Part shown: positions 1 to 64,000 of the stretch, piece by piece
Numbering within the stretch: the stretch's first letter is position 1
Layout of the letters: each line of letters opens with the position of its first letter
Source: Pedobacter arcticus A12
GTDB lineage: Bacteria; Bacteroidota; Bacteroidia; Sphingobacteriales; Sphingobacteriaceae
NCBI RefSeq assembly: GCF_000302595.1
Contig: NZ_AKZJ01000015.1
Location: forward strand, 1-64,000
Direction of reading: 5' to 3'
DNA: 64,000 nucleotides
The notes under the pieces: generated by a model
Databases searched by the model: none
What the model was told of the DNA's origin: nothing
What the model saw: only the letters and a program-made list of their open reading frames with translations
Translations under genes and position numbers: made by a program

Positions 1-16
1 AATATGGACAATAAAA

Positions 17-43
17 AAAGCCAGTATAGTGATTACTGGCTTT
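17..43 (-). terminator. Terminator downstream of dapA
   Basis: A 10-bp perfect stem (AAAGCCAGTA and its complement) encloses a 7-nt loop. On the minus strand it is followed by a T-run, as expected of an intrinsic terminator. It lies 24 bp past the dapA stop codon and so should end the ligA-DUF6913-dapA transcript. Confidence 0.75.
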
Positions 44-66
44 GAAATTATTATGTTGTTAATTGC

Positions 67-944
67 TTACGCAGTTATTTTATTGATCTCGATTTTGATT
101 TTTGAGCGTGTTGCTTCTGTTACTTTTACTAACGGCAAACGTAGGTTGTCTTCACAGATGCCTAAGTTTTTCATTCCTGCTTTAACGCCAGCTGGGTTTC
201 CTTCTGCGAAACATAGGTATGTAAATGCTAGAAAACTGTAATGAGCCGATTGTGCTCCTTTAAAATCCCCTTCCAAACATTTACGGACCATTGCAGAGAG
301 TTGCGCTGGTATGGCGTTCCCTATGACTGAGATAATCCCTGAGGCGCCCAAAGCAATCATCGGAAGGGTAACGGGATCATCGCCAGAAATCAACAAAAAG
401 CCTTTTGGTTTGTGAGCAGCTATCTCGTTAAAAATATCAAAATTTCCCGATGCTTCTTTTACACCGAGTATGTTTTTAACATTGTTTGCTAAACGTAAGG
501 TAGTCTCCGCGGACATGGTTACGCCCGTACGGCCTGGAACATTGTATAATAAAATTGGCAATTTACTAGCCTCAGCTACAGCCTTATAATGCTGATAAAT
601 ACCTTCCTGATTTGGTTTGTTATAATAAGGCACCACAGAAAGCACAGCTTTATAGCCTGGCAAATCAAATTTGCTCACTGCGTCAACAATCTCGGCGGTA
701 TTATTACCTCCGATGCCTGCCATTAATGGAACTCGGTTGTTGGTAATCTTTGCTGTAAATTCAAAAATTTCTTGCTTCTCTTCCGCGGTTAAGGTAGCAG
801 ATTCGGCAGTAGTACCCATTACCACAATATAATCCACTTTACCTGCGATTAGGTGTTCGATGGTTTTCTCTAAAGCATTATAATCAACGCTTAAATCTTC
901 AAGAAAGGGGGTAACCATGGCTACACCTGTTCCGTAAAAAATGC

Positions 945-948
<4 letters not shown>
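67..948 (-). CDS. dapA: 4-hydroxy-tetrahydrodipicolinate synthase
   Basis: This 293-residue cytoplasmic enzyme condenses pyruvate with aspartate semialdehyde, the first committed step of lysine and diaminopimelate synthesis. Its length is standard for the TIM-barrel DapA family. Visible active-site elements are the GTTAES pyruvate-binding loop (Thr46, Thr47), Tyr135 in LLYNVPGRT and the Schiff-base lysine Lys164 in GVKEASG. Its start overlaps the stop of the upstream DUF6913 gene by 4 bp (ATGA type), so it is probably the last gene of a translationally coupled operon with ligA. Other members of the aldolase superfamily (N-acetylneuraminate lyase, KDG aldolase) share the fold, but the GTTAES loop and overall match favour DapA. 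Confidence 0.95.
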
Positions 949-3529
<2,581 letters not shown>

Positions 3530-3711
3530 TCAGTCAAAAATATTTATGAAACATAACCGTGATTTATTTGAAGACTTACTTAAATATTCTTAACTACATA
3601 ACTATCTTTCCATTAATTATTTGCGGACTTTTTACAGAAAGTCTGAAGAGGTCAAAGTTGGTTTAAAATTTCTATGTCTATAAGTAGTTAATTTTAAACC
3701 GATTACTAAAG

Positions 3712-4455
3712 TTAAATCCCTAAAACTGCCTTCAATTTTGGGTAACCTGTCTTACTTACCGGAATTTTTTGTCCGGTTTTTAAAATCAGCAGATGACTAT
3801 CTTTTTCGTAGGCTTCAATTTTAGTTATTTGATCTATTTTTACTAAATGCGAGCGGTGAACACGTACAAAAAAAGCTGGATTTAGGTTTTTTTCGAAGAA
3901 AGCAAGCGTTTGGTTTTTCAGGAACTCACCTTCGGCCGTATGAATTTTCACGTAATCATCATCTGCAGTTATGTGGGTGATATCATAAATAGAAATCACT
4001 TTTATTTTATTGCCCAGTTTAATTACGATACGCTCGTTTTGGGTTTGGCTTGTTGCGGAAATAGCTTCTACAATATGTTGAACTGGTTTAGTTTGTTCCT
4101 CTCTGTTGCTAGATAAAAATTTATCTATTGCTTTTTTAAAGCGCTCTTCGTTAAAGGGTTTTAACAGATAATCCACTGCGTTTGCTTCAAATGCTTTGAG
4201 GGCAAATTCATCAAAAGCAGTGGTAAATATGATTGCAGGTAATTCATCTAGTAGTTCTAAAAGCTCGAAACCTGTAATTTTAGGCATTTGTATATCTAAA
4301 AAAACGAGTTGTGGTTGGTGCTGATTAATCGCCTTTAATCCCTCGAAACCATTCCCGCATTCTTCTACTACTTCTATTTTTGGAAAGTTTAAAAGGTATT
4401 CCTTAATAATATTCCTGGCTAAAGGTTCATCGTCGATAATTAGTGCTTTAATCAT
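3712..4455 (-). CDS. LytTR-family response regulator
   Basis: This 247-residue response regulator has a CheY-like receiver at residues 1-120, with acidic pocket IIDDE, phosphoacceptor Asp54 in VFLDIQMP and the switch Lys in LLKPF. A LytTR DNA-binding domain follows at about 145-247, with motifs YVKIHT and FVRVHRSHLV. It overlaps the upstream sensor kinase by 4 bp, so the pair is a cognate LytS/LytTR (AlgR-type) system. Such proteins bind imperfect direct repeats. The next genes upstream on the same strand are DUF4288 and a LiaF-like membrane protein, which suggests an envelope stress role, but the target genes cannot be read from the sequence. Confidence 0.93.
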   Translation of the reverse strand: MIKALIIDDEPLARNIIKEYLLNFPKIEVVEECGNGFEGLKAINQHQPQLVFLDIQMPKITGFELLELLDELPAIIFTTAFDEFALKAFEANAVDYLLKPFNEERFKKAIDKFLSSNREEQTKPVQHIVEAISATSQTQNERIVIKLGNKIKVISIYDITHITADDDYVKIHTAEGEFLKNQTLAFFEKNLNPAFFVRVHRSHLVKIDQITKIEAYEKDSHLLILKTGQKIPVSKTGYPKLKAVLGI

Positions 4456-5486
4456 ATTTGTGGTATTTTTAAAATGCTGATGAACTTCCCATCACGTTTT
4501 TCGGTAGTCAGCAAATCGGTGCGGTTGTATATAAGCTGTAACCTACGTTGGGTACTTGATAAGCCGAAACCTGTGCCTTTGTTGGTATGCGATGTTTGGG
4601 GGTCAAAGGGGTTGGTGATGGTGATCTGTAAGTAGCGATGTTGCGAAATTGCAGAAATATTGATGGTTACTTCGTCCAAAGTGTCATACAAACCAAATTT
4701 TATTGCGTTTTCTACTAATGGTTGTAAAAGCATGGGCGGTAAAGTTTTGCTTAAAACAGTGTCATCTGCTGAAATCTGTGTATTTAAGCGATTACCGAAA
4801 CGTACTTTTTCAATATCGAGGTATAGTTCCAGATGTTGGAATTCCGTTTTTAAGGCGGTTAAAGTATCGTCTTTTCTTAAAGTACCTCTTAGAAAATCAG
4901 ATAGTTGATGCACCATTTTACGGGCTTCTTTTGGTTGAGTAATGGTTAAAGCACTGATAGAATTTAAGCTGTTGAACAAAAAATGCGGTTGCAGTTTTTC
5001 TCTTAAAGATGACAACTCAATTTCTTTAGTGAGTTTATCTGATTCGTTTTTTCTGCGGGCAAATTCATTATTCTCTTCTTGTGTATACCACAATATGCTA
5101 ATGGTTGCCATACTGCCTATAAACAACAGTGCGAACATAAATCGCACTGGCAGTGAGAGCTGTAGAAAAAAATGGTTATCACCATTGTAAAGTGCTATGT
5201 TATCAAATATAAGTATAAGTGCATACACATAAATACCTGCTAAAACCTTACACCAAACAATTACAAAAAGGTATTTATAGCCTTTCGGTTGATAGTAAGA
5301 AAGGCTGTTGCTGATTAACCAGCAACATAGGGCCAGCAGGATGTTGGCTATAATGCTATCGTTTATTGCGGTTCTGTTATCAATATGAAACAGTGTGAGC
5401 GTGTAATATTGGAATGCTGTGAAAACCGCAACCAGAAAGAGGAATACCCATTTGAACTTACTATTTGATAATGGAGAAGCGGTCAC
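4452..5486 (-). CDS. LytS-type sensor histidine kinase
   Basis: This 344-residue membrane sensor has four likely N-terminal transmembrane helices (about residues 12-32, 44-64, 71-95, 111-134), a short coiled-coil linker (ENNEFARRKNESDKL) and a His_kinase domain of the LytS/YehU type. The phosphorylated histidine is His168 in QPHFLFNSLN. The C-terminal ATPase contains LLQPLVENAIKFG and GTGFGLSSTQRRL. There is no separate periplasmic sensing domain, so the membrane segment probably senses the signal. The gene overlaps its regulator by 4 bp and starts 1 bp after the DUF4288 stop, so it belongs to a four-gene operon. Confidence 0.92.
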   Translation of the reverse strand: MTASPLSNSKFKWVFLFLVAVFTAFQYYTLTLFHIDNRTAINDSIIANILLALCCWLISNSLSYYQPKGYKYLFVIVWCKVLAGIYVYALILIFDNIALYNGDNHFFLQLSLPVRFMFALLFIGSMATISILWYTQEENNEFARRKNESDKLTKEIELSSLREKLQPHFLFNSLNSISALTITQPKEARKMVHQLSDFLRGTLRKDDTLTALKTEFQHLELYLDIEKVRFGNRLNTQISADDTVLSKTLPPMLLQPLVENAIKFGLYDTLDEVTINISAISQHRYLQITITNPFDPQTSHTNKGTGFGLSSTQRRLQLIYNRTDLLTTEKRDGKFISILKIPQI

Positions 5487-5487
5487 T

Positions 5488-5835
5488 TTATTCCTGGTAA
5501 ATTGATTTTCGGTTTTTTAATTGCGCTGCCTTTACGCTAACTAAAGCTAAGTATTGTTCTACTTGTTCTGGCTCGTTAATTTTATAATGGATTTCTTTGC
5601 CATGGGCAATTTCGCCAATATTTTCTATTTCTGTAACTGCAACAAATTTCCATGCTACCTGATGGTTATTGCTGTTAATAATTTCTTCTTGTTGCATTGA
5701 CCCTAGTTGATAAGCCATTTCTAACGCAAGTTCTTCGTTTACTGCTTCTATCAAGCGTAGTTGCTCATCAAATTGAGGGTGTTTACTGTCTTGAGTTTCT
5801 ATCTCAAATATTAATTTAGCTACAAACCAGTTCAT
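5488..5835 (-). CDS. DUF4288 domain protein
   Basis: This 115-residue soluble protein fits the DUF4288 family: an N-terminal MNWFVAKLIFEIE strand, a helix in which acidic and Ala residues recur (LIEAVNEELALEMAYQLG), then VAWKFVAVTEI and a final helix. No enzymatic motif is visible and the function of the family is unknown. It sits 1 bp upstream of the sensor kinase and 11 bp downstream of the LiaF-like gene, so it is co-transcribed with the two-component system. An accessory role in that signalling unit is an inference from position only. Confidence 0.75.
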   Translation of the reverse strand: MNWFVAKLIFEIETQDSKHPQFDEQLRLIEAVNEELALEMAYQLGSMQQEEIINSNNHQVAWKFVAVTEIENIGEIAHGKEIHYKINEPEQVEQYLALVSVKAAQLKNRKSIYQE

Positions 5836-5846
5836 TTTATCGTTAT

Positions 5847-6653
5847 TTAAAAATTACGGATGTCTATTCCTCCAAAAATGGACGTTCCTTTAATTACTAA
5901 AATTTTGCTTTTATCGGTTAAAACCTGAGTTAATATTCGTTTATCGTCGATACCCGCAAATATTGTTGTTGATATTTCTGTAACCACTTCCCAGGATGGG
6001 GGAACAATGATTTTTGTTCCGCCGAATACTTGCGTAACATCTAAAACTGCAATTCCATTGATATCGGCATGTTGAAAATTTAATTCGGCGCCACCCATAA
6101 TATTGGTAACATCGCCTCCTTTAAAGTTTTTGGAAAGGATATTTTTTTTAGTACCGCCAAAGACAGAAACGCTGTCTATATATTCTTCACCCGCAACGTG
6201 GTACTTGTTTTTTTCTGTTGCAGGTTCTTCATTTTTTGGTGTTTCGGCATAAGCGAAGTGATCGGTATTTGGGTTGCCATAGCGTTTTTCCCATCGCCTC
6301 CTTCTTTTACAATCATTCTTTTTAAAATCCTTTCCAAAAATGAATAATAGACCAAGACCTATTAAAATTATTGGCCAAGTATATTGTGATACCGATAATT
6401 CGGGAGAAATTCGTTCAGCAAGGAATACGGACCCAATCAAGATCATTATAATCCAACCGTTGTTTCTAAATCGGTGTTTTATTCCGCTTGCGATACCAAT
6501 AACAATTAAAAGCATTGGCCAACTTGCTAGCCATGTTGGAAACTGTAAGCCCATTTGTTTAGCTAATAAAACCAAACCGACTAATAAAATTACAGAACCT
6601 AACACTTTTTTTCCGTGTTGGTTTGGTGTTTTCTCTATTTCTGGATTTTCCAT
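5847..6653 (-). CDS. LiaF-like membrane protein (LiaF/DUF5668 family)
   Basis: This 268-residue protein has four hydrophobic segments in the first 110 residues, in two hairpins of the DUF5668/LiaF transmembrane type (VLGSVILLVGLVLLA, WPMLLIVIGIASG, WIIMILIGSVFLA, WPIILIGLGLLFIFG). A basic stretch follows (KDFKKNDCKRRRRWEKR). The C-terminal beta domain carries repeated FGGTKK, MGGAEL, FGGTKI and FGGIDI turns, typical of the cell-wall-active antibiotic response domain. LiaF in Firmicutes inhibits the LiaRS two-component system. The location directly upstream of a sensor kinase and response regulator fits a similar regulatory role here, which remains an inference. Confidence 0.8.
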   Translation of the reverse strand: MENPEIEKTPNQHGKKVLGSVILLVGLVLLAKQMGLQFPTWLASWPMLLIVIGIASGIKHRFRNNGWIIMILIGSVFLAERISPELSVSQYTWPIILIGLGLLFIFGKDFKKNDCKRRRRWEKRYGNPNTDHFAYAETPKNEEPATEKNKYHVAGEEYIDSVSVFGGTKKNILSKNFKGGDVTNIMGGAELNFQHADINGIAVLDVTQVFGGTKIIVPPSWEVVTEISTTIFAGIDDKRILTQVLTDKSKILVIKGTSIFGGIDIRNF

Positions 6654-6825
6654 TTCTTTTGATTTAATGAGATAAATGTAGGTGTTGTTTTGCTTTTGGC
6701 TGAACGGTTTTCGATGGAATAGGCTGGAAATTCGGTGAAATGGGGTGATTTGTCGGTGAGCCTCGGCCGAAGCTTAAGGAAATTGGTGATTTTAAGCTGT
6801 TTCCAATGTTATGATTTAAGCATTT

Positions 6826-6940
6826 CGTCATTTTGAGAAGTGAAAACGATTAGTTCATCGAAGATAAACCAGACAAATAGATTACAAATTCTATGATCTT
6901 ACCTTGCTTGTGAGACGTCTCGTCGCACCTCGACGTGACG
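6826..6940. repeat. Intergenic repeat, CGTCA...TGACG ends
   Basis: This element lies in the 431-bp gap between the LiaF-like and topoisomerase genes. It begins CGTCA and ends TGACG, forming short inverted ends. Its right part (6901-6940, starting ACCTTGCTTGTGAG) reappears in inverted orientation at 45483-45520. The rest of the gap (6654-6825) holds no recognisable gene. I infer a small dispersed non-coding repeat of the kind common in Pedobacter-type intergenic regions. Confidence 0.6.
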
Positions 6941-7013
6941 GGGAACTCACTTAACTTAATAGCATTGGACATGTTCCAAATGGAATCTCGAACAATTTGG
7001 TTTTTAAAACTAA

Positions 7014-7054
7014 TTTAGATTGGAAGAGTCTATTTTAAATTCTTCCAATCTAGA
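7014..7054. terminator. Long hairpin after the topoisomerase A gene
   Basis: A 14-bp stem with one mismatch (arms 7014-7027 and 7041-7054, core AGATTGGAAGA) surrounds a 13-nt loop, 31 bp past the stop codon of the downstream minus-strand gene. There is no strong T-run directly after the stem, so it may act as an RNA 3'-end stabiliser or a weak terminator. Confidence 0.5.
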
Positions 7055-7084
7055 TTAGCAAATGAGATTGTTAGATCGATATGA

Positions 7085-9910
7085 TTAAAACAAACCCAAC
7101 TGCCCTTTATCATCCAGTTTAATGTCATCTGGGTTGGTGATTTCAAAGTCCACTTTTTTAACAGGTTTTGGATTTGATGTGAAAGCTGGTTTTTTAACTT
7201 CTTCCGTTTTTGATGCTTCTTTGGGTGTTATTTCTTCTAACTTTGGAGTTTCTTCAGGTTTTTCTGCTGGTTGAGCGCTTTCTGTTGGTTTTACTTCTTC
7301 TTCCGATTTTTTATCTTCGTTCGGTAAATTATCTTCAGCGTTGTCGTCGTTATCATCTCCATTATCATCTTCGTCATGCTCTTCAATAATTTCAACTTCT
7401 TCATCTTCAACCACTTCATTTTCTTCCGAAATTAAAGTGATATGTTGCACATCATGCGGGCTTAATTTGTTCCCTTGTGCTTTCATTCCTTTTACATCAA
7501 TTGCTTCGGATAAATCAATTTCCTGCTCGTCAAAAATCTGCGATTTACCTTTTAAAGCTTCCACTTTAACAATTGGATGGTCGGAAGCGCTTAGGATAAG
7601 CATTTTAGAACCTGGCTCTTCACTAATAAAACCTGCTCTCTTACCAATTGCTAAATCCTCAAACACAAAACGTTTAATGTAATAGTTTTTAGATTTTCCA
7701 TCGAGGTGGATGCATGCGAAAACTTTTTCCGGACCAAATTTTTCAATACGAACCATTTTATCATCAAAGTGATTGGTTAAATCGAAACTCGATAGTTCGT
7801 AACTACCATCGTTAAACACACAAAGTATTTTGTCCTCTGCTTGGAATTCGCCCAAATAACGTCCGTGTCCGTTTTCATTGAGTCGTTTTGTGATGGGATC
7901 GTACCAGATTTTTCTTCCTGCCAAAGTAGAAACACCTTTGGATTTTAAAGTGATTTTTTTGATTGCAAATTTGGTAAGGATATTTCCTTGGGACGCTCTT
8001 CCTTTAATGGCCGTTTCGGCAAAATCGTGATCGAAAGTTAGTTTTCGTAGTTTCGACATCGGCTTTAAAGACACATTAATTACCTCTGCTTCTCCATTTG
8101 GATTTGCGGTAAAATAAAGAGTTTTGCTCCCTTTCGAGCCTTTGGTTAAATCGTATTCTTTATCGCGGGTAACGCCACCAATTGCGAAACGTTTAATATA
8201 AGCAACGCCGGTTTTACCGTCTTTATAAATCATATTATAGATGGTACGCTCATCGTTTTTCTTGAAAACGCCGATGTGTAGAATTCCTTTTCCTACAAAG
8301 GTTTTATCCTGTACTTTGGTTACCAAGCAAACGCCATCTTCTCTAAAAACTACAATATCGTCTAAATCGGAACAATCAAAAGCGTATTCGTCTTTCTTTA
8401 AACCTGTGCCAATAAAACCATCAATTCTATTTAAATAAAACTTGGTATTTGCCAAAGCAACTTGTGCTGCTTCTACCTTGTCGAAAGCTCTGATCTCCGT
8501 TTTACGCTCTCTGCCTTTGCCAAATTTTTCTTTTAATCGCTCAAAGTAAGCAATTGCATAGTCGGTTAAATGCCTTAGGTCGTGTTTTACACCTTTAATT
8601 TCCTTTTCGAGATTGGCCATTTGTTCATCCGCTTTTTTAACATCAAAACGGGTAATGCTACTCATTGGCTTATCAATCAGTTTCTTGAAATCCTCTGGTA
8701 AAATCTCGCGATATAAGCTTGGTTTAAAAGGTCCAAATAATCGGTGTAAAACTACCAGAACCTCGTCAAAATTTGTAGAATTTTCATAGTCGGCATGTTT
8801 GTACATCCCTTCCTGAATAAATATTTTCAATAGCGAACTAAAGAAAATTCGCTCCATCAAATCGTGAAGTTTAATCTCTAATTCACGTTTTAAAAGGTTT
8901 TTTGTGTAATGTGTACTTTCGACTAAAATATCGTTGACGCTCATGAAATGAGGTTTGTCGCCTTTTATGATACAGGTATTTGGCGATATAGAAACCTCGC
9001 AATTGGTAAAGGCGTAAAGCGCATCAATGGTTACATCCGGAGAAATGCCGGGAGCCAGATGCACCACAATTTCTACATCTTTTGCAGTGTTATCCTCAAT
9101 TTTTTTGATTTTGATTTTCCCTTTGTCATTGGCGGAAATGATACTGTCAATCAGCCCGATAGTGGTGGTTGAAAAAGGAATTTCGGTGATAACTAAAGTC
9201 TTTTTATCGATTTCCGATATTTTCGCCCGAACTCTGATTTTTCCCCCTCGCTGACCTTCGTTATAATTAGAAAAATCGGCCATCCCACCAGTTAAAAAAT
9301 CGGGGATAATATCTGGTCGGTTGCCTTTTAAAACTTCAACGGAAGCATCAATAAGCTCAATAAAGTTATGGGGCATAACTTTGGTAGCCAAGCCTACAGC
9401 AATACCTTCTGCTCCTTGCGCTAATAAAAGTGGGAATTTTACCGGTAAAGTAACAGGTTCTTTATTTCTACCGTCGTAAGATGATTGCCACTCGGTAGTA
9501 TCCGGATTAAAAACAACTTCTAAAGCAAATTTAGATAAACGGGCTTCAATATAACGTGGTGCTGCTGCAGAGTCTCCAGTAACTGGGTCCCCCCAGTTTC
9601 CTTGGGTATCAATCAGTAAGTTTTTCTGTCCAATCTGTACCATTGCATCACCGATGGACGCGTCGCCATGCGGATGGTACTTCATCGTATTACCAATTAC
9701 ATTGGCCGCCTTATTGAAACGGCCATCGTCCATTTCTTTTAATGAATGGAGAATACGCCGTTGCACCGGCTTTAATCCATCAAAAATATGAGGAACAGCC
9801 CTGTCCAAAATCACGTAAGAAGCGTAATCTAGAAACCAGTTCTCGTATAGTCCGCTAAGGGAGGTGACGTTGTGTAAGGTTTCTTCTTTTTCGTAATTGT
9901 TATCGTCCAT
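7085..9910 (-). CDS. parC: DNA topoisomerase IV (gyrase-type) subunit A
   Basis: This 941-residue protein is the DNA-cleaving subunit of a type IIA topoisomerase. The winged-helix region with RRILHSL, HPHGDAS and the catalytic tyrosine in APRYIEARL (Tyr120 from the chosen start) is intact. A coiled-coil tower and beta-propeller follow. The last ~130 residues are very acidic and Pro/Glu/Lys rich, then end with a conserved-looking tail closing in GQLGLF. I chose ATG at 9910 (MDDNNYEKEE) because an in-frame ATG 20 codons earlier adds a poorly conserved basic leader running into a repeat. The ParE-like partner lies 0.8 kb upstream. The Bacteroidota pairing favours ParC over GyrA. Confidence 0.93.
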   Translation of the reverse strand: MDDNNYEKEETLHNVTSLSGLYENWFLDYASYVILDRAVPHIFDGLKPVQRRILHSLKEMDDGRFNKAANVIGNTMKYHPHGDASIGDAMVQIGQKNLLIDTQGNWGDPVTGDSAAAPRYIEARLSKFALEVVFNPDTTEWQSSYDGRNKEPVTLPVKFPLLLAQGAEGIAVGLATKVMPHNFIELIDASVEVLKGNRPDIIPDFLTGGMADFSNYNEGQRGGKIRVRAKISEIDKKTLVITEIPFSTTTIGLIDSIISANDKGKIKIKKIEDNTAKDVEIVVHLAPGISPDVTIDALYAFTNCEVSISPNTCIIKGDKPHFMSVNDILVESTHYTKNLLKRELEIKLHDLMERIFFSSLLKIFIQEGMYKHADYENSTNFDEVLVVLHRLFGPFKPSLYREILPEDFKKLIDKPMSSITRFDVKKADEQMANLEKEIKGVKHDLRHLTDYAIAYFERLKEKFGKGRERKTEIRAFDKVEAAQVALANTKFYLNRIDGFIGTGLKKDEYAFDCSDLDDIVVFREDGVCLVTKVQDKTFVGKGILHIGVFKKNDERTIYNMIYKDGKTGVAYIKRFAIGGVTRDKEYDLTKGSKGSKTLYFTANPNGEAEVINVSLKPMSKLRKLTFDHDFAETAIKGRASQGNILTKFAIKKITLKSKGVSTLAGRKIWYDPITKRLNENGHGRYLGEFQAEDKILCVFNDGSYELSSFDLTNHFDDKMVRIEKFGPEKVFACIHLDGKSKNYYIKRFVFEDLAIGKRAGFISEEPGSKMLILSASDHPIVKVEALKGKSQIFDEQEIDLSEAIDVKGMKAQGNKLSPHDVQHITLISEENEVVEDEEVEIIEEHDEDDNGDDNDDNAEDNLPNEDKKSEEEVKPTESAQPAEKPEETPKLEEITPKEASKTEEVKKPAFTSNPKPVKKVDFEITNPDDIKLDDKGQLGLF

Positions 9911-9944
9911 TGTTTTTTGTTGACCGCCGAGTTTTTTGGGCTGG

Positions 9945-10092
9945 GTGGCTAGTGTTTTTTTTAACCGCAAAGGACACGGAGGTCACAGAGCTGGGGTGTT
10001 ATTATATTATATTCACTGCTTAGTTTTATTTACTAAGTGGCTAGTGTTTTTTTTAACCGCAAAGGACACGGAGGTCACAGAGCTGGGGTGTT
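9945..10092 (+). repeat. Two 56-bp direct repeats with a 92-bp period
   Basis: An identical 56-bp unit occurs at 9945-10000 and 10037-10092 (starting GTGGCTAGTG and ending GGGGTGTT). Within it a core, AACCGCAAAGGACACGGAGG followed by TCACAGAG, occupies 9963-9994 and 10055-10086. The same core, diverged, is found inverted on the other side of the adjacent GxxExxY gene (10513-10544) and again at 62151-62180. The core is purine-rich and more GC-rich than its surroundings. Confidence 0.85.
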
Positions 10093-10102
10093 GTTTATTT
10101 TT

Positions 10103-10483
10103 CTAATATTCGTTTATTACTCTTTTAACTCCATCTTTCAATAATAAAGTATTGAAATTGATAAGTAATCCTAGTTTACATTCCGATAATTTTAAATATG
10201 TTAAAAGTTGAGCTAAGTATATATCTTTCAATTCCTTAACTGATTTAATTTCTAAAATAATTCTATTTCCTACAAATAAATCTAATCTATAACCACATTC
10301 TAATTCAATACCATTATAAAATATCGGTAACGGCTTTTCTTTTTCAACAAATAACCCGCTCTTCTTTAGTTCATAAAACAGGCACTCTTGATATGCAGAT
10401 TCTAACAGGCCCGGTCCAAGTTCTTTATGGACTTTGATTGCCAGACCAATCACTTTTGTAGCCAAAGAGTTTTCTAATTCCAT
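10103..10483 (-). CDS. GxxExxY family protein (PDDEXK-like)
   Basis: This 126-residue protein shows the signature of the GxxExxY family, with GLLESAY near residue 25 inside VHKELGPGLLESAYQECL. It continues with a nuclease-like core: a Glu-Cys-Gly-Tyr-Arg-Leu-Asp strand (ECGYRLDLFVG), then IILEIKSVKEL, which supplies the D...ExK residues of the PD-(D/E)XK fold. The family is widespread in Bacteroidota but its function is not established. I chose the ATG at 10483 (MELENSLATK) because the earlier in-frame start lies in the upstream repeat. It interrupts the pair of topoisomerase IV genes and is bracketed by related inverted repeats, which suggests arrival as a small unit. Confidence 0.85.
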   Translation of the reverse strand: MELENSLATKVIGLAIKVHKELGPGLLESAYQECLFYELKKSGLFVEKEKPLPIFYNGIELECGYRLDLFVGNRIILEIKSVKELKDIYLAQLLTYLKLSECKLGLLINFNTLLLKDGVKRVINEY

Positions 10484-10512
10484 TTTAAAATTTAAAATAA
10501 TTAATTCTCCAT

Positions 10513-10544
10513 CCAACTCTGTGATCTCTCCGTTCTCCGTGGTT
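10513..10544 (-). repeat. Inverted partner of the GxxExxY flanking repeat
   Basis: Read on the minus strand this 32-bp segment begins AACCACGGAG and ends TCACAGAGTTGG. It matches 23 of 32 positions of the core at 9963-9994 but in opposite orientation, so the GxxExxY gene is enclosed by diverged inverted repeats. It sits immediately upstream of the gene and could contain part of its expression signals. Confidence 0.7.
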
Positions 10545-10745
10545 AGAATTACACTTCAAAAGCAAAAACTGTGGTTATCCCCAACCTACAATCAACAAAA
10601 ATAAAAGGTAATAAACTCTTTACCCCTTTTGCTTTCCATGCTAAGTTTATCAAGGCTTTTAACATTCTCAAAAGCAATTTTAATTTCCTTTTTTACCAAT
10701 GATCTAGTTCTGAAATTTGATATATAGCTTCAACTTTAAGCACAA

Positions 10746-12653
10746 TTAGGCTACCGATTCCTCCAAAGCTTCCGCTGCTGCTTTTGCATCAGCAATAATC
10801 TCTGCATCATCTTTTTCAACTCTTAAATTTTGTACAATATGCTGTTGCCTGTCCATGGTGTTTTTGCCCATGTAATATTCCAACAGATTCTTAATTTTGG
10901 TTTCTCCATGTAAAATTACGGGATCCAACCTAATATCCTCGCCAATAAAGTTTTCGAATTCGTCTGGCGAAATCTCTCCCAAACCTTTAAATCGAGTAAT
11001 TTCTGGTTTCCCTCCAAGCTTGTCAATTGCCAAAACACGTTCTTCATCGCTGTAGCAATAAATAGTTTCCTTTTTATTACGAACCCTAAATAGAGGCGTT
11101 TGCAAAATAAAAACATGACCAGTTTTTACCAAATCCGGAAAAAACTGCAAAAAGAAAGTCATCAGCAATAAACGGATGTGCATTCCATCCACATCGGCAT
11201 CGGTTGCAACCACGATATTGTTATAACGCAACCCATCTAATCCGTCCTCAATATTTAGCGCATGCTGTAATAAGTTAAATTCTTCATTTTCATAAACTAC
11301 TTTTTTGGTTAAACCATAAGCGTTCAAAGGTTTCCCTTTTAGTGAGAAAACAGCCTGCGTTTTAACTTGCCGAGCTTTGGTAATAGATCCCGAAGCAGAA
11401 TCTCCCTCCGTAATAAATAAAGTGGTTTTTTTACGATCTTCTTCGCTCAGCTTTTCATCATCCAAATGCCACTTGCAGTCACGTAGCTTACGGTTGTGTA
11501 AACTTGCTTTTTTTGCTCGGTCGTTGGCCAGTTTTTTAATTCCCGCAATATCTTTACGCTCACGTTCTGATTGTAAAATGCGTTTTAATAAAGCATCAGC
11601 TGCTTCTGGGAATTTGTGCAGATAGTTATCAAGTTCTTTTTTAACAAAATCATTGATGAATGTACGCACCGTAGGTCCGTCTGGACCAACATTTAAAGAG
11701 CCTAATTTGGTTTTTGTTTGCGATTCAAAAACAGGTTCCTGAATTCTAACCGAAATTGCTGCTACAATAGATGCCCTAATATCCGAAGCATCGTATTCTT
11801 TTTTGTAAAACTCTCTGATGGTTTTAACCACTGCTTCTCTAAAAGCTTGTTGATGGGTTCCACCTTGAGTAGTATGCTGACCGTTTACAAACGAATAATA
11901 TTCCTCGCCATACTGTTGCCCATGCGTCATCGCAATCTCAATATCTTCACCTTGCAAATGAATTATTGGGTAACGGTTAGCTTCCGCATCCGTATTTCTG
12001 GTCAATAAATCGTATAAACCGCGTTCCGAGAAAAATTTTTGTCCGTTAAAGTTGATCGTTAAACCTGCATTTAGAAACACATAATTCCAGATCATGTTTT
12101 CTATAAACTCAGGAATGTAGCGGTAGTTCCTAAAAATAGAGTCATCCGGAATAAAAATCGTAGCCGTTCCGTTCCGTTGCGTAGTGTCAATTATAGAGTT
12201 GTCTTTAGCTAGCTCTCCTTTTTCAAATTCTGCTTTTTTAGTTTTCCCATCGCGGTAAGATTGTACCGTGAAAAAGTTCGACAATGCATTAACCGCTTTT
12301 GTACCCACTCCATTTAGCCCTACAGATTTTTGGAAAGCTTTAGAATCATATTTACCACCGGTATTAATTTTCGATACGCAATCGATCACTTTTCCCAATG
12401 GAATTCCACGTCCGTAATCCCTAACTGAAACCTTGTGGTCGCTTACAGTGATGTCGATAATACGTCCTGCGCCCATCACAAACTCATCAATAGAGTTATC
12501 TACAATCTCTTTCAGCAATACGTAAACGCCATCATCATAAGCAGAACCGTCGCCCAGTTTACCAATGTACATTCCCGGACGAAGCCTAATATGCTCTTTC
12601 CAGTCTAAGGACCGGATACTGTCTTCGCTATAATTTACACTTAATTCAGCCAT
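10746..12653 (-). CDS. parE: DNA topoisomerase IV (gyrase-type) subunit B
   Basis: This 635-residue ATPase subunit partners the topoisomerase A protein encoded downstream. It has a GHKL ATPase ([19 protein letters not shown], and [13 protein letters not shown] as the ATP lid), a transducer domain and a TOPRIM domain with [11 protein letters not shown] and the metal-binding [14 protein letters not shown]-terminal tail region carries [13 protein letters not shown]. The length is typical of Bacteroidota ParE or GyrB. Linkage to a ParC-like gene and the absence of the long proteobacterial GyrB insertion favour ParE. A TAGCTTTG -7-like box lies at 12715-12722 on the minus strand. Confidence 0.92.
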
Positions 12654-12663
12654 TTGTTAGATT

Positions 12664-12692
12664 TGAGTATTGAGATAGGAGATACGAGATTC
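12664..12692. repeat. Short GAGTATTGAGATA-type repeat
   Basis: The segment reads as repeated GAGTATTGAGATA, GAGATACGAGAT-like units. A longer relative lies at 20301-20356. No coding potential is seen. It sits in the leader of the topoisomerase B gene. Confidence 0.45.
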
Positions 12693-12714
12693 TGCAAATC
12701 ACAATGAACCTTTA

Positions 12715-12722
12715 CAAAGCTA
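12715..12722 (-). promoter_or_regulatory. -7 box TAGCTTTG upstream of parE
   Basis: The minus strand reads TAGCTTTG, which matches the Bacteroidota -7 consensus TAnnTTTG, 62 bp before the start codon. I see no well-placed -33 TTTG, so the call rests on the -7 box and its position. Confidence 0.4.
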
Positions 12723-12861
12723 AAATTTTGTGCAAAATAGACAAGTATAAGATTTCAACATATCAAGAATTATGGATAATAAAAGACGTTTTTTACTTGA
12801 AAGAAGATTTTTCAGTCGGAAATGAAGTGAATACTTTTGAAAAGTAAATACAGTTTTTCAT

Positions 12862-12945
12862 AGGTTCCGCTAGTCCCGTGTTCTGCTTTACTCCTCGGTA
12901 ATTTCCATAAACTCCAATTCCCTGCGGGGTATCACTGCCACTTGG
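12862..12945 (+). repeat. Dispersed intergenic repeat (CTCCTCG...CTGCGGGGT type)
   Basis: This GC-richer stretch in the 359-bp gap before parE contains TTACTCCTCGG and CCCTGCGGGGTATC. It resembles 45359-45440, which has TACTCCTCGCTGG and CTGCGGGGTGTGG in the same order and strand. No open frame spans it. I infer a dispersed non-coding repeat. The rest of the gap (12723-12861, 12946-13012) shows nothing recognisable. Confidence 0.5.
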
Positions 12946-13012
12946 GTTTAATTAATTTAAGACTATGCTTAAAATCGAGTACTAAAAAGCGATCTCTATT
13001 TTTTAATTTAAA

Positions 13013-13786
13013 TTACTTCCGTTCAGGAGAACCAATAGAAACTTTAAAAAAAGTGCTTGGTTCTGCAAGGTAAGCGTCGGCAATTCCAATATCGCTCACT
13101 AATTTTTTTGAAACACGCTTTAGGTGTATTTTAACTTCAAAAATATCTTCGAAAGGATTAGAGTTGAATTTTATGGTGTTCCGGTCTTTGTAGGAAGCAA
13201 TAATTTTTGATTCTCCATTTTCATGGAAAAATTCGGAATCTACAAAGCCTTTTCTGAATTGGGGAACCTCCTCTTCTTTGGTTGCGCCCGGTTTGTTCAT
13301 GCAAATAAACAGAGAAAGCTCATCACAAAATTTGAGAAGTTTAAGTTGATACTGTAGTAAGCGGGTATGCGGAATCTTTAGTTTAGCAATCAAATGGTTT
13401 TGACGCAACTTTTCACGTTCAATAAACTGCCTTGCTGTTTCCGAAGCTGATGAAGATGCCAAATTACTATAGTGCATACTGCAAAGTAAGGCTGCATAAG
13501 AGTTCGCTTGGTTTACCTGTTCAATGCCCAGTTTGTAGAAGTAAAGCTTTAGTTTTTCTGGGAAATCTAAAAACGTAAAAGGTTTTTGGGTAACGTCGTT
13601 TAATAAAGGATGAGAATCTGGAATAACCCATGCCCGGTCATGCTGGTGGACCGCAAACTTAAATGATTCGAAATGCTCTACCGCTATAAATTCTTTTTTG
13701 AAATGACTGAGTAGTTCACCTGCAATGTATGCATGGTCGTGTTGGGTGATTAAGATGTAATTTTCTGAATCTTCGCGAAGTATCAT
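13013..13786 (-). CDS. DUF3891 family protein
   Basis: This 257-residue soluble protein begins with the DUF3891 hallmark: a predicted sheet, then QHDHAYIAGELLSHF and later HQHDRAW, SMHYSNLA and LSLFICMN. The recurrent His and Asp (QHDHA, HQHDR, CDELS) recall an HD-type metal site, although no activity has been demonstrated for the family to my knowledge. It is transcribed divergently from alanine dehydrogenase across a 177-bp AT-rich gap and appears to be monocistronic. Confidence 0.8.
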   Translation of the reverse strand: MILREDSENYILITQHDHAYIAGELLSHFKKEFIAVEHFESFKFAVHQHDRAWVIPDSHPLLNDVTQKPFTFLDFPEKLKLYFYKLGIEQVNQANSYAALLCSMHYSNLASSSASETARQFIEREKLRQNHLIAKLKIPHTRLLQYQLKLLKFCDELSLFICMNKPGATKEEEVPQFRKGFVDSEFFHENGESKIIASYKDRNTIKFNSNPFEDIFEVKIHLKRVSKKLVSDIGIADAYLAEPSTFFKVSIGSPERK

Positions 13787-13963
13787 TTTGAATTAAAAAA
13801 AATAAAAATACAAATCTTTACAGTTAAAAAGCACCTGTTTTTGATGTCAGATAAAAAACAGATTATGTATTTTATATTTGAATTGTTTTAAGTGTATTAA
13901 AATTATAAATTTTTATATTTATTTTTATAAAAAATACATGTTTATTCTTTAAAAATTAACATT

Positions 13964-15097
13964 ATGATTATCGGTATACCAAGAGAAATGAAAAATCATG
14001 AAAATAGAGTAGGCTTAACGCCTTCCGGTACTCATGAATTGGTCAAAAGAGGCCATGAAGTGCTTATAGAGACGCACTCTGGCGCTGCCAGTGGTTTTCG
14101 TAATGATGACTATGAAGAAGCTGGTGCTCAAATTATCCAAACTGCCGACGAAATTTGGGGAAGAGCAGATCTAATTATTAAGGTAAAGGAACCTGAGGTA
14201 CCGGAGTATAAAATGGCTAAACGTGACCAGATTATTCTTAGTTTTTTCCATTTTGTATCAAACCGTAAATTAACATATGGGATGATTGATAGTGGGGCTA
14301 TTTGTATGGCATACGAAACAGTGGAAACCACCAATAAGGTTTTGCCAATATTAGTTCCAATGTCTGAAGTTGCAGGACGTATGGCTATTCAGCAAGGTGC
14401 CCGATACCTGGAAAAGCCGGTAATGGGGCGTGGTATTTTATTAGGTGGTGTCCCCGGAGTTACACCCGGGAAAGTGTTGATTATTGGAGCTGGTGTTGTT
14501 GGTGTGCAAGCTGCTAAAATGGCTTCTGGGTTGGGTGCTCATGTGACAATTATTGATATTGACATACAGCGCTTAAGGTATGTTAATGATGTGTTGCCAC
14601 CTCATGTGGTTACAATGTACAGTAGCGAATATAATATCCGTAAGCTAGTTGCTAATCATGATTTAATTGTGGGTGCAGTTCTTCTTCCCGGTAGAAAAAC
14701 GCCCAGGGTGATTACGCGTGATATGCTTAAATTAATGCGTCCTGGAACTGTTGTAGTTGATGTTTCTGTAGATCAAGGAGGTTGCATTGAAACCTGTAAA
14801 CCCACCTCGCATGAAAATCCAACCTATATTGTAGACGGAATTCTGCATTACTGTGTCCCTAATATGCCTGGTGCGGTGCCTTATACTTCAACTATGGCAT
14901 TAACTAATAGCACATTTCCTTATATTCTACAAATCGCAGATAAAGGGTGGAAAAAAGCTTGTTTGGATAATTACGAGCTTTTAAAAGGATTGAATATTAT
15001 AAAAGGAGATGTAGTCCACCGGGGCGTGGCGGAAGCATTTGACTTACATTATAAATCAGTACATCACTTTTTAGATACCGGAGAGATTGAAGAGTAG
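13964..15097 (+). CDS. ald: Alanine dehydrogenase
   Basis: This 377-residue enzyme interconverts L-alanine with pyruvate and ammonia using NAD. The catalytic residues known from the family are at their expected numbers: Arg15 in ENRVGLTP, Lys75 in IIKVKEP and His96 in LSFFHF. The Rossmann glycine motif is VLIIGAGVVGVQAAKMA (about residues 170-186), followed by the DID acidic end of beta-2. VVVDVSVDQGGC contains the second catalytic Asp. The length is standard for Ald. It is divergent from DUF3891 and ends at a bidirectional terminator. Confidence 0.96.
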   Translation: MIIGIPREMKNHENRVGLTPSGTHELVKRGHEVLIETHSGAASGFRNDDYEEAGAQIIQTADEIWGRADLIIKVKEPEVPEYKMAKRDQIILSFFHFVSNRKLTYGMIDSGAICMAYETVETTNKVLPILVPMSEVAGRMAIQQGARYLEKPVMGRGILLGGVPGVTPGKVLIIGAGVVGVQAAKMASGLGAHVTIIDIDIQRLRYVNDVLPPHVVTMYSSEYNIRKLVANHDLIVGAVLLPGRKTPRVITRDMLKLMRPGTVVVDVSVDQGGCIETCKPTSHENPTYIVDGILHYCVPNMPGAVPYTSTMALTNSTFPYILQIADKGWKKACLDNYELLKGLNIIKGDVVHRGVAEAFDLHYKSVHHFLDTGEIEE

Positions 15098-15203
15098 GCC
15101 ATCATTTAAATCCTGTTCCGAGTGAGAAGGATTTGTCTGTTTTATGGTTCAGTTAGGGATAGGCAAAAATCGTGTTTAATTCATACACGAACGCTAAAAA
15201 CAA

Positions 15204-15237
15204 AAAAAGGTAGCAGAAAAACTTCTGCTACCTTTTT
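15204..15237. terminator. Bidirectional terminator between ald and the GT117 gene
   Basis: A perfect 15-bp stem (AAAAAGGTAGCAGAA and its complement) with a 4-nt AAAC loop has T-runs on both strands. It separates two convergent genes and can terminate both. Confidence 0.9.
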
Positions 15238-15254
15238 AAAAAGCGATTGAAACG

Positions 15255-18200
15255 TTACCTGCTCATTCCAAATTTAGCTTCGTAATTTTTCATTTTATTT
15301 TCGAGCTCTTTATTTAAGGCGGGTTCGCCGTATTGTTTGGTCATTTCTACAAACTGCGATAGCACAAACAGGTTTAATTGGATATCTCTGCTACCTAAAT
15401 TTTCTTTTCGCTGTATAATGCTATAATGGTAATTCAATTCTTGTGTAACTAAGTTTTCGGTTTGTTTTAAAAGGCTAGTTGCATCAGTTTTTAAGCCTAA
15501 CTCGTACATTAATTTAATCAGCTCGTATTTACTTAAAGCAAAGTTACTGTCGTAAGTTGTGTAAATAGGCAACACTTTTAAGCATTGTTTTACCACATTT
15601 CTAGCAAGGTCTGTTTTATCCTCAAAAATCAAGTTTTTAGCTAGTTCCGTGAATTTATTCACTGATAAAAACACCATTTTTTGAGACTCGGGATCTAGAT
15701 AAGGAGATGTTTTTATAGTACCCCAATCAAACTTTTCCATCAAGTTTTTGTACATCTCTGTAGTATTCACTGCTTCAGTGTCGCCAAGTGGACTGTCTGA
15801 TGGGATTTTTGCTTTTGTCTTTGGTTCTAATCTTAAAGCAAAACCTTCGTTAAACAGGTAATTATCCAAACCTAAGAAATTACTGCTAGGTACGGTAAAC
15901 GCAAAATAAATTGGACGTTCCCAATTGTTATGGGCCAATATATCTACAATAGCTAACTGCCCTTTAGTTAAATAGTTTCCAGGGAAAGTCCATTCCATTG
16001 CCGGAACAATTTTACCGGCTTCGTTTGCATCAACGGTTTTGGTGGATAATACAGCTGCAGGGTCAATAGTTAACTTAAAGTTCTTTGTTGGTAAAAAGTT
16101 CTCTGACTTGCCACTTTGGTATTCTACTTTTGCTTCAGGGTTGCTTGACGTAACAAATTCAAAAACATCCTTAAGCTCTTGCGCTCCTTCTAAATTAAAG
16201 TTCTGGTAAAAAAGAACATCTCTGGTGCCAGTTTTGTACATTTCTGGCTTCATGGTAATTGGGAGCGGAGCTGATTCGTTAAACGGCCTTCTCAACTGGT
16301 TAATGTACCAATCGGTGTCAAATAAACTTAGGTTTACAATCCTAATATCTGGTCTAAAGTTTTCTACTTCCTGTACGTACCAAAGCGGGTAGGTGTCATT
16401 ATCTCCATAAGTAAATAAAATGGCGTTTGGAGCACAGCTGTTTAAGTAGTTGCGGGCAAAATCTCTAGCTGTAGACTTTGTTGAACGATCATGGTCATCC
16501 CATTCTTGGCTCGCCATTAATACAGGAGCTGCCAATAATCCTATTGAAGTAGCCAGAATAGCTGCGGTTTTTGGTGTAACTACTTTTCGTAACCATTGCG
16601 ATATCGCAAACACGCCTAAGCCAATCCAAATTGCGAAGGCGTAAAAAGAACCTACATAAGCGTAATCTCGTTCACGTGGCTGACTGGGAGTTTGGTTAAG
16701 ATATATAACGATGGCTAATCCAGTAAAGAAAAACAACAAGGCTACAATCCCGGCGTCTTTCTGGCTGTATTTAAAGTGCCAAAATGCACCCAACAAACCC
16801 AAAATAAGCGGCAAGAAAAATAACTGATTATTTGATTTGTTTTTTGTGATGCTGTCTGGTAATTGAGACTGGTCTCCTAAGCGCATGGCATCTAAAAATT
16901 TAATGCCACTTATCCAGTTTCCGCTGGTGTAATCGCCAATGCCCTGGCTGTCATTTTGCCTGCCAGCAAAGTTCCATAAGAAATATCGCATATACATAAA
17001 GCCGACTTGGTAAGTGCCAAACCAACCAATATTTGTGGACATATTAGGGCTTTCTTGCGGACCTAAATTCATCCAGTCTCTGTAAACAGCGGGATGGTTT
17101 CCGTCATCACTATACATACGAGGAAACAAAGTGTTTTTGTCATACACATAAGCTTGTTTCTGTCCGGCAATTTCATATTTTTTTTCGCCTTTTACGTAGA
17201 TGTTTCCGTTCTGTTTAGTTTCAATAGGTTTCGAATCAAAATATTGACCATACAACAACGGACGATCGCCGTATTGCTCTCTGTTTAAATAACTTAAGAA
17301 AGAGAAAGCATCTTTAGGATCGCTATTGTTTAAAGTTGGGTTGGCTTTTGCCCTAACCACAATCATTACAAAAGAGCTATAACCGAATAGGATAAATATG
17401 AAAGACAGCATCGCCAGGTTTAACGTTGGTTTTTTCTTTTTGATAGAATAAACGGTTAACCAAATGGTAGCTGTTAATAAAAGTAATGCAAAAACGGTAA
17501 CTCCAGAACCAAAGCCAAAGCCAAGTGTGTTTACAAAGAAAAGATCGAAATTGGCTCCTATTTTTATCATGTACTGGATGATGCCGTACTGTATAAATCC
17601 TAAAATCAAAATCCCAACCGCCATTGCCATTAACACACCTTTTGTAGTAGCAACCTTGTTTTTTCTAAAATAATAAACCAAAGCCATAGCGGGTATTACC
17701 AGCAAGTTTAAAAGGTGGATACCAATTGATAAGCCCATTACATAAGCAATAAAAATCAACCACTTATCTGCGTAAGGCTCATCCGCATGTGCATCCCACT
17801 TTAAGATTGCCCAAAAAACAACTGCTGTTGATAAGGAAGACATTGCGTAAACTTCGGCTTCCACTGCAGAAAACCAAAAAGAATCTGAAAAGGCATAAGC
17901 CAATGCACCTACCAAACCAGCACCCATAATTCCAATAATTGTAGTTTTATTGAATTTTAGGTCTGTAGTTAAGCTTACTTTTTTACCTAAGGCAGTAATT
18001 GTCCAAAACAAAAACATAATGGTTGCTGCACTTGATAAAGCAGAGCTGATATTTACGGCATAAGCAACGTTTTCTGGATTAGTTGCGAACAAGCTAAATA
18101 TTTTACCAATCATTAAAAACAATGGCGCACCTGGTTGGTGTACTATCTGTAGCTTAAGTGCAGCAGATATAAATTCGCCACAATCCCAGTAACTTGCAGT

Positions 18201-18284
18201 AGGTTCAAGCGTTAGTATATATACGGTTGCTGCAATTAAAAAGGTAAGCCAACCCAGCAGGTTGTTGATTTTGGAATAGGTCAT
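15255..18284 (-). CDS. Glycosyltransferase family 117 (DUF2723) membrane protein
   Basis: This 1009-residue inner-membrane protein begins with a DUF2723 domain (about residues 10-170, with LEPTASYWDCGEF and HQPGAPLF). About a dozen transmembrane helices follow up to residue ~600, then a long C-terminal, mostly non-membrane region. The TASYWDCGEF segment resembles the acidic first loop of GT-C enzymes of the protein O-mannosyltransferase type. A role in transferring a lipid-linked sugar outside the cytoplasmic membrane is therefore likely, but acceptor and donor are unknown. It is monocistronic and ends at a strong bidirectional terminator. Confidence 0.87.
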   Translation of the reverse strand: MTYSKINNLLGWLTFLIAATVYILTLEPTASYWDCGEFISAALKLQIVHQPGAPLFLMIGKIFSLFATNPENVAYAVNISSALSSAATIMFLFWTITALGKKVSLTTDLKFNKTTIIGIMGAGLVGALAYAFSDSFWFSAVEAEVYAMSSLSTAVVFWAILKWDAHADEPYADKWLIFIAYVMGLSIGIHLLNLLVIPAMALVYYFRKNKVATTKGVLMAMAVGILILGFIQYGIIQYMIKIGANFDLFFVNTLGFGFGSGVTVFALLLLTATIWLTVYSIKKKKPTLNLAMLSFIFILFGYSSFVMIVVRAKANPTLNNSDPKDAFSFLSYLNREQYGDRPLLYGQYFDSKPIETKQNGNIYVKGEKKYEIAGQKQAYVYDKNTLFPRMYSDDGNHPAVYRDWMNLGPQESPNMSTNIGWFGTYQVGFMYMRYFLWNFAGRQNDSQGIGDYTSGNWISGIKFLDAMRLGDQSQLPDSITKNKSNNQLFFLPLILGLLGAFWHFKYSQKDAGIVALLFFFTGLAIVIYLNQTPSQPRERDYAYVGSFYAFAIWIGLGVFAISQWLRKVVTPKTAAILATSIGLLAAPVLMASQEWDDHDRSTKSTARDFARNYLNSCAPNAILFTYGDNDTYPLWYVQEVENFRPDIRIVNLSLFDTDWYINQLRRPFNESAPLPITMKPEMYKTGTRDVLFYQNFNLEGAQELKDVFEFVTSSNPEAKVEYQSGKSENFLPTKNFKLTIDPAAVLSTKTVDANEAGKIVPAMEWTFPGNYLTKGQLAIVDILAHNNWERPIYFAFTVPSSNFLGLDNYLFNEGFALRLEPKTKAKIPSDSPLGDTEAVNTTEMYKNLMEKFDWGTIKTSPYLDPESQKMVFLSVNKFTELAKNLIFEDKTDLARNVVKQCLKVLPIYTTYDSNFALSKYELIKLMYELGLKTDATSLLKQTENLVTQELNYHYSIIQRKENLGSRDIQLNLFVLSQFVEMTKQYGEPALNKELENKMKNYEAKFGMSR

Positions 18285-18424
18285 TTCTATGATTCGATTT
18301 TAACCGCCGAAAATAATGAATTGAATTTAATTAATCGGTAATTTAACATTTATTAACCGGCAGGTAAACAAAAGGATCTGAAAAAGAAGCCGTTAGAGAG
18401 CTTCTGGAAATATTTTAAAATATA

Positions 18425-18456
18425 TTTGCATCCTTTGTTTAATGCTTCTATATTTG
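18425..18456 (+). promoter_or_regulatory. Promoter for tRNA-Gln (TTTG-N20-TATATTTG)
   Basis: TTTG at 18425-18428 and TATATTTG at 18449-18456, with 20 bp between them, match the Bacteroidota -33/-7 promoter consensus exactly. A second TATATTTG at 18421-18428 overlaps the -33 box. The tRNA starts about 40 bp downstream. Confidence 0.75.
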
Positions 18457-18496
18457 CATTCCGTTTCAGGAAACGCGTTTCTTGGAATTTAATGAT

Positions 18497-18567
18497 TGCC
18501 CGATAGTATAAAGGTAGTACAACGGTTTTTGGTACCGTTTGTCTAGGTTCGAATCCTGGTCGGGCAA
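18497..18567 (+). tRNA. tRNA-Gln (anticodon TTG)
   Basis: A full cloverleaf can be drawn. The acceptor stem TGCCCGA pairs with TCGGGCA and A18567 is the discriminator. The anticodon stem ACGGT/ACCGT has loop TTTTGGT, giving anticodon TTG. The T arm is CTAGG/CCTGG with loop TTCGAAT. The 3' CCA is not encoded, as is usual in this phylum. It is followed by its own terminator. Confidence 0.95.
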
Positions 18568-18573
18568 CAATTA

Positions 18574-18610
18574 AAATTCGGAAATTGAATAACTTGATTT
18601 CCGAATTTTT
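18574..18610 (+). terminator. Terminator after tRNA-Gln
   Basis: A 12-bp stem (AAATTCGGAAAT and its complement) with an 11-nt loop ends in a T-run, directly after the tRNA and before prs. Confidence 0.8.
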
Positions 18611-18633
18611 TATTTTAAATCCCCCGAAAGCTC

Positions 18634-19578
18634 ATGCCTTCCACATTTAACAACATCAAACTTTTCTCTGGTACAGGTTCCAAGGCTTTGTCTGAAAAAA
18701 TTGCGAAGTGTTACGGAAAAGAATTAGGAAAAGTAATTTTATCACGTTTTTCTGATGGTGAGTTTCAGCCACATTATGATGAATCTATTCGTGGTTGTGA
18801 TGTCTTTTTAATTCAATCAACCTGCCAGCCCAACGATAATCTGTTTGAGCTTTTGATGATGATTGATGCCGCAAAAAGAGCTTCGGCGCATTATATCACT
18901 GCAGTTATTCCTTATTTTGGTTTAGCCCGTCAGGATAGAAAAGATAAACCAAGAGTTGCCATTGGTGCAAAGCTGGTAGCTAATTTATTAGTTGCGGCGG
19001 GGATTCACCGTATCATGACAATGGATTTACATGCTGCGCAGATTCAAGGATTTTTTGATATTCCGGTAGACCATTTAGATGCTTCTGTAATATTTGTGCC
19101 ACATATTAAAAGCTTAGGTTTGAAAAATCTAACCATCGCTTCTCCAGATATGGGAGGTAGTTACAGAGCAAGAACTTTCGCTAAGTTTTTTAACGCAGAA
19201 GTGGTGATTTGTGATAAAACAAGAAAGCGGGCTAATGAGATCGAATCGATGTCGATTATAGGTGATGTTAAAGGTTTAGACGTTGTTTTAATGGACGACA
19301 TTATAGATACCGGAGGTACCTTAGCTAAGGCTGCTAGTTTGATTATGGAAAAAGGTGCAAATAGCGTGAGAGCAGTTTGTACGCATGCTGTATTATCTGG
19401 AAATGCTTATGCAACTTTAGAGAAGTCTGCATTATCAGAACTGATTGTAACGGATACTATTCCGTTGAAGCATAGCAGTCCGAAGATTAAAGTATTATCA
19501 ACCGCAGACTTTTTTGCAAAGGCAATTGCCAATGTAAATGAGCATGCGTCAATAAGTGAATTGTTCAAAATAGTTTAA
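18634..19578 (+). CDS. prs: Ribose-phosphate pyrophosphokinase
   Basis: This 314-residue cytoplasmic enzyme makes PRPP from ribose 5-phosphate and ATP for nucleotide, His and Trp synthesis. Visible motifs are SDGEFQPHYDESIRG near the N-terminus, the FGLARQDRKDKPR flexible ATP loop, MDLHAAQIQGFFDIPVDH and the PRPP-binding loop VVLMDDIIDTGGTL. The length is standard. It is 21 bp upstream of rplY, so the two are probably co-transcribed, a linkage common in bacteria. Confidence 0.96.
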   Translation: MPSTFNNIKLFSGTGSKALSEKIAKCYGKELGKVILSRFSDGEFQPHYDESIRGCDVFLIQSTCQPNDNLFELLMMIDAAKRASAHYITAVIPYFGLARQDRKDKPRVAIGAKLVANLLVAAGIHRIMTMDLHAAQIQGFFDIPVDHLDASVIFVPHIKSLGLKNLTIASPDMGGSYRARTFAKFFNAEVVICDKTRKRANEIESMSIIGDVKGLDVVLMDDIIDTGGTLAKAASLIMEKGANSVRAVCTHAVLSGNAYATLEKSALSELIVTDTIPLKHSSPKIKVLSTADFFAKAIANVNEHASISELFKIV

Positions 19579-19599
19579 AATTAAGTAATATATACAAAT

Positions 19600-20187
19600 A
19601 TGAAATCAATCGCAATTAGCGGTTCTCCAAGAGAGAACGTAGGGAAACGCGACGCAAAGGAATTGCGTTACGAAGGAAAAGTGCCTGCTGTATTATACGG
19701 CGGAAAAGAACAAATTCACTTTGCTATTGATGCGCCAGCATTAAGAGACTTAGTTTACACTCCAGAAGTGAATTTTGCTGAGTTGAATATTGACGGTAAA
19801 AAATTCAATGCGATTATGCAAGATATCCAGTTTCATCCGTTAACTGAAAAAATTGTACACATCGATTTTCTTCAATTATTTGATGATAAAAAAGTAACGA
19901 TTGAAATCCCAGTAAAATTAACCGGAACTTCTCCAGGTGTTAAAATGGGTGGTAAATTGGTTCAAAAATTACGTAAGCTAAAAGTTAACGCTTTACCTAA
20001 AAACATGCCTCAAGAAGTAGAAGTATCTATTGAGCCATTAGAAGTAGGTAAGTCTGTAAGAGTGCGTGATTTAAAAGCAGCTGATTATGTGATTACTAAC
20101 GTGTCAGAAGACACTATCGTTTCTGTAATTATGTCAAGAGCATTAAAGCAAGCAGAACAACAAGCAGGTACACAAGGAAAGAAATAG
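19600..20187 (+). CDS. rplY: 50S ribosomal protein L25 (CTC type)
   Basis: This 195-residue protein has the N-terminal L25 5S-rRNA-binding domain (ISGSPRENVGKRDAKELR, VPAVLYGG) and the C-terminal TL5/CTC beta domain (EIPVKLTGTSPGVKMGG, VEVSIEPLEVG). It is therefore the long form found outside gamma-proteobacteria. It follows prs by 21 bp and is followed by a strong terminator that ends the prs-rplY unit. The C-terminus is Gln- and Lys-rich, as is common in this protein. Confidence 0.95.
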   Translation: MKSIAISGSPRENVGKRDAKELRYEGKVPAVLYGGKEQIHFAIDAPALRDLVYTPEVNFAELNIDGKKFNAIMQDIQFHPLTEKIVHIDFLQLFDDKKVTIEIPVKLTGTSPGVKMGGKLVQKLRKLKVNALPKNMPQEVEVSIEPLEVGKSVRVRDLKAADYVITNVSEDTIVSVIMSRALKQAEQQAGTQGKK

Positions 20188-20202
20188 TTTTCCTTTGAAC
20201 TT

Positions 20203-20242
20203 AAAAAAAACCTCGTTAATTAATTTAGCGAGGTTTTTTTTT
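20203..20242 (+). terminator. Terminator after rplY
   Basis: A-rich arm plus CCTCG (20211-20215) pairs with CGAGG (20229-20233) plus a run of nine T residues. It lies 15 bp past the rplY stop. Confidence 0.85.
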
Positions 20243-20300
20243 GTTTAAAAATTGTTAGACTAAATACCCAAATTCAATTTGAAAAATTAACTTTGGACAG

Positions 20301-20356
20301 GAGTATTGAGATCTGAGTATTGGGTATCAAGATGTAAGTATAAAGTATCGAGATGC
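20301..20356. repeat. GAGTATTGAGAT-type short repeat
   Basis: Degenerate units GAGTATTGAGATCT, GAGTATTGGGTATCAAGAT and AAAGTATCGAGAT follow each other between rplY and the YebC gene. A shorter relative lies at 12664-12692. There is no coding potential. The 174-bp remainder of the gap shows nothing else. Confidence 0.45.
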
Positions 20357-20417
20357 TTGTGATTGTGGATAGCTAGATTTAAACTGAAATAAAAAAGACT
20401 AAAGAATTTATAAGAAA

Positions 20418-21143
20418 ATGGGAAGAGCATTTGAATTCCGTAAAGAGAGAAAATTTAAGCGTTGGACTAAAATGGCGGTACAGTTTACCCGTATAGGTAA
20501 AGATATCGTTATGGCAGTAAAAGAAGGTGGTCCGCATCCAGAAACAAACTCAAAGCTGAGAACTGCTATACAGAACGGTAAGGCTGTAAATATGCCGAAA
20601 GATCGTGTAGAGGCAGCTATTAAAAGAGCTTCAGATAAAGACATGGCTGGTTATGAGGAATTTGTTTACGAGGGTTATGCACCACATGGCGTTGCTATTT
20701 TAGTTGAAACCACCACCGATAACACCAATAGAACTGTAGCTAACGTAAGAAGCTATTTTACAAAAACCAATGGTTCTTTAGGGAAAACAGGTTCTTTGGA
20801 TTTTATATTTAAAAGAGTTTCTACTTTTAGATTTGACCCGGGAGAGCTTGATATTGAAGAACTAGAGCTGGAACTGATAGACGCTGGGTTGGAAGATATC
20901 TTTGTAGAAGAAAACGAAGAAGGTGAAGCTATTGCGGTTATACATGCAGGATATGAAGATTTCGGCAACATGCAGAAAGCTTTGGAAGAGAAAGGAATTG
21001 AACTTAAGCAAGCTAAATTAGAGCGGATTCCGTTGAGTTATAAAGAAGTAACTGAAGAACAGGTACTGGATGTTACAAAGTTATTGGATAAACTAGAAGA
21101 GGATGAAGATGTGCAGGCGGTTTATCATAATATGGAAGAGTAA
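20418..21143 (+). CDS. YebC/PmpR family regulator or translation factor
   Basis: This 241-residue protein matches the TACO1/YebC family over its whole length: MGRAFEFRKERKFKRWTKMAVQFTRIGKDI at the N-terminus, then NMPKDRVEAAIKRA, YEGYAPHGVAILVE, TDNTNRTVANVRS and GSLGKTGSLDFIF. Family members have been described as transcription regulators and, for the YebC2/TACO1 branch, as factors easing translation of proline stretches. The N-terminal RxxK-rich start here is the longer Bacteroidota form. It precedes DUF2442 by 57 bp. Confidence 0.93.
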   Translation: MGRAFEFRKERKFKRWTKMAVQFTRIGKDIVMAVKEGGPHPETNSKLRTAIQNGKAVNMPKDRVEAAIKRASDKDMAGYEEFVYEGYAPHGVAILVETTTDNTNRTVANVRSYFTKTNGSLGKTGSLDFIFKRVSTFRFDPGELDIEELELELIDAGLEDIFVEENEEGEAIAVIHAGYEDFGNMQKALEEKGIELKQAKLERIPLSYKEVTEEQVLDVTKLLDKLEEDEDVQAVYHNMEE

Positions 21144-21200
21144 TTAAAGCATAGAGCTCAAAGCAGAAGCTGAATCAGAAGTTTAAAAAAAGCAGTCGAA

Positions 21201-21419
21201 ATGGGAATAGTTAGTAACCGTAGGAAAGATCAGGAATTAAAAGTTGTTTTTAATGATGATAGTTTGATTGTAGATTTAGAAGGTAAAGAAACAGCTATTC
21301 CTCTTTTATGGTACCAAAGTTTATTGAACGCTTCCGCTGAAGATAAAGCAAAGTGGAAGTTAAGTGGTGATGGAACCAAGTTGATTTGGGAGAATTTGAA
21401 TGTGGAGATTTTGCTATGA
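21201..21419 (+). CDS. DUF2442 domain protein
   Basis: This 72-residue protein fits DUF2442. It has a beta-hairpin start (LKVVFNDDSLIVDLEGKETAIP), the signature IPLLWYQSLLNASAEDKAKW and a terminal strand GTKLIWENLNVEILL. In other bacteria this domain often accompanies toxin-antitoxin-like DUF4160 genes, but no such partner is adjacent here. Its stop codon overlaps the next start by 4 bp (ATGA), indicating translational coupling to the repeat-rich protein downstream. Confidence 0.8.
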   Translation: MGIVSNRRKDQELKVVFNDDSLIVDLEGKETAIPLLWYQSLLNASAEDKAKWKLSGDGTKLIWENLNVEILL

Positions 21420-22096
21420 CTTTTGAAGAATTCTTTTTAAAAAAGAAAATAGATTTAGACCTTTTAAAATTGGGTAAACCCGATGTTTTTGCAGAGTTTG
21501 TTTCTCATTATGAACAAATGAGCGAAAAAAGTTTTGATCATACTAAAAAATACTGGTTCAACAATTTGCGTATTGCATATCCTTTAGCAGAGGAGAAAAA
21601 ATTGCGATTGAAAGAAGCTTTTAAACCCAAGGAAGAAACTGCTAGCGTAAAGGAAATTGTGGAGCCCGCATCAGAGAATACGCAAGCAGCTAGTGCAGAG
21701 TCTATAGCTTTTAAGCCACGTTTTAAAGCTCCAGCAACGGAAGTAATTAGCTCTGCTGTAGCAGCCGAATCTATTAGGGAAGCTTCGCCGCCAGCACCCA
21801 AGCCAGCTGGATTTAAGCCTCGTTTTAAAGCAGGAGCTACCAAATCAGCGGGGATTATTGAAGAGCAACCAGAAGAGAAAAGTGAGGAAGTGCCAATAGT
21901 AGAGAAAGCTATTATAGCTAAGCCAGCTGGATTTAAGCCTCGTTTCAAAGCTGGAGTAACAACTGCCGTTCCGAAAGTTGAAGAAAATAAGCCTGAAGCA
22001 TCTAAAAAAGAAGAAAGTCAATTAGGGCCAGAAACAATTACAGCAAAGCCAGTTGGATTTAAGCCACGCTTTAAAGCACCAAAAAAGGAAGAATAA
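21416..22096 (+). CDS. Protein with four FKPRFKA repeats, unknown function
   Basis: This 226-residue protein has a helical N-terminal domain (residues 1-65, TFEEFFLKKKIDLDLLK and FWN-like YWFNNLRIAYPL). A low-complexity Glu/Ala/Lys/Pro tail carries four copies of FKPRFKA spaced 30-50 residues apart, three of them preceded by KPAG or KPVG. No signal peptide or membrane segment is present. The start at 21416 is chosen because it gives an ATGA overlap with DUF2442; an upstream ATG would extend it into that gene. I do not recognise a family function. The repeats look like short basic-aromatic linear motifs that could bind RNA, the ribosome or a partner protein. Confidence 0.8.
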   Translation: MTFEEFFLKKKIDLDLLKLGKPDVFAEFVSHYEQMSEKSFDHTKKYWFNNLRIAYPLAEEKKLRLKEAFKPKEETASVKEIVEPASENTQAASAESIAFKPRFKAPATEVISSAVAAESIREASPPAPKPAGFKPRFKAGATKSAGIIEEQPEEKSEEVPIVEKAIIAKPAGFKPRFKAGVTTAVPKVEENKPEASKKEESQLGPETITAKPVGFKPRFKAPKKEE

Positions 22097-22233
22097 TGCG
22101 CTTGTCGGGATTTGCAATCCCGATGTTATAATAAAAGATTTCCAATCCGAGTTCTTCAATCCAAATTATAGCAAATTAACTTTCGGACTGAAATATAATA
22201 AAGATATGGATTACAAATCCCAATGAGCATAAG
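22097..22233. repeat. Palindromic intergenic element (REP/MITE-like)
   Basis: The left end contains the perfect inverted pair TCGGGATT-TGC-AATCCCGA (22105-22123). The right end (22208-22233, GGATTACAAATCCCAATGAG) is an imperfect inverted copy of the left. It fills the whole 147-bp gap between the FKPRFKA protein and the polysaccharide locus. It resembles REP-type elements mobilised by RAYT transposases, though no such transposase is in the window. Confidence 0.6.
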
Positions 22234-22243
22234 TACCTAAACC

Positions 22244-23686
22244 TTAAGCGTCAGACCCTAAACCTTTCGCCCTATTTTCTAAATCTAAGGCAACAGCCAT
22301 TCCCATCATAGCCCAAAATATAACTGCGATTTTATCCTGATCTATAAAGTTATTGAGCAAACCGTGGAAAAAGTAGCTCAGCATCGCTAATAAAATAGCT
22401 AAGGAAAACATTTTAAATTCTGGCGTTGCAGGTTTGTAATAAATTCGCATTAAAACAGCAATGTACGTAAGGAACAAGGTGAGTATAATCAATAAGCCAA
22501 ACACACCACTCTCTACTAGGGGACCAAAATACTCGCTGTGCATAGATCCCATGTCTCCGTGTGTGGTACTAATGCTGGTCATTTCATGCGCTCTTTGGTA
22601 GGGCGAATAGGTAAACATATAAGTGCCAGGGCCAAAACCAAAAAACGGTTCTTCTAAAAACATCCTATAACCCGACTCCCAACGGTTTATACGTTCCACA
22701 TTTGACTCGTCGGTTTTTACGTTCGAAATAGAACGGATATCTGTGGCCAAATTTTTACCAGAAACAGCATTGTTGAATTTCACTGTTTGATAAATCTGCT
22801 TACTAAATGAAAAAGTTAGCGCAAGTATCACAAAAATCGAAGTCAGTATAGTCTTAAATTTTATCCGCCATTTCAGCAAAAGGCTAAACCCTATAACAAA
22901 CAGCAAACCTAAAAAGGCAGCTCGCGAATAGGACAGCGTAACGCCAACAGCGCAAAAAATAATAAAGGTAAACAGAAATATTTTACTCCTTAGCTTAAGG
23001 TTGTTATTTTTAAAAGTTAATAGCACCAAAGAATAAATCAACACAATACTGCTAACGGCGCTATATACGGTGTGGTCGTCCATAATAGGTCGCATTACCA
23101 CCATGGCTTTACCCTGAGAAAACCCTACGTCATAGTGATTAATGGTGGTGTAAATAATTACCAAACATAATCCCAAACCAAAGGCTGTAAAAAACGATCT
23201 GATGTTTTTGGTCTCCTTAAAAATGAGCGTTCCCCAGAAAAATCCGAAAATCACCGTCCAAATTCTTGCAAGTAAAAATTTAAACGAAATAATGGGTAAA
23301 GTACTGGTGATGGATGTGATAAGAAGCCAGCTTAGATTGATTAGAATAAGTACGGTTATGGGATGTTTTAATATGGGGCGAACAGTGCCAAAATCTTTAA
23401 ACAGTTTGACTAAAAATAGGAGTAGAAAAACCAACATCAGCGGTTCATTGGGGATGTTAATTCCCGAATCACCGAACATGTATTTGATGGATATAGGTGT
23501 ACAAAAAGCAACTAAATAATAAACCTGTTCAATAGACGCTAAAAAAAGTCCGATGCACAGTATTAGCATAGGGAGTATTAAAACGTAATATTCAGGCGAA
23601 CCAAAAGTTAAAAAAGCACCTAATAAAATAATGATAATACTACCAATGTAAAGCTTTGTGATTGCTGGTTTTTGTAAATCCCACAT
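22244..23686 (-). CDS. O-antigen ligase/polymerase family protein
   Basis: This 480-residue inner-membrane protein has about 11-12 hydrophobic helices and the Wzy_C/WaaL region, including LSYSRAAFLGLLFVIGFSLLL. A large periplasmic loop (about residues 335-395) follows, with FGFGPGTYMFTYSPYQRAHEM and THGDMGSMHSEYFGPLVE. Such proteins polymerise or ligate surface glycans in the periplasm. Its start overlaps the stop of the Wzz-like gene by 1 bp (TAATG). Its order with Wzz-like and flippase genes marks a surface polysaccharide export operon. Polymerase and ligase cannot be told apart from sequence alone. Confidence 0.85.
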   Translation of the reverse strand: MWDLQKPAITKLYIGSIIIILLGAFLTFGSPEYYVLILPMLILCIGLFLASIEQVYYLVAFCTPISIKYMFGDSGINIPNEPLMLVFLLLFLVKLFKDFGTVRPILKHPITVLILINLSWLLITSITSTLPIISFKFLLARIWTVIFGFFWGTLIFKETKNIRSFFTAFGLGLCLVIIYTTINHYDVGFSQGKAMVVMRPIMDDHTVYSAVSSIVLIYSLVLLTFKNNNLKLRSKIFLFTFIIFCAVGVTLSYSRAAFLGLLFVIGFSLLLKWRIKFKTILTSIFVILALTFSFSKQIYQTVKFNNAVSGKNLATDIRSISNVKTDESNVERINRWESGYRMFLEEPFFGFGPGTYMFTYSPYQRAHEMTSISTTHGDMGSMHSEYFGPLVESGVFGLLIILTLFLTYIAVLMRIYYKPATPEFKMFSLAILLAMLSYFFHGLLNNFIDQDKIAVIFWAMMGMAVALDLENRAKGLGSDA

Positions 23687-24780
23687 TATTCTTTAAACCG
23701 TGGTGCAATAAATGCTAAGTAAAAAACCGACAGAAAGCTGATGATAAATGCCGAAAGCGCAAATAAAAACACCAGTAATGTTTTATTTGGATATTTGCTT
23801 TTTTCTGGAACTTCGGCTTTTTCAATCAAAAAATGTTGGGAGATAACACCTTTGTAATCTAATTCGGAAGCCTCAAACCTCAATTGCAAATTTGCTAAAG
23901 ATTCCTGTTCTTTTTTTAGCAGCGTTTCTAACTCTAGGTATTTACCGCTTAATTTTCCAAAATTAGCCACCGTAGGTTGTATGGATTGATAAGTAGCATT
24001 GGCGGCAGCTACTCTTCCTTTTGCTCTAATTATTGTACTATCTGGAAGGTGGTTTTGATTCTGTTGATATACCTGCAGTCGGGCTTGTTCTGCTTTTACA
24101 TTGGTTTGCGCTTCAATCATTGCTTTGCTCAACACCTTTGATTGTGCTTCATAGTCGAAAATACCCTGTGCCCTAATTTTTCCCAATGCTTTTAAAATCG
24201 AATCTACTTCGGCCTGTTTTTTATGATACTGTAATTTAATCAGCTCATAAGCCTGCTGCCCTCTAGCTTGTCTAATTTGGGTGCGCATGCTATCTAGGCA
24301 AACAGAGATGTAGTTTGCCATATCTGCTGCTAAAACGGGGTCTTCATCTTTTACCGCTACTTTTATAGCTAAGTTATCCGTTCGTTTAAACTCGGTGTTT
24401 GATGCTAGTTTTTGTCGTGTTTTTGTTTTTGGATATTTTGTTTCGCCACCAAGTTTATAATAGTTTATCAAATCAAATTTTGCGATAACTTTATCCTTTA
24501 AAATCTCAGAATTTAACATTTCCAAAGTCTGGTCAATCTGATCTTCATCGCCATAACTCATAAAATTTTCTAAGTTATTTTCGGCGAGCAGAGATTTGGA
24601 AATAGAGTTATTTCCCGGAATGTAAAATACCGTGTGCGCTTCATACTTCGGTGTAATTAAAAAAGCAACTGCTATGCCTACCACAATCCCGATAAGGGTA
24701 ATTAAAAATATATGCTTGCGGTGTTTTAAAGCGACTTTTAACACGTCGATCAAGTCAAAATTTGTAGGTTTACTTTCCAT
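23686..24780 (-). CDS. Wzz-like chain-length / polysaccharide co-polymerase
   Basis: This 364-residue protein has a Wzz domain with an N-terminal transmembrane helix (IFLITLIGIVVGIAVAFLI, about 34-52) and a C-terminal helix (LLVFLFALSAFIISFLSVFYL, about 338-358). The long periplasmic middle is rich in coiled coil. A Pro-Glu-Lys-Ser-Lys-Tyr-Pro motif precedes the second helix, as in the family. There is no C-terminal BY-kinase domain, so it is a PCP-1-like form or relies on a separate kinase. It lies between the flippase (58 bp away) and the O-antigen ligase (1-bp overlap). Confidence 0.86.
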   Translation of the reverse strand: MESKPTNFDLIDVLKVALKHRKHIFLITLIGIVVGIAVAFLITPKYEAHTVFYIPGNNSISKSLLAENNLENFMSYGDEDQIDQTLEMLNSEILKDKVIAKFDLINYYKLGGETKYPKTKTRQKLASNTEFKRTDNLAIKVAVKDEDPVLAADMANYISVCLDSMRTQIRQARGQQAYELIKLQYHKKQAEVDSILKALGKIRAQGIFDYEAQSKVLSKAMIEAQTNVKAEQARLQVYQQNQNHLPDSTIIRAKGRVAAANATYQSIQPTVANFGKLSGKYLELETLLKKEQESLANLQLRFEASELDYKGVISQHFLIEKAEVPEKSKYPNKTLLVFLFALSAFIISFLSVFYLAFIAPRFKE

Positions 24781-24838
24781 AAATACATTGAAGTTGTGAA
24801 TTTAAAGAAATATTTAGCTAATGGCTAATTTTAACATT

Positions 24839-26341
24839 TTAAGGTTTTGAGCCTAAGCTGTACCGAATACTTCTGATGTCGAAAAACTGAAGCAAGCCAG
24901 TTATTAGGGTTGCGAGTAGCAGGTAAAGAGAAAAACCTGACATCCAGTTTTGTGGGATGCAAATTGTTAAATAGCCTAATGCCGTTAAAAGCACAATAAG
25001 TGCAAAGATTTTAATCCATATAACCTTTGGGAAGGGGTGTTTGAATACCACATGATAAAAAATAAGGTAAGTTAAACCAATGATAAAAAAGCTAGCTAAC
25101 GAGCTAAGTGCGGCGCCCAAAGCTTGATATTTTGGGATTAATAAAGTGTTTAATCCGATATTAACGGCTAAACCCGCGGCAGAAATTAGATTCAATAATC
25201 TTAAACGGTTGCTGGCGGTAAAAAAAGTGCTGAATACATAATAAATAACAACTAGGGGAAGGCTAAACATTAAAATGCCAAATATTAAAGCGAGCGTTGC
25301 GCCACCGTTTTGTGCATATAGTAAGGCCATCAAATGGTCTCGGTAAAACCAACTTGCCATTGCAATAATTATGGTAATTGGCATAAGAACAGCAATACTA
25401 TTATTTATCAATTCAGCTGTCTTTTTTTTGTCGGATATTATTTTGCAAAGTACCGGAAAAAATAGGGTTGCAAATAAAATCGGAAACATGCTAGCGGCAT
25501 CTAAAAAACGGTACGCGGCAACATAAACTCCGTTCTGCATATCGCCATCGGGCAACATTTTAGCTAACATTACCGTATCTATTTTGTTATAAGCCAACAC
25601 CAAGAATGCAAAAACTGCGAATGGAGCTATTTTTTTTAGAATGGCTTTTTTCTCATTTCCTAAAATAAAACCTCCTTGCTGAGGAGGGAAGTGATTGACT
25701 TCTTGGGTTGCAAGATCCGGAATACTTTTTTGTACGCCAAAAACAAAAATCTTTTTTCGATATAAATGTAAAGTACACAAAATCAGCGCAAGCGTAAGTG
25801 CTATAATTTGGGCTATTACGTAAAAACTGACTGTCCAACTGAAACTATTGTCGAAAAACAGCACAGGAAGAAAAGCAATGATGAACAGCCCTTTATCCAA
25901 AACCGAAAAAAATATCTCTGATTTTAACAGCTGGTGACCTTTTAAAAAACTTCGTAAGTAGGTTAGCAGTGAAAATAAAACTTGGTAAAGTATAAGCAGG
26001 CCGAGTAAGTTATAATTGTTGAAACCAAGTAACAAGCCAATTGAAACACTAATAAATACGTATAAACCTGCTAAAAAAGTTTTGATATAGAACAGATTCG
26101 AAATGTGGTTTGTATGCGTTTCGCCTTTGTTTAGATACTGTACAAGATAGTTGTTTAAGCCGGGATCGTTTATTACACCTAAAATTAGAGTGAAACTAAA
26201 TATGCTGTAATAGAGGCCGAAATTTTGGAAACCAACAGTGATTTGCACTTTGCGCTCGATAAAAAAAATCCAGATGAGCTTAACCAAAAGGTTAACCAGA
26301 ACTAGTACCGTAACTTGGCTGGCAAATGTTTTTTTATCCAT
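24839..26341 (-). CDS. Polysaccharide flippase (Wzx/MVF superfamily)
   Basis: This 500-residue membrane protein has 12-14 predicted helices and belongs to the MATE-like polysaccharide biosynthesis exporters. These flip undecaprenyl-linked oligosaccharides across the inner membrane. Typical elements are the N-terminal amphipathic start (MDKKTFASQ), FGLYYSIFSF, the mid-protein AVFAFLVLAYNKIDTVML and the C-terminal GAALSSLASFFIIG. I chose ATG at 26341 over an in-frame start 13 codons upstream because the extension (MLVYYYWFILALS) is untypical. It is the first gene of the minus-strand glycan operon and divergent from a GT4 gene 91 bp away. Confidence 0.88.
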   Translation of the reverse strand: MDKKTFASQVTVLVLVNLLVKLIWIFFIERKVQITVGFQNFGLYYSIFSFTLILGVINDPGLNNYLVQYLNKGETHTNHISNLFYIKTFLAGLYVFISVSIGLLLGFNNYNLLGLLILYQVLFSLLTYLRSFLKGHQLLKSEIFFSVLDKGLFIIAFLPVLFFDNSFSWTVSFYVIAQIIALTLALILCTLHLYRKKIFVFGVQKSIPDLATQEVNHFPPQQGGFILGNEKKAILKKIAPFAVFAFLVLAYNKIDTVMLAKMLPDGDMQNGVYVAAYRFLDAASMFPILFATLFFPVLCKIISDKKKTAELINNSIAVLMPITIIIAMASWFYRDHLMALLYAQNGGATLALIFGILMFSLPLVVIYYVFSTFFTASNRLRLLNLISAAGLAVNIGLNTLLIPKYQALGAALSSLASFFIIGLTYLIFYHVVFKHPFPKVIWIKIFALIVLLTALGYLTICIPQNWMSGFSLYLLLATLITGLLQFFDIRSIRYSLGSKP

Positions 26342-26432
26342 TGATAATGCCAAAATAAACCAATAATAGTAAACCAGCAATTTTAATATGCGCTGGCATT
26401 GGTTATCTTAGCAATTCATCATTTTTACCACA

Positions 26433-27536
26433 TTGCGAATAGCTGTAAATACTAGATTATTAATAAAAGACAGTCTCGAAGGAATCGGTCGATTTACTTT
26501 AGAAACCTTGCGTAGGTTGGTGTTAAACCACCCCGAAGTTGAGTTTGTTTTTTGTTTCGATAGAAAGTTTGATCCCGATTTTATTTTTTCACCCAATGTA
26601 AAAGGTGTGGTGGTTTATCCGCAGGCCCGTCATCCTTTGCTGTATTATATTTGGTTTCAATACAGTTTGCCAAAGGTTTTAGAGCGAGAGAAAATCGATT
26701 TATTGCTATCGCCTGATGGATTTATTCCCTTGAATGGTAAAGTAAAAACACTTTCTGTTATTCACGATATCGCTTTTGAGCATGCTAATAATGGGGTAGA
26801 TTGGTTACATCAACTATATTACAAGCATTATTTTCCAAAATTTGCCAAGCAAGCCACGCGGGTTGTCACTGTTTCTGAGTTTAGCAAAGCAGATCTGGTT
26901 AAAACTTATCAACTTGCACCAGGTAAAGTCGATGTAATTTATAACGGTGTTTCTGCTGTATTTAAACCAACAGAAAAATCACTGAAAGATAAAACGCCCT
27001 ATTTCATTTATGTAGGCGCTATTCATCCCCGTAAAAACGTGGTGGGCTTGCTAAAAGCTTTTGAAGCATTTAAGATAGCACATCCAGAATTTAGCCATCA
27101 ACTGTTATTGGTTGGGCGTAAATCGTGGCAGCTTTCTACCATTGTGCGATATTTAAAAACGATGAGGTTTAGGCGAGATGTTCTGTTCAATAAAAATGTG
27201 AGCGATGATGATTTAAACCTGCTTTTAAACAATGCAACAGCGCTAATTTATCCTTCTTTTTTCGAAGGGTTTGGCTTACCTGTAATAGAAGCTTTTAGTT
27301 GTGGAATACCTGTTGTTACCAGCAAAGGAACAGCAATGGAAGAAATTTCACAGGGTGCAGCTCATCTTTTTGATCCCGAAAACATTAACGAGCTGGCAGA
27401 GAAAATTTACGAACAGGCATCTGGAAAGGTAAGCAACCAAGAAAAAATAAATCTAGGTTTAAAATGCGCACAACAATATAATTGGGATGATACTGCAGCC
27501 CATATTTGGCAATCTATTTTAAAAACTATCAATTAA
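26433..27536 (+). CDS. Glycosyltransferase family 4
   Basis: This 367-residue GT-B fold enzyme has the N-terminal INTRLL-type start ([21 protein letters not shown]), a central [19 protein letters not shown] and the nucleotide-sugar site [22 protein letters not shown] with the EX7E pair (Glu in FFEGFG and VIEAF). It would transfer a sugar onto a cytoplasmic lipid-linked acceptor. The start is TTG at 26433: no in-frame ATG gives the conserved N-terminus, and the protein is complete from that codon. It overlaps rnhB by one base (TAATG) and faces the flippase operon. Confidence 0.88.
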
Positions 27537-28132
27537 TGCTTTTACCATTTTATCAGAATGAATTTTTGGAAGCCGGTTGTGATGAAGCCGGAAGAGGCTG
27601 CTTAGCCGGGCCGGTTTTTGCGGCAGCCGTTATTTTACCGGTAGATTTTTACCATCCGCTTCTAAATGATTCTAAGCAAGTGAAAGAAAAAGATCGTTTT
27701 GTTTTACGCACAGAAATCGAAACAGCAGCAATAGCTTTCGCAGTAGGTATTGTAGATCATCAGGAAATTGATAAAATCAACATTTTAAATGCTTCTTTTT
27801 TAGCGATGCATAGGGCAATACAAAGTTTAAAATCGGTTCCCGAGTTTTTGATTATCGACGGTAACCGTTTTAATCCTTATCCAAACATCAAACACCAATG
27901 CGTGGTAAAAGGAGATAGTAAATACTTTTCAATCGCGGCAGCATCTATCTTAGCCAAAACCTACCGCGATGATTTTATGGATATGATTGATAAAGAGTTT
28001 CCTGCTTACCAATGGAAAAAAAATAAAGGCTACCCAACAAGTGTTCACCGGCAGGCCGTTTTAGATCTAGGTTTTAGTCCCTACCACAGAAAAACTTTTA
28101 AAATTAGCAATCCTCAACTCTCCATTTTTTAG
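27536..28132 (+). CDS. rnhB: Ribonuclease HII
   Basis: This 198-residue enzyme removes ribonucleotides embedded in DNA and RNA primers. The RNase HII motifs are clear: [14 protein letters not shown] (metal ligands Asp and Glu), [16 protein letters not shown] and [23 protein letters not shown]. The start at 27536 is chosen because it overlaps the preceding stop (TAATG) and yields the usual short N-terminus. The C-terminus ends NPQLSIF, a match to the bacterial sliding-clamp-binding pentapeptide pattern. The gene is inserted between two glycosyltransferases with no gap, so it is transcribed with the glycan genes. Confidence 0.95.
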
Positions 28133-28144
28133 TATTTTGCAAAC

Positions 28145-29353
28145 ATGCGCATCCTATTATTAACCAACAGAGTCCCGTTTCCTGCCGATGGTGGATACGC
28201 TATTGTGGTGCACAACACCATTCAATCGCTGTTAGATTTAGGTTGTGATGTTACACTTTTTAGTTTAAACACCACAAAACATTACGTTCATGTTAATGAA
28301 ATTGATGATCCCGTTTTTCAAAGAATAAAGTTTCATCAGTATAAAGTAGATAATAGGGTAAAGGCGCAAAATGCTTTTTTTAATCTTTTTTCGCGTAAAT
28401 CTTACAACATCAGTCGGTTTTATTCTCCAGGTTGCGCCAGCAGGATAGTGCATCTTTTGAAAAAAGACGATTATGATATTATTCAATTCGAAGGTTTACA
28501 GGTTACGCCTTATGTTTCTATCATTAAAGCCAACTCTAAAGGCAAATTAATTTACAGGGCGCATAATATCGAACACCAAATCTGGAAACGCCTTACTGTA
28601 AAAGAGAGTTTTTTGATAAGAAAACTCTATCTGCACTTACTGAGCAGACGTTTAGAGAATTTTGAATTTAACATTTTGGGGAGCTTCGATGCTATTTTGG
28701 CGATTAGTTTTGTAGATGAGCATTTTTTTAATTCTTTAGGATTTAACCATCATGTGCATACTTTTCCAGTTGCTTTAAACTTAGAAAATTATCATCACGA
28801 TTATAAGCTTTCGCCCAATAAAAGTGTGGGTTATATAGGTTCTATGGATTGGCGACCAAATATTGAAGGTTTAGACTGGTTTTTAGAACAAGTTTGGCCA
28901 AGTATTTTACAGTTAGGTTCGGGCATAACCTTTCATTTAGCGGGTAAAAACATTCCAGATAGTTACCGGTTTTTGGCAAACGACCATGTGATTATAGAAG
29001 GAAAGGTAGAAAATGCCATGGAATTTATTGCCCGCCAACATGTGATGATTGTTCCACTACTCTCTGGCAGTGGTATGCGTGTTAAAATTATTGAGGCTAT
29101 GGCTTTGGGCAAATGCGTTATTGCAACCTCTATTGCGGCCGAAGGGATTAATTACCATCACGACAGGGATATTTTGATTGCCGATTCTAGCGATCACTTT
29201 TACAAACAGATTCTACGTTGCTTTACTGATAAAGCTTTGATTAACAGGATTGGTGCCGGAGCAAGGAAGTTGGTTGAAAAAGGTCACGATCAAAAAAAGT
29301 TTGGCGAAAAATTGATTAAAGTTTATGAGCAACTTTTAGAAGAAGAGTTTTAA
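28145..29353 (+). CDS. Glycosyltransferase (GT4-like)
   Basis: This 402-residue GT-B enzyme starts MRILLLTNRVPFPADGGYA, the typical glycine-rich acceptor-side loop. It continues with RAHNIEHQIWKRL and VGYIGSMDWRPNIEGLDWFL, and has a donor-site region VPLLSGSGMRVKIIEAMALGKCVIAT with the conserved Glu of the EX7E motif. It resembles the sugar transferases found beside exopolysaccharide loci. It lies 12 bp after rnhB on the same strand and probably belongs to the surface glycan pathway. The sugar specificity is unknown. Confidence 0.86.
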   Translation: MRILLLTNRVPFPADGGYAIVVHNTIQSLLDLGCDVTLFSLNTTKHYVHVNEIDDPVFQRIKFHQYKVDNRVKAQNAFFNLFSRKSYNISRFYSPGCASRIVHLLKKDDYDIIQFEGLQVTPYVSIIKANSKGKLIYRAHNIEHQIWKRLTVKESFLIRKLYLHLLSRRLENFEFNILGSFDAILAISFVDEHFFNSLGFNHHVHTFPVALNLENYHHDYKLSPNKSVGYIGSMDWRPNIEGLDWFLEQVWPSILQLGSGITFHLAGKNIPDSYRFLANDHVIIEGKVENAMEFIARQHVMIVPLLSGSGMRVKIIEAMALGKCVIATSIAAEGINYHHDRDILIADSSDHFYKQILRCFTDKALINRIGAGARKLVEKGHDQKKFGEKLIKVYEQLLEEEF

Positions 29354-29417
29354 TTTATGTTAATTTCGCCTGCTAAATCCTGATAGTTTATTAGCTATCT
29401 AAACATTATTCTCAAGA

Positions 29418-30500
29418 ATGAAAACTACAGCTTTAACCGCAAAACATATTTCTTTAGGAGCTAAAATGGTTCCGTTTGCAGGCTTCAATATGCCTGTGCA
29501 ATATTCCGGCATTAACGCAGAACATGAAGCTGTTCGTAAGTCTGTTGGCGTTTTTGATGTTAGCCATATGGGCGAATTCATTTTAAAAGGCGACAAAGCA
29601 CTGGATTTAATTCAGCAAGCATGCTCAAATGATACTTCGAAGCTGTTCGACGGAAAAATCCAATACGCTTATCTGCCAAATAAAACAGGTGGTATTGTAG
29701 ATGATTTGTTGGTTTATCGCATTGATGAAAAAACCTATATGTTGGTCGTAAATGCATCAAACATCGAAAAAGATTGGGATTGGATTAGTGGTTTGAATAC
29801 TTACGGAGTAGATATGAAAAATATTTCGGACCGTACCTCGTTGTTAGCAATCCAAGGTCCAAATGCGGCCAAAGCACTGCAAAGTTTAACAGATGTGAAC
29901 CTTGCCGAAATGGATTATTACACATTTAAAAAAGGGCGTTTTGCAGGTTTCGATAATATTTTGATTTCCGCAACTGGTTATACTGGCGCAGGAGGTTTCG
30001 AGATTTACTTTGATAACGCTTATGCTGATGAGATTTGGGACGCCATTTTTAAGGCTGGTGAGGCTTATGATATTAAACCAATAGGCTTGGCTGCCCGCGA
30101 TACTTTACGTTTAGAAATGGGTTTCTGTTTATACGGAAACGATATTGACGATACCACTTCTCCTTTTGAAGCTGGTTTGGGTTGGGTAACAAAATTCAGT
30201 AAAGAATTTACCAATTCCGAAGCTTTAAAAAGCGAAAAAGAAGCAGGTGTAGCAAGAAAATTAGTAGGTTTTGAAATGGTGGATAGGGGAATTCCTCGCC
30301 ATGATTATGAAGTGGTAGATGCTGAAGGAAACACAATTGGAAAAGTAACTTCTGGCACACAATCTCCATCATTACAAAAAGCGATTGGTTTGGCTTATGT
30401 GAATACTGAGTTGTCTAAGGAAAATCAAGAACTTTATATTAAGATAAGAGATAATAAAGTGAAGGCTAAAGTGGTGAAGACCCCTTTTTATAAAAGGTGA
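29418..30500 (+). CDS. gcvT: Glycine cleavage system T protein (aminomethyltransferase)
   Basis: This 360-residue enzyme transfers the methylene group from the lipoyl H protein to tetrahydrofolate in glycine breakdown. Motifs include [24 protein letters not shown], the folate-site region [11 protein letters not shown] and [20 protein letters not shown]. The length is normal. No glycine riboswitch is visible in the 64-bp leader, and no gcvH or gcvP gene is adjacent. It is followed 16 bp later by the KilA-N gene on the same strand. Confidence 0.96.
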
Positions 30501-30516
30501 TTTATACTTTCTAGAA

Positions 30517-31098
30517 ATGGCAATCAAAAAAAAGCATATAGAGGTAAATGGGGTTAAAATAACCATAGACTTTGCCAGCCAATCGGATTTTATTTCACTT
30601 ACCGATATTGCCAGATTTAAAAATTTAGAAAGAACTGATACGATTATCCAGAATTGGTTAAGAAACAGAAATACCATTGAACTTCTGGGTTTTTGGGAGC
30701 AACTATATAACCCTAATTTTAAACCCCTCGAATTCGAGGGGTTTAGAAAGCAGGCGGGACTAAATAGCTTTACGCTTACTCCTAAACAATGGATAGAGAA
30801 AACCGATGCAATCGGAATAGTATCCAAAGCAGGAAAATTTGGGGGGACATTTGCTCACAAAGACATTGCTTTTGAATTTGCTTCTTGGATTTCCATCGAA
30901 TTCAAACTTTATCTAATTAAAGAATTCCAAAGATTAAAAGACGATGAAAGCGATCGATTAAAATTAGATTGGAATCTTCTCAGTCCGAGCAGGGTCTCTC
31001 GAAGAGGACCCTGCGATATTCAACTCAACCAAATAGCCATTACCCAAATGAAATCATTATTGAAGAGTGTGGCACTAAAAAAAATAAACCCCTCCTAA
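30517..31098 (+). CDS. KilA-N domain protein with an apparent internal deletion
   Basis: This 193-residue protein matches the KilA-N domain, a DNA-binding fold also common in phages, over residues 1-145: DFISLTDIARFKNLERTD, IIQNWLRNRNTIELLG, LTPKQWIEKT and FAHKDIAFEFASWISIEFKLYL. From memory, full-length Bacteroidota relatives are about 270 residues and end in a segment like IQLNKIAISQMKSLL. Here LKLDWNL is followed almost directly by IQLNQIAITQMKSLL, so roughly 75-80 residues seem missing. At the junction the DNA has a 26-bp inverted repeat encoding SRVSRRGPC. The reading frame is kept. I call it a probably shortened protein rather than a certain pseudogene. Confidence 0.75.
   Translation: MAIKKKHIEVNGVKITIDFASQSDFISLTDIARFKNLERTDTIIQNWLRNRNTIELLGFWEQLYNPNFKPLEFEGFRKQAGLNSFTLTPKQWIEKTDAIGIVSKAGKFGGTFAHKDIAFEFASWISIEFKLYLIKEFQRLKDDESDRLKLDWNLLSPSRVSRRGPCDIQLNQIAITQMKSLLKSVALKKINPS
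30720..30745. repeat. Perfect 26-bp palindrome inside the KilA-N gene
   Basis: TAAACCCCTCGAA is followed directly by its reverse complement (13 + 13, no spacer). It encodes KPLEFEGF, residues that look normal for the KilA-N family at this point, so it is probably not an insertion. It could extrude as a cruciform or form an mRNA hairpin. Confidence 0.8.
30989..31014. repeat. Inverted repeat at the KilA-N deletion junction
   Basis: GCAGGGTC (30989-30996) and GACCCTGC (31007-31014) flank a 10-base TCTCGAAGAG loop. It coincides with the place where the KilA-N protein appears to have lost an internal segment, and it is GC-richer than its surroundings. Confidence 0.75.
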
Positions 31099-31103
31099 AA
31101 TTT

Positions 31104-31811
31104 ATGCAAAAAAGAATACAAGTTTGCCTTACCCCCGCCTTACTTCCCCTTTACGATTTAACAAATTCAATCGTTGTAGTAATCGATATTTTTAGAGCCA
31201 CAAGTTCTATCTGTTACGGAATTGAAAACGGTGCAAAAGCCATCATTCCTGTCGCATCTGTTGAAGAATGCCGAAACTACGGAAGTGATTGTCTTTTAGC
31301 GGCAGAACGTGACGGGAAAGTAGTTGACGGTTTTGATTTTGGGAATTCCCCATTCTCTTACACTGCAGAAAAAGTTAAGGACAAAACCGTTGTATTAACC
31401 ACTACAAATGGTACTCACGCTATCGACGAATCAAAAAAAACCGCACATCAGGTAATTATCGGTTCATTTTTGAACTTAGATGCTATTTGTAATTACCTAA
31501 AAACTCAGCAACAAGATGTGCTATTACTTTGTGCCGGTTGGAAGAACAAATTCAATTTAGAAGATACTTTATTTGCGGGGGCGGTAGTGCATCAGCTTAA
31601 ATCCGAAAATTACTTTTTAGATGATAGCAGTATCGCAGCAGAAGATCTTTATATTCTAGCTCAGGATGATTTAGAAGCATATACTGCTAAAACTTCACAC
31701 AGCGAACGTTTAAAAAAATTAGGAATTGAAGAAGATATCAAGTTTTGCTTAAACGTAAATACTGTTACAAGCATCCCGGTTTTGGTAGGGTGCGAATTAG
31801 TAAAACTTTAA
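31104..31811 (+). CDS. comB: 2-phosphosulfolactate phosphatase family protein
   Basis: This 235-residue protein belongs to the ComB family. Motifs are VVIDIFRATSSICYG near the N-terminus, AERDGKVVDGFDFGNSPF, VVLTTTNGTHAI and LLCAGWKNKFNLEDTLFAGA. The archetype removes phosphate from 2-phosphosulfolactate in coenzyme M synthesis. Bacteroidota do not make coenzyme M, so the natural substrate here is probably a sulfolactate- or sulfonate-type compound and is uncertain. I use ATG at 31104 because the upstream in-frame extension overlaps the KilA-N gene and does not look like the family. It lies 5 bp after the KilA-N stop. Confidence 0.85.
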   Translation: MQKRIQVCLTPALLPLYDLTNSIVVVIDIFRATSSICYGIENGAKAIIPVASVEECRNYGSDCLLAAERDGKVVDGFDFGNSPFSYTAEKVKDKTVVLTTTNGTHAIDESKKTAHQVIIGSFLNLDAICNYLKTQQQDVLLLCAGWKNKFNLEDTLFAGAVVHQLKSENYFLDDSSIAAEDLYILAQDDLEAYTAKTSHSERLKKLGIEEDIKFCLNVNTVTSIPVLVGCELVKL

Positions 31812-31857
31812 CTCAGTTTTCTATAATACTTTTACAACTCTCAGTGGTCTAAAACTT

Positions 31858-31865
31858 TATATTTG
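31858..31865 (+). promoter_or_regulatory. -7 box TATATTTG of the M28 peptidase gene
   Basis: TATATTTG matches TAnnTTTG and lies 25 bp before ATG 31890. An upstream in-frame start at 31863 would fall inside this box, which supports the later ATG with its signal peptide. Confidence 0.6.
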
Positions 31866-31889
31866 TGGCGATCACAATTATACCTAAAT

Positions 31890-33467
31890 ATGAAAAACTT
31901 TAATCTACTGATGTCGTTTTTGCTGGTTATATCCTGTGCCTATGCGCAGGATAAAACAGCTCAGAAATATGCATCAACAATTAACCAAGAAGACGCTTTT
32001 AAAATATTAAGCGTTTTAACCTCTGATGCGTTTGAAGGCAGAGGAACAGGACAGCCCGGAGCAGAAAAGGCAGCGCAATACATTAAAGCTCAGTTTCAAA
32101 GTTACGGACTTGTTGCGCCTGTAAACCATAGCTATTTTCAGCCATTAGATCTTAAAGAAATAACACCGAAAGAGCGCAAAATAACTGTAAACGGAAAAGC
32201 ACAGACATTTTTAAAAGATTTTTACGCCACACCCAATTTTTTTCAGGATATCAAAAAGAATTACCACGATTTTGTGTTTATAGGTTACGGCATTCAAAGC
32301 GAAAAATACGATGATTTAGCTGGTTTAAATTTAGAGGGGAAAGTTGCTGTGATTTTAGAAGGCGAACCGATTGTTGACGGCAATTCTCTGGTTACCGGAA
32401 ATGCTACGCTATCAAAATGGAGTACCCAACGAAATAAAAAGATTGCAGCAATCACTAAACTAAACCCAGCTGCTATTGTGATTTTGGATTCCAATGTGTA
32501 CAAAATGAAAGTTGACGCAGAGCCTTACAGTAGAACCTCGTTAGTGTTGGGTGAAGCAGAAAAAACACAATCGCCACTGGTTATTTACGCTTCAGCAAAA
32601 TTTATAAATACTTTGTTAGCTTCTAGCAAAAGCATCGTTTCGCAGATCAGCAATAAAATAAGTAAAACAAAAAATCCTGCTTCTTTTGAGTTTAAAGCTA
32701 AGCTTGAACTTGACTTTACAGTAAATACCAATCAGCTCGACGCTAAAAATGTATTGGGCTTTTTAGAAGGAAGCGACCCGATTCTTAAAAATGAGGTATT
32801 AGTGATTACCGCACATTATGATCATTTGGGTATCAATGCCAAAGGTGAGATTTTTAATGGTGCTGATGATGATGGTTCTGGAACAACCGGAGTGTTAGAG
32901 CTTGCAGAAGCTTTTACTAAGGCAAAGCAAGAGGGTAACGGGCCAAAGCGTAGTGTTTTATTTATGACCGTAGTAGGAGAGGAGAAAGGATTGTTAGGGT
33001 CAGAATGGTATTCCGATCATCCGGTGTTTCCTTTAGAAAATACCATCGCTAATTTGAATATCGACATGATTGGGCGAGTAGGAGAGCTTTACAAAGGCAA
33101 GGCAGATTCTGCAAATTACATTTATGTAGTTGGGTCTGATAAATTGAGCACAAGTTTAAAAGCAATCAGCGAAAGCGTTAATAAAACCAACGACAATCTA
33201 AGTTTAGATTATAAATACGATGACCCTAAAGACCCAATGCGTATTTACTACCGATCAGATCATTATAATTTTGCGAAGCACAATATTCCAATCATTTTTT
33301 ATTTTAACGGTATTCATGAAGATTACCATAAAACAACAGATGACATCGAGAAAATAAACTTTCCTTTATGGGTTAAAAGAGCACAGCTGGTATTTTATAC
33401 AGCATGGGAATTAGCAAACAGAGCCGAAAGACCTGCGGTGGATAAAATAGATCCAACGCGAAACTAA
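31890..33467 (+). CDS. Secreted M28 family metallopeptidase
   Basis: This 525-residue exported zinc aminopeptidase has a signal peptide at residues 1-20 (MKNFNLLMSFLLVISCAYAQ). A PA-like insertion follows at about 110-250. The catalytic domain has ITAHYDHLG (first zinc His), NGADDDGSGTTGVLELAEAF (bridging Asp), VVGEEKGLLGS (catalytic Glu pair), NIDMIGR (Asp) and GIHEDYHKTTDD (second His). It probably trims peptides outside the cytoplasm. The start at 31890 is preferred to a TTG 9 codons earlier, which overlaps the promoter. It ends at a bidirectional terminator. Confidence 0.92.
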   Translation: MKNFNLLMSFLLVISCAYAQDKTAQKYASTINQEDAFKILSVLTSDAFEGRGTGQPGAEKAAQYIKAQFQSYGLVAPVNHSYFQPLDLKEITPKERKITVNGKAQTFLKDFYATPNFFQDIKKNYHDFVFIGYGIQSEKYDDLAGLNLEGKVAVILEGEPIVDGNSLVTGNATLSKWSTQRNKKIAAITKLNPAAIVILDSNVYKMKVDAEPYSRTSLVLGEAEKTQSPLVIYASAKFINTLLASSKSIVSQISNKISKTKNPASFEFKAKLELDFTVNTNQLDAKNVLGFLEGSDPILKNEVLVITAHYDHLGINAKGEIFNGADDDGSGTTGVLELAEAFTKAKQEGNGPKRSVLFMTVVGEEKGLLGSEWYSDHPVFPLENTIANLNIDMIGRVGELYKGKADSANYIYVVGSDKLSTSLKAISESVNKTNDNLSLDYKYDDPKDPMRIYYRSDHYNFAKHNIPIIFYFNGIHEDYHKTTDDIEKINFPLWVKRAQLVFYTAWELANRAERPAVDKIDPTRN

Positions 33468-33475
33468 AGCATAAA

Positions 33476-33505
33476 AAAAGGGATTAACCGACGTTAATCC
33501 CTTTT
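33476..33505. terminator. Bidirectional terminator
   Basis: An 8-bp core stem GGATTAAC/GTTAATCC with a CGAC loop is flanked by an A-run and a T-run. It separates the convergent M28 gene and the unknown helical protein gene. Confidence 0.85.
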
Positions 33506-33525
33506 CGTTATAACCTAATATAAAA

Positions 33526-33966
33526 CTAAGCAACCTGCACCACATTCAATTTCAAAAAGAAATTTTCGAAATTGACCGTGTTGCCACTCAACCAGTTTAA
33601 TAAACTGAAAACTCCATTCTCCTCTTTTTTACTCGCTATGGTTTGGTGAATAAACTTGCTCATAATAATCGGCATAACCTGTTCACTTAACGTCTTCGCA
33701 GCTTTAATGTTTAAATTAAAGTAACTATTTAAACGGTTTGCGTATTTGTTCACCATTGCATCTGTTAAGTTTTGATAGTTTGATTCTTCTCCAGTGAAAT
33801 ACGACATTAAGTCGTTTGCTTTACCACGGTCTAGTTGTGCTTTTAAAACATCAACAATAACTCCGGTTGCTTCATGCATGGCATCGTTCAACGCATTTTT
33901 GCTAAGTTCAGATGCTAAGAAAATTTGCTCACTTTCTTTTACAATTTCATTTAATTTCTCAAACAT
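33526..33966 (-). CDS. Unknown all-helical protein
   Basis: This 146-residue soluble protein appears almost entirely alpha-helical, with segments FEKLNEIVKESEQIFLAS, LNDAMHEATGVIVDVLKAQL, ANRLNSYFNLNIKAAKTL and VMPIIMSKFIHQTI. There is no signal peptide, membrane span or catalytic motif. The amphipathic repeats with conserved-looking PIIMSKF resemble small DUF937-like helical proteins, but I do not recognise the family with confidence. It is monocistronic, convergent with the M28 peptidase gene and followed on that side by a shared terminator. Confidence 0.7.
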   Translation of the reverse strand: MFEKLNEIVKESEQIFLASELSKNALNDAMHEATGVIVDVLKAQLDRGKANDLMSYFTGEESNYQNLTDAMVNKYANRLNSYFNLNIKAAKTLSEQVMPIIMSKFIHQTIASKKEENGVFSLLNWLSGNTVNFENFFLKLNVVQVA

Positions 33967-34095
33967 ATCAATAAATATTAGCGGGTTAACAAATAGGTTA
34001 CAAAGTAGATGTGTAAATAATGAAATGTCAAGTGTTAGCGCTGTATTGCTGTTATATTGACCTCTATTTTACAATTCTTCTCACAAAAAGGGCTA

Positions 34096-34129
34096 AAAAA
34101 AGGAAATCCGTTAATTGATTTCCTTTTTT
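34096..34129 (-). terminator. Terminator after the OmpA lipoprotein gene
   Basis: A 13-bp stem AAAAAAGGAAATC/GATTTCCTTTTTT with an 8-nt loop lies 24 bp past the stop of the OmpA-family gene on the minus strand. Confidence 0.85.
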
Positions 34130-34152
34130 ATAATATGATTGTACGCTGTTGA

Positions 34153-34836
34153 CTAGTTTGTTGCAGATTTTGCTTCTTGCTTCATTTTGTCGTTTGCCAC
34201 AATTACAATTTCTACTCTACGGTTTTGTGACATTCCTTCTGCAGTATCGTTAGAAGCAATTGGCTCATTCTCGCCTTTTCCAACTGTTTTTAACCTGCTT
34301 GAACTAACACCTTTTGAAACTGCATAGTCTTTTACAGATGCTGCTCTTTTTTGTGAAAGCGTCATGTTGTAACTGTCACTTCCAGATGCATCTGTATGCC
34401 CAATTACCATAATATCTGTATCAGGGTATTTGTTTAAAGATGCTGCTAGGTTATCAATATTTTGTTTTGCTGCTGATTGTAATTCTGATTTATCAACACC
34501 GAATAAAATACCAGAGTCGAATTTTACAATGATACCTTCTTCGTAAGGAATTACTTCGGCACCTGGAATGCTTTGCTGAATTTCTTTAGCTTGCTTGTCC
34601 ATTTTACGTCCAATAAAAGCTCCAGCTGTTCCGCCGATTGCTCCACCAATAATTGCACCTACTGCGGTATTTCCTGCTTTTTTACCAATTAAGGCTCCAA
34701 TTGTACCACCTGCTACTGCACCAATACCGGTTCCTTTTTGTGTGTTTGTTAATGATTTACATGCCGGCATAATGCTTGCAACGCCTAAAACTGCAACTAA
34801 ACCTAATGCTGTAACTTTTAAATTATTAGCTTTCAT
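34153..34836 (-). CDS. OmpA-family outer-membrane lipoprotein with glycine zipper
   Basis: This 227-residue protein starts with a lipoprotein signal peptide ending IMPAC (lipidated Cys about residue 26). A glycine-zipper segment of alternating Gly/Ala follows (GIGAVAGGTIGALIGKKAGN, AGAFIGRKMDKQ; about 35-85). The C-terminal OmpA-like peptidoglycan-binding domain contains IMVIGHTDASGSDSYNMTLSQKRA and VGKGENEPIASN. It should anchor the outer membrane to the cell wall. ATG 34836 is chosen because it gives the signal peptide; an earlier in-frame ATG adds 26 atypical residues. It is divergent from the epimerase gene. Confidence 0.9.
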   Translation of the reverse strand: MKANNLKVTALGLVAVLGVASIMPACKSLTNTQKGTGIGAVAGGTIGALIGKKAGNTAVGAIIGGAIGGTAGAFIGRKMDKQAKEIQQSIPGAEVIPYEEGIIVKFDSGILFGVDKSELQSAAKQNIDNLAASLNKYPDTDIMVIGHTDASGSDSYNMTLSQKRAASVKDYAVSKGVSSSRLKTVGKGENEPIASNDTAEGMSQNRRVEIVIVANDKMKQEAKSATN

Positions 34837-34912
34837 AATTTCTATTCTTGTGATTGTTTTTACAACGATACAAACTAAATGCCAAAAAATAAAATTCTTA
34901 TGTTTGTTTATC

Positions 34913-35752
34913 ATGCAAAATAAATCTTTAAATAAAATAGCAATAATAGGATGTGGGTGGTTGGGTTTTCCTTTAGCAAAACATTTACAAAAAGCAGGTT
35001 ATTTAATTAACGGATCTACCACAAGTGAAGATAAGCTTGAAGTTCTTGAGCGAAGCAATATCAAACCTTTTCTTATACAGCTTGACCATGAAAACACCAA
35101 CCTAAATATCCAAAATTTTTTAGATGCTGATTTGCTGATTATAAATATTCCACCGGGACGGGCTACCAATAGTGCGGATTTATATGTGGATAAAATGCGC
35201 TATCTACAACAAGAGATTTTAAAATCGCGTGTAAAGAAAATCGTCTTTATTTCGTCTACTTCAGTTTATGCAGAGAACAATGCTACGCATACAGAAGATA
35301 GTGAAGCTTTGAGTTTAGAAACTACTGGTTTAAGGATGTTAGCAGCGGAAGAAGCTTTTCTATTCTTGCCAAATACCGAAACTACAGTTATTAGAATGGC
35401 GGGTTTAATTGGTCCCGAGCGTCATCCAGGGAGATTTTTCGCAGGAAAAACCGATATTCCCAACGGTTTAGCACCAGTAAATCTTATCCATTTAGACGAT
35501 TGTGTCGGGGTAATTGCTAAAGTAATTGAAGATGGCTTGTGGAGTGAGATTTTTAATGGCGTGGCACCAACACATCCTTCAAGGATGGAATTCTATGATT
35601 TAGCCAGTTACAATCTTTACGGAAAAAACGCAGACTTTATCCCTGAAAAACATAGTTTTAAAGTGATTGATGCAACTAAAATTATTTTAAAAGGATATCA
35701 GTTCAAACATCCCGATTTAATGGCTTGGTTAAAAGTAGCTCATCAAAATTAA
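34913..35752 (+). CDS. NAD(P)-dependent epimerase/dehydratase (YeeZ-like)
   Basis: This 279-residue Rossmann-fold protein has the glycine motif IAIIGCGWLGFPLAKHL, an LIINIPPGR strand, the SSTSVYAEN active-site-side segment and a VIRMAGLIGPERHPGR region, as in the YeeZ/SDR family of uncharacterised epimerases. The substrate is unknown. ATG 34913 gives the conserved N-terminus. A TATGTTTG -7-like box at 34899-34906 lies only 6 bp before the ATG, which suggests a leaderless or nearly leaderless mRNA. The last 50 bp overlap the end of the convergent DUF2452 gene. Confidence 0.83.
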   Translation: MQNKSLNKIAIIGCGWLGFPLAKHLQKAGYLINGSTTSEDKLEVLERSNIKPFLIQLDHENTNLNIQNFLDADLLIINIPPGRATNSADLYVDKMRYLQQEILKSRVKKIVFISSTSVYAENNATHTEDSEALSLETTGLRMLAAEEAFLFLPNTETTVIRMAGLIGPERHPGRFFAGKTDIPNGLAPVNLIHLDDCVGVIAKVIEDGLWSEIFNGVAPTHPSRMEFYDLASYNLYGKNADFIPEKHSFKVIDATKIILKGYQFKHPDLMAWLKVAHQN

Positions 35753-36176
35753 AAGAGGTTTTATCTAAGATATCCCAAGTAGAGTCTGAAAGTAACCTTA
35801 CGGTGGATAAATACCTAGTGAATGATTTCGACCGACCCCATTCGTTTGGGGCAATCATACTGACCAAAAATTTGTTTTCCTCTTTTTCGTACAGGTAGTA
35901 GATTTGACCTACTACGGGTTTAAAGCGCATATCTGCTTTGTAAATCAGTTCAGAAATTTTGAGTCGCTCCTCAATTTCTTTTACCTGTTGCATAATGAGC
36001 TCTGCCTGTTTACGCAACAGGTCAATTTGTTGATGTGCCTGCATATGCATGGCTTCCACAGCATTTGCCTGCAACTTGTTTTTGTCTATCGGTTTTATTA
36101 CCGGAGAACTTACGGTTAGAGGAACCGGTGAAAATTTAGCTTCGCCTTGGTAATAGTTATGCGTTTCTTTTTCCAT
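35703..36176 (-). CDS. DUF2452 family protein
   Basis: This 157-residue protein fits DUF2452: NYYQGEAKFSPVPLTVSSPVIKP, then a helical MHMQAHQQIDLLRKQAELIMQQVKEIEERLKISELIYKAD, and a beta segment with VGQIYYLYEKEENKFLVSMIAPNEWG. Function is unknown. No membrane segment is present and the middle helix could dimerise. The 3' end overlaps the convergent epimerase gene by 50 bp. The first 13 codons and the upstream region are duplicated 3.6 kb away on the far side of the restriction-modification island, so its 5' end appears to be the integration site of that island. Confidence 0.85.
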   Translation of the reverse strand: MEKETHNYYQGEAKFSPVPLTVSSPVIKPIDKNKLQANAVEAMHMQAHQQIDLLRKQAELIMQQVKEIEERLKISELIYKADMRFKPVVGQIYYLYEKEENKFLVSMIAPNEWGRSKSFTRYLSTVRLLSDSTWDILDKTSFNFDELLLTKPLNRDV

Positions 36177-36209
36177 AATGCCTTAACATCAATAAGTATT
36201 TTTGGTTTT
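36137..36209. repeat. Left copy of a 73-bp duplication flanking the RM island
   Basis: This segment spans the first 13 codons of DUF2452 and 33 bp upstream. It matches 68 of 73 bases of 39743-39815 in the same orientation. Together they bracket the two methyltransferase genes and the nuclease gene, like left and right attachment sites of an integrated element. Confidence 0.85.
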
Positions 36210-36430
36210 GAGCTTTTTTAGTTAGGATTTGCGACATGTGAGCGAAGCAACCTCTTGGAAGTTTCAATTATCTCTTATCAATAGAAAATTAAATAGCACA
36301 TATTTTCAAGAGGCATATCAATCGAGTAACATTAGGGCTCATTACATCTTGAAACTATTAAATATGCTATTACCTATGTAATACCCTTTAAAAGCTGTAT
36401 AACAGAAACTAACGCTTCCTTATGAAAACT

Positions 36431-36438
36431 TAATTTTG
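36431..36438 (+). promoter_or_regulatory. -7 box TAATTTTG of the RM operon
   Basis: TAATTTTG matches TAnnTTTG and lies 13 bp before the first methyltransferase start, implying a very short leader. I see no clear -33 TTTG. All three genes of the island follow without a gap. Confidence 0.6.
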
Positions 36439-36451
36439 TATTATTGCCATA

Positions 36452-37573
36452 ATGAAAAAAATGATTGATTTATTTGCTGGTTGTGGTGGACTTAGTTTGG
36501 GGATGGAACAAGCTGGATTTACAACTGTATTTGCTAATGAGATCAATGAAAATCTTTTTGAAACATATCTTTTTAATAGAAATTTGGATAAAGAGTCTTA
36601 TTTCAAAGGAGATATAAATGAACTCAATCAAAATCTAATATATTATAAATCAAAATTTACAGATGTGGATTTAGTTTGTGGTGGACCACCTTGTCAAGGT
36701 TTCTCTATGGCAAACAGACAACGAATTTTGGACGACCCCAGAAATAACCTTTATAAAGCATATTTAGAGTTCTTAAAAGAAGTTAAGCCCAAGTTTTTTG
36801 TAATGGAAAACGTAAAAGGTATGTCTAAAAAAATCGATGAGATTTCAAAAGATTTCAAAGAATATTTAGGAGAAGGATATTCATTTTCACATTCATTATT
36901 AAACGCAAAAGATTTCGGTTTTCCTCAGAATAGGGAACGTTTTTTTATAATCGGCAATCGATTAAATATTGATACTGCAAATATTTTTGTAGATATTAAA
37001 AACAGAAAGTTGGAAAAAAAATTTGTTATTAAAGATGCGATTAATGATTTACCCGAACTAAAACCAAATCAAATAAAGAACAATACACAAATCGAAAACC
37101 AAAAAATTGGTTTTTTTGAAACGGACTATTTATATCCAAAATCTACTTACGCAGATTTTATAAATAATAATATAAAAGTAACCAAACTTTATAATCACAA
37201 AAACCGATATAATAACGATAGAGATATTAAGATTTTTTCGTTGCTTCCACAAGGTGCAAATTCTTTGCACAAAAGCATTGAAGATATAATGCCATATAAA
37301 AGTAGAAATCATATTTTTAAAGATAAATATTACAAGCTAAAAGAGAATGAAGTATGTAAAACAATCACTTCCCATATGAAGTATGACTGTAATATGTATA
37401 TTCACCCAAATCAAGCAAGAGGGTTGTCGCCAAGAGAAGCAGCAAGAGTTCAGACTTTTCCTGATTATTATGTGTTTAGAGGTACACCAAATAATTGGTA
37501 TGCTCAGATTGGGAATGCAGTTCCTGTTAAACTAGCGGAATTTATTGGAAAAGAAATAATTAAATATTTGTAA
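36452..37573 (+). CDS. DNA cytosine-5 methyltransferase (M1)
   Basis: This 373-residue C5-cytosine methyltransferase shows the canonical motifs: I DLFAGCGGLSLGMEQAG, IV GGPPCQGFS with the catalytic Cys, VI VMENVKGM, VIII QNRERFFIIG, IX RGLSPREAARVQTFPD and X QIGNAVP. The target-recognition region is about residues 200-300. It protects the host at one site of a type II system. It is directly followed (3 bp) by a second C5 methyltransferase and then the endonuclease. The base composition is strikingly AT-rich compared with housekeeping genes of the window, as expected for acquired DNA. Confidence 0.95.
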   Translation: MKKMIDLFAGCGGLSLGMEQAGFTTVFANEINENLFETYLFNRNLDKESYFKGDINELNQNLIYYKSKFTDVDLVCGGPPCQGFSMANRQRILDDPRNNLYKAYLEFLKEVKPKFFVMENVKGMSKKIDEISKDFKEYLGEGYSFSHSLLNAKDFGFPQNRERFFIIGNRLNIDTANIFVDIKNRKLEKKFVIKDAINDLPELKPNQIKNNTQIENQKIGFFETDYLYPKSTYADFINNNIKVTKLYNHKNRYNNDRDIKIFSLLPQGANSLHKSIEDIMPYKSRNHIFKDKYYKLKENEVCKTITSHMKYDCNMYIHPNQARGLSPREAARVQTFPDYYVFRGTPNNWYAQIGNAVPVKLAEFIGKEIIKYL

Positions 37574-37576
37574 ATT

Positions 37577-38659
37577 ATGAAACATATAGAATTGTTTGCA
37601 GGTATTGGTGGATTTAGAAAAGCGATGGATTTATTTGGAAATGACCATCATATTCCAATGGAATGTGTTGGTTTTTCTGAAATTGACAGCTATGCCACCA
37701 AAACTTATAAAGCCAATTTCGATACGGCAAACGAAGTTGAGATTGGCGACATTGTTTCATTTACTTCAGATAAGAAAAATATAGAATGTTTACAGGATTT
37801 TGATATTCTAACCGGTGGTTTTCCTTGCCAATCTTTTAGTATGATGGGGAAGCAAAAAGGCTTTGAAGATGTTAGAGGGAATGTTTTTTTTAATATTATT
37901 AAAATTTTAAAAACCAAAAAACCAAAGTTTATCCTACTTGAAAACGTTAAAAATTTATTAACTCACGATAATGGGGATACAATAAGGATAATTGAAAATG
38001 AAATTAAAAAAGCTGGGTATAAAAATATTTATTATAACGTTTTCAATACTGAAAACTTTGGTTTAGCTCAAAAAAGAAATAGACTTTTTATCTTTGCAAC
38101 AACTGAAGAGCTACCTGATGATTTTATTTTCAATGAAAGAAATGTAATAGATAATTACAATAAAAACTTAAAAAAAAGTAGTCTTTTAAAGCAAAAAAGC
38201 ACTTTAGAAATTTTAGAAAAAGAAGTAGAAGAAAAATATTATTTATCAGCTACATTAAAACCTACTATTTTATCGAACGGGACGAAAAATTTCAAATCTA
38301 AATCAGAGATTAACCAGTTAATTGCTCGCCCTTTAACAGCTACGATGGTAAAAATGCATCGAGCCTGTCAGGACAATTATTACTCTTATGAGTTTTTAAA
38401 TTCAAACAAGCCTTTAGAATATTTAGAAACAAAATACTCTAAAGAAGAATTAGCTAAACATAGAATTAGAAAATTGACACCTCACGAAGCATTTCTATTA
38501 CAGGGTTTAAATGGAAATTTTGTTACTAATGCTATGAATGAAGGTTTGAGCAACCATCAACTTTACAAACAAGCAGGAAACGCTGTAAGTGTAAACACAG
38601 TTTATGCGGTTTTGCATTATCTCTTTATAACGAATAATCTCAAGAAATATGTTCTTTAA
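37577..38659 (+). CDS. DNA cytosine-5 methyltransferase (M2)
   Basis: This 360-residue second C5-cytosine methyltransferase is distinct from the first. Motifs are I IELFAGIGGFRKAMDLFG, IV GGFPCQSFSMMGKQKGFED, VI ILLENVKNL, VIII QKRNRLFIF, IX RKLTPHEAFLLQG and X QAGNAVSV. It overlaps the nuclease start by 11 bp, so the two are probably translationally coupled. Two C5 enzymes in one operon usually mean that each modifies one strand of an asymmetric site; that is an inference, and the recognition sequence cannot be read from the DNA. Confidence 0.94.
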   Translation: MKHIELFAGIGGFRKAMDLFGNDHHIPMECVGFSEIDSYATKTYKANFDTANEVEIGDIVSFTSDKKNIECLQDFDILTGGFPCQSFSMMGKQKGFEDVRGNVFFNIIKILKTKKPKFILLENVKNLLTHDNGDTIRIIENEIKKAGYKNIYYNVFNTENFGLAQKRNRLFIFATTEELPDDFIFNERNVIDNYNKNLKKSSLLKQKSTLEILEKEVEEKYYLSATLKPTILSNGTKNFKSKSEINQLIARPLTATMVKMHRACQDNYYSYEFLNSNKPLEYLETKYSKEELAKHRIRKLTPHEAFLLQGLNGNFVTNAMNEGLSNHQLYKQAGNAVSVNTVYAVLHYLFITNNLKKYVL

Positions 38660-39728
38660 ACTCCACAAAGAGGGGAAAATCGCCTATAAACAGCTTACCG
38701 ATGCAGATTTGGGTAGAACGAATGGACACACCACTCATATTGGATTATTCGGTAGTGTACTGACATTTTTGCCAGACAATGATTTCGAAGATGAAGCATT
38801 GTTTTTATATAATAAAACGAGCCAAAATGTCCCTTATTTTTTTGACCGAATAAACAGACAAAATGGTGATGTAAATTCACCAAAAATAAAAAAAGGTGGC
38901 AGAAATGTAATTTCTGTCACTACTTTAATTCAAGGAATTGCCAATGAAAAAATGGACAATAGAAAGTGGTTCCTATTATGGTTTGGTTTAGAAAGTGAAA
39001 AAGTTGTTTTTTATCTTTTTAGTAGTATATCTGATGACTATACTAACCTTTCTCAAATTATCGATTTACAAACAAATCTTGTAAAAAAACAAATAAACTA
39101 CGGAGATGTAAATTATAATCGTTTATTAGATGATTTAGAAAACTATGTGAATGCCAGTACTTTAGGTGTTTTGCAAGAATTAGAGATTCAATCTCAAATT
39201 GGGGATCCAATCACCGAAAACAAGACATATAAACCAATTGATATTTTGAATGCAAATAAGATTTTTCAAGAAACTGGAAAGAAAGGAGAAGCACTTATAG
39301 CAGAGTATTTTGAAATTTTAAAATCGAAAAATCAAATTTTCGCTTATAATTGGTATAATAAAAGTATAGAAACAGGTCTGCCTTATGATTTTCATTTGCA
39401 AACAAACGACCAAAATCAAATTTTTATAGATGTAAAATCTACCAACTATAAATTTGAACAACCAATGATTTTTAGTAGCCAAGAAATTGAGTTTATAAAA
39501 AGTACACCACACTATAATATTTATCGAGTATTTGATTTGTCCGAAGAAATTGCAAAACCAAAATTAAAAATTTGCGAGAATAGCAAAAATTTGGCGAATC
39601 AAATAAATCCACATTTTCACATTTTGAAGACCTCATTAGAAAATCAAAATGTAAGACTGCAAACTGCAAAAATGATAATCAAACCAGCAAATGAGTTGCT
39701 GTCGTTTAATAAAGAAATTACACTCTAG
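38649..39728 (+). CDS. Restriction endonuclease with C-terminal DUF3883-type domain
   Basis: This 359-residue protein is the presumed nuclease of the operon. The N-terminal ~170 residues are probably a recognition domain without a recognisable motif. The C-terminal DUF3883-like domain (about 215-320) has GKKGEALIAEYFE, then TGLPYDFHLQ and IFIDVKST, which supply the PD...DxK catalytic residues of the PD-(D/E)XK fold. It overlaps M2 by 11 bp and ends just before the right flanking duplication. The same GE...PYD[FI]...DVK layout recurs in the orphan protein at 61236-61952, though the full sequences differ. Confidence 0.85.
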   Translation: MFFKLHKEGKIAYKQLTDADLGRTNGHTTHIGLFGSVLTFLPDNDFEDEALFLYNKTSQNVPYFFDRINRQNGDVNSPKIKKGGRNVISVTTLIQGIANEKMDNRKWFLLWFGLESEKVVFYLFSSISDDYTNLSQIIDLQTNLVKKQINYGDVNYNRLLDDLENYVNASTLGVLQELEIQSQIGDPITENKTYKPIDILNANKIFQETGKKGEALIAEYFEILKSKNQIFAYNWYNKSIETGLPYDFHLQTNDQNQIFIDVKSTNYKFEQPMIFSSQEIEFIKSTPHYNIYRVFDLSEEIAKPKLKICENSKNLANQINPHFHILKTSLENQNVRLQTAKMIIKPANELLSFNKEITL

Positions 39729-39742
39729 AGATAGCTAGCGGA

Positions 39743-39815
39743 TAGCTTCGCCTTGATAATAGGTATGCATTTCTTTTTCCATATTGCCTTAACATCAATA
39801 AGTGTTTTTGGTTTT
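39743..39815. repeat. Right copy of the 73-bp duplication, with a cut-off DUF2452 start
   Basis: Matches 36137-36209 at 68 of 73 positions. Read on the minus strand from 39782 it still encodes MEKEMHTYYQGEAIR then a stop, against MEKETHNYYQGEAKF in the intact gene. It is a truncated second 5' end of DUF2452. The rest of the 310-bp gap to the next gene (39816-40038) shows no gene. Confidence 0.85.
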
Positions 39816-40038
39816 TTAGAACCTGTAATAATTGTGGTTTTGGGTAACTATTAATTTATGGAAAACGGTTAACGATAGGAACGGCATCCTTTTTTTGGCT
39901 CCTAGGATGTGTGTAGACGGGCAAAAAAAGATAAAGTGCAAAGCGTGTTAAAACGCCCCAGTTCTATTAATAACCTGAAAAAATTAAAATAACGTTGACC
40001 AATTAAATGGTTTTTGATGTAGCAAAATAATTTACAGA

Positions 40039-40470
40039 ATGTTAAGTTTGCCTAACGGTATGGAAAAAACAACGTGTTTGCTATTAGATGAGTCTGAGAA
40101 AGACAGAGCGAGTCTTATTTCGCTATTAAAAGCGATTGATTTTGTGGAAATTGTTGGTAGCACCAACAATTTTAAAGAAGGTTTAACTTTAGTGAATGAA
40201 TTAGAACCTAATCTCTTGTTTTTAGACGTGAAAGGCGATGGTGCTGCCGCTTATAAGTTTATAGAAAAAATAAAAAAGCAACCCACTATTGTCTTTTTAA
40301 CAGATGATGATGCAAATGTCAAAACCTTTTCTGCCAACCGACTTCATTATTTAAAAAAGCCAGTTACCGCCGAAGGCTTAACCTTTTTACTTAACAGTTT
40401 TCAACAAACCCACCAACAATTGGCCGATAAAATGAAAGGTTTATTGGGTCAATTGAAGCTGGAAAACTAA
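40039..40470 (+). CDS. Stand-alone receiver-domain protein
   Basis: This 143-residue protein (136 if the second ATG at 40060, MEKTTCLLLDE, is used) is a single CheY-like receiver. It has acidic residues in LLLDESEKDR, the phosphoacceptor Asp in LLFLDVKG, the Thr switch in IVFLTDDD and Lys in LKKPVT. A short helical tail follows instead of an output domain. It could be a phosphotransfer shuttle, or an enzyme regulator. A TAAGTTTG at 40043-40050 lies between the two start codons and might be its -7 box, which would favour the later start. The partner kinase is not adjacent. Confidence 0.75.
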   Translation: MLSLPNGMEKTTCLLLDESEKDRASLISLLKAIDFVEIVGSTNNFKEGLTLVNELEPNLLFLDVKGDGAAAYKFIEKIKKQPTIVFLTDDDANVKTFSANRLHYLKKPVTAEGLTFLLNSFQQTHQQLADKMKGLLGQLKLEN

Positions 40471-40490
40471 CCACCTAACAAACTAACAAC

Positions 40491-41675
40491 CTAATAAACT
40501 CTACAGAGCAGTCCTTTTAAATATTCACCCTCCGGAAAAGAGATCCTAATTGGGTGATCTTCGGGTTGGGTAAACTGATAAATAACCTGCACTTCTTTGC
40601 CAGCATCTAAAGCGGCCCATGCTATAATTTGCTTAAATGTTTCAATGTCTACGGCACCAGAACAGCTAAATGTAGCTAACAAACCACCGTGTTTTAAAAC
40701 CTGCATTCCCAAACGGTTTAAATCTTTATACGCTCGGGCAGCCCGATCTAAAGCAGAGCGAGACGGCGCATATTTTGGCGGATCTAAAATAACCACGTCA
40801 AAAGTTTCTTCGTTTTCTTTAAAAACACGCAACTGTTTATTTACATCACTTTGTATAGCTTCGTACTGGTCTGCGGTGAAGTTATTTAAACTGATATTCT
40901 GTTTTAAAGTTTCTATTGCCAAGGCAGAGCTGTCAACAGCGGTTACTTTTTGTGCGCCATTAACCAAAGCATTTAGCGTAAAACCTCCGCTATAGCTAAA
41001 GCAGTCCAATACGTTTTTATCCTTAACATAAGTTGCAAGCATTTTTCTGTTAAAGCGTTGGTCGCAATAAAAGCCAGATTTTTGCCCGTCGATAATGTTA
41101 ATATGGTATTTAATGCCGTTCTCCTGTACCTCTACAAAATCTGGCGGTAAGCTGCCGGCAAGTAAACCGTTTGCTTCGGCTAAGCCATCATGCGCTCTTG
41201 AAGTGGCGTCACTTTTGTCGAAAATACCTTTTGCACCAGTCAGTTTTTGCAATTCGTCTAAAATCACAGCCTTCATTTTCTCAATTCCCGAGGTGGAAAT
41301 CTGTACAGAAAGGTAGTCTCCGTATTTGTCCACTATCAGTCCCGGTAGGTAGTCAGACTCACTAAAAACCAATCTGCAGGTGTCGTTTCCATTAGTCAAT
41401 AAATGCGCTCTACTATTTACGGCAACCTGTATTCTTTTACGGTACCAATCTTCATCAGGCAAAGTAGGCTCGTCCCAACTTAACAGGCGTACGGCAACTC
41501 TCGACTCTTTATTATAGTAGCCATAGGCTAAAAATCGATTGTCGGATGCATGTACAGCTACCAAATCTCCGTTTTCGGGGTTTCCGTTAATGTTTTGCAA
41601 TGCGCCAGAAAAAATCCATGGATGTTGGTGTAGGACAGCTTTTTCTTTACCTTTTTTTAATAGAATCGATACCAT
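40491..41675 (-). CDS. Class I SAM-dependent rRNA methyltransferase (RlmI-like)
   Basis: This 394-residue protein has an N-terminal PUA-like domain (residues 1-80, HPWIFSGALQNINGNPENGDLV), a linker and a Rossmann methyltransferase domain. Motif I is VLDCFSYSGGFTLNAL and the catalytic/target motif is FDVVILDPPKYAPS; TFSCSGAVD contains the Cys proposed to take part in C5 cytosine methylation. RlmI modifies 23S rRNA. The start at 41675 is chosen because a -7 box TAACTTTG lies at 41682-41689 on the minus strand, inside an alternative 16-codon extension. Confidence 0.9.
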   Translation of the reverse strand: MVSILLKKGKEKAVLHQHPWIFSGALQNINGNPENGDLVAVHASDNRFLAYGYYNKESRVAVRLLSWDEPTLPDEDWYRKRIQVAVNSRAHLLTNGNDTCRLVFSESDYLPGLIVDKYGDYLSVQISTSGIEKMKAVILDELQKLTGAKGIFDKSDATSRAHDGLAEANGLLAGSLPPDFVEVQENGIKYHINIIDGQKSGFYCDQRFNRKMLATYVKDKNVLDCFSYSGGFTLNALVNGAQKVTAVDSSALAIETLKQNISLNNFTADQYEAIQSDVNKQLRVFKENEETFDVVILDPPKYAPSRSALDRAARAYKDLNRLGMQVLKHGGLLATFSCSGAVDIETFKQIIAWAALDAGKEVQVIYQFTQPEDHPIRISFPEGEYLKGLLCRVY

Positions 41676-41681
41676 AAGCGG

Positions 41682-41713
41682 CAAAGTTATAATAATGCTT
41701 TTTTTAAAAACAA
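41682..41713 (-). promoter_or_regulatory. Promoter of the RlmI-like gene
   Basis: On the minus strand TTG is followed, after a 21-bp spacer, by TAACTTTG (41682-41689), only 6 bp before the chosen ATG. This predicts a leaderless or nearly leaderless transcript. Confidence 0.5.
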
Positions 41714-41796
41714 TTAATCGCACAAAACTGATTATAAAATGTAAACTGCTTATTCATTGATAGATATAAACTAAATAAATTTTATGCTTTATTGGT

Positions 41797-41804
41797 TAAA
41801 TTTG
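41797..41804 (+). promoter_or_regulatory. -7 box TAAATTTG of the PpiD-like gene
   Basis: TAAATTTG matches TAnnTTTG and lies 37 bp before the PpiD-like start codon. No canonical -33 box is obvious. Confidence 0.55.
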
Positions 41805-41841
41805 TATCTTGCGCCCTCTAAAATAAAGCATAGTTTACAAT

Positions 41842-43941
41842 ATGGGTATAATGGGTTTTTTGCGCAACCGAGCAGGAGTAATCATAGTGGTTGCTATCGG
41901 TGTTGCAATCGTTGCATTTCTTTTAAGTGATGCAATAAGAAGTGGGCAAGGTTTTATTGCCGATTCTCAAAGTGAAGTTGGGGAAGTTGGTAGCGAATCT
42001 ATCTCTTACAAAGAGTTTAACGAGCGGGTTGAGCAAAATTCGCAACAGTTTAAGCAGCAAATGGGCAGTTTGAATGCTCAGATGACGGCTTACGTTGTAG
42101 AAAACACTTGGAACCAAACAGTTTCTGGGATAATTTTGAAAAAAGAGACTGATAAGTTGGGTATTACCGTAGGCGAGTCTGAATTGTTTGATTTATTGTT
42201 CGATAATCCTTCTCAACAGGTTCAACAGATTTTCACCAACCAACAAACCGGTCAATTTGATAGAGCTACTGCATTAGGTTCTAGAAAAAGCGCTGATACT
42301 GATCCATCTGGTCAGTTAAAGTCTCAGTGGGTTGCTTTAGAAGAGAGTGTACACCAACAGCGTGTAAACGAAAAGTATATCAACTTGGTTAAAAATGGTA
42401 TTTACGTAAACTCTTTAGATGCTAAAGATGATTACACCAACAAAAACAAGCTGGTTAACTTTGAATACGTTTATAAAGATTACGCTAGCGTACCAGATGC
42501 AGAAGTTAAGGTTACTGATGCAGATTATAAGGAATATTACGAGCAGAATAAATACAAGTTCAAAAATGTAACCGAAACCAGAAGTTTCGAATACGTTGCT
42601 TTTGATGCAGCGCCATCAAAACAAGATACTTTAGATGCTAAGGTTAAAATTGATAAAATAGCTGAAGGTTTAAGAGCTTCAACCAATGATTCTTTATTTG
42701 TAGCTATCAATGCAGATACCAAAGCACCTATCGTTTACCAGAAAAGAGGTCAATTAGATCCAGCTTTAGATTCGGTAATGTTTAGCGCAGGAAAAGGATT
42801 TGTTTACGGCCCTTATTTCTCAAACGGTACTTATAAAGTTGCAAAATTGATTGATTCAAGAGTAAGTCCAGATTCTGTTAAAGCCCGCCATATTTTAATT
42901 AACCCAGCTACCGAAGGTGGTATGGATAAAGCGATGGCGAAAGCAGATTCATTAAAAAAATTAATTATAGGAGGTGCCGATTTCGGAAAATTAGCTGCAC
43001 AATACGGTACAGATGGTTCTAAAGATAAAGGTGGTGATCTAGGAACTTTTTCTAGAGGAGCAATGATTCCCGCATTTGAAGATGCTGTTTTCAACGGTTC
43101 TGTAGGTCAAACCCTAATTGTACCAACACAGTTTGGTATTCACGTAATCAATATTCAAAGCCAGATTGGTTCTTCAAGAGTTGTAAAAGTAGCAGTGGTT
43201 GATAAAGGATTGATCCCTAGTTCAACAACAGAACAAGTAGCTTACCAAAAAGCACAAAGCTTTTTAAGTAACGTTTCAGATTTGAAATCTTTTGAAGAAA
43301 CTGCACAAAAGCAAGGCTTAAATAAAATGGTAGGTGCAGATGTTACGCCTCTACAATCTTCTTTACCAGGTTTGGATGATGCAAGATCATTAGTGCGTTG
43401 GGTTTATAAATCAGAAAAAGGAGATATCTCAAATGAGATTTTTGATATTGGCGACAAATACGTTGTAGCCGTTTTAACCGCTGTTAAGCCAGAAGGAACT
43501 TTATCATTAGAAGATGTTAAAACACAGATTGAACCTGATGTAAAAAGAGCAGTACAGGCTAAAGTGTTGAAAGCAAATTTCGAGAAAGCAGTTAGCGGTG
43601 CATCATCTTTAGCACAAGTGGCTCAAAAAACCGGTACCCAAGTTACACCAGTAGAAAACGTGGTTTTTGCTAATCCGGTAATTCCTGGAGTAGCACAAGA
43701 AAACAAAGTTATTGGTAGTATTTTTGGTTCACAGCCTAATAAAGTTTCAAAAGTTATTGAAGGAGATCGTGGCGTTTATGTTTATACTGTAAAAAGTTTT
43801 ACTAGCCCAGCACCTATTACTAACATGTTGAAGATTAAGGGGCAAATGGAACAAGCTATCACACAGCAAGTTGATGCTTCTGTTTTTGAAGTGTTACGCA
43901 AAAAAGCAAACGTAAAAGATTTTAGAGCTAAGTTTTATTAA
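41842..43941 (+). CDS. PpiD-like periplasmic peptidyl-prolyl isomerase
   Basis: This 699-residue membrane-anchored chaperone has one N-terminal transmembrane helix (GVIIVVAIGVAIVAFLL, about 12-28), an N-terminal SurA_N-like chaperone region and a parvulin PPIC domain at about 345-440, with VKARHILINPATEGG, FGKLAAQYGTDGSKDKGGDL and PTQFGIHVINI. A large C-terminal chaperone segment follows. Its role is folding of proteins exported across the inner membrane. The length agrees with Bacteroidota SurA/PpiD proteins. It is preceded by a TAAATTTG box and ends at a strong terminator. Confidence 0.92.
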   Translation: MGIMGFLRNRAGVIIVVAIGVAIVAFLLSDAIRSGQGFIADSQSEVGEVGSESISYKEFNERVEQNSQQFKQQMGSLNAQMTAYVVENTWNQTVSGIILKKETDKLGITVGESELFDLLFDNPSQQVQQIFTNQQTGQFDRATALGSRKSADTDPSGQLKSQWVALEESVHQQRVNEKYINLVKNGIYVNSLDAKDDYTNKNKLVNFEYVYKDYASVPDAEVKVTDADYKEYYEQNKYKFKNVTETRSFEYVAFDAAPSKQDTLDAKVKIDKIAEGLRASTNDSLFVAINADTKAPIVYQKRGQLDPALDSVMFSAGKGFVYGPYFSNGTYKVAKLIDSRVSPDSVKARHILINPATEGGMDKAMAKADSLKKLIIGGADFGKLAAQYGTDGSKDKGGDLGTFSRGAMIPAFEDAVFNGSVGQTLIVPTQFGIHVINIQSQIGSSRVVKVAVVDKGLIPSSTTEQVAYQKAQSFLSNVSDLKSFEETAQKQGLNKMVGADVTPLQSSLPGLDDARSLVRWVYKSEKGDISNEIFDIGDKYVVAVLTAVKPEGTLSLEDVKTQIEPDVKRAVQAKVLKANFEKAVSGASSLAQVAQKTGTQVTPVENVVFANPVIPGVAQENKVIGSIFGSQPNKVSKVIEGDRGVYVYTVKSFTSPAPITNMLKIKGQMEQAITQQVDASVFEVLRKKANVKDFRAKFY

Positions 43942-43961
43942 TAGATAAAATACTTAATTTT

Positions 43962-43997
43962 AAAGCCGAGGATAATAACAATCCTCGGCTTTTTTAG
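43962..43997 (+). terminator. Terminator after the PpiD-like gene
   Basis: A perfect 12-bp stem AAAGCCGAGGAT/ATCCTCGGCTTT with a 7-nt loop and a T-run lies 20 bp past the stop. Confidence 0.92.
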
Positions 43998-44008
43998 TTT
44001 AATGAGAT

Positions 44009-44524
44009 ATGGAGATTCAGGAGAATATTGTAAATAAAGTTGCATTAAGCGGATTGGTTACCTTTGACCTTGCAGAGCTGCACCACGCAGGCGAGCGAGT
44101 GGTTTATGATATTGTAGATAATCTTTTTCAAGGTTTGATGCTTAGGGAGAAAGATTTTAGAGAGTTCGTAAAAAACCACGATTGGACACAATATACTGGT
44201 AAAAATGTTTCGGTAATCTGTTCTGCAGATGCTATTGTGCCAACTTGGGCGTATATGCTCATTGCATCTAAATTGACACCTTATGCAAATTTCTTTGTTT
44301 TTGGCGATTTAGAAGTTTTGGAAACCTCCCTTTACCTTTTGGCTTTAGAAAAACTACCCTTAGAGCAATATAAAGATCAACGTTTAGTAATTAAAGGCTG
44401 TGGTGATATTGCCGTACCGACTGCTGCATATATGGCTATAACTGGCAAACTGAACACCATTGCAAAAAGTGTAATGTATGGCGAACCATGTTCAACAGTA
44501 CCCATCTTTAAGCGTAAAGATTAA
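44009..44524 (+). CDS. DUF2480 family protein
   Basis: This 171-residue soluble protein matches the Bacteroidota family DUF2480: NIVNKVALSGLVTFDLAELH at the N-terminus, DWTQYTGKNVSVICSADAIVPTWAYML, then LVIKGCGDIAVPTAAYMAIT and a final KSVMYGEPCSTVPIFKR. Function is unknown. The near-repeated SADAIVPTWAYM and CGDIAVPTAAYM segments suggest an internal duplication. It begins 12 bp after the PpiD-gene terminator and is followed 30 bp later by the DUF3108 gene. Confidence 0.85.
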   Translation: MEIQENIVNKVALSGLVTFDLAELHHAGERVVYDIVDNLFQGLMLREKDFREFVKNHDWTQYTGKNVSVICSADAIVPTWAYMLIASKLTPYANFFVFGDLEVLETSLYLLALEKLPLEQYKDQRLVIKGCGDIAVPTAAYMAITGKLNTIAKSVMYGEPCSTVPIFKRKD

Positions 44525-44554
44525 TTTGGTGCAAAATTTGTAATTACTCCTTTT

Positions 44555-45331
44555 ATGAAGAAGCTATCAATTTTAATATTAGCACTTGCTTTTTGTTTAA
44601 CCGAAGGTTTTGGACAAGGTTTAGATTATTTAAACACTTCTACGTTTAAGGAGGGCGAAACCTTGACTTATAAACTTAAATATGGTTTTCTAACAGCGGC
44701 CGAAGCAAAACTACGTGTACTGACAAGCGATGTCAGGTTTGATAACAGACCAACCTATCATCTTTTGGTTGAAGGAAACACGTCGGGTACTTTTGATATC
44801 TTTTACAAAGTACGTAACCGCTACGATTCATACATCGATAGGGAAAATTTCAGCCCATACCTATACACCGAAAACGTTCGCGAAAATAAATACAGACGTA
44901 GCGACAAGGCTAGGTTTTACCAAGACGAGAAAAAGATTGTTGCAAAAAAAGGAAGTTTTAAGTCGCCGGTTAGCCAAACATTTGATTTAGTAAGTGCTTA
45001 TTACTTTATGCGGAATATTGATTTAACACATGTAAAAGTAGGAGATAAGATTACCATCAACTATTTTTTGGACGACGAGGTTACCCCATTGACCGTAGAA
45101 TACTTTGGTAAAGAAACGATAAAGACCGAGCTAGGTAGAATAAAATGCTTAAAGTTTAGCCCTTCTATTAGACCGGGAAGGGTGTTTAAAAAAGACAGCC
45201 GTATTTATTTGTGGATTAGCGATGACGTCAATAGAATTCCGGTAAAAGCGCAAGCAGAAGTAATTGTTGGTGCCATTAATATGGAGATTTCATCTGCTAA
45301 AGGTTTGGTTAAGCCCTTGCAAACGGACTAA
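44555..45331 (+). CDS. DUF3108 domain exported protein
   Basis: This 258-residue protein has an N-terminal signal peptide (MKKLSILILALAFCLTEGFG). The DUF3108 beta-rich fold follows: FKEGETLTYKLKYGFLTAAEAKL, NRYDSYIDRENFSPYLYTENVRENKYRRSD, then LGRIKCLKFSPSIRPGRVFKKDSRIYLWISDD. It should reside in the periplasm or outer membrane and may bind a lipid or cell-wall component. Function is not established. It lies 30 bp after DUF2480 on the same strand, so the pair may form an operon. It is followed by a 0.7-kb repeat-rich gap. Confidence 0.83.
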   Translation: MKKLSILILALAFCLTEGFGQGLDYLNTSTFKEGETLTYKLKYGFLTAAEAKLRVLTSDVRFDNRPTYHLLVEGNTSGTFDIFYKVRNRYDSYIDRENFSPYLYTENVRENKYRRSDKARFYQDEKKIVAKKGSFKSPVSQTFDLVSAYYFMRNIDLTHVKVGDKITINYFLDDEVTPLTVEYFGKETIKTELGRIKCLKFSPSIRPGRVFKKDSRIYLWISDDVNRIPVKAQAEVIVGAINMEISSAKGLVKPLQTD

Positions 45332-45358
45332 AACTCTTTGTTTTTTATGGAGTAGGGC

Positions 45359-45440
45359 ATTTCCCTAAAAAAGGTCACGTCGTTCGCTGTACTCCTCGCT
45401 GGCAAAAAAAGCCAGACTGCGGGGTGTGGCTTCCACCGTT
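45359..45440 (+). repeat. Dispersed repeat, second copy (CTCCTCG...CTGCGGGGT type)
   Basis: Contains TACTCCTCGCTGG, an internal CTGGC-AAAAAAA-GCCAG hairpin and CTGCGGGGTGTGG. It is related to 12862-12945 in the same orientation and is GC-richer than the flanks. It begins the repeat cluster in the 713-bp gap 45332-46044. Confidence 0.5.
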
Positions 45441-45482
45441 AATGCGAATCCGCTCTTTTCTTTAGAACTATACGATCCTCCG

Positions 45483-45520
45483 CGTCATGTCGAGAATACG
45501 AGACAGCTCACAAGCAAGGT
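45483..45520 (-). repeat. Inverted copy of the 6.9-kb repeat
   Basis: On the minus strand it reads ACCTTGCTTGTGAG then CTGTCTCG and ends TGACG, the same order as 6901-6940. The first 14 bases are identical. It shows the 6.8-kb element to be a dispersed family. Confidence 0.65.
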
Positions 45521-45635
45521 CTCCAATATTTGATAATTTTTTTGAGATGTCAAGCTATTAAACATGATAGAGCGGGCTTGAAATTACCAGATTTGACGTT
45601 ACGTTTAAATGTTCAAAGGAGCGTTGTGGCTAATG

Positions 45636-45815
45636 CTTCGACTCCGCTCAGCAGGACAGAACGATTAGCTATTAGTTATAATTCAAATAGACTCTTTTTA
45701 GTAAAACCAACCGAAAGAAAAGACGGAAATACCTTTCCAAAAAAAGAGACAAAATAACCTTAGAATTCAATTTATACTCGGTATAAGCGGGTGTCATCCT
45801 GAGCGGAGTCGAAGG
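45636..45815. repeat. Inverted pair of CTTCGACTCCGCTCAG repeats
   Basis: CTTCGACTCCGCTCAG lies at 45636-45651 and its reverse complement CTGAGCGGAGTCGAAG at 45800-45815, about 150 bp apart and facing each other. This sequence is a very common intergenic repeat in Bacteroidota. The open frames between the copies look like repeat-derived noise rather than genes. Confidence 0.75.
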
Positions 45816-45932
45816 AGAGTGTTGGACTTTATGCTTTAACATAAGATAAAAAAACTGTTCACTTTTAGTTAAAATAAGCATGGTTAAGCTTTTATTCATC
45901 TATTTAAAATATCAATTGCTTTGAAAATAAAA

Positions 45933-45960
45933 AAAGCGATTCCAAATCCGGAACCGCTTT
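45933..45960 (-). terminator. Terminator after the beta-helix lipoprotein gene
   Basis: AAAGCGATTCC pairs with GGAACCGCTTT (one mismatch) around a 6-nt loop, with a T-run on the minus strand. It lies 84 bp past the stop of the lipoprotein gene. Confidence 0.7.
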
Positions 45961-46044
45961 ACTAAACCAAACTAACGAAACCATCATTTAATTAATGAAC
46001 CGTTAGCTCGGTACTTTTATCATAGTATTTAATAGCCTATTAAT

Positions 46045-47439
46045 TTAAAACGCAGCTCCCGTTGCAGCAGCAGAACCAGATTTTAAGGTGAAATTTGGAG
46101 CAGTTAGACTGAAAGGGCTGTTTAATAATGTTTGTGAACTAGCTTCGGTTAAGCTTACATTTCCTTTTGCAGTAAAATATGTTTTTAACAAATCTACCGA
46201 AGTAAATGATGGAGTAGAACCCGATGCGATGATGTCGAAATTTGCAACATAAGACTGGTAAATGTTGTTAGAAATTATTGAAGTTCCATCAGTTAAAGCA
46301 TCACCAGTTTCTTTATCGCGGATGTTTAAACCGTATTTAAAGCCAATAAAGACAGAGTTTCCTAATACCATTTTAGATCCTCTTCTCCAAAGATTTGCAT
46401 GTTCGTGTTTAGCATCTACAGTGGCTAAAGCAGCTAAGTTAGCAACAGGACCAACAATCGTCATGTTTGAAATCACCGGACGAGTTCTTGGGCTTGAGTT
46501 AAATACTTGTTCAGAGTTATCAGATTCGATACCATTTGATTGTCCGGCTTGATCTGCTAATTTAGGATCTCTTTGCCCTACACAGAACTGCAATTTACCT
46601 TGAAATCCGTTATCAAAATCAAAAGAATCATCCACGTTTGAAGTAGAAATTAAGTGTTTTGCATTTACAGTACCACCAAACCATTCGAAAGAATCATCAC
46701 CAGAGAAAGCTACTTGAATATAATCTAAAGTAGTACCAGTACCAACAGAACCTAATGTTAATCCGTTAATTTCGTTGTTTGATTGGAAAGCAATTCCTGG
46801 ATATTCTATCCTCACATATTTCAATGTACCTGAATTATCATCGGCAATTGTACCACCATGCACACCAACGGTATTATCTACACCACCTTCGATAGTTCCA
46901 ACACCACCTGGGATATTGTTTGGCGCTTTACCCAATAAAATAATTCCTCCCCAATCGCCCGGAGCTCTTGAGCCTTTAGCAACGTTTGAAGTAAAAATAA
47001 TTGGTTTAGCTAAAGTTCCTTCTGCTATCAGTTTAGCGCCTTGAGTTACAATAATAGCGGCTTTTGAGCTTTTATCTCCTCTAAGAACGGTTCCGGCAGG
47101 GATAGTTAAAGTAGCACCTGCTTTTACGTAAATAAAGCCAGATAAAAGATAAACTTTGTTTGCATCTAAAGTGGTGTTTGTAGTAATATCTCCACTTAAA
47201 GTAGCAGTAGTCGCAGGGTAATCAGTTTGTTGAGGATTGTAGTTTGCCCAACCTGCAGACCAATCTGTTGTGCCAAATGCACCTTTGTATGCAACTTTAT
47301 CAAAAAAGGAGTTTGCTAAAGTTTCTGTATTATCCACCGGTGGTTCTACAATCGGATCTGAACTGTCTTTTTTACAAGCCGTAAAAGCAGATAAACCTAC
47401 TAATGATGCTACCAAGAATTGTGATTTCAAATTTTTCAT
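46045..47439 (-). CDS. Surface lipoprotein with parallel beta-helix-like repeats
   Basis: This 464-residue exported protein has a lipoprotein signal peptide ending in the lipobox FTAC (Cys about 22), followed by KKDSSD. The body alternates short strands and Gly/Asn turns, as in right-handed beta-helices (ATLTIPAGTVLRGDKSSK, AIIVTQGAKLIAEGTLAKPIIFTSN, LKYVRIEYPG, LDYIQVAFSGDDSFEWFGG). No catalytic site is recognised. Related proteins are often found beside TonB-dependent receptors. Its promoter carries an 11-bp-phased GTTAAG-type array almost identical in layout to that of the receptor upstream, so the two are probably co-regulated although each has its own promoter. Confidence 0.8.
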   Translation of the reverse strand: MKNLKSQFLVASLVGLSAFTACKKDSSDPIVEPPVDNTETLANSFFDKVAYKGAFGTTDWSAGWANYNPQQTDYPATTATLSGDITTNTTLDANKVYLLSGFIYVKAGATLTIPAGTVLRGDKSSKAAIIVTQGAKLIAEGTLAKPIIFTSNVAKGSRAPGDWGGIILLGKAPNNIPGGVGTIEGGVDNTVGVHGGTIADDNSGTLKYVRIEYPGIAFQSNNEINGLTLGSVGTGTTLDYIQVAFSGDDSFEWFGGTVNAKHLISTSNVDDSFDFDNGFQGKLQFCVGQRDPKLADQAGQSNGIESDNSEQVFNSSPRTRPVISNMTIVGPVANLAALATVDAKHEHANLWRRGSKMVLGNSVFIGFKYGLNIRDKETGDALTDGTSIISNNIYQSYVANFDIIASGSTPSFTSVDLLKTYFTAKGNVSLTEASSQTLLNSPFSLTAPNFTLKSGSAAATGAAF

Positions 47440-47460
47440 TGCTATTGTTTTATTTTTTTA

Positions 47461-47539
47461 TAAAAGTACAGGGCTTGAGTTAGCTTAAGATTACCAAAGT
47501 ATTAAGTGTACAAAAGGTTTTAGTTAAGCTAATGTTAAG
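47461..47539 (-). promoter_or_regulatory. Pho-box-like phased array and -7 box of the lipoprotein gene
   Basis: On the plus strand half sites GTTAGC (47479), ATTACC (47490), ATTAAG (47501), GTTAAG (47523) and GTTAAG (47534) all fall on one 11-bp phase; only the unit at 47512 is degenerate. In gene sense they read CTTAAC-N5-CTTAAC. A -7-like TACTTTTA (47461-47468) begins exactly 11 bp from the nearest unit and 22 bp from the start codon. The pattern resembles OmpR/PhoB-type direct-repeat operators. Confidence 0.7.
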
Positions 47540-47541
47540 TC

Positions 47542-50316
47542 TTATTTAAAAGTATAGGCAAAACTGATTGATACGCTTGATCCATATTTCTCAGAAATAT
47601 TAACGTAATCTGTGTTTTTGTCAAAACGGCCGTTGTTATTGGCATCTTGGTAAAACACTCCTTTATTGTTTAAGATATCACTGTAATTGATTTTAAACTC
47701 TCCTTTAGATTTTGCAATCTTTTTAGATATTTGGAAATCTAAGATGTTGCGTGGATTTTCGTAAATGTCTTTATCAGACACGTTACCTACAGCCCATATT
47801 CTTTTTCCAATTCTGTTGTATAACAAGCTAAAGCCAATAGCGTTAGCAGATGTTGAGCTGTATTGTATGCCCGTATTAATTAGGTAAGGAGATTGTCCTT
47901 GCAATGGTCTTACGCCGTCTTTGTTTACCAGTTTAGAAACCACCACTTCAGATTTTATAAAAGAAGCATTTGCACTAAATGTGAAATTTTTAAATCTATC
48001 ATCAATAAATTTCAACGATTTACGTACTTCAGCTTCTACACCATATAAAGTTGCAGACTCGGAATTCTCGTACCCTAATGTTCTGCCGCTTGTACCCAAT
48101 TGCAAAGTTTGTTCAATAGGTAAATCAAACCTTTTAAAGAAAGTGGATACAGAGAAGGTTTCACCGCTGCTAGGATAAGTTGCAAAGCCTAAATCAACGT
48201 TTATAGTACTTGATTGTTTAAGTTTTGAATTACCTTGTACCGATACGTTTTTATTGAAATCGTAAAAAGAAAAGGGAGCAATTTCTCTAAATTCTGGACG
48301 GCCAACCGTTTTAGAACCCGATAACCTAAAGCTTGATTTTTCTGTTAAGTTATAAATCATGTTAACAGAAGGCAAAATATTGATGTAAGTAGTGTCAACT
48401 ACTATTGGTGTATAAGCATTATCAGCACTGTTTAGGTGTTGGTTGTAGGCTTCTAATCTTGCGCCAGCTCCAACTCTTAATTTCTCTGTCACAAAGCCAT
48501 CAAACATTGCATACCCAGCATTCAAAAAAGATTTTGCGTGGTAAGTATCAGCACCGTTTGTAATCTCATCTAAAACAAAACCACCTGGGCGAATGTTAAC
48601 TGGTGCAAATATTTGATCTTGTGGCAAAGCTAATGCTGCATTGTTATCAAAGTTATTGTCCCTAATAAAACCAATTACTCTGGCGCTAAAATCTCGCTCA
48701 CGTAAGTTTCCAAAATAACCCAATTTGATTTTGTTATTATCCGCAAACCATTTTATTGGAATGCTTAGGTTTGTTGCTGCGCCATAAGAATTTTCGTTTA
48801 GCTTAGAAGAAAAACTACCTGCTAACCTTGGATCTGCAGAACCCGTTTGCACAGAAGCAACGCCTTGCGAATATTCCATACGTTTGAAACCAGGCTCTTT
48901 ACGGTCGGTGTTTGCAAAATTAAGATTCCAGTCTAACTTTGTTTTGCTACTTTCTGATAGTAAATGCTCCCCACTTAACTGGTTGCTAATTAAAGAGCGT
49001 TGCAATAGATAATCGGCTGTTCTGCTAAATGCTTCATTACTTTCGTCAATTCCGTTTCTGCTGGTAAATTTGCTTTCGAGTACGCGATTATATATGTTTT
49101 TGAAGGCTATTTTGTTGTTGCCAAATGTGTAAGCAAAATTTGCCAATCCCCCAATATTGGTATTGTAGCTATAAATCTGATCATTCAACTTATCGCCAAC
49201 GTTTTGACCTGCATAAGCAATCTGATCAACATCTTTTAGGCGTTCATCATAACGGTAGGATAAGGAAAGAATAGTTCCAAATTTATTGTTGTTTTTGAAG
49301 ATTTTACTGTCGCCGTAATTAGCTTGAAAAGCAGGTCCTAATTTGGATTTAACGCTGTTATATCCCCAGTTATTTTTAAAGGCTTTAGATAACTCAAAAC
49401 GTTCTGGACCTTGGCTCGGTAAAGCTAAATATTCGGCTTTGGAAGGGAAACTTTTGGGAATATCTCTTCCTTTATCGTAAAAGCCAAAAACGTTGTTCCC
49501 ACTGTTTGGTGCCGAAATAAAGTCTTTGAAGGTAGATTGTGTGTTGTATGAGGTGCCTAAAGACAAATTGAAGAATTTATTGTCGGGGAAATCTTTGGTG
49601 CTTACTTGCACCACGCCTCCAGAAAAATCGCCAGGAATATCTGCGGAGGCAGTTTTATTGACGACTATCGCATCAATCAAATTTGAGGGGATAATGTCGA
49701 AAGAGAAGGCTTTTCTGTCTACCTCGGTATTAGGTAAAACGGCATTGTTCAGCATTGCCGAGTTGTAGCGATCAGAAAGTCCGCGTACAATAATAAACTT
49801 GTTATCCTGAATGGATGCACCACTTACTCTTTTTAATACTTCCGAAGTGTTTTTATCTGGCGATTGTTTGATCACATCAGATGAGATACCGCTTGAAATA
49901 CTGATGTTGTTTTTTTGCTGTGCATATAGTGCGCCCACAGATGCTCTTCTGTAAGAAGCAGTAACTACAACCTCGTTTAGCGCTTGTACGTTGGACTCTT
50001 GCATCGCAACATTAAGCGCCGTTGCCACACCATCTTTAACTTCAATATCTGTAACGGTATGCGTTTGGTAGCCTAAATAACGGAAGGTTAAATTATACTT
50101 TCCAGGATTTAGATTCGCGATAACAAAACGACCTTCAATATCTGTGGAAGTGCCTTTTGTTGTGCCTTCAATACCTACAGTTAAGCCAATTAGAGTTTCT
50201 CCGCTAGCCTTGTCCACTACTTTACCAACCAGCTTACCAGTATCTGCAAAGCTTGTTGTTGAAAATGCCATTAGTACTAAGGCAATTTTTATTGTTTTTA
50301 AAATATAATTTTTCAA
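47542..50316 (-). CDS. TonB-dependent receptor
   Basis: This 924-residue outer-membrane receptor has a signal peptide (residues 1-24), a carboxypeptidase-like regulatory domain (about 25-110, KLVGKVVDKASGETLIGLTV, NLNPGKYNLTFRYLGYQ), a plug domain (about 130-240, NTSEVLKRVSGASIQD, FIIVRGLSDRYNSAMLNNAV) and a 22-strand beta-barrel ending YTFK. It takes up a substrate with energy from TonB. There is no SusD-like partner, so it is not a glycan Sus system. The phased GTTAAG array in its promoter and the nearby lipoprotein and PAP2 phosphatase suggest a phosphate- or phosphoester-related role, which is inference. Confidence 0.9.
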   Translation of the reverse strand: MKNYILKTIKIALVLMAFSTTSFADTGKLVGKVVDKASGETLIGLTVGIEGTTKGTSTDIEGRFVIANLNPGKYNLTFRYLGYQTHTVTDIEVKDGVATALNVAMQESNVQALNEVVVTASYRRASVGALYAQQKNNISISSGISSDVIKQSPDKNTSEVLKRVSGASIQDNKFIIVRGLSDRYNSAMLNNAVLPNTEVDRKAFSFDIIPSNLIDAIVVNKTASADIPGDFSGGVVQVSTKDFPDNKFFNLSLGTSYNTQSTFKDFISAPNSGNNVFGFYDKGRDIPKSFPSKAEYLALPSQGPERFELSKAFKNNWGYNSVKSKLGPAFQANYGDSKIFKNNNKFGTILSLSYRYDERLKDVDQIAYAGQNVGDKLNDQIYSYNTNIGGLANFAYTFGNNKIAFKNIYNRVLESKFTSRNGIDESNEAFSRTADYLLQRSLISNQLSGEHLLSESSKTKLDWNLNFANTDRKEPGFKRMEYSQGVASVQTGSADPRLAGSFSSKLNENSYGAATNLSIPIKWFADNNKIKLGYFGNLRERDFSARVIGFIRDNNFDNNAALALPQDQIFAPVNIRPGGFVLDEITNGADTYHAKSFLNAGYAMFDGFVTEKLRVGAGARLEAYNQHLNSADNAYTPIVVDTTYINILPSVNMIYNLTEKSSFRLSGSKTVGRPEFREIAPFSFYDFNKNVSVQGNSKLKQSSTINVDLGFATYPSSGETFSVSTFFKRFDLPIEQTLQLGTSGRTLGYENSESATLYGVEAEVRKSLKFIDDRFKNFTFSANASFIKSEVVVSKLVNKDGVRPLQGQSPYLINTGIQYSSTSANAIGFSLLYNRIGKRIWAVGNVSDKDIYENPRNILDFQISKKIAKSKGEFKINYSDILNNKGVFYQDANNNGRFDKNTDYVNISEKYGSSVSISFAYTFK

Positions 50317-50338
50317 TTTTACTTTTGTTTGGTTGCCA

Positions 50339-50417
50339 CAAAAGTATTAGCGTAATGTTAAGCGCTTGTTAGCGTAGGATTATTTAAAGGTGATGCTATT
50401 GTTAAGAGAACGTTAAG
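50339..50417 (-). promoter_or_regulatory. Pho-box-like phased array and -7 box of the TonB receptor gene
   Basis: Half sites at 50346 (ATTAGC), 50357 (GTTAAG), 50368 (GTTAGC), 50401 (GTTAAG) and 50412 (GTTAAG) lie on one 11-bp phase, with degenerate units at 50379 and 50390. The minus strand -7 box TACTTTTG (50339-50346) matches TAnnTTTG and is 11 bp from the first strong unit, the same geometry as at the lipoprotein promoter. The gene starts 22 bp after the -7 box. Confidence 0.75.
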
Positions 50418-50514
50418 CAGGTTTGGAATTGGTGTTTTAAACCGCTGATAGGTTGCGTGTTAAAGCAGACCTGATTTGTTGATTTAATCTGATTTTGCTA
50501 GGTAGCTAAATTGT

Positions 50515-51267
50515 CTAAAACTTATAGGTAATAGCAAAGCCGTTAGCGCCTTGTATATAAGTAGGGGATAAGCTCAAATTATTTGATTTGTTGTCGGTAA
50601 TTAGCTTTTTTATTTCTGGATAAATTAGGTAAGCAACCTTTGTTGATAACAAGCCAAAGCCTGCTCCAGCAACAACATCACTCACCCAATGAGCTTTATT
50701 GTACATTCTGAAAACGCCTGTGGCTGTTGCTAAGCTATAACCTGCAACGCTATACCAAACAGACTTATCTTTATATTCTTGATTCAATAATTCTGCTAAC
50801 ATAAAAGCCGTAGCGGTATGTCCAGAAGGAAAAGACTTTTTGTTTGATCCGTTTGGTCGTAATCTATTTGTACTGATCTTTAGCAAACCAACGCTAGTTG
50901 CCATTATTGCGGTAGATAAAACTAAGGTTGCACTACGGTCAACAATATTGTGTTTGGCTTTTATCCCTAAAAAATCTAATCCATAAAATGCAACAAGTGG
51001 TGCATACTGTGTGTAGTTATCTAATCTTACGCCAAACAGCGGAAAATCTTCTTTAAGCTCTCCATGAGTGGAGTGGTCTAGCTGGCGTATAAAATTGTTG
51101 CCGGCAAATGAAATAGCACCATAGCCTATAAATACAGCAGGAGCAACGTAAGAACTTAGCTTTTGTGTAGCGAAAGGTTGTGTTTTGGTACTGTCTAAAT
51201 CCTGACTAAATGTTGAGCTACTTGTGATAAAGATGAAGGTAAAAAGCGTAAAAATGTACTTCGGCAT
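50515..51267 (-). CDS. PAP2 family phosphatase
   Basis: This 250-residue exported protein has a signal peptide (residues 1-21) and the three motifs of the PAP2/acid phosphatase family: KISTNRLRP, FPSGHTATAF and an R-x5-H-x3-D site (FRMYNKAHWVSDVVAG). Phosphoryl transfer occurs at the second His, in the periplasm. The substrate could be a phospholipid or an undecaprenyl or other phosphate ester. It lies 14 bp downstream of the COG4705-type gene on the same strand, probably as an operon, and 198 bp from the TonB receptor. Confidence 0.88.
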   Translation of the reverse strand: MPKYIFTLFTFIFITSSSTFSQDLDSTKTQPFATQKLSSYVAPAVFIGYGAISFAGNNFIRQLDHSTHGELKEDFPLFGVRLDNYTQYAPLVAFYGLDFLGIKAKHNIVDRSATLVLSTAIMATSVGLLKISTNRLRPNGSNKKSFPSGHTATAFMLAELLNQEYKDKSVWYSVAGYSLATATGVFRMYNKAHWVSDVVAGAGFGLLSTKVAYLIYPEIKKLITDNKSNNLSLSPTYIQGANGFAITYKF

Positions 51268-51281
51268 AAAATGATTCTTTG

Positions 51282-52031
51282 TTATAGGTTGCTTGTTTGT
51301 TTAACTGATTTTTTATGGCTGTAAATTACGAGTAAAATAATTAGCGTAGCACTAACGCAGGTGGCTGGAATGGTACCTAAATCCAAACCACCCTTTGTGG
51401 TGGGCTTGGTAAGCAAATCGCCGAAGGTTGCGCCAAACGGACGGGTAAAAATAAAAGCAATCCAAAACAAAATGATTTCATTAACCTTGGTAAAGTAATG
51501 AACCGCTATTACAATAGCAATGATTCCAGCAGTTAATAAGGCACCGTATCCATAGCCTAAATTTAAATTATCGCTCAAAAAATCGCCGAAAGCAGTTCCC
51601 AAACTATTGGAAAACAGAATAGCAACCCAATAAAATATTTCTACCCTCTTTTTTTTAATCGGATAAACAGCAAGATTTCCTTCGGTTTTAAACCAAGTTA
51701 ACAAAGCCAGCAACAGACCCACGAAAAGTATTAAGGAACCTAGAACGTAACCTAATTTTAGTGTCCTGTCCATAAAATCAGATATTTCGGTGCCTAGCGT
51801 GGTGGTTCCTGTAATCACCAGCCAGTATAAGGCCGGGTAAAACTTTTTTGCGTTCAGTTGAAAAAATAGTGCTACTGCAAAGCCTAAGCCCGTGGCTAGT
51901 AAGCCAATTCCGTAGCCCAAGTTGAGTGTCATGGAGAGTAAATCTCCTAAGGTTTCGCCTAAGGTGGTCGAAAGAATCTTCATTACCCAAAACAATAGGG
52001 TAATCTGCGCAACCTTATTTAATTTTTCCAT
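51282..52031 (-). CDS. COG4705-type membrane protein with fourfold repeat
   Basis: This 249-residue integral membrane protein has about eight hydrophobic helices in four ~60-residue repeats. Each contains a TLG-x3-GD-x-L...LGYG signature: TTLGETLGDLLSMTLNLGYG, TTLGTEISDFMDRTLKLGYV, NSLGTAFGDFLSDNLNLGYG and RPFGATFGDLLTKP followed by LDLG. The acidic Asp in each repeat lies next to a helix, which could form a cation site. The family is uncharacterised to my knowledge. It precedes the PAP2 phosphatase by 14 bp. Confidence 0.8.
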   Translation of the reverse strand: MEKLNKVAQITLLFWVMKILSTTLGETLGDLLSMTLNLGYGIGLLATGLGFAVALFFQLNAKKFYPALYWLVITGTTTLGTEISDFMDRTLKLGYVLGSLILFVGLLLALLTWFKTEGNLAVYPIKKKRVEIFYWVAILFSNSLGTAFGDFLSDNLNLGYGYGALLTAGIIAIVIAVHYFTKVNEIILFWIAFIFTRPFGATFGDLLTKPTTKGGLDLGTIPATCVSATLIILLVIYSHKKSVKQTSNL

Positions 52032-52144
52032 GTATTAAAGGTAGTTTATAATTTTCGCTGAATTTAGCATCGGCAATGTATATTTTAGATTTATTGCTGT
52101 GGCATTATGATTGTTTAGTGTGATTAAATATAAAATCTACTGTT

Positions 52145-52357
52145 ATGAAACTATTGAAATTAATTGCACTAGGTGCTGCCGTAAGTTATGGATACAATTA
52201 CCTTACAAAAAGAAATGAATCTGGAAGGTCTAAACTAGATGAAATTAAAGAAAACGGCCCCGAATGGATAGAAAAGGAAAAAAAGATGGCGAATGATGCC
52301 ATTCATGATTTTCGCCAGAAGAAAAATGAATCTGATTACGCTAACAGAAATTACTAA
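52145..52357 (+). CDS. Small YtxH-like membrane-anchored protein
   Basis: This 70-residue protein has a short hydrophobic N-terminus (LLKLIALGAAVSYGYNYLT) followed by a charged, helical tail (RNESGRSKLDEIKENGPEW and EKEKKMANDAIHDFRQK). It resembles the small YtxH/gas-vesicle-type stress proteins of Bacteroidota, but the match is loose. It is divergent from the COG4705-type gene across a 113-bp gap. It is followed 56 bp later by another tiny membrane protein. Confidence 0.6.
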   Translation: MKLLKLIALGAAVSYGYNYLTKRNESGRSKLDEIKENGPEWIEKEKKMANDAIHDFRQKKNESDYANRNY

Positions 52358-52413
52358 TTAAAGCTTGTCTTGTTTGATCTACAATAAGATAACCTTTCCT
52401 AAAATATAACAAG

Positions 52414-52611
52414 ATGAACAGTTTTTTCAAAACGATTATTGCCGGTTACGGAGCAAAAAAATTGGGTGGCGGTTGCTTATCTACCATTATTATTTTTGTT
52501 CTGATTTATTTTGCATTAGGACAGTGCAATAGGGCTGATGCGCAGGTCAATCACAGGAATTTGCCTGTGAAAGCGGTTTCGGACATGTCTATGGAGTGCA
52601 AAACGGAGTAG
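52414..52611 (+). CDS. Small single-pass membrane protein, unknown function
   Basis: This 65-residue protein has one clear transmembrane helix (CLSTIIIFVLIYFALGQC, about 21-38) after a short glycine-rich segment (GYGAKKLGGG), then a polar tail. There is no recognisable domain. It follows the YtxH-like gene by 56 bp on the same strand and is followed by a terminator. It may be a stress-induced membrane peptide, but this cannot be shown from the sequence. Confidence 0.5.
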   Translation: MNSFFKTIIAGYGAKKLGGGCLSTIIIFVLIYFALGQCNRADAQVNHRNLPVKAVSDMSMECKTE

Positions 52612-52676
52612 TTTAACCCGATATGGTTGTAAATTTATTAATTACTTTTAGCCTACACGCATTTAAATAAAACAGG

Positions 52677-52704
52677 AGACAATCGTAAAGGTTGTCTTTT
52701 TTTT
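52677..52704 (+). terminator. Terminator after the small membrane protein gene
   Basis: A 6-bp stem AGACAA/TTGTCT with a 9-nt loop is followed by a T-run, 65 bp past the stop codon. The following 0.4 kb to 53070 is AT-rich and holds no gene I can recognise. Confidence 0.75.
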
Positions 52705-53070
52705 GCTTGGGCTGATATAGTAAAAAGGTATAAAAGCGGATTTTTACGTATGAGGTTACAACCTGAGGAATGAATTTTTAGAAAGTGTTGTTGAGAATGA
52801 TGGAAAAATATAATTTAAGAGCCTATGATAAAAATAATATTACCAAGTTTATATTGAAGGTCAAGTCTTTTAAAAGTGATTAGTAAAATGAACAAGGTTG
52901 AAAACCTACTGCAATATATTAGTCTGTAATTTTAGAAAAGGAGAGACATGAGTTAAATAATTTTCTATTCGTTGAGGGTCTAAAATATTTATAATTTTAT
53001 AGAAATAATTTAATTCTAATTAGTTAATTAAAACTGTTTTTATATTTTTTATTCAGCATTAATAAGAAAT

Positions 53071-53092
53071 TATATAACTTTAAAGTTATATA
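53071..53092. promoter_or_regulatory. Perfect 22-bp palindrome upstream of the cysteine-rich protein
   Basis: TATATAACTTT is followed directly by its reverse complement, with no spacer, 29 bp before the ATG at 53122. It overlaps the region expected for the promoter -7 element, so it looks like a repressor or activator operator. No regulator gene is adjacent. Confidence 0.6.
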
Positions 53093-53121
53093 TGTAAACC
53101 AATTAATTTTAATAAATTAAC

Positions 53122-53514
53122 ATGACTAAAACAAAAGAAATTTACAGAGCTTCAGTAGGCTTCAATGCTGATGCAATCAAATTAGAACCGCTTGAAGACC
53201 TTAAACTATCAGAAGACTTAAGTATAAGACTTTTTGAGAAAGTTAAAACAGCATTAAGCTATTATGGATGTGCGCAAAGTGATCATAAAAAATCTGAAGC
53301 AAATCCTAAACAGTATTTATCTGGGGAAGCAAGTATAAATTGGAAGTTAGAAGATGAATCTCGTGGGCTTTGCTGTGATGGATCTAAGCCACAAATCGTG
53401 TGTGAAATTAATTTAGATACGGGTGTAGAGACTTGCTGGGCTGAATGTCCTGATTCAGAAAACTTAGAAATGCGAGTAAAGTTTGGTCCAGGGAGTAAAG
53501 GAGTGTCTTATTGA
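53122..53514 (+). CDS. Cysteine-rich protein of unknown function
   Basis: This 130-residue protein has an acidic helical N-terminus (KLEPLEDLKLSEDLSIRLFE) and six cysteines. Five of them are clustered in the second half (GLCCDGS, IVCEIN, ETCWAECPD). It ends in MRVKFGPGSKGVSY. There is no signal peptide or membrane segment. I do not recognise the family. The layout of an acidic leader-like start and a short Cys-rich C-terminal part recalls ribosomal-peptide precursors, but no maturation genes are nearby, so that is only one possibility; a metal-binding protein is another. It is preceded by a palindromic operator and followed by a terminator. Confidence 0.6.
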   Translation: MTKTKEIYRASVGFNADAIKLEPLEDLKLSEDLSIRLFEKVKTALSYYGCAQSDHKKSEANPKQYLSGEASINWKLEDESRGLCCDGSKPQIVCEINLDTGVETCWAECPDSENLEMRVKFGPGSKGVSY

Positions 53515-53588
53515 TGCTTTTAGCTGTGGACTTGGCATAACTCTATGTAAGAATAGATTTAATTTCAGTAGTATTTAGAGGAATTAAA

Positions 53589-53623
53589 AAAAGAAAGGTA
53601 AACGAATGTTTCCCTTTCTTTTT
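53589..53623 (+). terminator. Terminator after the cysteine-rich gene
   Basis: AAAGAAAGG-TAAAC pairs with GTTT-CCCTTTCTTT around GAAT and is followed by a T-run, 75 bp past the stop. Confidence 0.75.
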
Positions 53624-53739
53624 CTAATTGCAAACGAGTGAGAACGTGGGGTATTAGATAGGCAAATACAAAGCACAGTAGAATATGCCCTAAGCCTTAG
53701 CCTTTCGCCTACTATTGTAAAAGAAATTACATGAATTGT

Positions 53740-54477
53740 TTAATTCATAATAATAGAAGAATAATCTAAAAATAGATGATATATTTTAAAAGGTTCTCTA
53801 TCATTAAAGTTTTTCCGGTGTTTAGATTTATATGATCCATCAAACAAATCACTTATTTGATGACTTTTTAAATAATCTAAAGTTGATATTGAAGGGTTGC
53901 TCTCTAATTTTTTATTTATGTCCTCTACAACTAGACTATGTGTCAATAAAGAGTTTTCTATAAACGCCATTTGTCCCTCAATTGGTAAACGAAATGTTGT
54001 TTGATATCTTTCTGTAAATTTTTTAATATCTTTAATGTACTCCTTACAGTCATCATTACTAATAAACCTTTTGCATTCAACTGCAAATGTTATTTCATCA
54101 TCAGTTTTTTTAGACCATAATTCTTGAATCCCGCTTTCATAAATTGAAATATCAATTTTATCATTTCGTTCTTCTTTTGTAACGGAATCTATATAGGTTT
54201 TTGTTTCTTCTGGATGAAAAGTTATGTCAACAAAAGGATTGTCCGAAATATTTTCTTTAAAATACTTCTTGTTGTATGATTTGGATAAATAATCATTTAT
54301 CAATCCATTTCTTATATAATCTTCTTGAGCAATCTTGCCTCTTTTTGAATAATCATATTTTTTGTTATCTGCCAAAGTTTTTTGATAACAATAGATTATA
54401 TATTTCATAACTGACCGAATTCTATATTCAGTTAGTTTATTTACATTCTTTTTAAAATTATCAGCAGCATTAATCAT
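53740..54477 (-). CDS. Putative PD-(D/E)XK nuclease partner of the adenine methyltransferase
   Basis: This 245-residue soluble protein has helical N- and C-terminal parts. A central alpha/beta core contains NDKIDISIYE, then ITFAVECKRF. The Asp in KIDI and the ExK in VECKR fit the PD-(D/E)XK nuclease signature. It overlaps the end of the upstream 1022-residue methyltransferase gene by 8 bp, so the two are co-translated. I therefore infer that it is the endonuclease of a two-gene restriction system. I do not recognise the family by name and no function is proven. Confidence 0.65.
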   Translation of the reverse strand: MINAADNFKKNVNKLTEYRIRSVMKYIIYCYQKTLADNKKYDYSKRGKIAQEDYIRNGLINDYLSKSYNKKYFKENISDNPFVDITFHPEETKTYIDSVTKEERNDKIDISIYESGIQELWSKKTDDEITFAVECKRFISNDDCKEYIKDIKKFTERYQTTFRLPIEGQMAFIENSLLTHSLVVEDINKKLESNPSISTLDYLKSHQISDLFDGSYKSKHRKNFNDREPFKIYHLFLDYSSIIMN

Positions 54478-57400
54478 TGGCAGAATTACTATTTAGTCGT
54501 TTTAATTCTGCTTTTTGAATTGCTTCTTTAAATTCTGCTACATCATACCAAGCCATTGCTCTGTGCCAGCATTTATACTCGTTTGGCTTAATGATATAGA
54601 AAGAGTTACTTTCAAATCCTTTAATGTCTTTTTGTATAAATAAATTTTTTGTTGGGTCTTCTGTATTTGTTATTTGTTCTATACTTAAATTATTAGCTAG
54701 TCTTTTAAGAACTTCCTTTTCATCTTTTTTATCAGAATAAATAATTGATTTATCAGGCTTTGAATCTAAAAAGACAAAATTTAGTGCAACAAAATAATTT
54801 AAAGGATAAACCTCAACTTGTATAAATTCATCATCATAAATTTTTTCAAATTCCAGTATGAATACATCTGCATATCTTTCGAGAAAGTCTTTATCGAAAT
54901 CTATCGCTCTTGTAAATAAATGTTGTTTGCTTTCTTGAAATTGGTATCTCGAAACATTTAAAACATAATCAATAAGGTCTTTTTCGTACTCTTTGATTTC
55001 GTATAACTTATTAATAATTGAATTAATTTCATTGAATACTTGTTCGTTTCTTTGAGCTGCTCCTGGGTTGAACTTACTATAAAATTCTTCGTATGTCTCA
55101 AGAAATCTATCGACTAACCCTATTAGATTATTTTTTATTTCGTTACTTGGTTCAATTAAAGGAAAAGAAAGATATTCTTCTTTCCATCTAATTTGAGGTC
55201 TTGTAGATGTTCCCCAAGAGCCCGAAGTAATAAATATGTAATATTCATATAAATTAGAAATTAAAAATGAATAAAGTTGTTTTAATAAATTATCATCGTT
55301 ACTACTTAAACCGAAAACTCCTTTTTTATATACAGAAGCATCTTTGTTAAAAGAAATAACTATATCACTTTCGTTTTCAGCTTGTTCTTTGAATAAGATT
55401 TTATTATTATTAAAATTATAAATACTCCTTCCTGCTTCCAAATAAACATCTTTAGCACTTAAAATAGTATCACTATTATTCGTGTAATATTTCTTTATTG
55501 AATAATTTTCATTTATGGGTAAACCTATTAAAAAATTAAAATTATCTTTTGGAGAACCTTTTAAAATACCTGAACTAGCATATAAATTTACATTATTTAC
55601 TAAATCTGAAATTTTTGATTTTTGATTTAGCAATATTTTAGATAACAAAGAAAAATCTAATGTGTTACCATATAATGCGACTTTAAACATCCAATCATTC
55701 TCTATAAAATATTTTTGTAGGATTTGTTTCTGGTCAAACTTTTCAATAACTATCATCTTGAAATATTTCAAGAAACGATTTGATTTTATAGATTGATGAT
55801 TTATAACATTGTTTAAATGCTCTTTAGCTTTTGAAAGTCTATAATAAACAACAGTTGCAGGGCTGTTTTTTTGTTCAAAAATTAATCTTCTTACTGGAGA
55901 TAAATCAAAAAATTTATCTAAACAAAAAGTAGATAAAAATTCATTTTTGAATTTTTTTGTAGTGCTGGATACATTATAAAATATGGTACTTGTAACGATT
56001 AAAGCTGTTCTTGTATCATATTTCATAAAATCTTTTGTTCTCAAAAGAAAAGATTGAGCAATTTCAAAATTCCCAACTGTTTTTTTGTTTTGTTTTAACC
56101 AATTTGTATGTACTATATCATCTTTTTTGCTTTTCCAAGGTGGATTTCCTAAAATAAATTTCGGAGTTTTATTTTTTACAACGTCATTAAACTTATGAGT
56201 TGTATCAAAGAAATTTGCTTCAAATAGATTTTCATCCAACAAGTTGGGGAATGGGTATTTCTCAACATCTTTTGGTTCTTGATAATCCAATAAAGCAATG
56301 TAAATTGAAAAACAGGTTACTTTTAGTGCTTCTCTATTAATATCTATTCCAAAAAGATTATTTTTAGCAATGTCTCTTATTTTGTTACTAAATGCTTCTT
56401 TATCATCTTTTCCCTTCAATTCAATTTCTTTTTCAATCATTCTTCTTAATGACTGAACGAGGAAAATCCCAGAACCAACCGCAACCTCAAAAATAGTACA
56501 TTCAGAAGATTGTGTTTTGTTTAGATAATCTTCAACTGTATCGTTTAAGATGTAATCAACTAGAAAAGATGGCGTATATACAGCCGAGTTAAGTTCTCTG
56601 GTTTCTTCATCAATTAAAGATTCATAAATTCCCGAAATTACTTCTACTGGAATTAGAGAGAAATCAAAAATTTCAAAAAAGAATCCATTAAATAAAGACT
56701 CCCGTTCTTGTAATTCTCCTTTAAAAACATTGGCTAAAAAATCAGATTGAGTTTGATTAAGTTGAATATCTAATTCTTTAAATAATACACCATTGAACTT
56801 TTCATTCAGGTTTGCAAAAAGTTCATTTAAACGTTGAGGTTGTTTAATTAAAGTACTGAAATTTTTTCTTTTATCATTGGTAGCCTCTCCAGAGATAAAA
56901 CTATCATCGATTTTAATTCCCCTATCAATTAAGTAACGAATAAAAATTAATCGCAATATTAAGGAGTTAGCCTGTTTGTCATCCAGATGATTTAACTCTT
57001 CCTTATTTGTAAGATAGTGCCTTACTTCCTTAATATTTTGGAAAAGCCTTTCATTTACTCTTTTTCGAGTTTGCCTTTTCTTTGTGTTTTCTAAATAATC
57101 ATTTTGAAACCATTTCCAAGTTTCTCCACTTTGTAAATTCCAAAAAGAAAACTTATTGTCTCGCTCTTCATCGGTTAAATTCAGTTCTTCAAGTTTACCA
57201 TCATTACCGTTTTTATCCTTTATATAATTTAAGGCATTGAAAATTTGAATTTCAGAGTTTTTAACTATAAAAATAACAGGAGAGTTATCAAAAGACCATA
57301 CCTTTTTGTGAATTTCATTTTCAGTAACAGAATTATTATCTGTCAAATCAAAAAATAAAATAAAAGGTTGCTTATTAAAGACATAGATAGCATCTGGTTT

Positions 57401-57538
57401 AATAGCATCCAGTTTGTTTTTAATGTCTATGTGGAGATCAAAATTATAAGCGTTGTTCTCCTTATCTCTAAAGAAAACTGTGTTTTCCAATCCTAATCGG
57501 ATTAATAGCTTATTTAATTGATTATTTTTTTTGTTCAT
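54470..57538 (-). CDS. N6-adenine DNA methyltransferase (Eco57I-like)
   Basis: This 1022-residue protein has a gamma-class N6-adenine methyltransferase core. Motif I is FEVAVGSGIFLVQSLRRM (about 352), then FGIDINREALKVTCFSIYIALLD, and catalytic motif IV is FILGNPPWKSK (NPPW). The C-terminal half, with RPQIRWKEEYLSFPL, is probably the target-recognition region. The N-terminal ~120 residues resemble a nuclease-type fold (DAIYVFNKQPFILFFDLTD) but lack the Lys of a D/ExK site, so it may be inactive. An 8-bp overlap couples it to a PDDEXK protein, which would supply the nuclease. The gene is AT-rich. Confidence 0.85.
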   Translation of the reverse strand: MNKKNNQLNKLLIRLGLENTVFFRDKENNAYNFDLHIDIKNKLDAIKPDAIYVFNKQPFILFFDLTDNNSVTENEIHKKVWSFDNSPVIFIVKNSEIQIFNALNYIKDKNGNDGKLEELNLTDEERDNKFSFWNLQSGETWKWFQNDYLENTKKRQTRKRVNERLFQNIKEVRHYLTNKEELNHLDDKQANSLILRLIFIRYLIDRGIKIDDSFISGEATNDKRKNFSTLIKQPQRLNELFANLNEKFNGVLFKELDIQLNQTQSDFLANVFKGELQERESLFNGFFFEIFDFSLIPVEVISGIYESLIDEETRELNSAVYTPSFLVDYILNDTVEDYLNKTQSSECTIFEVAVGSGIFLVQSLRRMIEKEIELKGKDDKEAFSNKIRDIAKNNLFGIDINREALKVTCFSIYIALLDYQEPKDVEKYPFPNLLDENLFEANFFDTTHKFNDVVKNKTPKFILGNPPWKSKKDDIVHTNWLKQNKKTVGNFEIAQSFLLRTKDFMKYDTRTALIVTSTIFYNVSSTTKKFKNEFLSTFCLDKFFDLSPVRRLIFEQKNSPATVVYYRLSKAKEHLNNVINHQSIKSNRFLKYFKMIVIEKFDQKQILQKYFIENDWMFKVALYGNTLDFSLLSKILLNQKSKISDLVNNVNLYASSGILKGSPKDNFNFLIGLPINENYSIKKYYTNNSDTILSAKDVYLEAGRSIYNFNNNKILFKEQAENESDIVISFNKDASVYKKGVFGLSSNDDNLLKQLYSFLISNLYEYYIFITSGSWGTSTRPQIRWKEEYLSFPLIEPSNEIKNNLIGLVDRFLETYEEFYSKFNPGAAQRNEQVFNEINSIINKLYEIKEYEKDLIDYVLNVSRYQFQESKQHLFTRAIDFDKDFLERYADVFILEFEKIYDDEFIQVEVYPLNYFVALNFVFLDSKPDKSIIYSDKKDEKEVLKRLANNLSIEQITNTEDPTKNLFIQKDIKGFESNSFYIIKPNEYKCWHRAMAWYDVAEFKEAIQKAELKRLNSNSAND

Positions 57539-57600
57539 TACAATATTGCAATTTAGTTTTTTTTCTGTTCGTAGAGAATTGAAACTAATTTATAACATCC

Positions 57601-57639
57601 CAAATATAGTTTAATTTTATTACTAATATAATTAGTAAT
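57601..57639 (-). promoter_or_regulatory. Promoter with operator-like palindrome for the methyltransferase gene
   Basis: On the minus strand TATATTTG (57601-57608) matches the -7 consensus, 62 bp before the start. ATTACTAAT-ATA-ATTAGTAAT (57619-57639) is a perfect 9-bp inverted repeat with a 3-bp spacer. It covers the position where the -33 box would be, so a regulator bound there should control the promoter. No control-protein gene is adjacent. Confidence 0.6.
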
Positions 57640-57736
57640 GTGTTTTCTGAAAGACCCTATAAGTTTATAAACGAAAAAGAAGTACGGCGATAATATTAAC
57701 TTTCTAACTTCGAAACTGACCGTTAAAATTAAAAAG

Positions 57737-57800
57737 CCCTTGTAAAATACTGATTTACAAGGGTTTATTTTAATTAATGTGGACCCGGAGGGAACGGTAC
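57737..57800 (-). other. Terminator hairpin and tRNA-3'-end-like fragment (possible att remnant)
   Basis: A perfect 10-bp stem CCCTTGTAAA/TTTACAAGGG (57737-57763) has T-rich flanks on both strands. Right beside it the minus strand reads CCGTTCCCTCCGGGTCCAC, which resembles a T-stem plus acceptor 3' half of a tRNA, followed by the terminator. No matching 5' half is present, so it is not an intact tRNA; a coding remnant ending FPPGPH is the alternative reading. It sits at the right edge of the methyltransferase gene, as an att remnant would. The rest of 57801-58164 shows no complete gene. Confidence 0.35.
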
Positions 57801-58164
57801 TTTTATCAAAAATCTATCTCTATTTACTGCAATCGATGATTCGGTTTTCTTACTCACCACTTAACTCACCACCATATCAATTTTGTTTAGCTGTTGTTTG
57901 TTATGGATAAAGGTACGGTTTTTATAGAAAACTCCTAGTACTGTTTGGTTTGAATAGCGGTAATATTTTGTCTGTGTAATGTTCGACCTATTTGGGATTC
58001 AAGTTAATCCTGCTCACGGGAGAAGATTGATAAGAACGAAGCAGATAAGGCGGGATTCGAATTTTATTTTTAACTTATTGATAATAAGTATTTATCCTAT
58101 TGTCGCTCTACTGGCTCTATATACTCTAGTTTATCTTGATTTTATTTGACTGCGTTTATTATCA

Positions 58165-59173
58165 ACCTGAGTTCGATTATTAATTTGGAATAAAATTGCA
58201 ATCATGGCGTCAGTTTCTTATATTTAAGTATCTGAAATTCAAATATTTAGAAGCCAAACAGACCATAATTACATACGATAAAATTACTGATATTTTCTGT
58301 ATAGCAGATGAATTCTGCAAAGATTTTGAAAAAACAACTCAAAACTTCATTTTGGGCAAGCGCTCAAGACGTCCCGCCACAATGAGCGACAGCGAGGTGA
58401 TAGCAATCCTCATCTCTTTCCAGATGAGCGGTTTCAGATGCTTCAAACACTATTACAATTTTTACGTCAAGGTCCATATGAAGTCGGAGTTTCCGAGAAC
58501 CGTTTCTTACAACCGTTTTGTGGAGCTCAGCCAGAGCGTTGTACTTCCTTTGACAATCTTCATGAAGATCTGCTGTCTAGGTACTTGCACAGGGATTTCA
58601 TTTGTAGATTCAACGCCTATAAGAGTCTGCAAGAGCAAGCGGATAAGGAACAACAAAGTTTTTAAAGGCGTGGCATAAACGGGCAAATCCACCATGGGCT
58701 GGTTCCATGGCTTCAAGCTCCACTTGGTCATCAACGACAAGGGAGAAATACTCAATTTCATGATCAGTGCCGGAAACATGGACGACAGGACACCGTTAAA
58801 GCAGGAATCTTTCCTGAAGGAGATATTCGGAAAACTATTTGGGGACAAGGGATATATTTCCCAGCAACTGTTCGAAACGCTCTTCTCCGGCGGGTTACAT
58901 TTGGTAACAGGGATACGTAACAAGATGAAAAACAGCTTAATGAGTATGCATGACAAGATCATGCTGAGAAAAAGATCTGTTATTGAAACAGTGAACGATG
59001 AACTGAAAAACATATGTCAGATTGAACATTCCAGACATCGGTCATTTACCAATTTCATTGTCAATATCGTAGCTGGACTTGCTGCATATAGTTTCTTTCC
59101 TAAAAAACCAGCAATCAAATATCAAACAGTTAAATCCAACCAAATAACACTGTTTTAATTATCGAACTCAGGT
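58165..59173 (+). mobile_element. IS982-family insertion sequence, about 1009 bp
   Basis: The ends are 19-bp inverted repeats starting ACCTGAGTTCGAT (58165-58183 and complement at 59155-59173; 18 of 19 match). They are flanked by the 5-bp direct repeat TATCA (58160-58164 and 59174-59178), the expected target duplication. The interior carries one transposase frame of the IS982 type, broken by a stop. The length and structure are those of a complete but inactive element. Confidence 0.88.
58196..59158 (+). pseudogene. IS982-family transposase, interrupted by an ochre codon
   Basis: The reading frame is continuous through both halves except for TAA at 58676-58678, in the place where GVAQ-TGKSTMGW is expected, so a single CAA to TAA change explains it. 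Recognisable parts are MSDSEVIAILISFQMSG, the first catalytic Asp in SFVDSTPIRV, GDKGYIS with the second, and the Glu region IETVNDELKNICQIEHSRHRS. The protein ends NQITLF. The start codon is unclear: a TTG at 58196 opens the frame but the family-like sequence begins near ITYDKITDIF. It probably cannot transpose by itself unless the stop is read through. Confidence 0.85.
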
Positions 59174-59811
59174 TATCAGTTAAACGTACAAAACGATGAT
59201 GAGTCGAACAAATAAACATTTACATTTTTCAGAGTGATTGATAAAGCGAAGTTTTAACTGAGTGCGCTCTACTCTTTTCAGTGATTCTGAAATTTCAAAC
59301 ATCTCTTAAAAATTTTAAGAGCACAATATCCCGGTTTCCGCTTCGCTGTTCGTGAATAACTGTTGCATGTCTAAGGCAGGTGTTAGTTCAGCGATATCGA
59401 TACTCTCGGTTACACTTAATTCATCCGTCAATGATTTTGCCTAGTCGCGACTTCGATTCAAACTATGCCATCTTTTTAAAAGAATATCAAACATCCGTTT
59501 GCTTATATTTTCAAATTTAATATGTTAAAATAAAATTTGTCTTTCTAGTCCTCTAGTGTAAGTTAACACTCCATCTTTAGGCTTAGTTAAATCTTAAAAG
59601 GCTTCTTAACAATGACTCAACGTGGTAAGTGAAAAATATGAGAGGGTCTCAGAAATCTAAATTGGGAATCCCATAAAACAGATTATTTTATCGTAGAAAT
59701 ATATAATGCTGGAAAAATCGATGTGTTGGTATCTCTATAATAATCTTTTACCCGTAAGTAAGTCATATTTATCGGGTCGAATAAATTTACAATTTTTTAA
59801 ATTATGATAGT
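59174..59811. other. Non-coding or decayed stretch between IS and IclR gene
   Basis: No complete gene is visible in these 638 bp. A minus-strand frame at 59315-59431 (TTG start, 38 codons, ending in TGILCS) is the only longer open stretch and looks like a decayed remnant. The composition is mixed, less AT-rich around 59320-59460. Confidence 0.4.
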
Positions 59812-60537
59812 TTACTCAGATAGTTTTTCTGATGTTTCCAGCGCAAGTTTGATCATCTGTTGACGAGTGGTGTCATTAAACCTAAAAGAGGGGGTGTAAA
59901 TACTAAAACTAGCTATAACTTTTTTGTTTTTGTAAATAGGTACAGCAACACCTATAATTTGTACCGTATCTTCAATTAAAGCGTAGCCTTGTTTTCTGAT
60001 CAATTCAATTTGCTCAAAAAAGCCGATTCTGGATGCGGCATTTGGCCACACCTCTTTTTTCGGCAATCCATATTTTTTTAAATATTGGAGTACTTCTTTA
60101 TCGTTTAAAAAAGCGATTAATAATCTCCCGGTAGAAGAGTCACAAGCCAATTTTTCATCAGAAGTTGTGGCTTGTATCAGTTGATTACTTTTTTTGTTTA
60201 GGATTATTTTTCGGCTGTTTTCTCTTAAAATAGCGATTAAGCAGTTTTCGTTGAATGTTTCGGTTATGTGGTCTAAAACCGGGTCAGCTTTTTTAATCAA
60301 TTCTTTAAAACCTAGCGTTCCTTGGCTTATCTCAAATAATCTATTCCCGATTAAATAGCCTTTTTCATTTTCTGCTTTTTGGAGTAGTCCTCGGTTAACC
60401 AATGTTTTAATAATATTGGCACAGGTTGCCGTGTTTAGGTTCAAATCCTGAGCGATATTACCCATTAATTTAGGTCTGTTAATATCTTCGGCAACATATT
60501 CAATAATGTCAAATGCCCTGTGAATAACCTGTATCAT
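59812..60537 (-). CDS. IclR-family transcriptional regulator
   Basis: This 241-residue regulator has an N-terminal winged helix (residues 1-65, FDIIEYVAEDI, MGNIAQDLNLNTATCANIIKTLVNRGLLQ) and a C-terminal IclR effector domain (about 75-241, with CLIAILRENSRKIILNKK, STGRLLIAFLNDKEV and VPIYKNKKVIASFSIYTP). IclR proteins respond to small carbon compounds. The fucose-type operon starts 1.8 kb away on the other strand, with an unrelated two-gene cassette in between, so it may regulate that operon. The gene is followed by a 274-bp region without features. Confidence 0.92.
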   Translation of the reverse strand: MIQVIHRAFDIIEYVAEDINRPKLMGNIAQDLNLNTATCANIIKTLVNRGLLQKAENEKGYLIGNRLFEISQGTLGFKELIKKADPVLDHITETFNENCLIAILRENSRKIILNKKSNQLIQATTSDEKLACDSSTGRLLIAFLNDKEVLQYLKKYGLPKKEVWPNAASRIGFFEQIELIRKQGYALIEDTVQIIGVAVPIYKNKKVIASFSIYTPSFRFNDTTRQQMIKLALETSEKLSE

Positions 60538-60777
60538 GTTTTTAAGTCAAAAGTTTAAAATTATTGATAATAAATGTTTTAAAATATATTTTTATATTAT
60601 CTTATTGACTAATATTGACCTAATTGTTAAAATGAGAGTTAAACCCAATGAATTCTAATCAGGTTCAAATTTTTATTGTAAGCTGTGCCACATTAGATGG
60701 CGATTCAAAGCCTCAATAGTATAGAAATACCGTTTTAAGGAAAAAAATAATACCCTTGCTAATCCGTAAATTTTAAG

Positions 60778-61239
60778 TTATATCCCCAAGATTAATTGAT
60801 TGATTTTTTCCAAGCTCCTCCCTGCCGATGCGTTATATTTATTAAATATCTGACTAAGTTGTTGCATATAGCGAATTCCATAAAGCTGTGGATAGATTTG
60901 GGCCAAATCACTACGATTAAAGATTAAGTTTAATTCATCCCAAGTTTTTTCAGCCTCAACTTTCCTGCCTTGTTGATATTCTATTTCCATCTTGGAAGTA
61001 AGAAAATGTATAAGCGTAGTATAATAAGTTTCACGAAGTAGTTCTTGTACACCATGACGTCCGTCTTTAATGATAGATGATTCCTCAAATTTTTTCTTTG
61101 CCAAATCATGTGCCTCGGCATATTTGCCATTTTCAAATAAATTTGTTATTTTATCTTGGTCACTTGCAAGTATAGTGTCTTTAATTATACTGCGATATAC
61201 TATGGCATGATTTTCAAGTCCAATTGCGTAATGTGTCAT
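60778..61239 (-). CDS. Helical (TPR-like) partner of the DUF3883-type protein
   Basis: This 153-residue protein appears all-helical, with paired helices of TPR-like spacing: FENGKYAEAHDLAKKKFEE and QGRKVEAEKTWDELNLIFNR, then IYPQLYGIRYMQQLSQIF. There is no enzymatic motif, signal peptide or membrane segment. Its start overlaps the upstream DUF3883-type gene by 4 bp, so the two are made together. I do not recognise the family. A regulatory or immunity-type partner for the nuclease-like protein is possible, but only context supports that. Confidence 0.6.
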   Translation of the reverse strand: MTHYAIGLENHAIVYRSIIKDTILASDQDKITNLFENGKYAEAHDLAKKKFEESSIIKDGRHGVQELLRETYYTTLIHFLTSKMEIEYQQGRKVEAEKTWDELNLIFNRSDLAQIYPQLYGIRYMQQLSQIFNKYNASAGRSLEKINQLILGI

Positions 61240-61952
61240 GTTTTAATTAAGATTTTAGGTGATAATTGATATGAATTATAAGTACTGACTCTAATCGAGT
61301 CATTTAAAAGTTTAACGGAATCAATCAAAATAAATTTTACAAAAAGATTATTTGCCAATCGAAAAGATTTTTCGATTGGTGGGGAAGAGTATACTCTTGC
61401 AATTATATAATATCCTTTGTTTGATATTACATTTTGAAAAAAAAATAACTCTGTTGCACTTAAATAGATAGAATTATCGAATGAACCGAAGGTAGTTTTA
61501 ACATCAAAATACGCGGAGGCAACGGTAGACGATTCACCTAAATAAGTATTTAAGACTTTTACCTCGATGTCGTAGGGCAGATAACTCTCTGTTTCACGAT
61601 TAGGCCATTTAAGTGTTGAAGCTCCCATCCTGTTAGGGAGAAAGATATTTTTAAAATCTACTATATCAATAAGGTCATTGACCTTGCGCTCTCCTATATG
61701 TCCTATCTCTGAATTTGTATAAATCGTTTTGTTCCGGTCAAATACGGAATTTTCAAAATCAGGAATAGGCTTAACCATCGCTATAACGTTTAACAAAGAT
61801 TTAACCTTGAGATCGAAAATACTCCTTAGAGTCTCAACATTATGAGCTTTATTTTCATCCATGTACTTTTTATAAGCTTCCTTTCGCCGTTCTAATTCCG
61901 TGGGATCACCCGTTGGAAGCCAACCGTGATACTCTTCCAAAAAGTCATACAT
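61236..61952 (-). CDS. DUF3883-like protein with nuclease-type core
   Basis: This 238-residue protein has a helical N-terminus (ERRKEAYKKYMDENKAHNVE). The following domain contains HIGERKVNDLIDIVDF, ESYLPYDIEVKVLN and SAYFDVKTTFGSFDN, then YLSATELFFFQNVISNKGYYIIARVY. The GE helix, PYD and DVK residues mirror those of DUF3883/NERD-type nuclease domains and of the restriction enzyme at 38649-39728. There is no methyltransferase neighbour. Its only operon partner is the helical protein that overlaps it by 4 bp. It could be a stand-alone defence or DNA-processing nuclease. No function is proven. Confidence 0.65.
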   Translation of the reverse strand: MYDFLEEYHGWLPTGDPTELERRKEAYKKYMDENKAHNVETLRSIFDLKVKSLLNVIAMVKPIPDFENSVFDRNKTIYTNSEIGHIGERKVNDLIDIVDFKNIFLPNRMGASTLKWPNRETESYLPYDIEVKVLNTYLGESSTVASAYFDVKTTFGSFDNSIYLSATELFFFQNVISNKGYYIIARVYSSPPIEKSFRLANNLFVKFILIDSVKLLNDSIRVSTYNSYQLSPKILIKT

Positions 61953-61971
61953 AAGAATCTAATATTTAAAA

Positions 61972-62003
61972 CAAATTTATGAAATTTCTTATAAATTAAT
62001 CAA
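61972..62003 (-). promoter_or_regulatory. Promoter of the two-gene cassette
   Basis: On the minus strand TTG, a 21-bp spacer and TAAATTTG (61972-61979) match the Bacteroidota promoter pattern, 20 bp before the DUF3883-type start. The rest of 61953-62314 holds a repeat at 62151-62180 and the AT-rich fucP leader. Confidence 0.6.
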
Positions 62004-62150
62004 TCTTCCTAATTTGGTACATTTGGTGTCTGCGACGTAAATAGATTCGGGTCAATTCTTTTCAGAACAGCAGTTTTAATTTCGAATTCCCAAAACTAAA
62101 GAACACTGTTACCACCTGTTATTTAATATTAGATCCTATTGATTACCCTT

Positions 62151-62180
62151 CAGCTCCGTGACCTCCGCGTCCTCCGTGGT
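62151..62180 (-). repeat. Third relative of the GxxExxY-flanking repeat
   Basis: On the minus strand it begins ACCACGGAGGACGCGGAGG and ends TCACGGAGCTG, matching 25 of 30 positions of the core at 9964-9993. No GxxExxY gene is present here. A poly-A run and a second loose copy (CACAAAGGG in minus sense) adjoin it. Confidence 0.65.
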
Positions 62181-62314
62181 AAAAAAAAAACGCTGTATCC
62201 TACGTGAAACCCTTTGTGTTTAAACAAAACCTCATCCAATAAGTTCCACAATATAAAATTTTTGTTTTATATAAAAATATTTATTTTATTTGATGTGCAA
62301 TTATTTCTAAATAA

Positions 62315-63562
62315 ATGAACGAAAGCAAAACCTCCACTAGGTTCGCATTTATCATGATTACCTCTCTGTTTTTTATGTGGGGATTTGTGCATAATCTCGA
62401 TCCAATTTTAATTCCACATCTTAAAAGAGCGTTTAGTTTATCAACTTTGCAGGCTTCTTTAGTGGATTCTGCGGTTTTCATTGCTTATTTCTTAATGGCA
62501 TTGCCTGCCGGTGCAATCATGAAAAAGTATGGTTATAAAGCGGGTATAATTACGGGACTATTGCTCTTTGCAATTGGCTCTTATTTGTTTATCCCATCTG
62601 CAAACACACAATTGTATGGGTTCTTCTTGCTTTCGCTTTTTGTAATTGCCTGCGGATTAACTATATTAGAAACAGCTGCCAATCCTTATGCGTCATTATT
62701 GGGTCCGCCAGAAAAAGCGGTACAACGGTTAAATTTGGCGCAATCTTTTAATGGTTTGGCGGCAACCTTAGCTCCAATTATCGGTGCTAAAATTATACTT
62801 ACCGAGGGTTATTCTGATGAAGCTTTAAATGCGATGACAGCCTCTGCCAGAGAAATTGCCTTAGCTTCTGAAGCCTCAAGTGTGAAAATGCCTTATTTAA
62901 TTTTGGGTAGTATAATATTAGTTATTGCGGTAGTTTTCTATTTCATAAAATTGCCTGAAATTAAAGATGGAGAAGGTAGTGCATCTGGGGCTCATGTTTT
63001 TCATGCATTAAAACACCGCCATTTAAGCTGGGCAGTAGCCGCTCAGTTTTTTTATGTAGGGGCACAGGTTTGTGTGTTTAGCTTTTTTATTCTGTACGCT
63101 ACTGAAGCCGCTGGAATTACCGAAATGGAAGCCGCAACTTATGCCGGCTTTGGAGTAGGGATGGCTTTTATGATTGGCAGATTTGTGGGCACATTCTTTA
63201 TGAAGTTTATAACACCCGTAAAATTATTGGCAATTTATAGCTTAATATGTGTTGTTTTATCGGCTTTAGCCATGTTTATAACAGGAATGGCTGCCATATA
63301 TTTAGTAATTGGTATTGCATTTTTTATGTCGATCATGTTCCCCACTATTTTCTCTTTAGGAATTAAAGACTTGGGCGGAGATACGAAATTTGGAAGTAGT
63401 TTAATCATCATGTCTATTGTAGGTGGCGCACTTTTACCTCCGCTTTTCGGTTATATAAGTGATGTTATTCATAATATTCAAATTGGTTATGTAGTTCCAG
63501 TAGTTTGTTTTGTAGTGATTTTCTTATTTGGTGTTACCGGACATAAAGTTGTAAAAGTTTAA
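62315..63562 (+). CDS. fucP: L-fucose:H+ symporter-type sugar MFS transporter
   Basis: This 415-residue transporter has 12 predicted helices and the FucP-type N-terminus FAFIMITSLFFMWGFVHNLDPILIPHLKRAFSLS. The AYFLMALPAGAIMKKYGYKAG loop and TILETAANPYASLLGP are FucP hallmarks (the NPY region). It imports L-fucose or a related sugar with protons. It is followed 2 bp later by a mutarotase and then by the start of a UxaA-family gene, so it heads a fucose-type catabolic operon. A closely related hexose transporter is possible. Confidence 0.88.
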   Translation: MNESKTSTRFAFIMITSLFFMWGFVHNLDPILIPHLKRAFSLSTLQASLVDSAVFIAYFLMALPAGAIMKKYGYKAGIITGLLLFAIGSYLFIPSANTQLYGFFLLSLFVIACGLTILETAANPYASLLGPPEKAVQRLNLAQSFNGLAATLAPIIGAKIILTEGYSDEALNAMTASAREIALASEASSVKMPYLILGSIILVIAVVFYFIKLPEIKDGEGSASGAHVFHALKHRHLSWAVAAQFFYVGAQVCVFSFFILYATEAAGITEMEAATYAGFGVGMAFMIGRFVGTFFMKFITPVKLLAIYSLICVVLSALAMFITGMAAIYLVIGIAFFMSIMFPTIFSLGIKDLGGDTKFGSSLIIMSIVGGALLPPLFGYISDVIHNIQIGYVVPVVCFVVIFLFGVTGHKVVKV

Positions 63563-63564
63563 AG

Positions 63565-63906
63565 ATGAAGAGATATATTTTAGCCCTTGATTTAAGAGAA
63601 AATTTAGAATTGATACATGAGTACGATGATTGGCACAAAAAAGTATGGCCAGAGGTTTTAAAAAACATCGAAGACTCCGGTATTCTAAAAATGGAAATAT
63701 TTAGGTTTTATAATCGTCTTTGTATGATTATAGAAACTACCGATGATTTTACATTCGAGAGAAAAGGTAAAATGGATAAGGAAATAAAAAAAGTGATGGA
63801 TTGGGAAAAGCTGATGTGGGACTATCAGGTTAAAATACCCGGTTCTAAACCCAAGGAAAAATGGGTTTTAATGGATAGCATTTTTGAATTTAATAGTAAT
63901 AAATAA
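63565..63906 (+). CDS. L-rhamnose/L-fucose mutarotase family protein
   Basis: This 113-residue protein belongs to the RhaM-type mutarotase family: RYILALDLRENLELIHEYDDWHKKVWPEVLKNIEDSGI with the conserved His and Trp, then IFRFYNRLCMIIETTDDF and a C-terminal WEKLMWDYQVKIPG. These enzymes speed interconversion of sugar anomers after uptake. The position next to a FucP-type transporter suggests L-fucose as substrate. It begins 2 bp after fucP and ends 1 bp before the next gene, so all three are co-transcribed. Confidence 0.85.
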   Translation: MKRYILALDLRENLELIHEYDDWHKKVWPEVLKNIEDSGILKMEIFRFYNRLCMIIETTDDFTFERKGKMDKEIKKVMDWEKLMWDYQVKIPGSKPKEKWVLMDSIFEFNSNK

Positions 63907-63907
63907 A

Positions 63908-64000
63908 ATGGCAGCAAATTTAATTTTACAGTTAGATAGAAAAGATAATGTGCTAGTTGCATTACAAGACTTAACTGCTGGAATGGATATTCAGTTTGAA
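63908..64000 (+). CDS. UxaA-family dehydratase, 5' end only
   Basis: The frame runs off the window after 31 codons. The visible N-terminus (LILQLDRKDNVLVALQDLTAG) resembles the SAF domain at the start of altronate dehydratase and related UxaA-family enzymes. In a fucose operon this would fit a sugar-acid dehydratase such as L-fuconate dehydratase. The call rests on a short segment plus the context. Confidence 0.6.
   Translation, partial: MAANLILQLDRKDNVLVALQDLTAGMDIQFE

Follow-up and report, generated by a model that had tools for sequence, protein, structure and literature searches.

Pho-box-like arrays of TTAAC half-sites with an 11-bp period at the promoters of a TonB receptor and lipoprotein pair in Pedobacter arcticus

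Introduction

In Escherichia coli, the Pho boxes recognized by PhoB are built of 11-nt direct repeat units with the core CTGTCAT (PMC4415409), and a gap of 10 bp separates their end from the -10 element (PMC1906773). In cyanobacteria, the SphR boxes are described as direct repeats of CTTAACCT with a 3-bp linker (PMC1906773).

Low-phosphate proteins are already known in Bacteroidota (PMC8115612). In Flavobacterium johnsoniae, PUSIV (Fjoh_0543-0546) comprises PhoR, PhoB, a TBDT and the FII lipoprotein. The receptor, Fjoh_0545, is listed with PF07715, PF13715 and PF14905, and the values given for phosphate depletion, apparently on a log2 scale, are FC 8.02 for the receptor and FC 9.91 for the lipoprotein (PMC8115612). 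A resemblance to a Caulobacter lipoprotein of phosphate starvation has been described for the Flavobacterium lipoproteins FI-FIII (PMC8115612; PMC2996285).

Regulators and their sites have also been reported in this phylum and elsewhere. Bacteroides fragilis PhoB binds the pstC promoter, at a site for which the available text gives no definition, and its PhoB-dependent genes include a phosphate/sulphate permease gene (PMC3547664). In Riemerella anatipestifer, DAP-seq of PhoP yielded a motif with the core TTTAACA, likened to E. coli ArcA, and 583 peaks, many of them at genes without a phosphate link (PMC9603813). For the plcP clusters of marine bacteria, putative Pho boxes have been predicted, with no box sequence in the available text (PMC4796936). 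A word search of the available text of PMC8115612 returned 0 occurrences of "Pho box" and of "motif". Our literature search, with supplements and most subscription papers outside it, gave no paper evidently defining a Bacteroidota Pho box, which is no proof of novelty.

Here, we analyze a stretch of 64,000 nucleotides (the window; contig NZ_AKZJ01000015.1, positions 1 to 64,000) from Pedobacter arcticus A12, a member of the Sphingobacteriaceae. The original prediction, made from the DNA letters, was that five half-sites on a single 11-bp phase upstream of a lipoprotein gene resemble the cyanobacterial Pho box and form a binding array for an OmpR/PhoB-type regulator.

Results

Two arrays with the same layout in the window

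The array lies between the genes of an outer-membrane lipoprotein and a TonB-dependent receptor, and a twin of it lies upstream of the receptor gene:

46045..47439, minus strand: outer-membrane lipoprotein, 464 aa, with lipobox Cys22 and a predicted parallel beta-helix
47461..47468, minus strand: -7-like box TACTTTTA of the lipoprotein promoter (from the sequence and the register scan of the window)
47479..47539, minus strand: Pho-box-like array of the lipoprotein promoter (from the sequence and the register scan of the window; its 2-skip-3 layout is also seen in relatives)
47542..50316, minus strand: TonB-dependent receptor, 924 aa, with CarbopepD_reg_2, Plug and OMP_b-brl_3 (Pfam)
50339..50346, minus strand: -7-like box TACTTTTG of the TonB receptor promoter, at the same 16-bp offset as in the lipoprotein promoter
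50357..50417, minus strand: Pho-box-like array of the TonB receptor promoter (from the sequence and the register scan of the window)

The lipoprotein array occupies most of the 102-bp gap between the receptor stop (47542) and the lipoprotein start (47439). All five half-sites lie where they had been predicted. On the plus strand they read GTTAGC (47479-47484), ATTACC (47490-47495), ATTAAG (47501-47506), GTTAAG (47523-47528) and GTTAAG (47534-47539), with steps of 11, 11, 22 and 11 bp, and 47512-47517 is an empty slot. Numbered towards the gene and read in gene sense, the slots hold CTTAAC (slot 5, 47534-47539), CTTAAC (slot 4, 47523-47528), an empty turn (slot 3), CTTAAT (slot 2, 47501-47506), GGTAAT (slot 1, 47490-47495) and GCTAAC (slot 0, 47479-47484). 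The predicted position directly upstream of a -7-like box also holds, with TACTTTTA (47461-47468) following after a 10-bp gap and beginning 16 bp past the start of the last half-site. We take TAnnTTTG to be the Bacteroidota -7 element.

In dinucleotide shuffles of the 102-bp gap, an exact 11-bp pair arose in 9 of 20,000, the six-slot match sum in 2 of 20,000, and at least four slots matching at 4/6 or better in 810 of 20,000. These odds flatter the array because the consensus was drawn post hoc from the site itself. The shuffle tests of the gap were not relied on, and the genome and the relatives served as the independent tests.

When both strands of the window were scanned for a TA..TT box with half-sites in register, two places only were returned, the lipoprotein and receptor promoters. 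In gene sense, the receptor array reads CTTAAC (50412-50417), CTTAAC (50401-50406), an empty slot (50390-50395), AATAAT (50379-50384), GCTAAC (50368-50373) and CTTAAC (50357-50362), followed by 10 bp and TACTTTTG. The five-site 2-skip-3 layout is common to both promoters of the receptor/lipoprotein pair. The receptor gene is immediately preceded, in the same orientation, by genes for a PAP2-type phosphatase (50515-51267) and a DUF347 membrane protein (51282-52031), and the register scan of the window placed no array before either.

The receptor and lipoprotein in relatives

Promoters of 30 lipoprotein homologues were examined among 169 genomes with a match, with homologue starts moved to the first Met; in an earlier upstream set, for which the longest open frame was used, some starts were uncertain. 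Under a strict register rule (half-sites in slots 1 and 0 plus TA..TT), 12 of the 30 passed and 18 failed. Shuffled lipoprotein promoters passed at a mean of 0.025 over 200 rounds, with a maximum of 1 of 30. Slots 5, 4, 2, 1 and 0 are all filled in 8 of the 12 passing promoters, that of the window included, and slot 3 is empty in 12/12. The 18 failing homologues are mostly more distant, and some are perhaps paralogues.

The promoters of the window receptor and 11 relatives all fit the register, the distal pair being present in 8/12, with the best-scoring register picked per promoter. Seven of the 11 relatives came from the composite search described below, which by design supplies their two proximal sites; this applies neither to the distal sites nor to the other four relatives (L037-L040).

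The lipobox Cys22 is invariant across 15 aligned lipoprotein homologues. The lipoprotein returned 0 Pfam or NCBIfam matches at E 0.001. Its AF2 model (mean pLDDT 78) gave weak matches to beta-helix PDB proteins, and only the beta-helix class is claimed because the Foldseek TM-scores are at most ~0.3 on the query. The most similar lipoproteins from named relatives are those of a Pseudopedobacter MAG (83%), Pelobium manganitolerans (79%) and Pedobacter segetis (78%), and a homologue match was also seen in a Myxococcales MAG (L041, 49%). Judged by gene order and fold and not by direct sequence comparison, the protein may well be the counterpart of the Flavobacterium low-phosphate lipoprotein FII (Fjoh_0546).

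Matches in the P. arcticus genome

We searched the 4.23-Mb genome with the reversed motif as control. The exact pair CTTAACN5CTTAAC occurs at 5 sites (control 0), where the chance expectation is 0.7 to 1.2; this expectation was taken from one-mismatch counts (25 single-mismatch matches; 43 control matches) divided by the 36 possible variants. Three of the five sites are in promoters, before the DUF47-PiT operon, the receptor and the lipoprotein; the remaining two lie inside genes. At up to one mismatch this pair is background, with 30 matches against 43 in the control.

A composite motif, TTAACN6TTAACN10TAnnTTTG, has a single own-genome site at 0 mismatch, before the DUF47-PiT phosphate-transporter operon. 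At 1 mismatch there are two more, before the window TonB receptor and before a PlcP-like gene with a glycosyltransferase. The proposed test, whether arrays mark phosphate genes in this genome, comes out in favour at this level, where the composite at up to one mismatch is found before these three alone. In the window scan the composite misses the lipoprotein promoter even at 3 mismatches, owing to the degeneracy of its two proximal half-sites. With up to 3 mismatches allowed, the genome-wide count is background (221 against 254 in the control). The 13 two-mismatch sites had no evident phosphate gene, and 5 lie inside open frames (gene names by eye; no control).

The PlcP-like gene is located as follows:

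L138:6185-8031, minus strand: PlcP-like metallophosphoesterase and MJ1255-like glycosyltransferase, with the one-mismatch composite 90 bp upstream

Pfam places Metallophos and Metallophos_2 in the PlcP-like gene, and its top NCBIfam model is LpxH-type (56.3 against a cut-off of 134). The metallophosphoesterase and glycosyltransferase are probably PlcP and its glycosyltransferase in a phospholipid-remodelling operon, a label read from sequence. Low-phosphate genes in Flavobacterium include PlcP (Fjoh_4577, listed with PF12850) and a glycosyltransferase of another Pfam family (PMC8115612), and plcP is induced under phosphorus starvation in the flavobacterium Dokdonia (PMC4796936).

Composite sites across the family

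Across 61 family genomes, the exact composite occurs at 59 sites, against 3 for the reversed control, and 45 of the 61 genomes carry a site. Phosphate-related genes lie downstream of 52 of the 59. DUF47 accounts for 41 (28 assigned by BLAST, 13 by coordinates) and TonB receptors of the window kind for 7 (39-46% identity over the aligned part). Single sites precede a PlcP-like gene (65%), a PhoA alkaline phosphatase with GDPD_2 (PF00245+PF13653), a type I phosphodiesterase and a PF04185 phosphoesterase. The 59 sites are not independent because they are largely orthologous; the gene kinds are independent. These sites support the predicted OmpR/PhoB-type binding array, and the identity of the regulator is what we infer below.

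The remaining 7 sites precede four ECF sigma factor genes, one other TonB receptor, one DUF218 gene and one TPR protein gene. The four ECF sites (L179, L235, L236, L240) lie 5-12 bp before the sigma factor genes, two of which were assigned by Pfam and two by eye. They could be chance occurrences or a sign that ECF regulons are tied to phosphate.

We fetched 30 DUF47 promoters among 192 genomes with DUF47. TTAAC-N6-TTAAC is present in 30/30, and a box at a fixed position, at the distance seen in the two window promoters, reads TA..TT in 30/30 and TA..TTTG in 28/30. The consensus is.TTAACAtTAaCTTAACATtGgg.T.gTAgcTTTG, in which the second repeat reads CTTAACAT. Extra TTAAC spacings of 5 and 6 bp occur in the DUF47 spacers, in 14/30 each. 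Since TTAAC recurs inside the spacer, the DUF47 set alone cannot fix the 11-bp period, and the other promoters are needed too. PiT follows DUF47 at all 30 loci, and a histidine kinase precedes it at 28.

Composite sites outside the family

In a phylum survey of 247 genomes, 7 of them from the own family, 231 are without an exact composite. Outside the family there are 10 exact sites, against 2 in the control. Four of them stand before TonB receptor genes related to the window receptor (29-38% identity over the stretch that was read), and two before membrane-protein genes that are similar to each other. The other four precede a pstS-like gene (PF12849), a Porin_O_P gene, a histidine kinase gene and a phoB gene that is followed by a kinase. 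With these sites, the rule is not confined to the family, though it is densest there. As in a Pho box, the motif marks phosphate-supply genes inside and beyond the P. arcticus genome.

In two genomes of another family, the exact composite lies 52-55 bp upstream of L258:385-1449 and L259:385-1446, both on the minus strand. The L258 gene is LPG_synthase_TM by Pfam and the L259 gene is similar, and a membrane-lipid link is possible for these sites.

A PhoB-like regulator with an array in its own promoter

The P. arcticus genome encodes seven OmpR-type (Trans_reg_C) regulators. The regulator at C2:224249 tops both PhoB models, with 226.7 and 216.1 bits (next best 187.2 and 182.0), and falls under the curated PhoB cut-offs of 296.2 and 270, respectively. 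Its own promoter carries TTTAAT-N5-GTTAAT-N5-CTTAAC.

Regulator promoters were compared at 30 family loci (L146-L175) among 99 genomes with the regulator. TTAA[CT] pairs 11 bp apart occur in 29 of the 30 and pairs 22 bp apart in 26; at other distances from 5 to 40 they occur in at most 10. Three-site chains are present in 25/30 promoters and two-site chains in 4/30. From the last site to a -7-like TA..TT box the distance is 27 bp (16+11) in 23/30; the P. arcticus promoter has 26 bp, three others have 28 and two have 38, and one has none. The last site is thereby mostly one turn further from the -7 box than at the target genes.

In E. coli, phoB is itself Pho-regulated. The regulator promoter here, by its sequence, could be that of an autoregulated PhoB gene. 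Another regulator (L141) has TTTAATN5TTTAAT upstream. Autoregulation of phoB across the phylum was considered and is unsupported: 24 promoters were read of 27 loci (one of the 24, L206, is from the own family; for lack of a readable start, L223, L230 and L232 were left out), and 11-bp TTAA[CT] pairs occur in 5 of the 24. Most PhoB-like promoters in other families, among the 24 read, are without an array.

The sensor side of the system was examined at the DUF47-PiT locus:

L031:7541-8605: PhoR/PnpS-like histidine kinase before DUF47-PiT; top models PnpS, WalK and PhoR, all below cut-off

In the own genome, this kinase has two hydrophobic/membrane segments with almost no periplasmic loop between them, and no Pfam domain was found in it beyond the kinase core. 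A search for PhoU (PF01895), positive in 13 of 14 control genomes, returned 0 matches in the own genome. With this result phoU, one of the genes put forward for the proposed test, dropped out as a landmark, and on this point the genome departs from a classical Pst/PhoU-linked Pho system.

Discussion

We conclude that the lipoprotein array is very probably a PhoB-type Pho box with cyanobacterial-like half-sites, that is, a predicted regulator site. What supports this conclusion is the sequence itself, the register and its conservation, the phosphate genes that the motif marks and the promoter of the PhoB-like gene; binding, phosphorylation, cooperativity, polymerase recruitment and low-phosphate induction are what we infer. 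Three findings go beyond the original prediction: the receptor promoter shares the layout, the -7 box lies at a fixed distance, and the PhoB-like gene has an array in its promoter.

In the proposed mechanism, when phosphate is short, a sensor kinase would phosphorylate the PhoB-like regulator, whose dimers would bind head-to-tail TTAAC half-sites 11 bp apart. By analogy with E. coli PhoB (PMC1906773), the -33 region would be covered by a dimer occupying slots 1 and 0; since the last half-site ends 10 bp before the -7 box, at about the place of the -33 element, the bound regulator is expected to recruit RNA polymerase. The distal pair, being in phase, would add cooperative binding. The two promoters would switch on an outer-membrane phosphorus-uptake pair, and the second promoter might supply lipoprotein in excess of receptor, as in the F. 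johnsoniae values quoted above (PMC8115612).

Several observations invite other explanations. With seven Trans_reg_C regulators in the genome, one of the other six might bind the array through an overlapping TTAAC specificity without being primarily a phosphate regulator. The ArcA-like motif and broad binding of Riemerella PhoP (PMC9603813) point that way, as does the TTTAATN5TTTAAT upstream of the L141 regulator. This explanation seems unlikely to us, in view of the phosphate-related genes behind 52 of the 59 family composite sites and because the most PhoB-like regulator has the array before it at 29 of the 30 loci compared.

A promoter element of a general, AT-rich kind (UP-like or constitutive), unrelated to phosphate, would suit the AT-rich region, the looser searches that equal their control and the exact composite at four ECF sigma genes. 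It is hard to square with 59 exact composites against 3 in the control, with a TTAAC pair in 30/30 DUF47 promoters and with the identity of the genes behind the matches, and we regard it as highly improbable. Chance phasing in an AT-rich gap, which draws on the 810 shuffles of 20,000 with four slots at 4/6 or better, deserves hardly any credence: the 2-skip-3 layout is repeated at the adjacent receptor promoter, and it is complete in 8 of the 12 passing lipoprotein promoters, against a shuffled mean of 0.025 and a maximum of 1/30 under the register rule.

The PhoB-type reading provides a readable DNA rule for the family phosphate regulon, namely TTAAC half-sites repeated at 11-bp intervals, with a gap of 10 bp between the last one and TAnnTTTG. 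Such a rule would allow uncharacterised outer-membrane receptors and lipoproteins to be assigned to phosphate scavenging from sequence. It also describes a Pho-like system in a genome where the PF01895 search did not find PhoU. We offer as a tentative idea, on balance doubtful, that the phosphate signal of this family bypasses PstSCAB-PhoU. DUF47 (Pfam PhoU_div) and PiT would then act as a flux sensor restraining the adjoining kinase. The readout would pass through PhoB, with half-sites at distances of 16+11n bp from the -7 box, and promoter strength would be set by how many turns are filled and at which positions.

Among Bacteroidota, a close parallel is PUSIV, which has the same receptor Pfam make-up beside a lipoprotein and whose pair goes up in phosphate depletion (PMC8115612); the lipoprotein here is without a Pfam match. 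The PUSIV pair adjoins phoBR, whereas in P. arcticus the pair lies on one contig, the kinase on another and the PhoB-like gene on a third. The Riemerella PhoP sites share the phylum and the letters TTTAACA, and PhoP there has sites in front of phoPR and in front of a TonB receptor gene; in contrast, the available text describes neither an 11-bp register nor a -7 spacing for them (PMC9603813). Of the marine plcP clusters, the available text does not state whether the flavobacterial ones carry a box (PMC4796936).

With the E. coli Pho box, the arrays share 11-nt repeat units, a 10-bp gap to the promoter element and phosphate genes (PMC4415409, PMC1906773). The lipoprotein array has two or more such direct repeat units, and in both window promoters the last repeat ends 10 bp before the predicted -7 element. 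A PhoB-type regulator with a box in its own promoter is present as well, albeit below the curated cut-offs. The half-site core differs, being TTAAC here and CTGTCAT in E. coli, and the PF01895 search did not find PhoU in the P. arcticus genome.

The likeness to the cyanobacterial Pho-box core that had been predicted is upheld, as the CTTAAC core and the 11-bp period match the SphR boxes, and at least two direct repeats and phosphate genes are shared too (PMC1906773). Compared with CTTAACCT, the arrays have the CTTAAC core and an 8-bp repeat with a 3-bp linker, but the repeat ends in AT here and in CT in cyanobacteria, which are another phylum (PMC1906773). Unlike the cyanobacterial box, the arrays of this family combine a fixed distance to the Bacteroidota -7 box with the five-site 2-skip-3 layout, and their targets are PiT, a TonB receptor, a lipoprotein and a PlcP-like gene.
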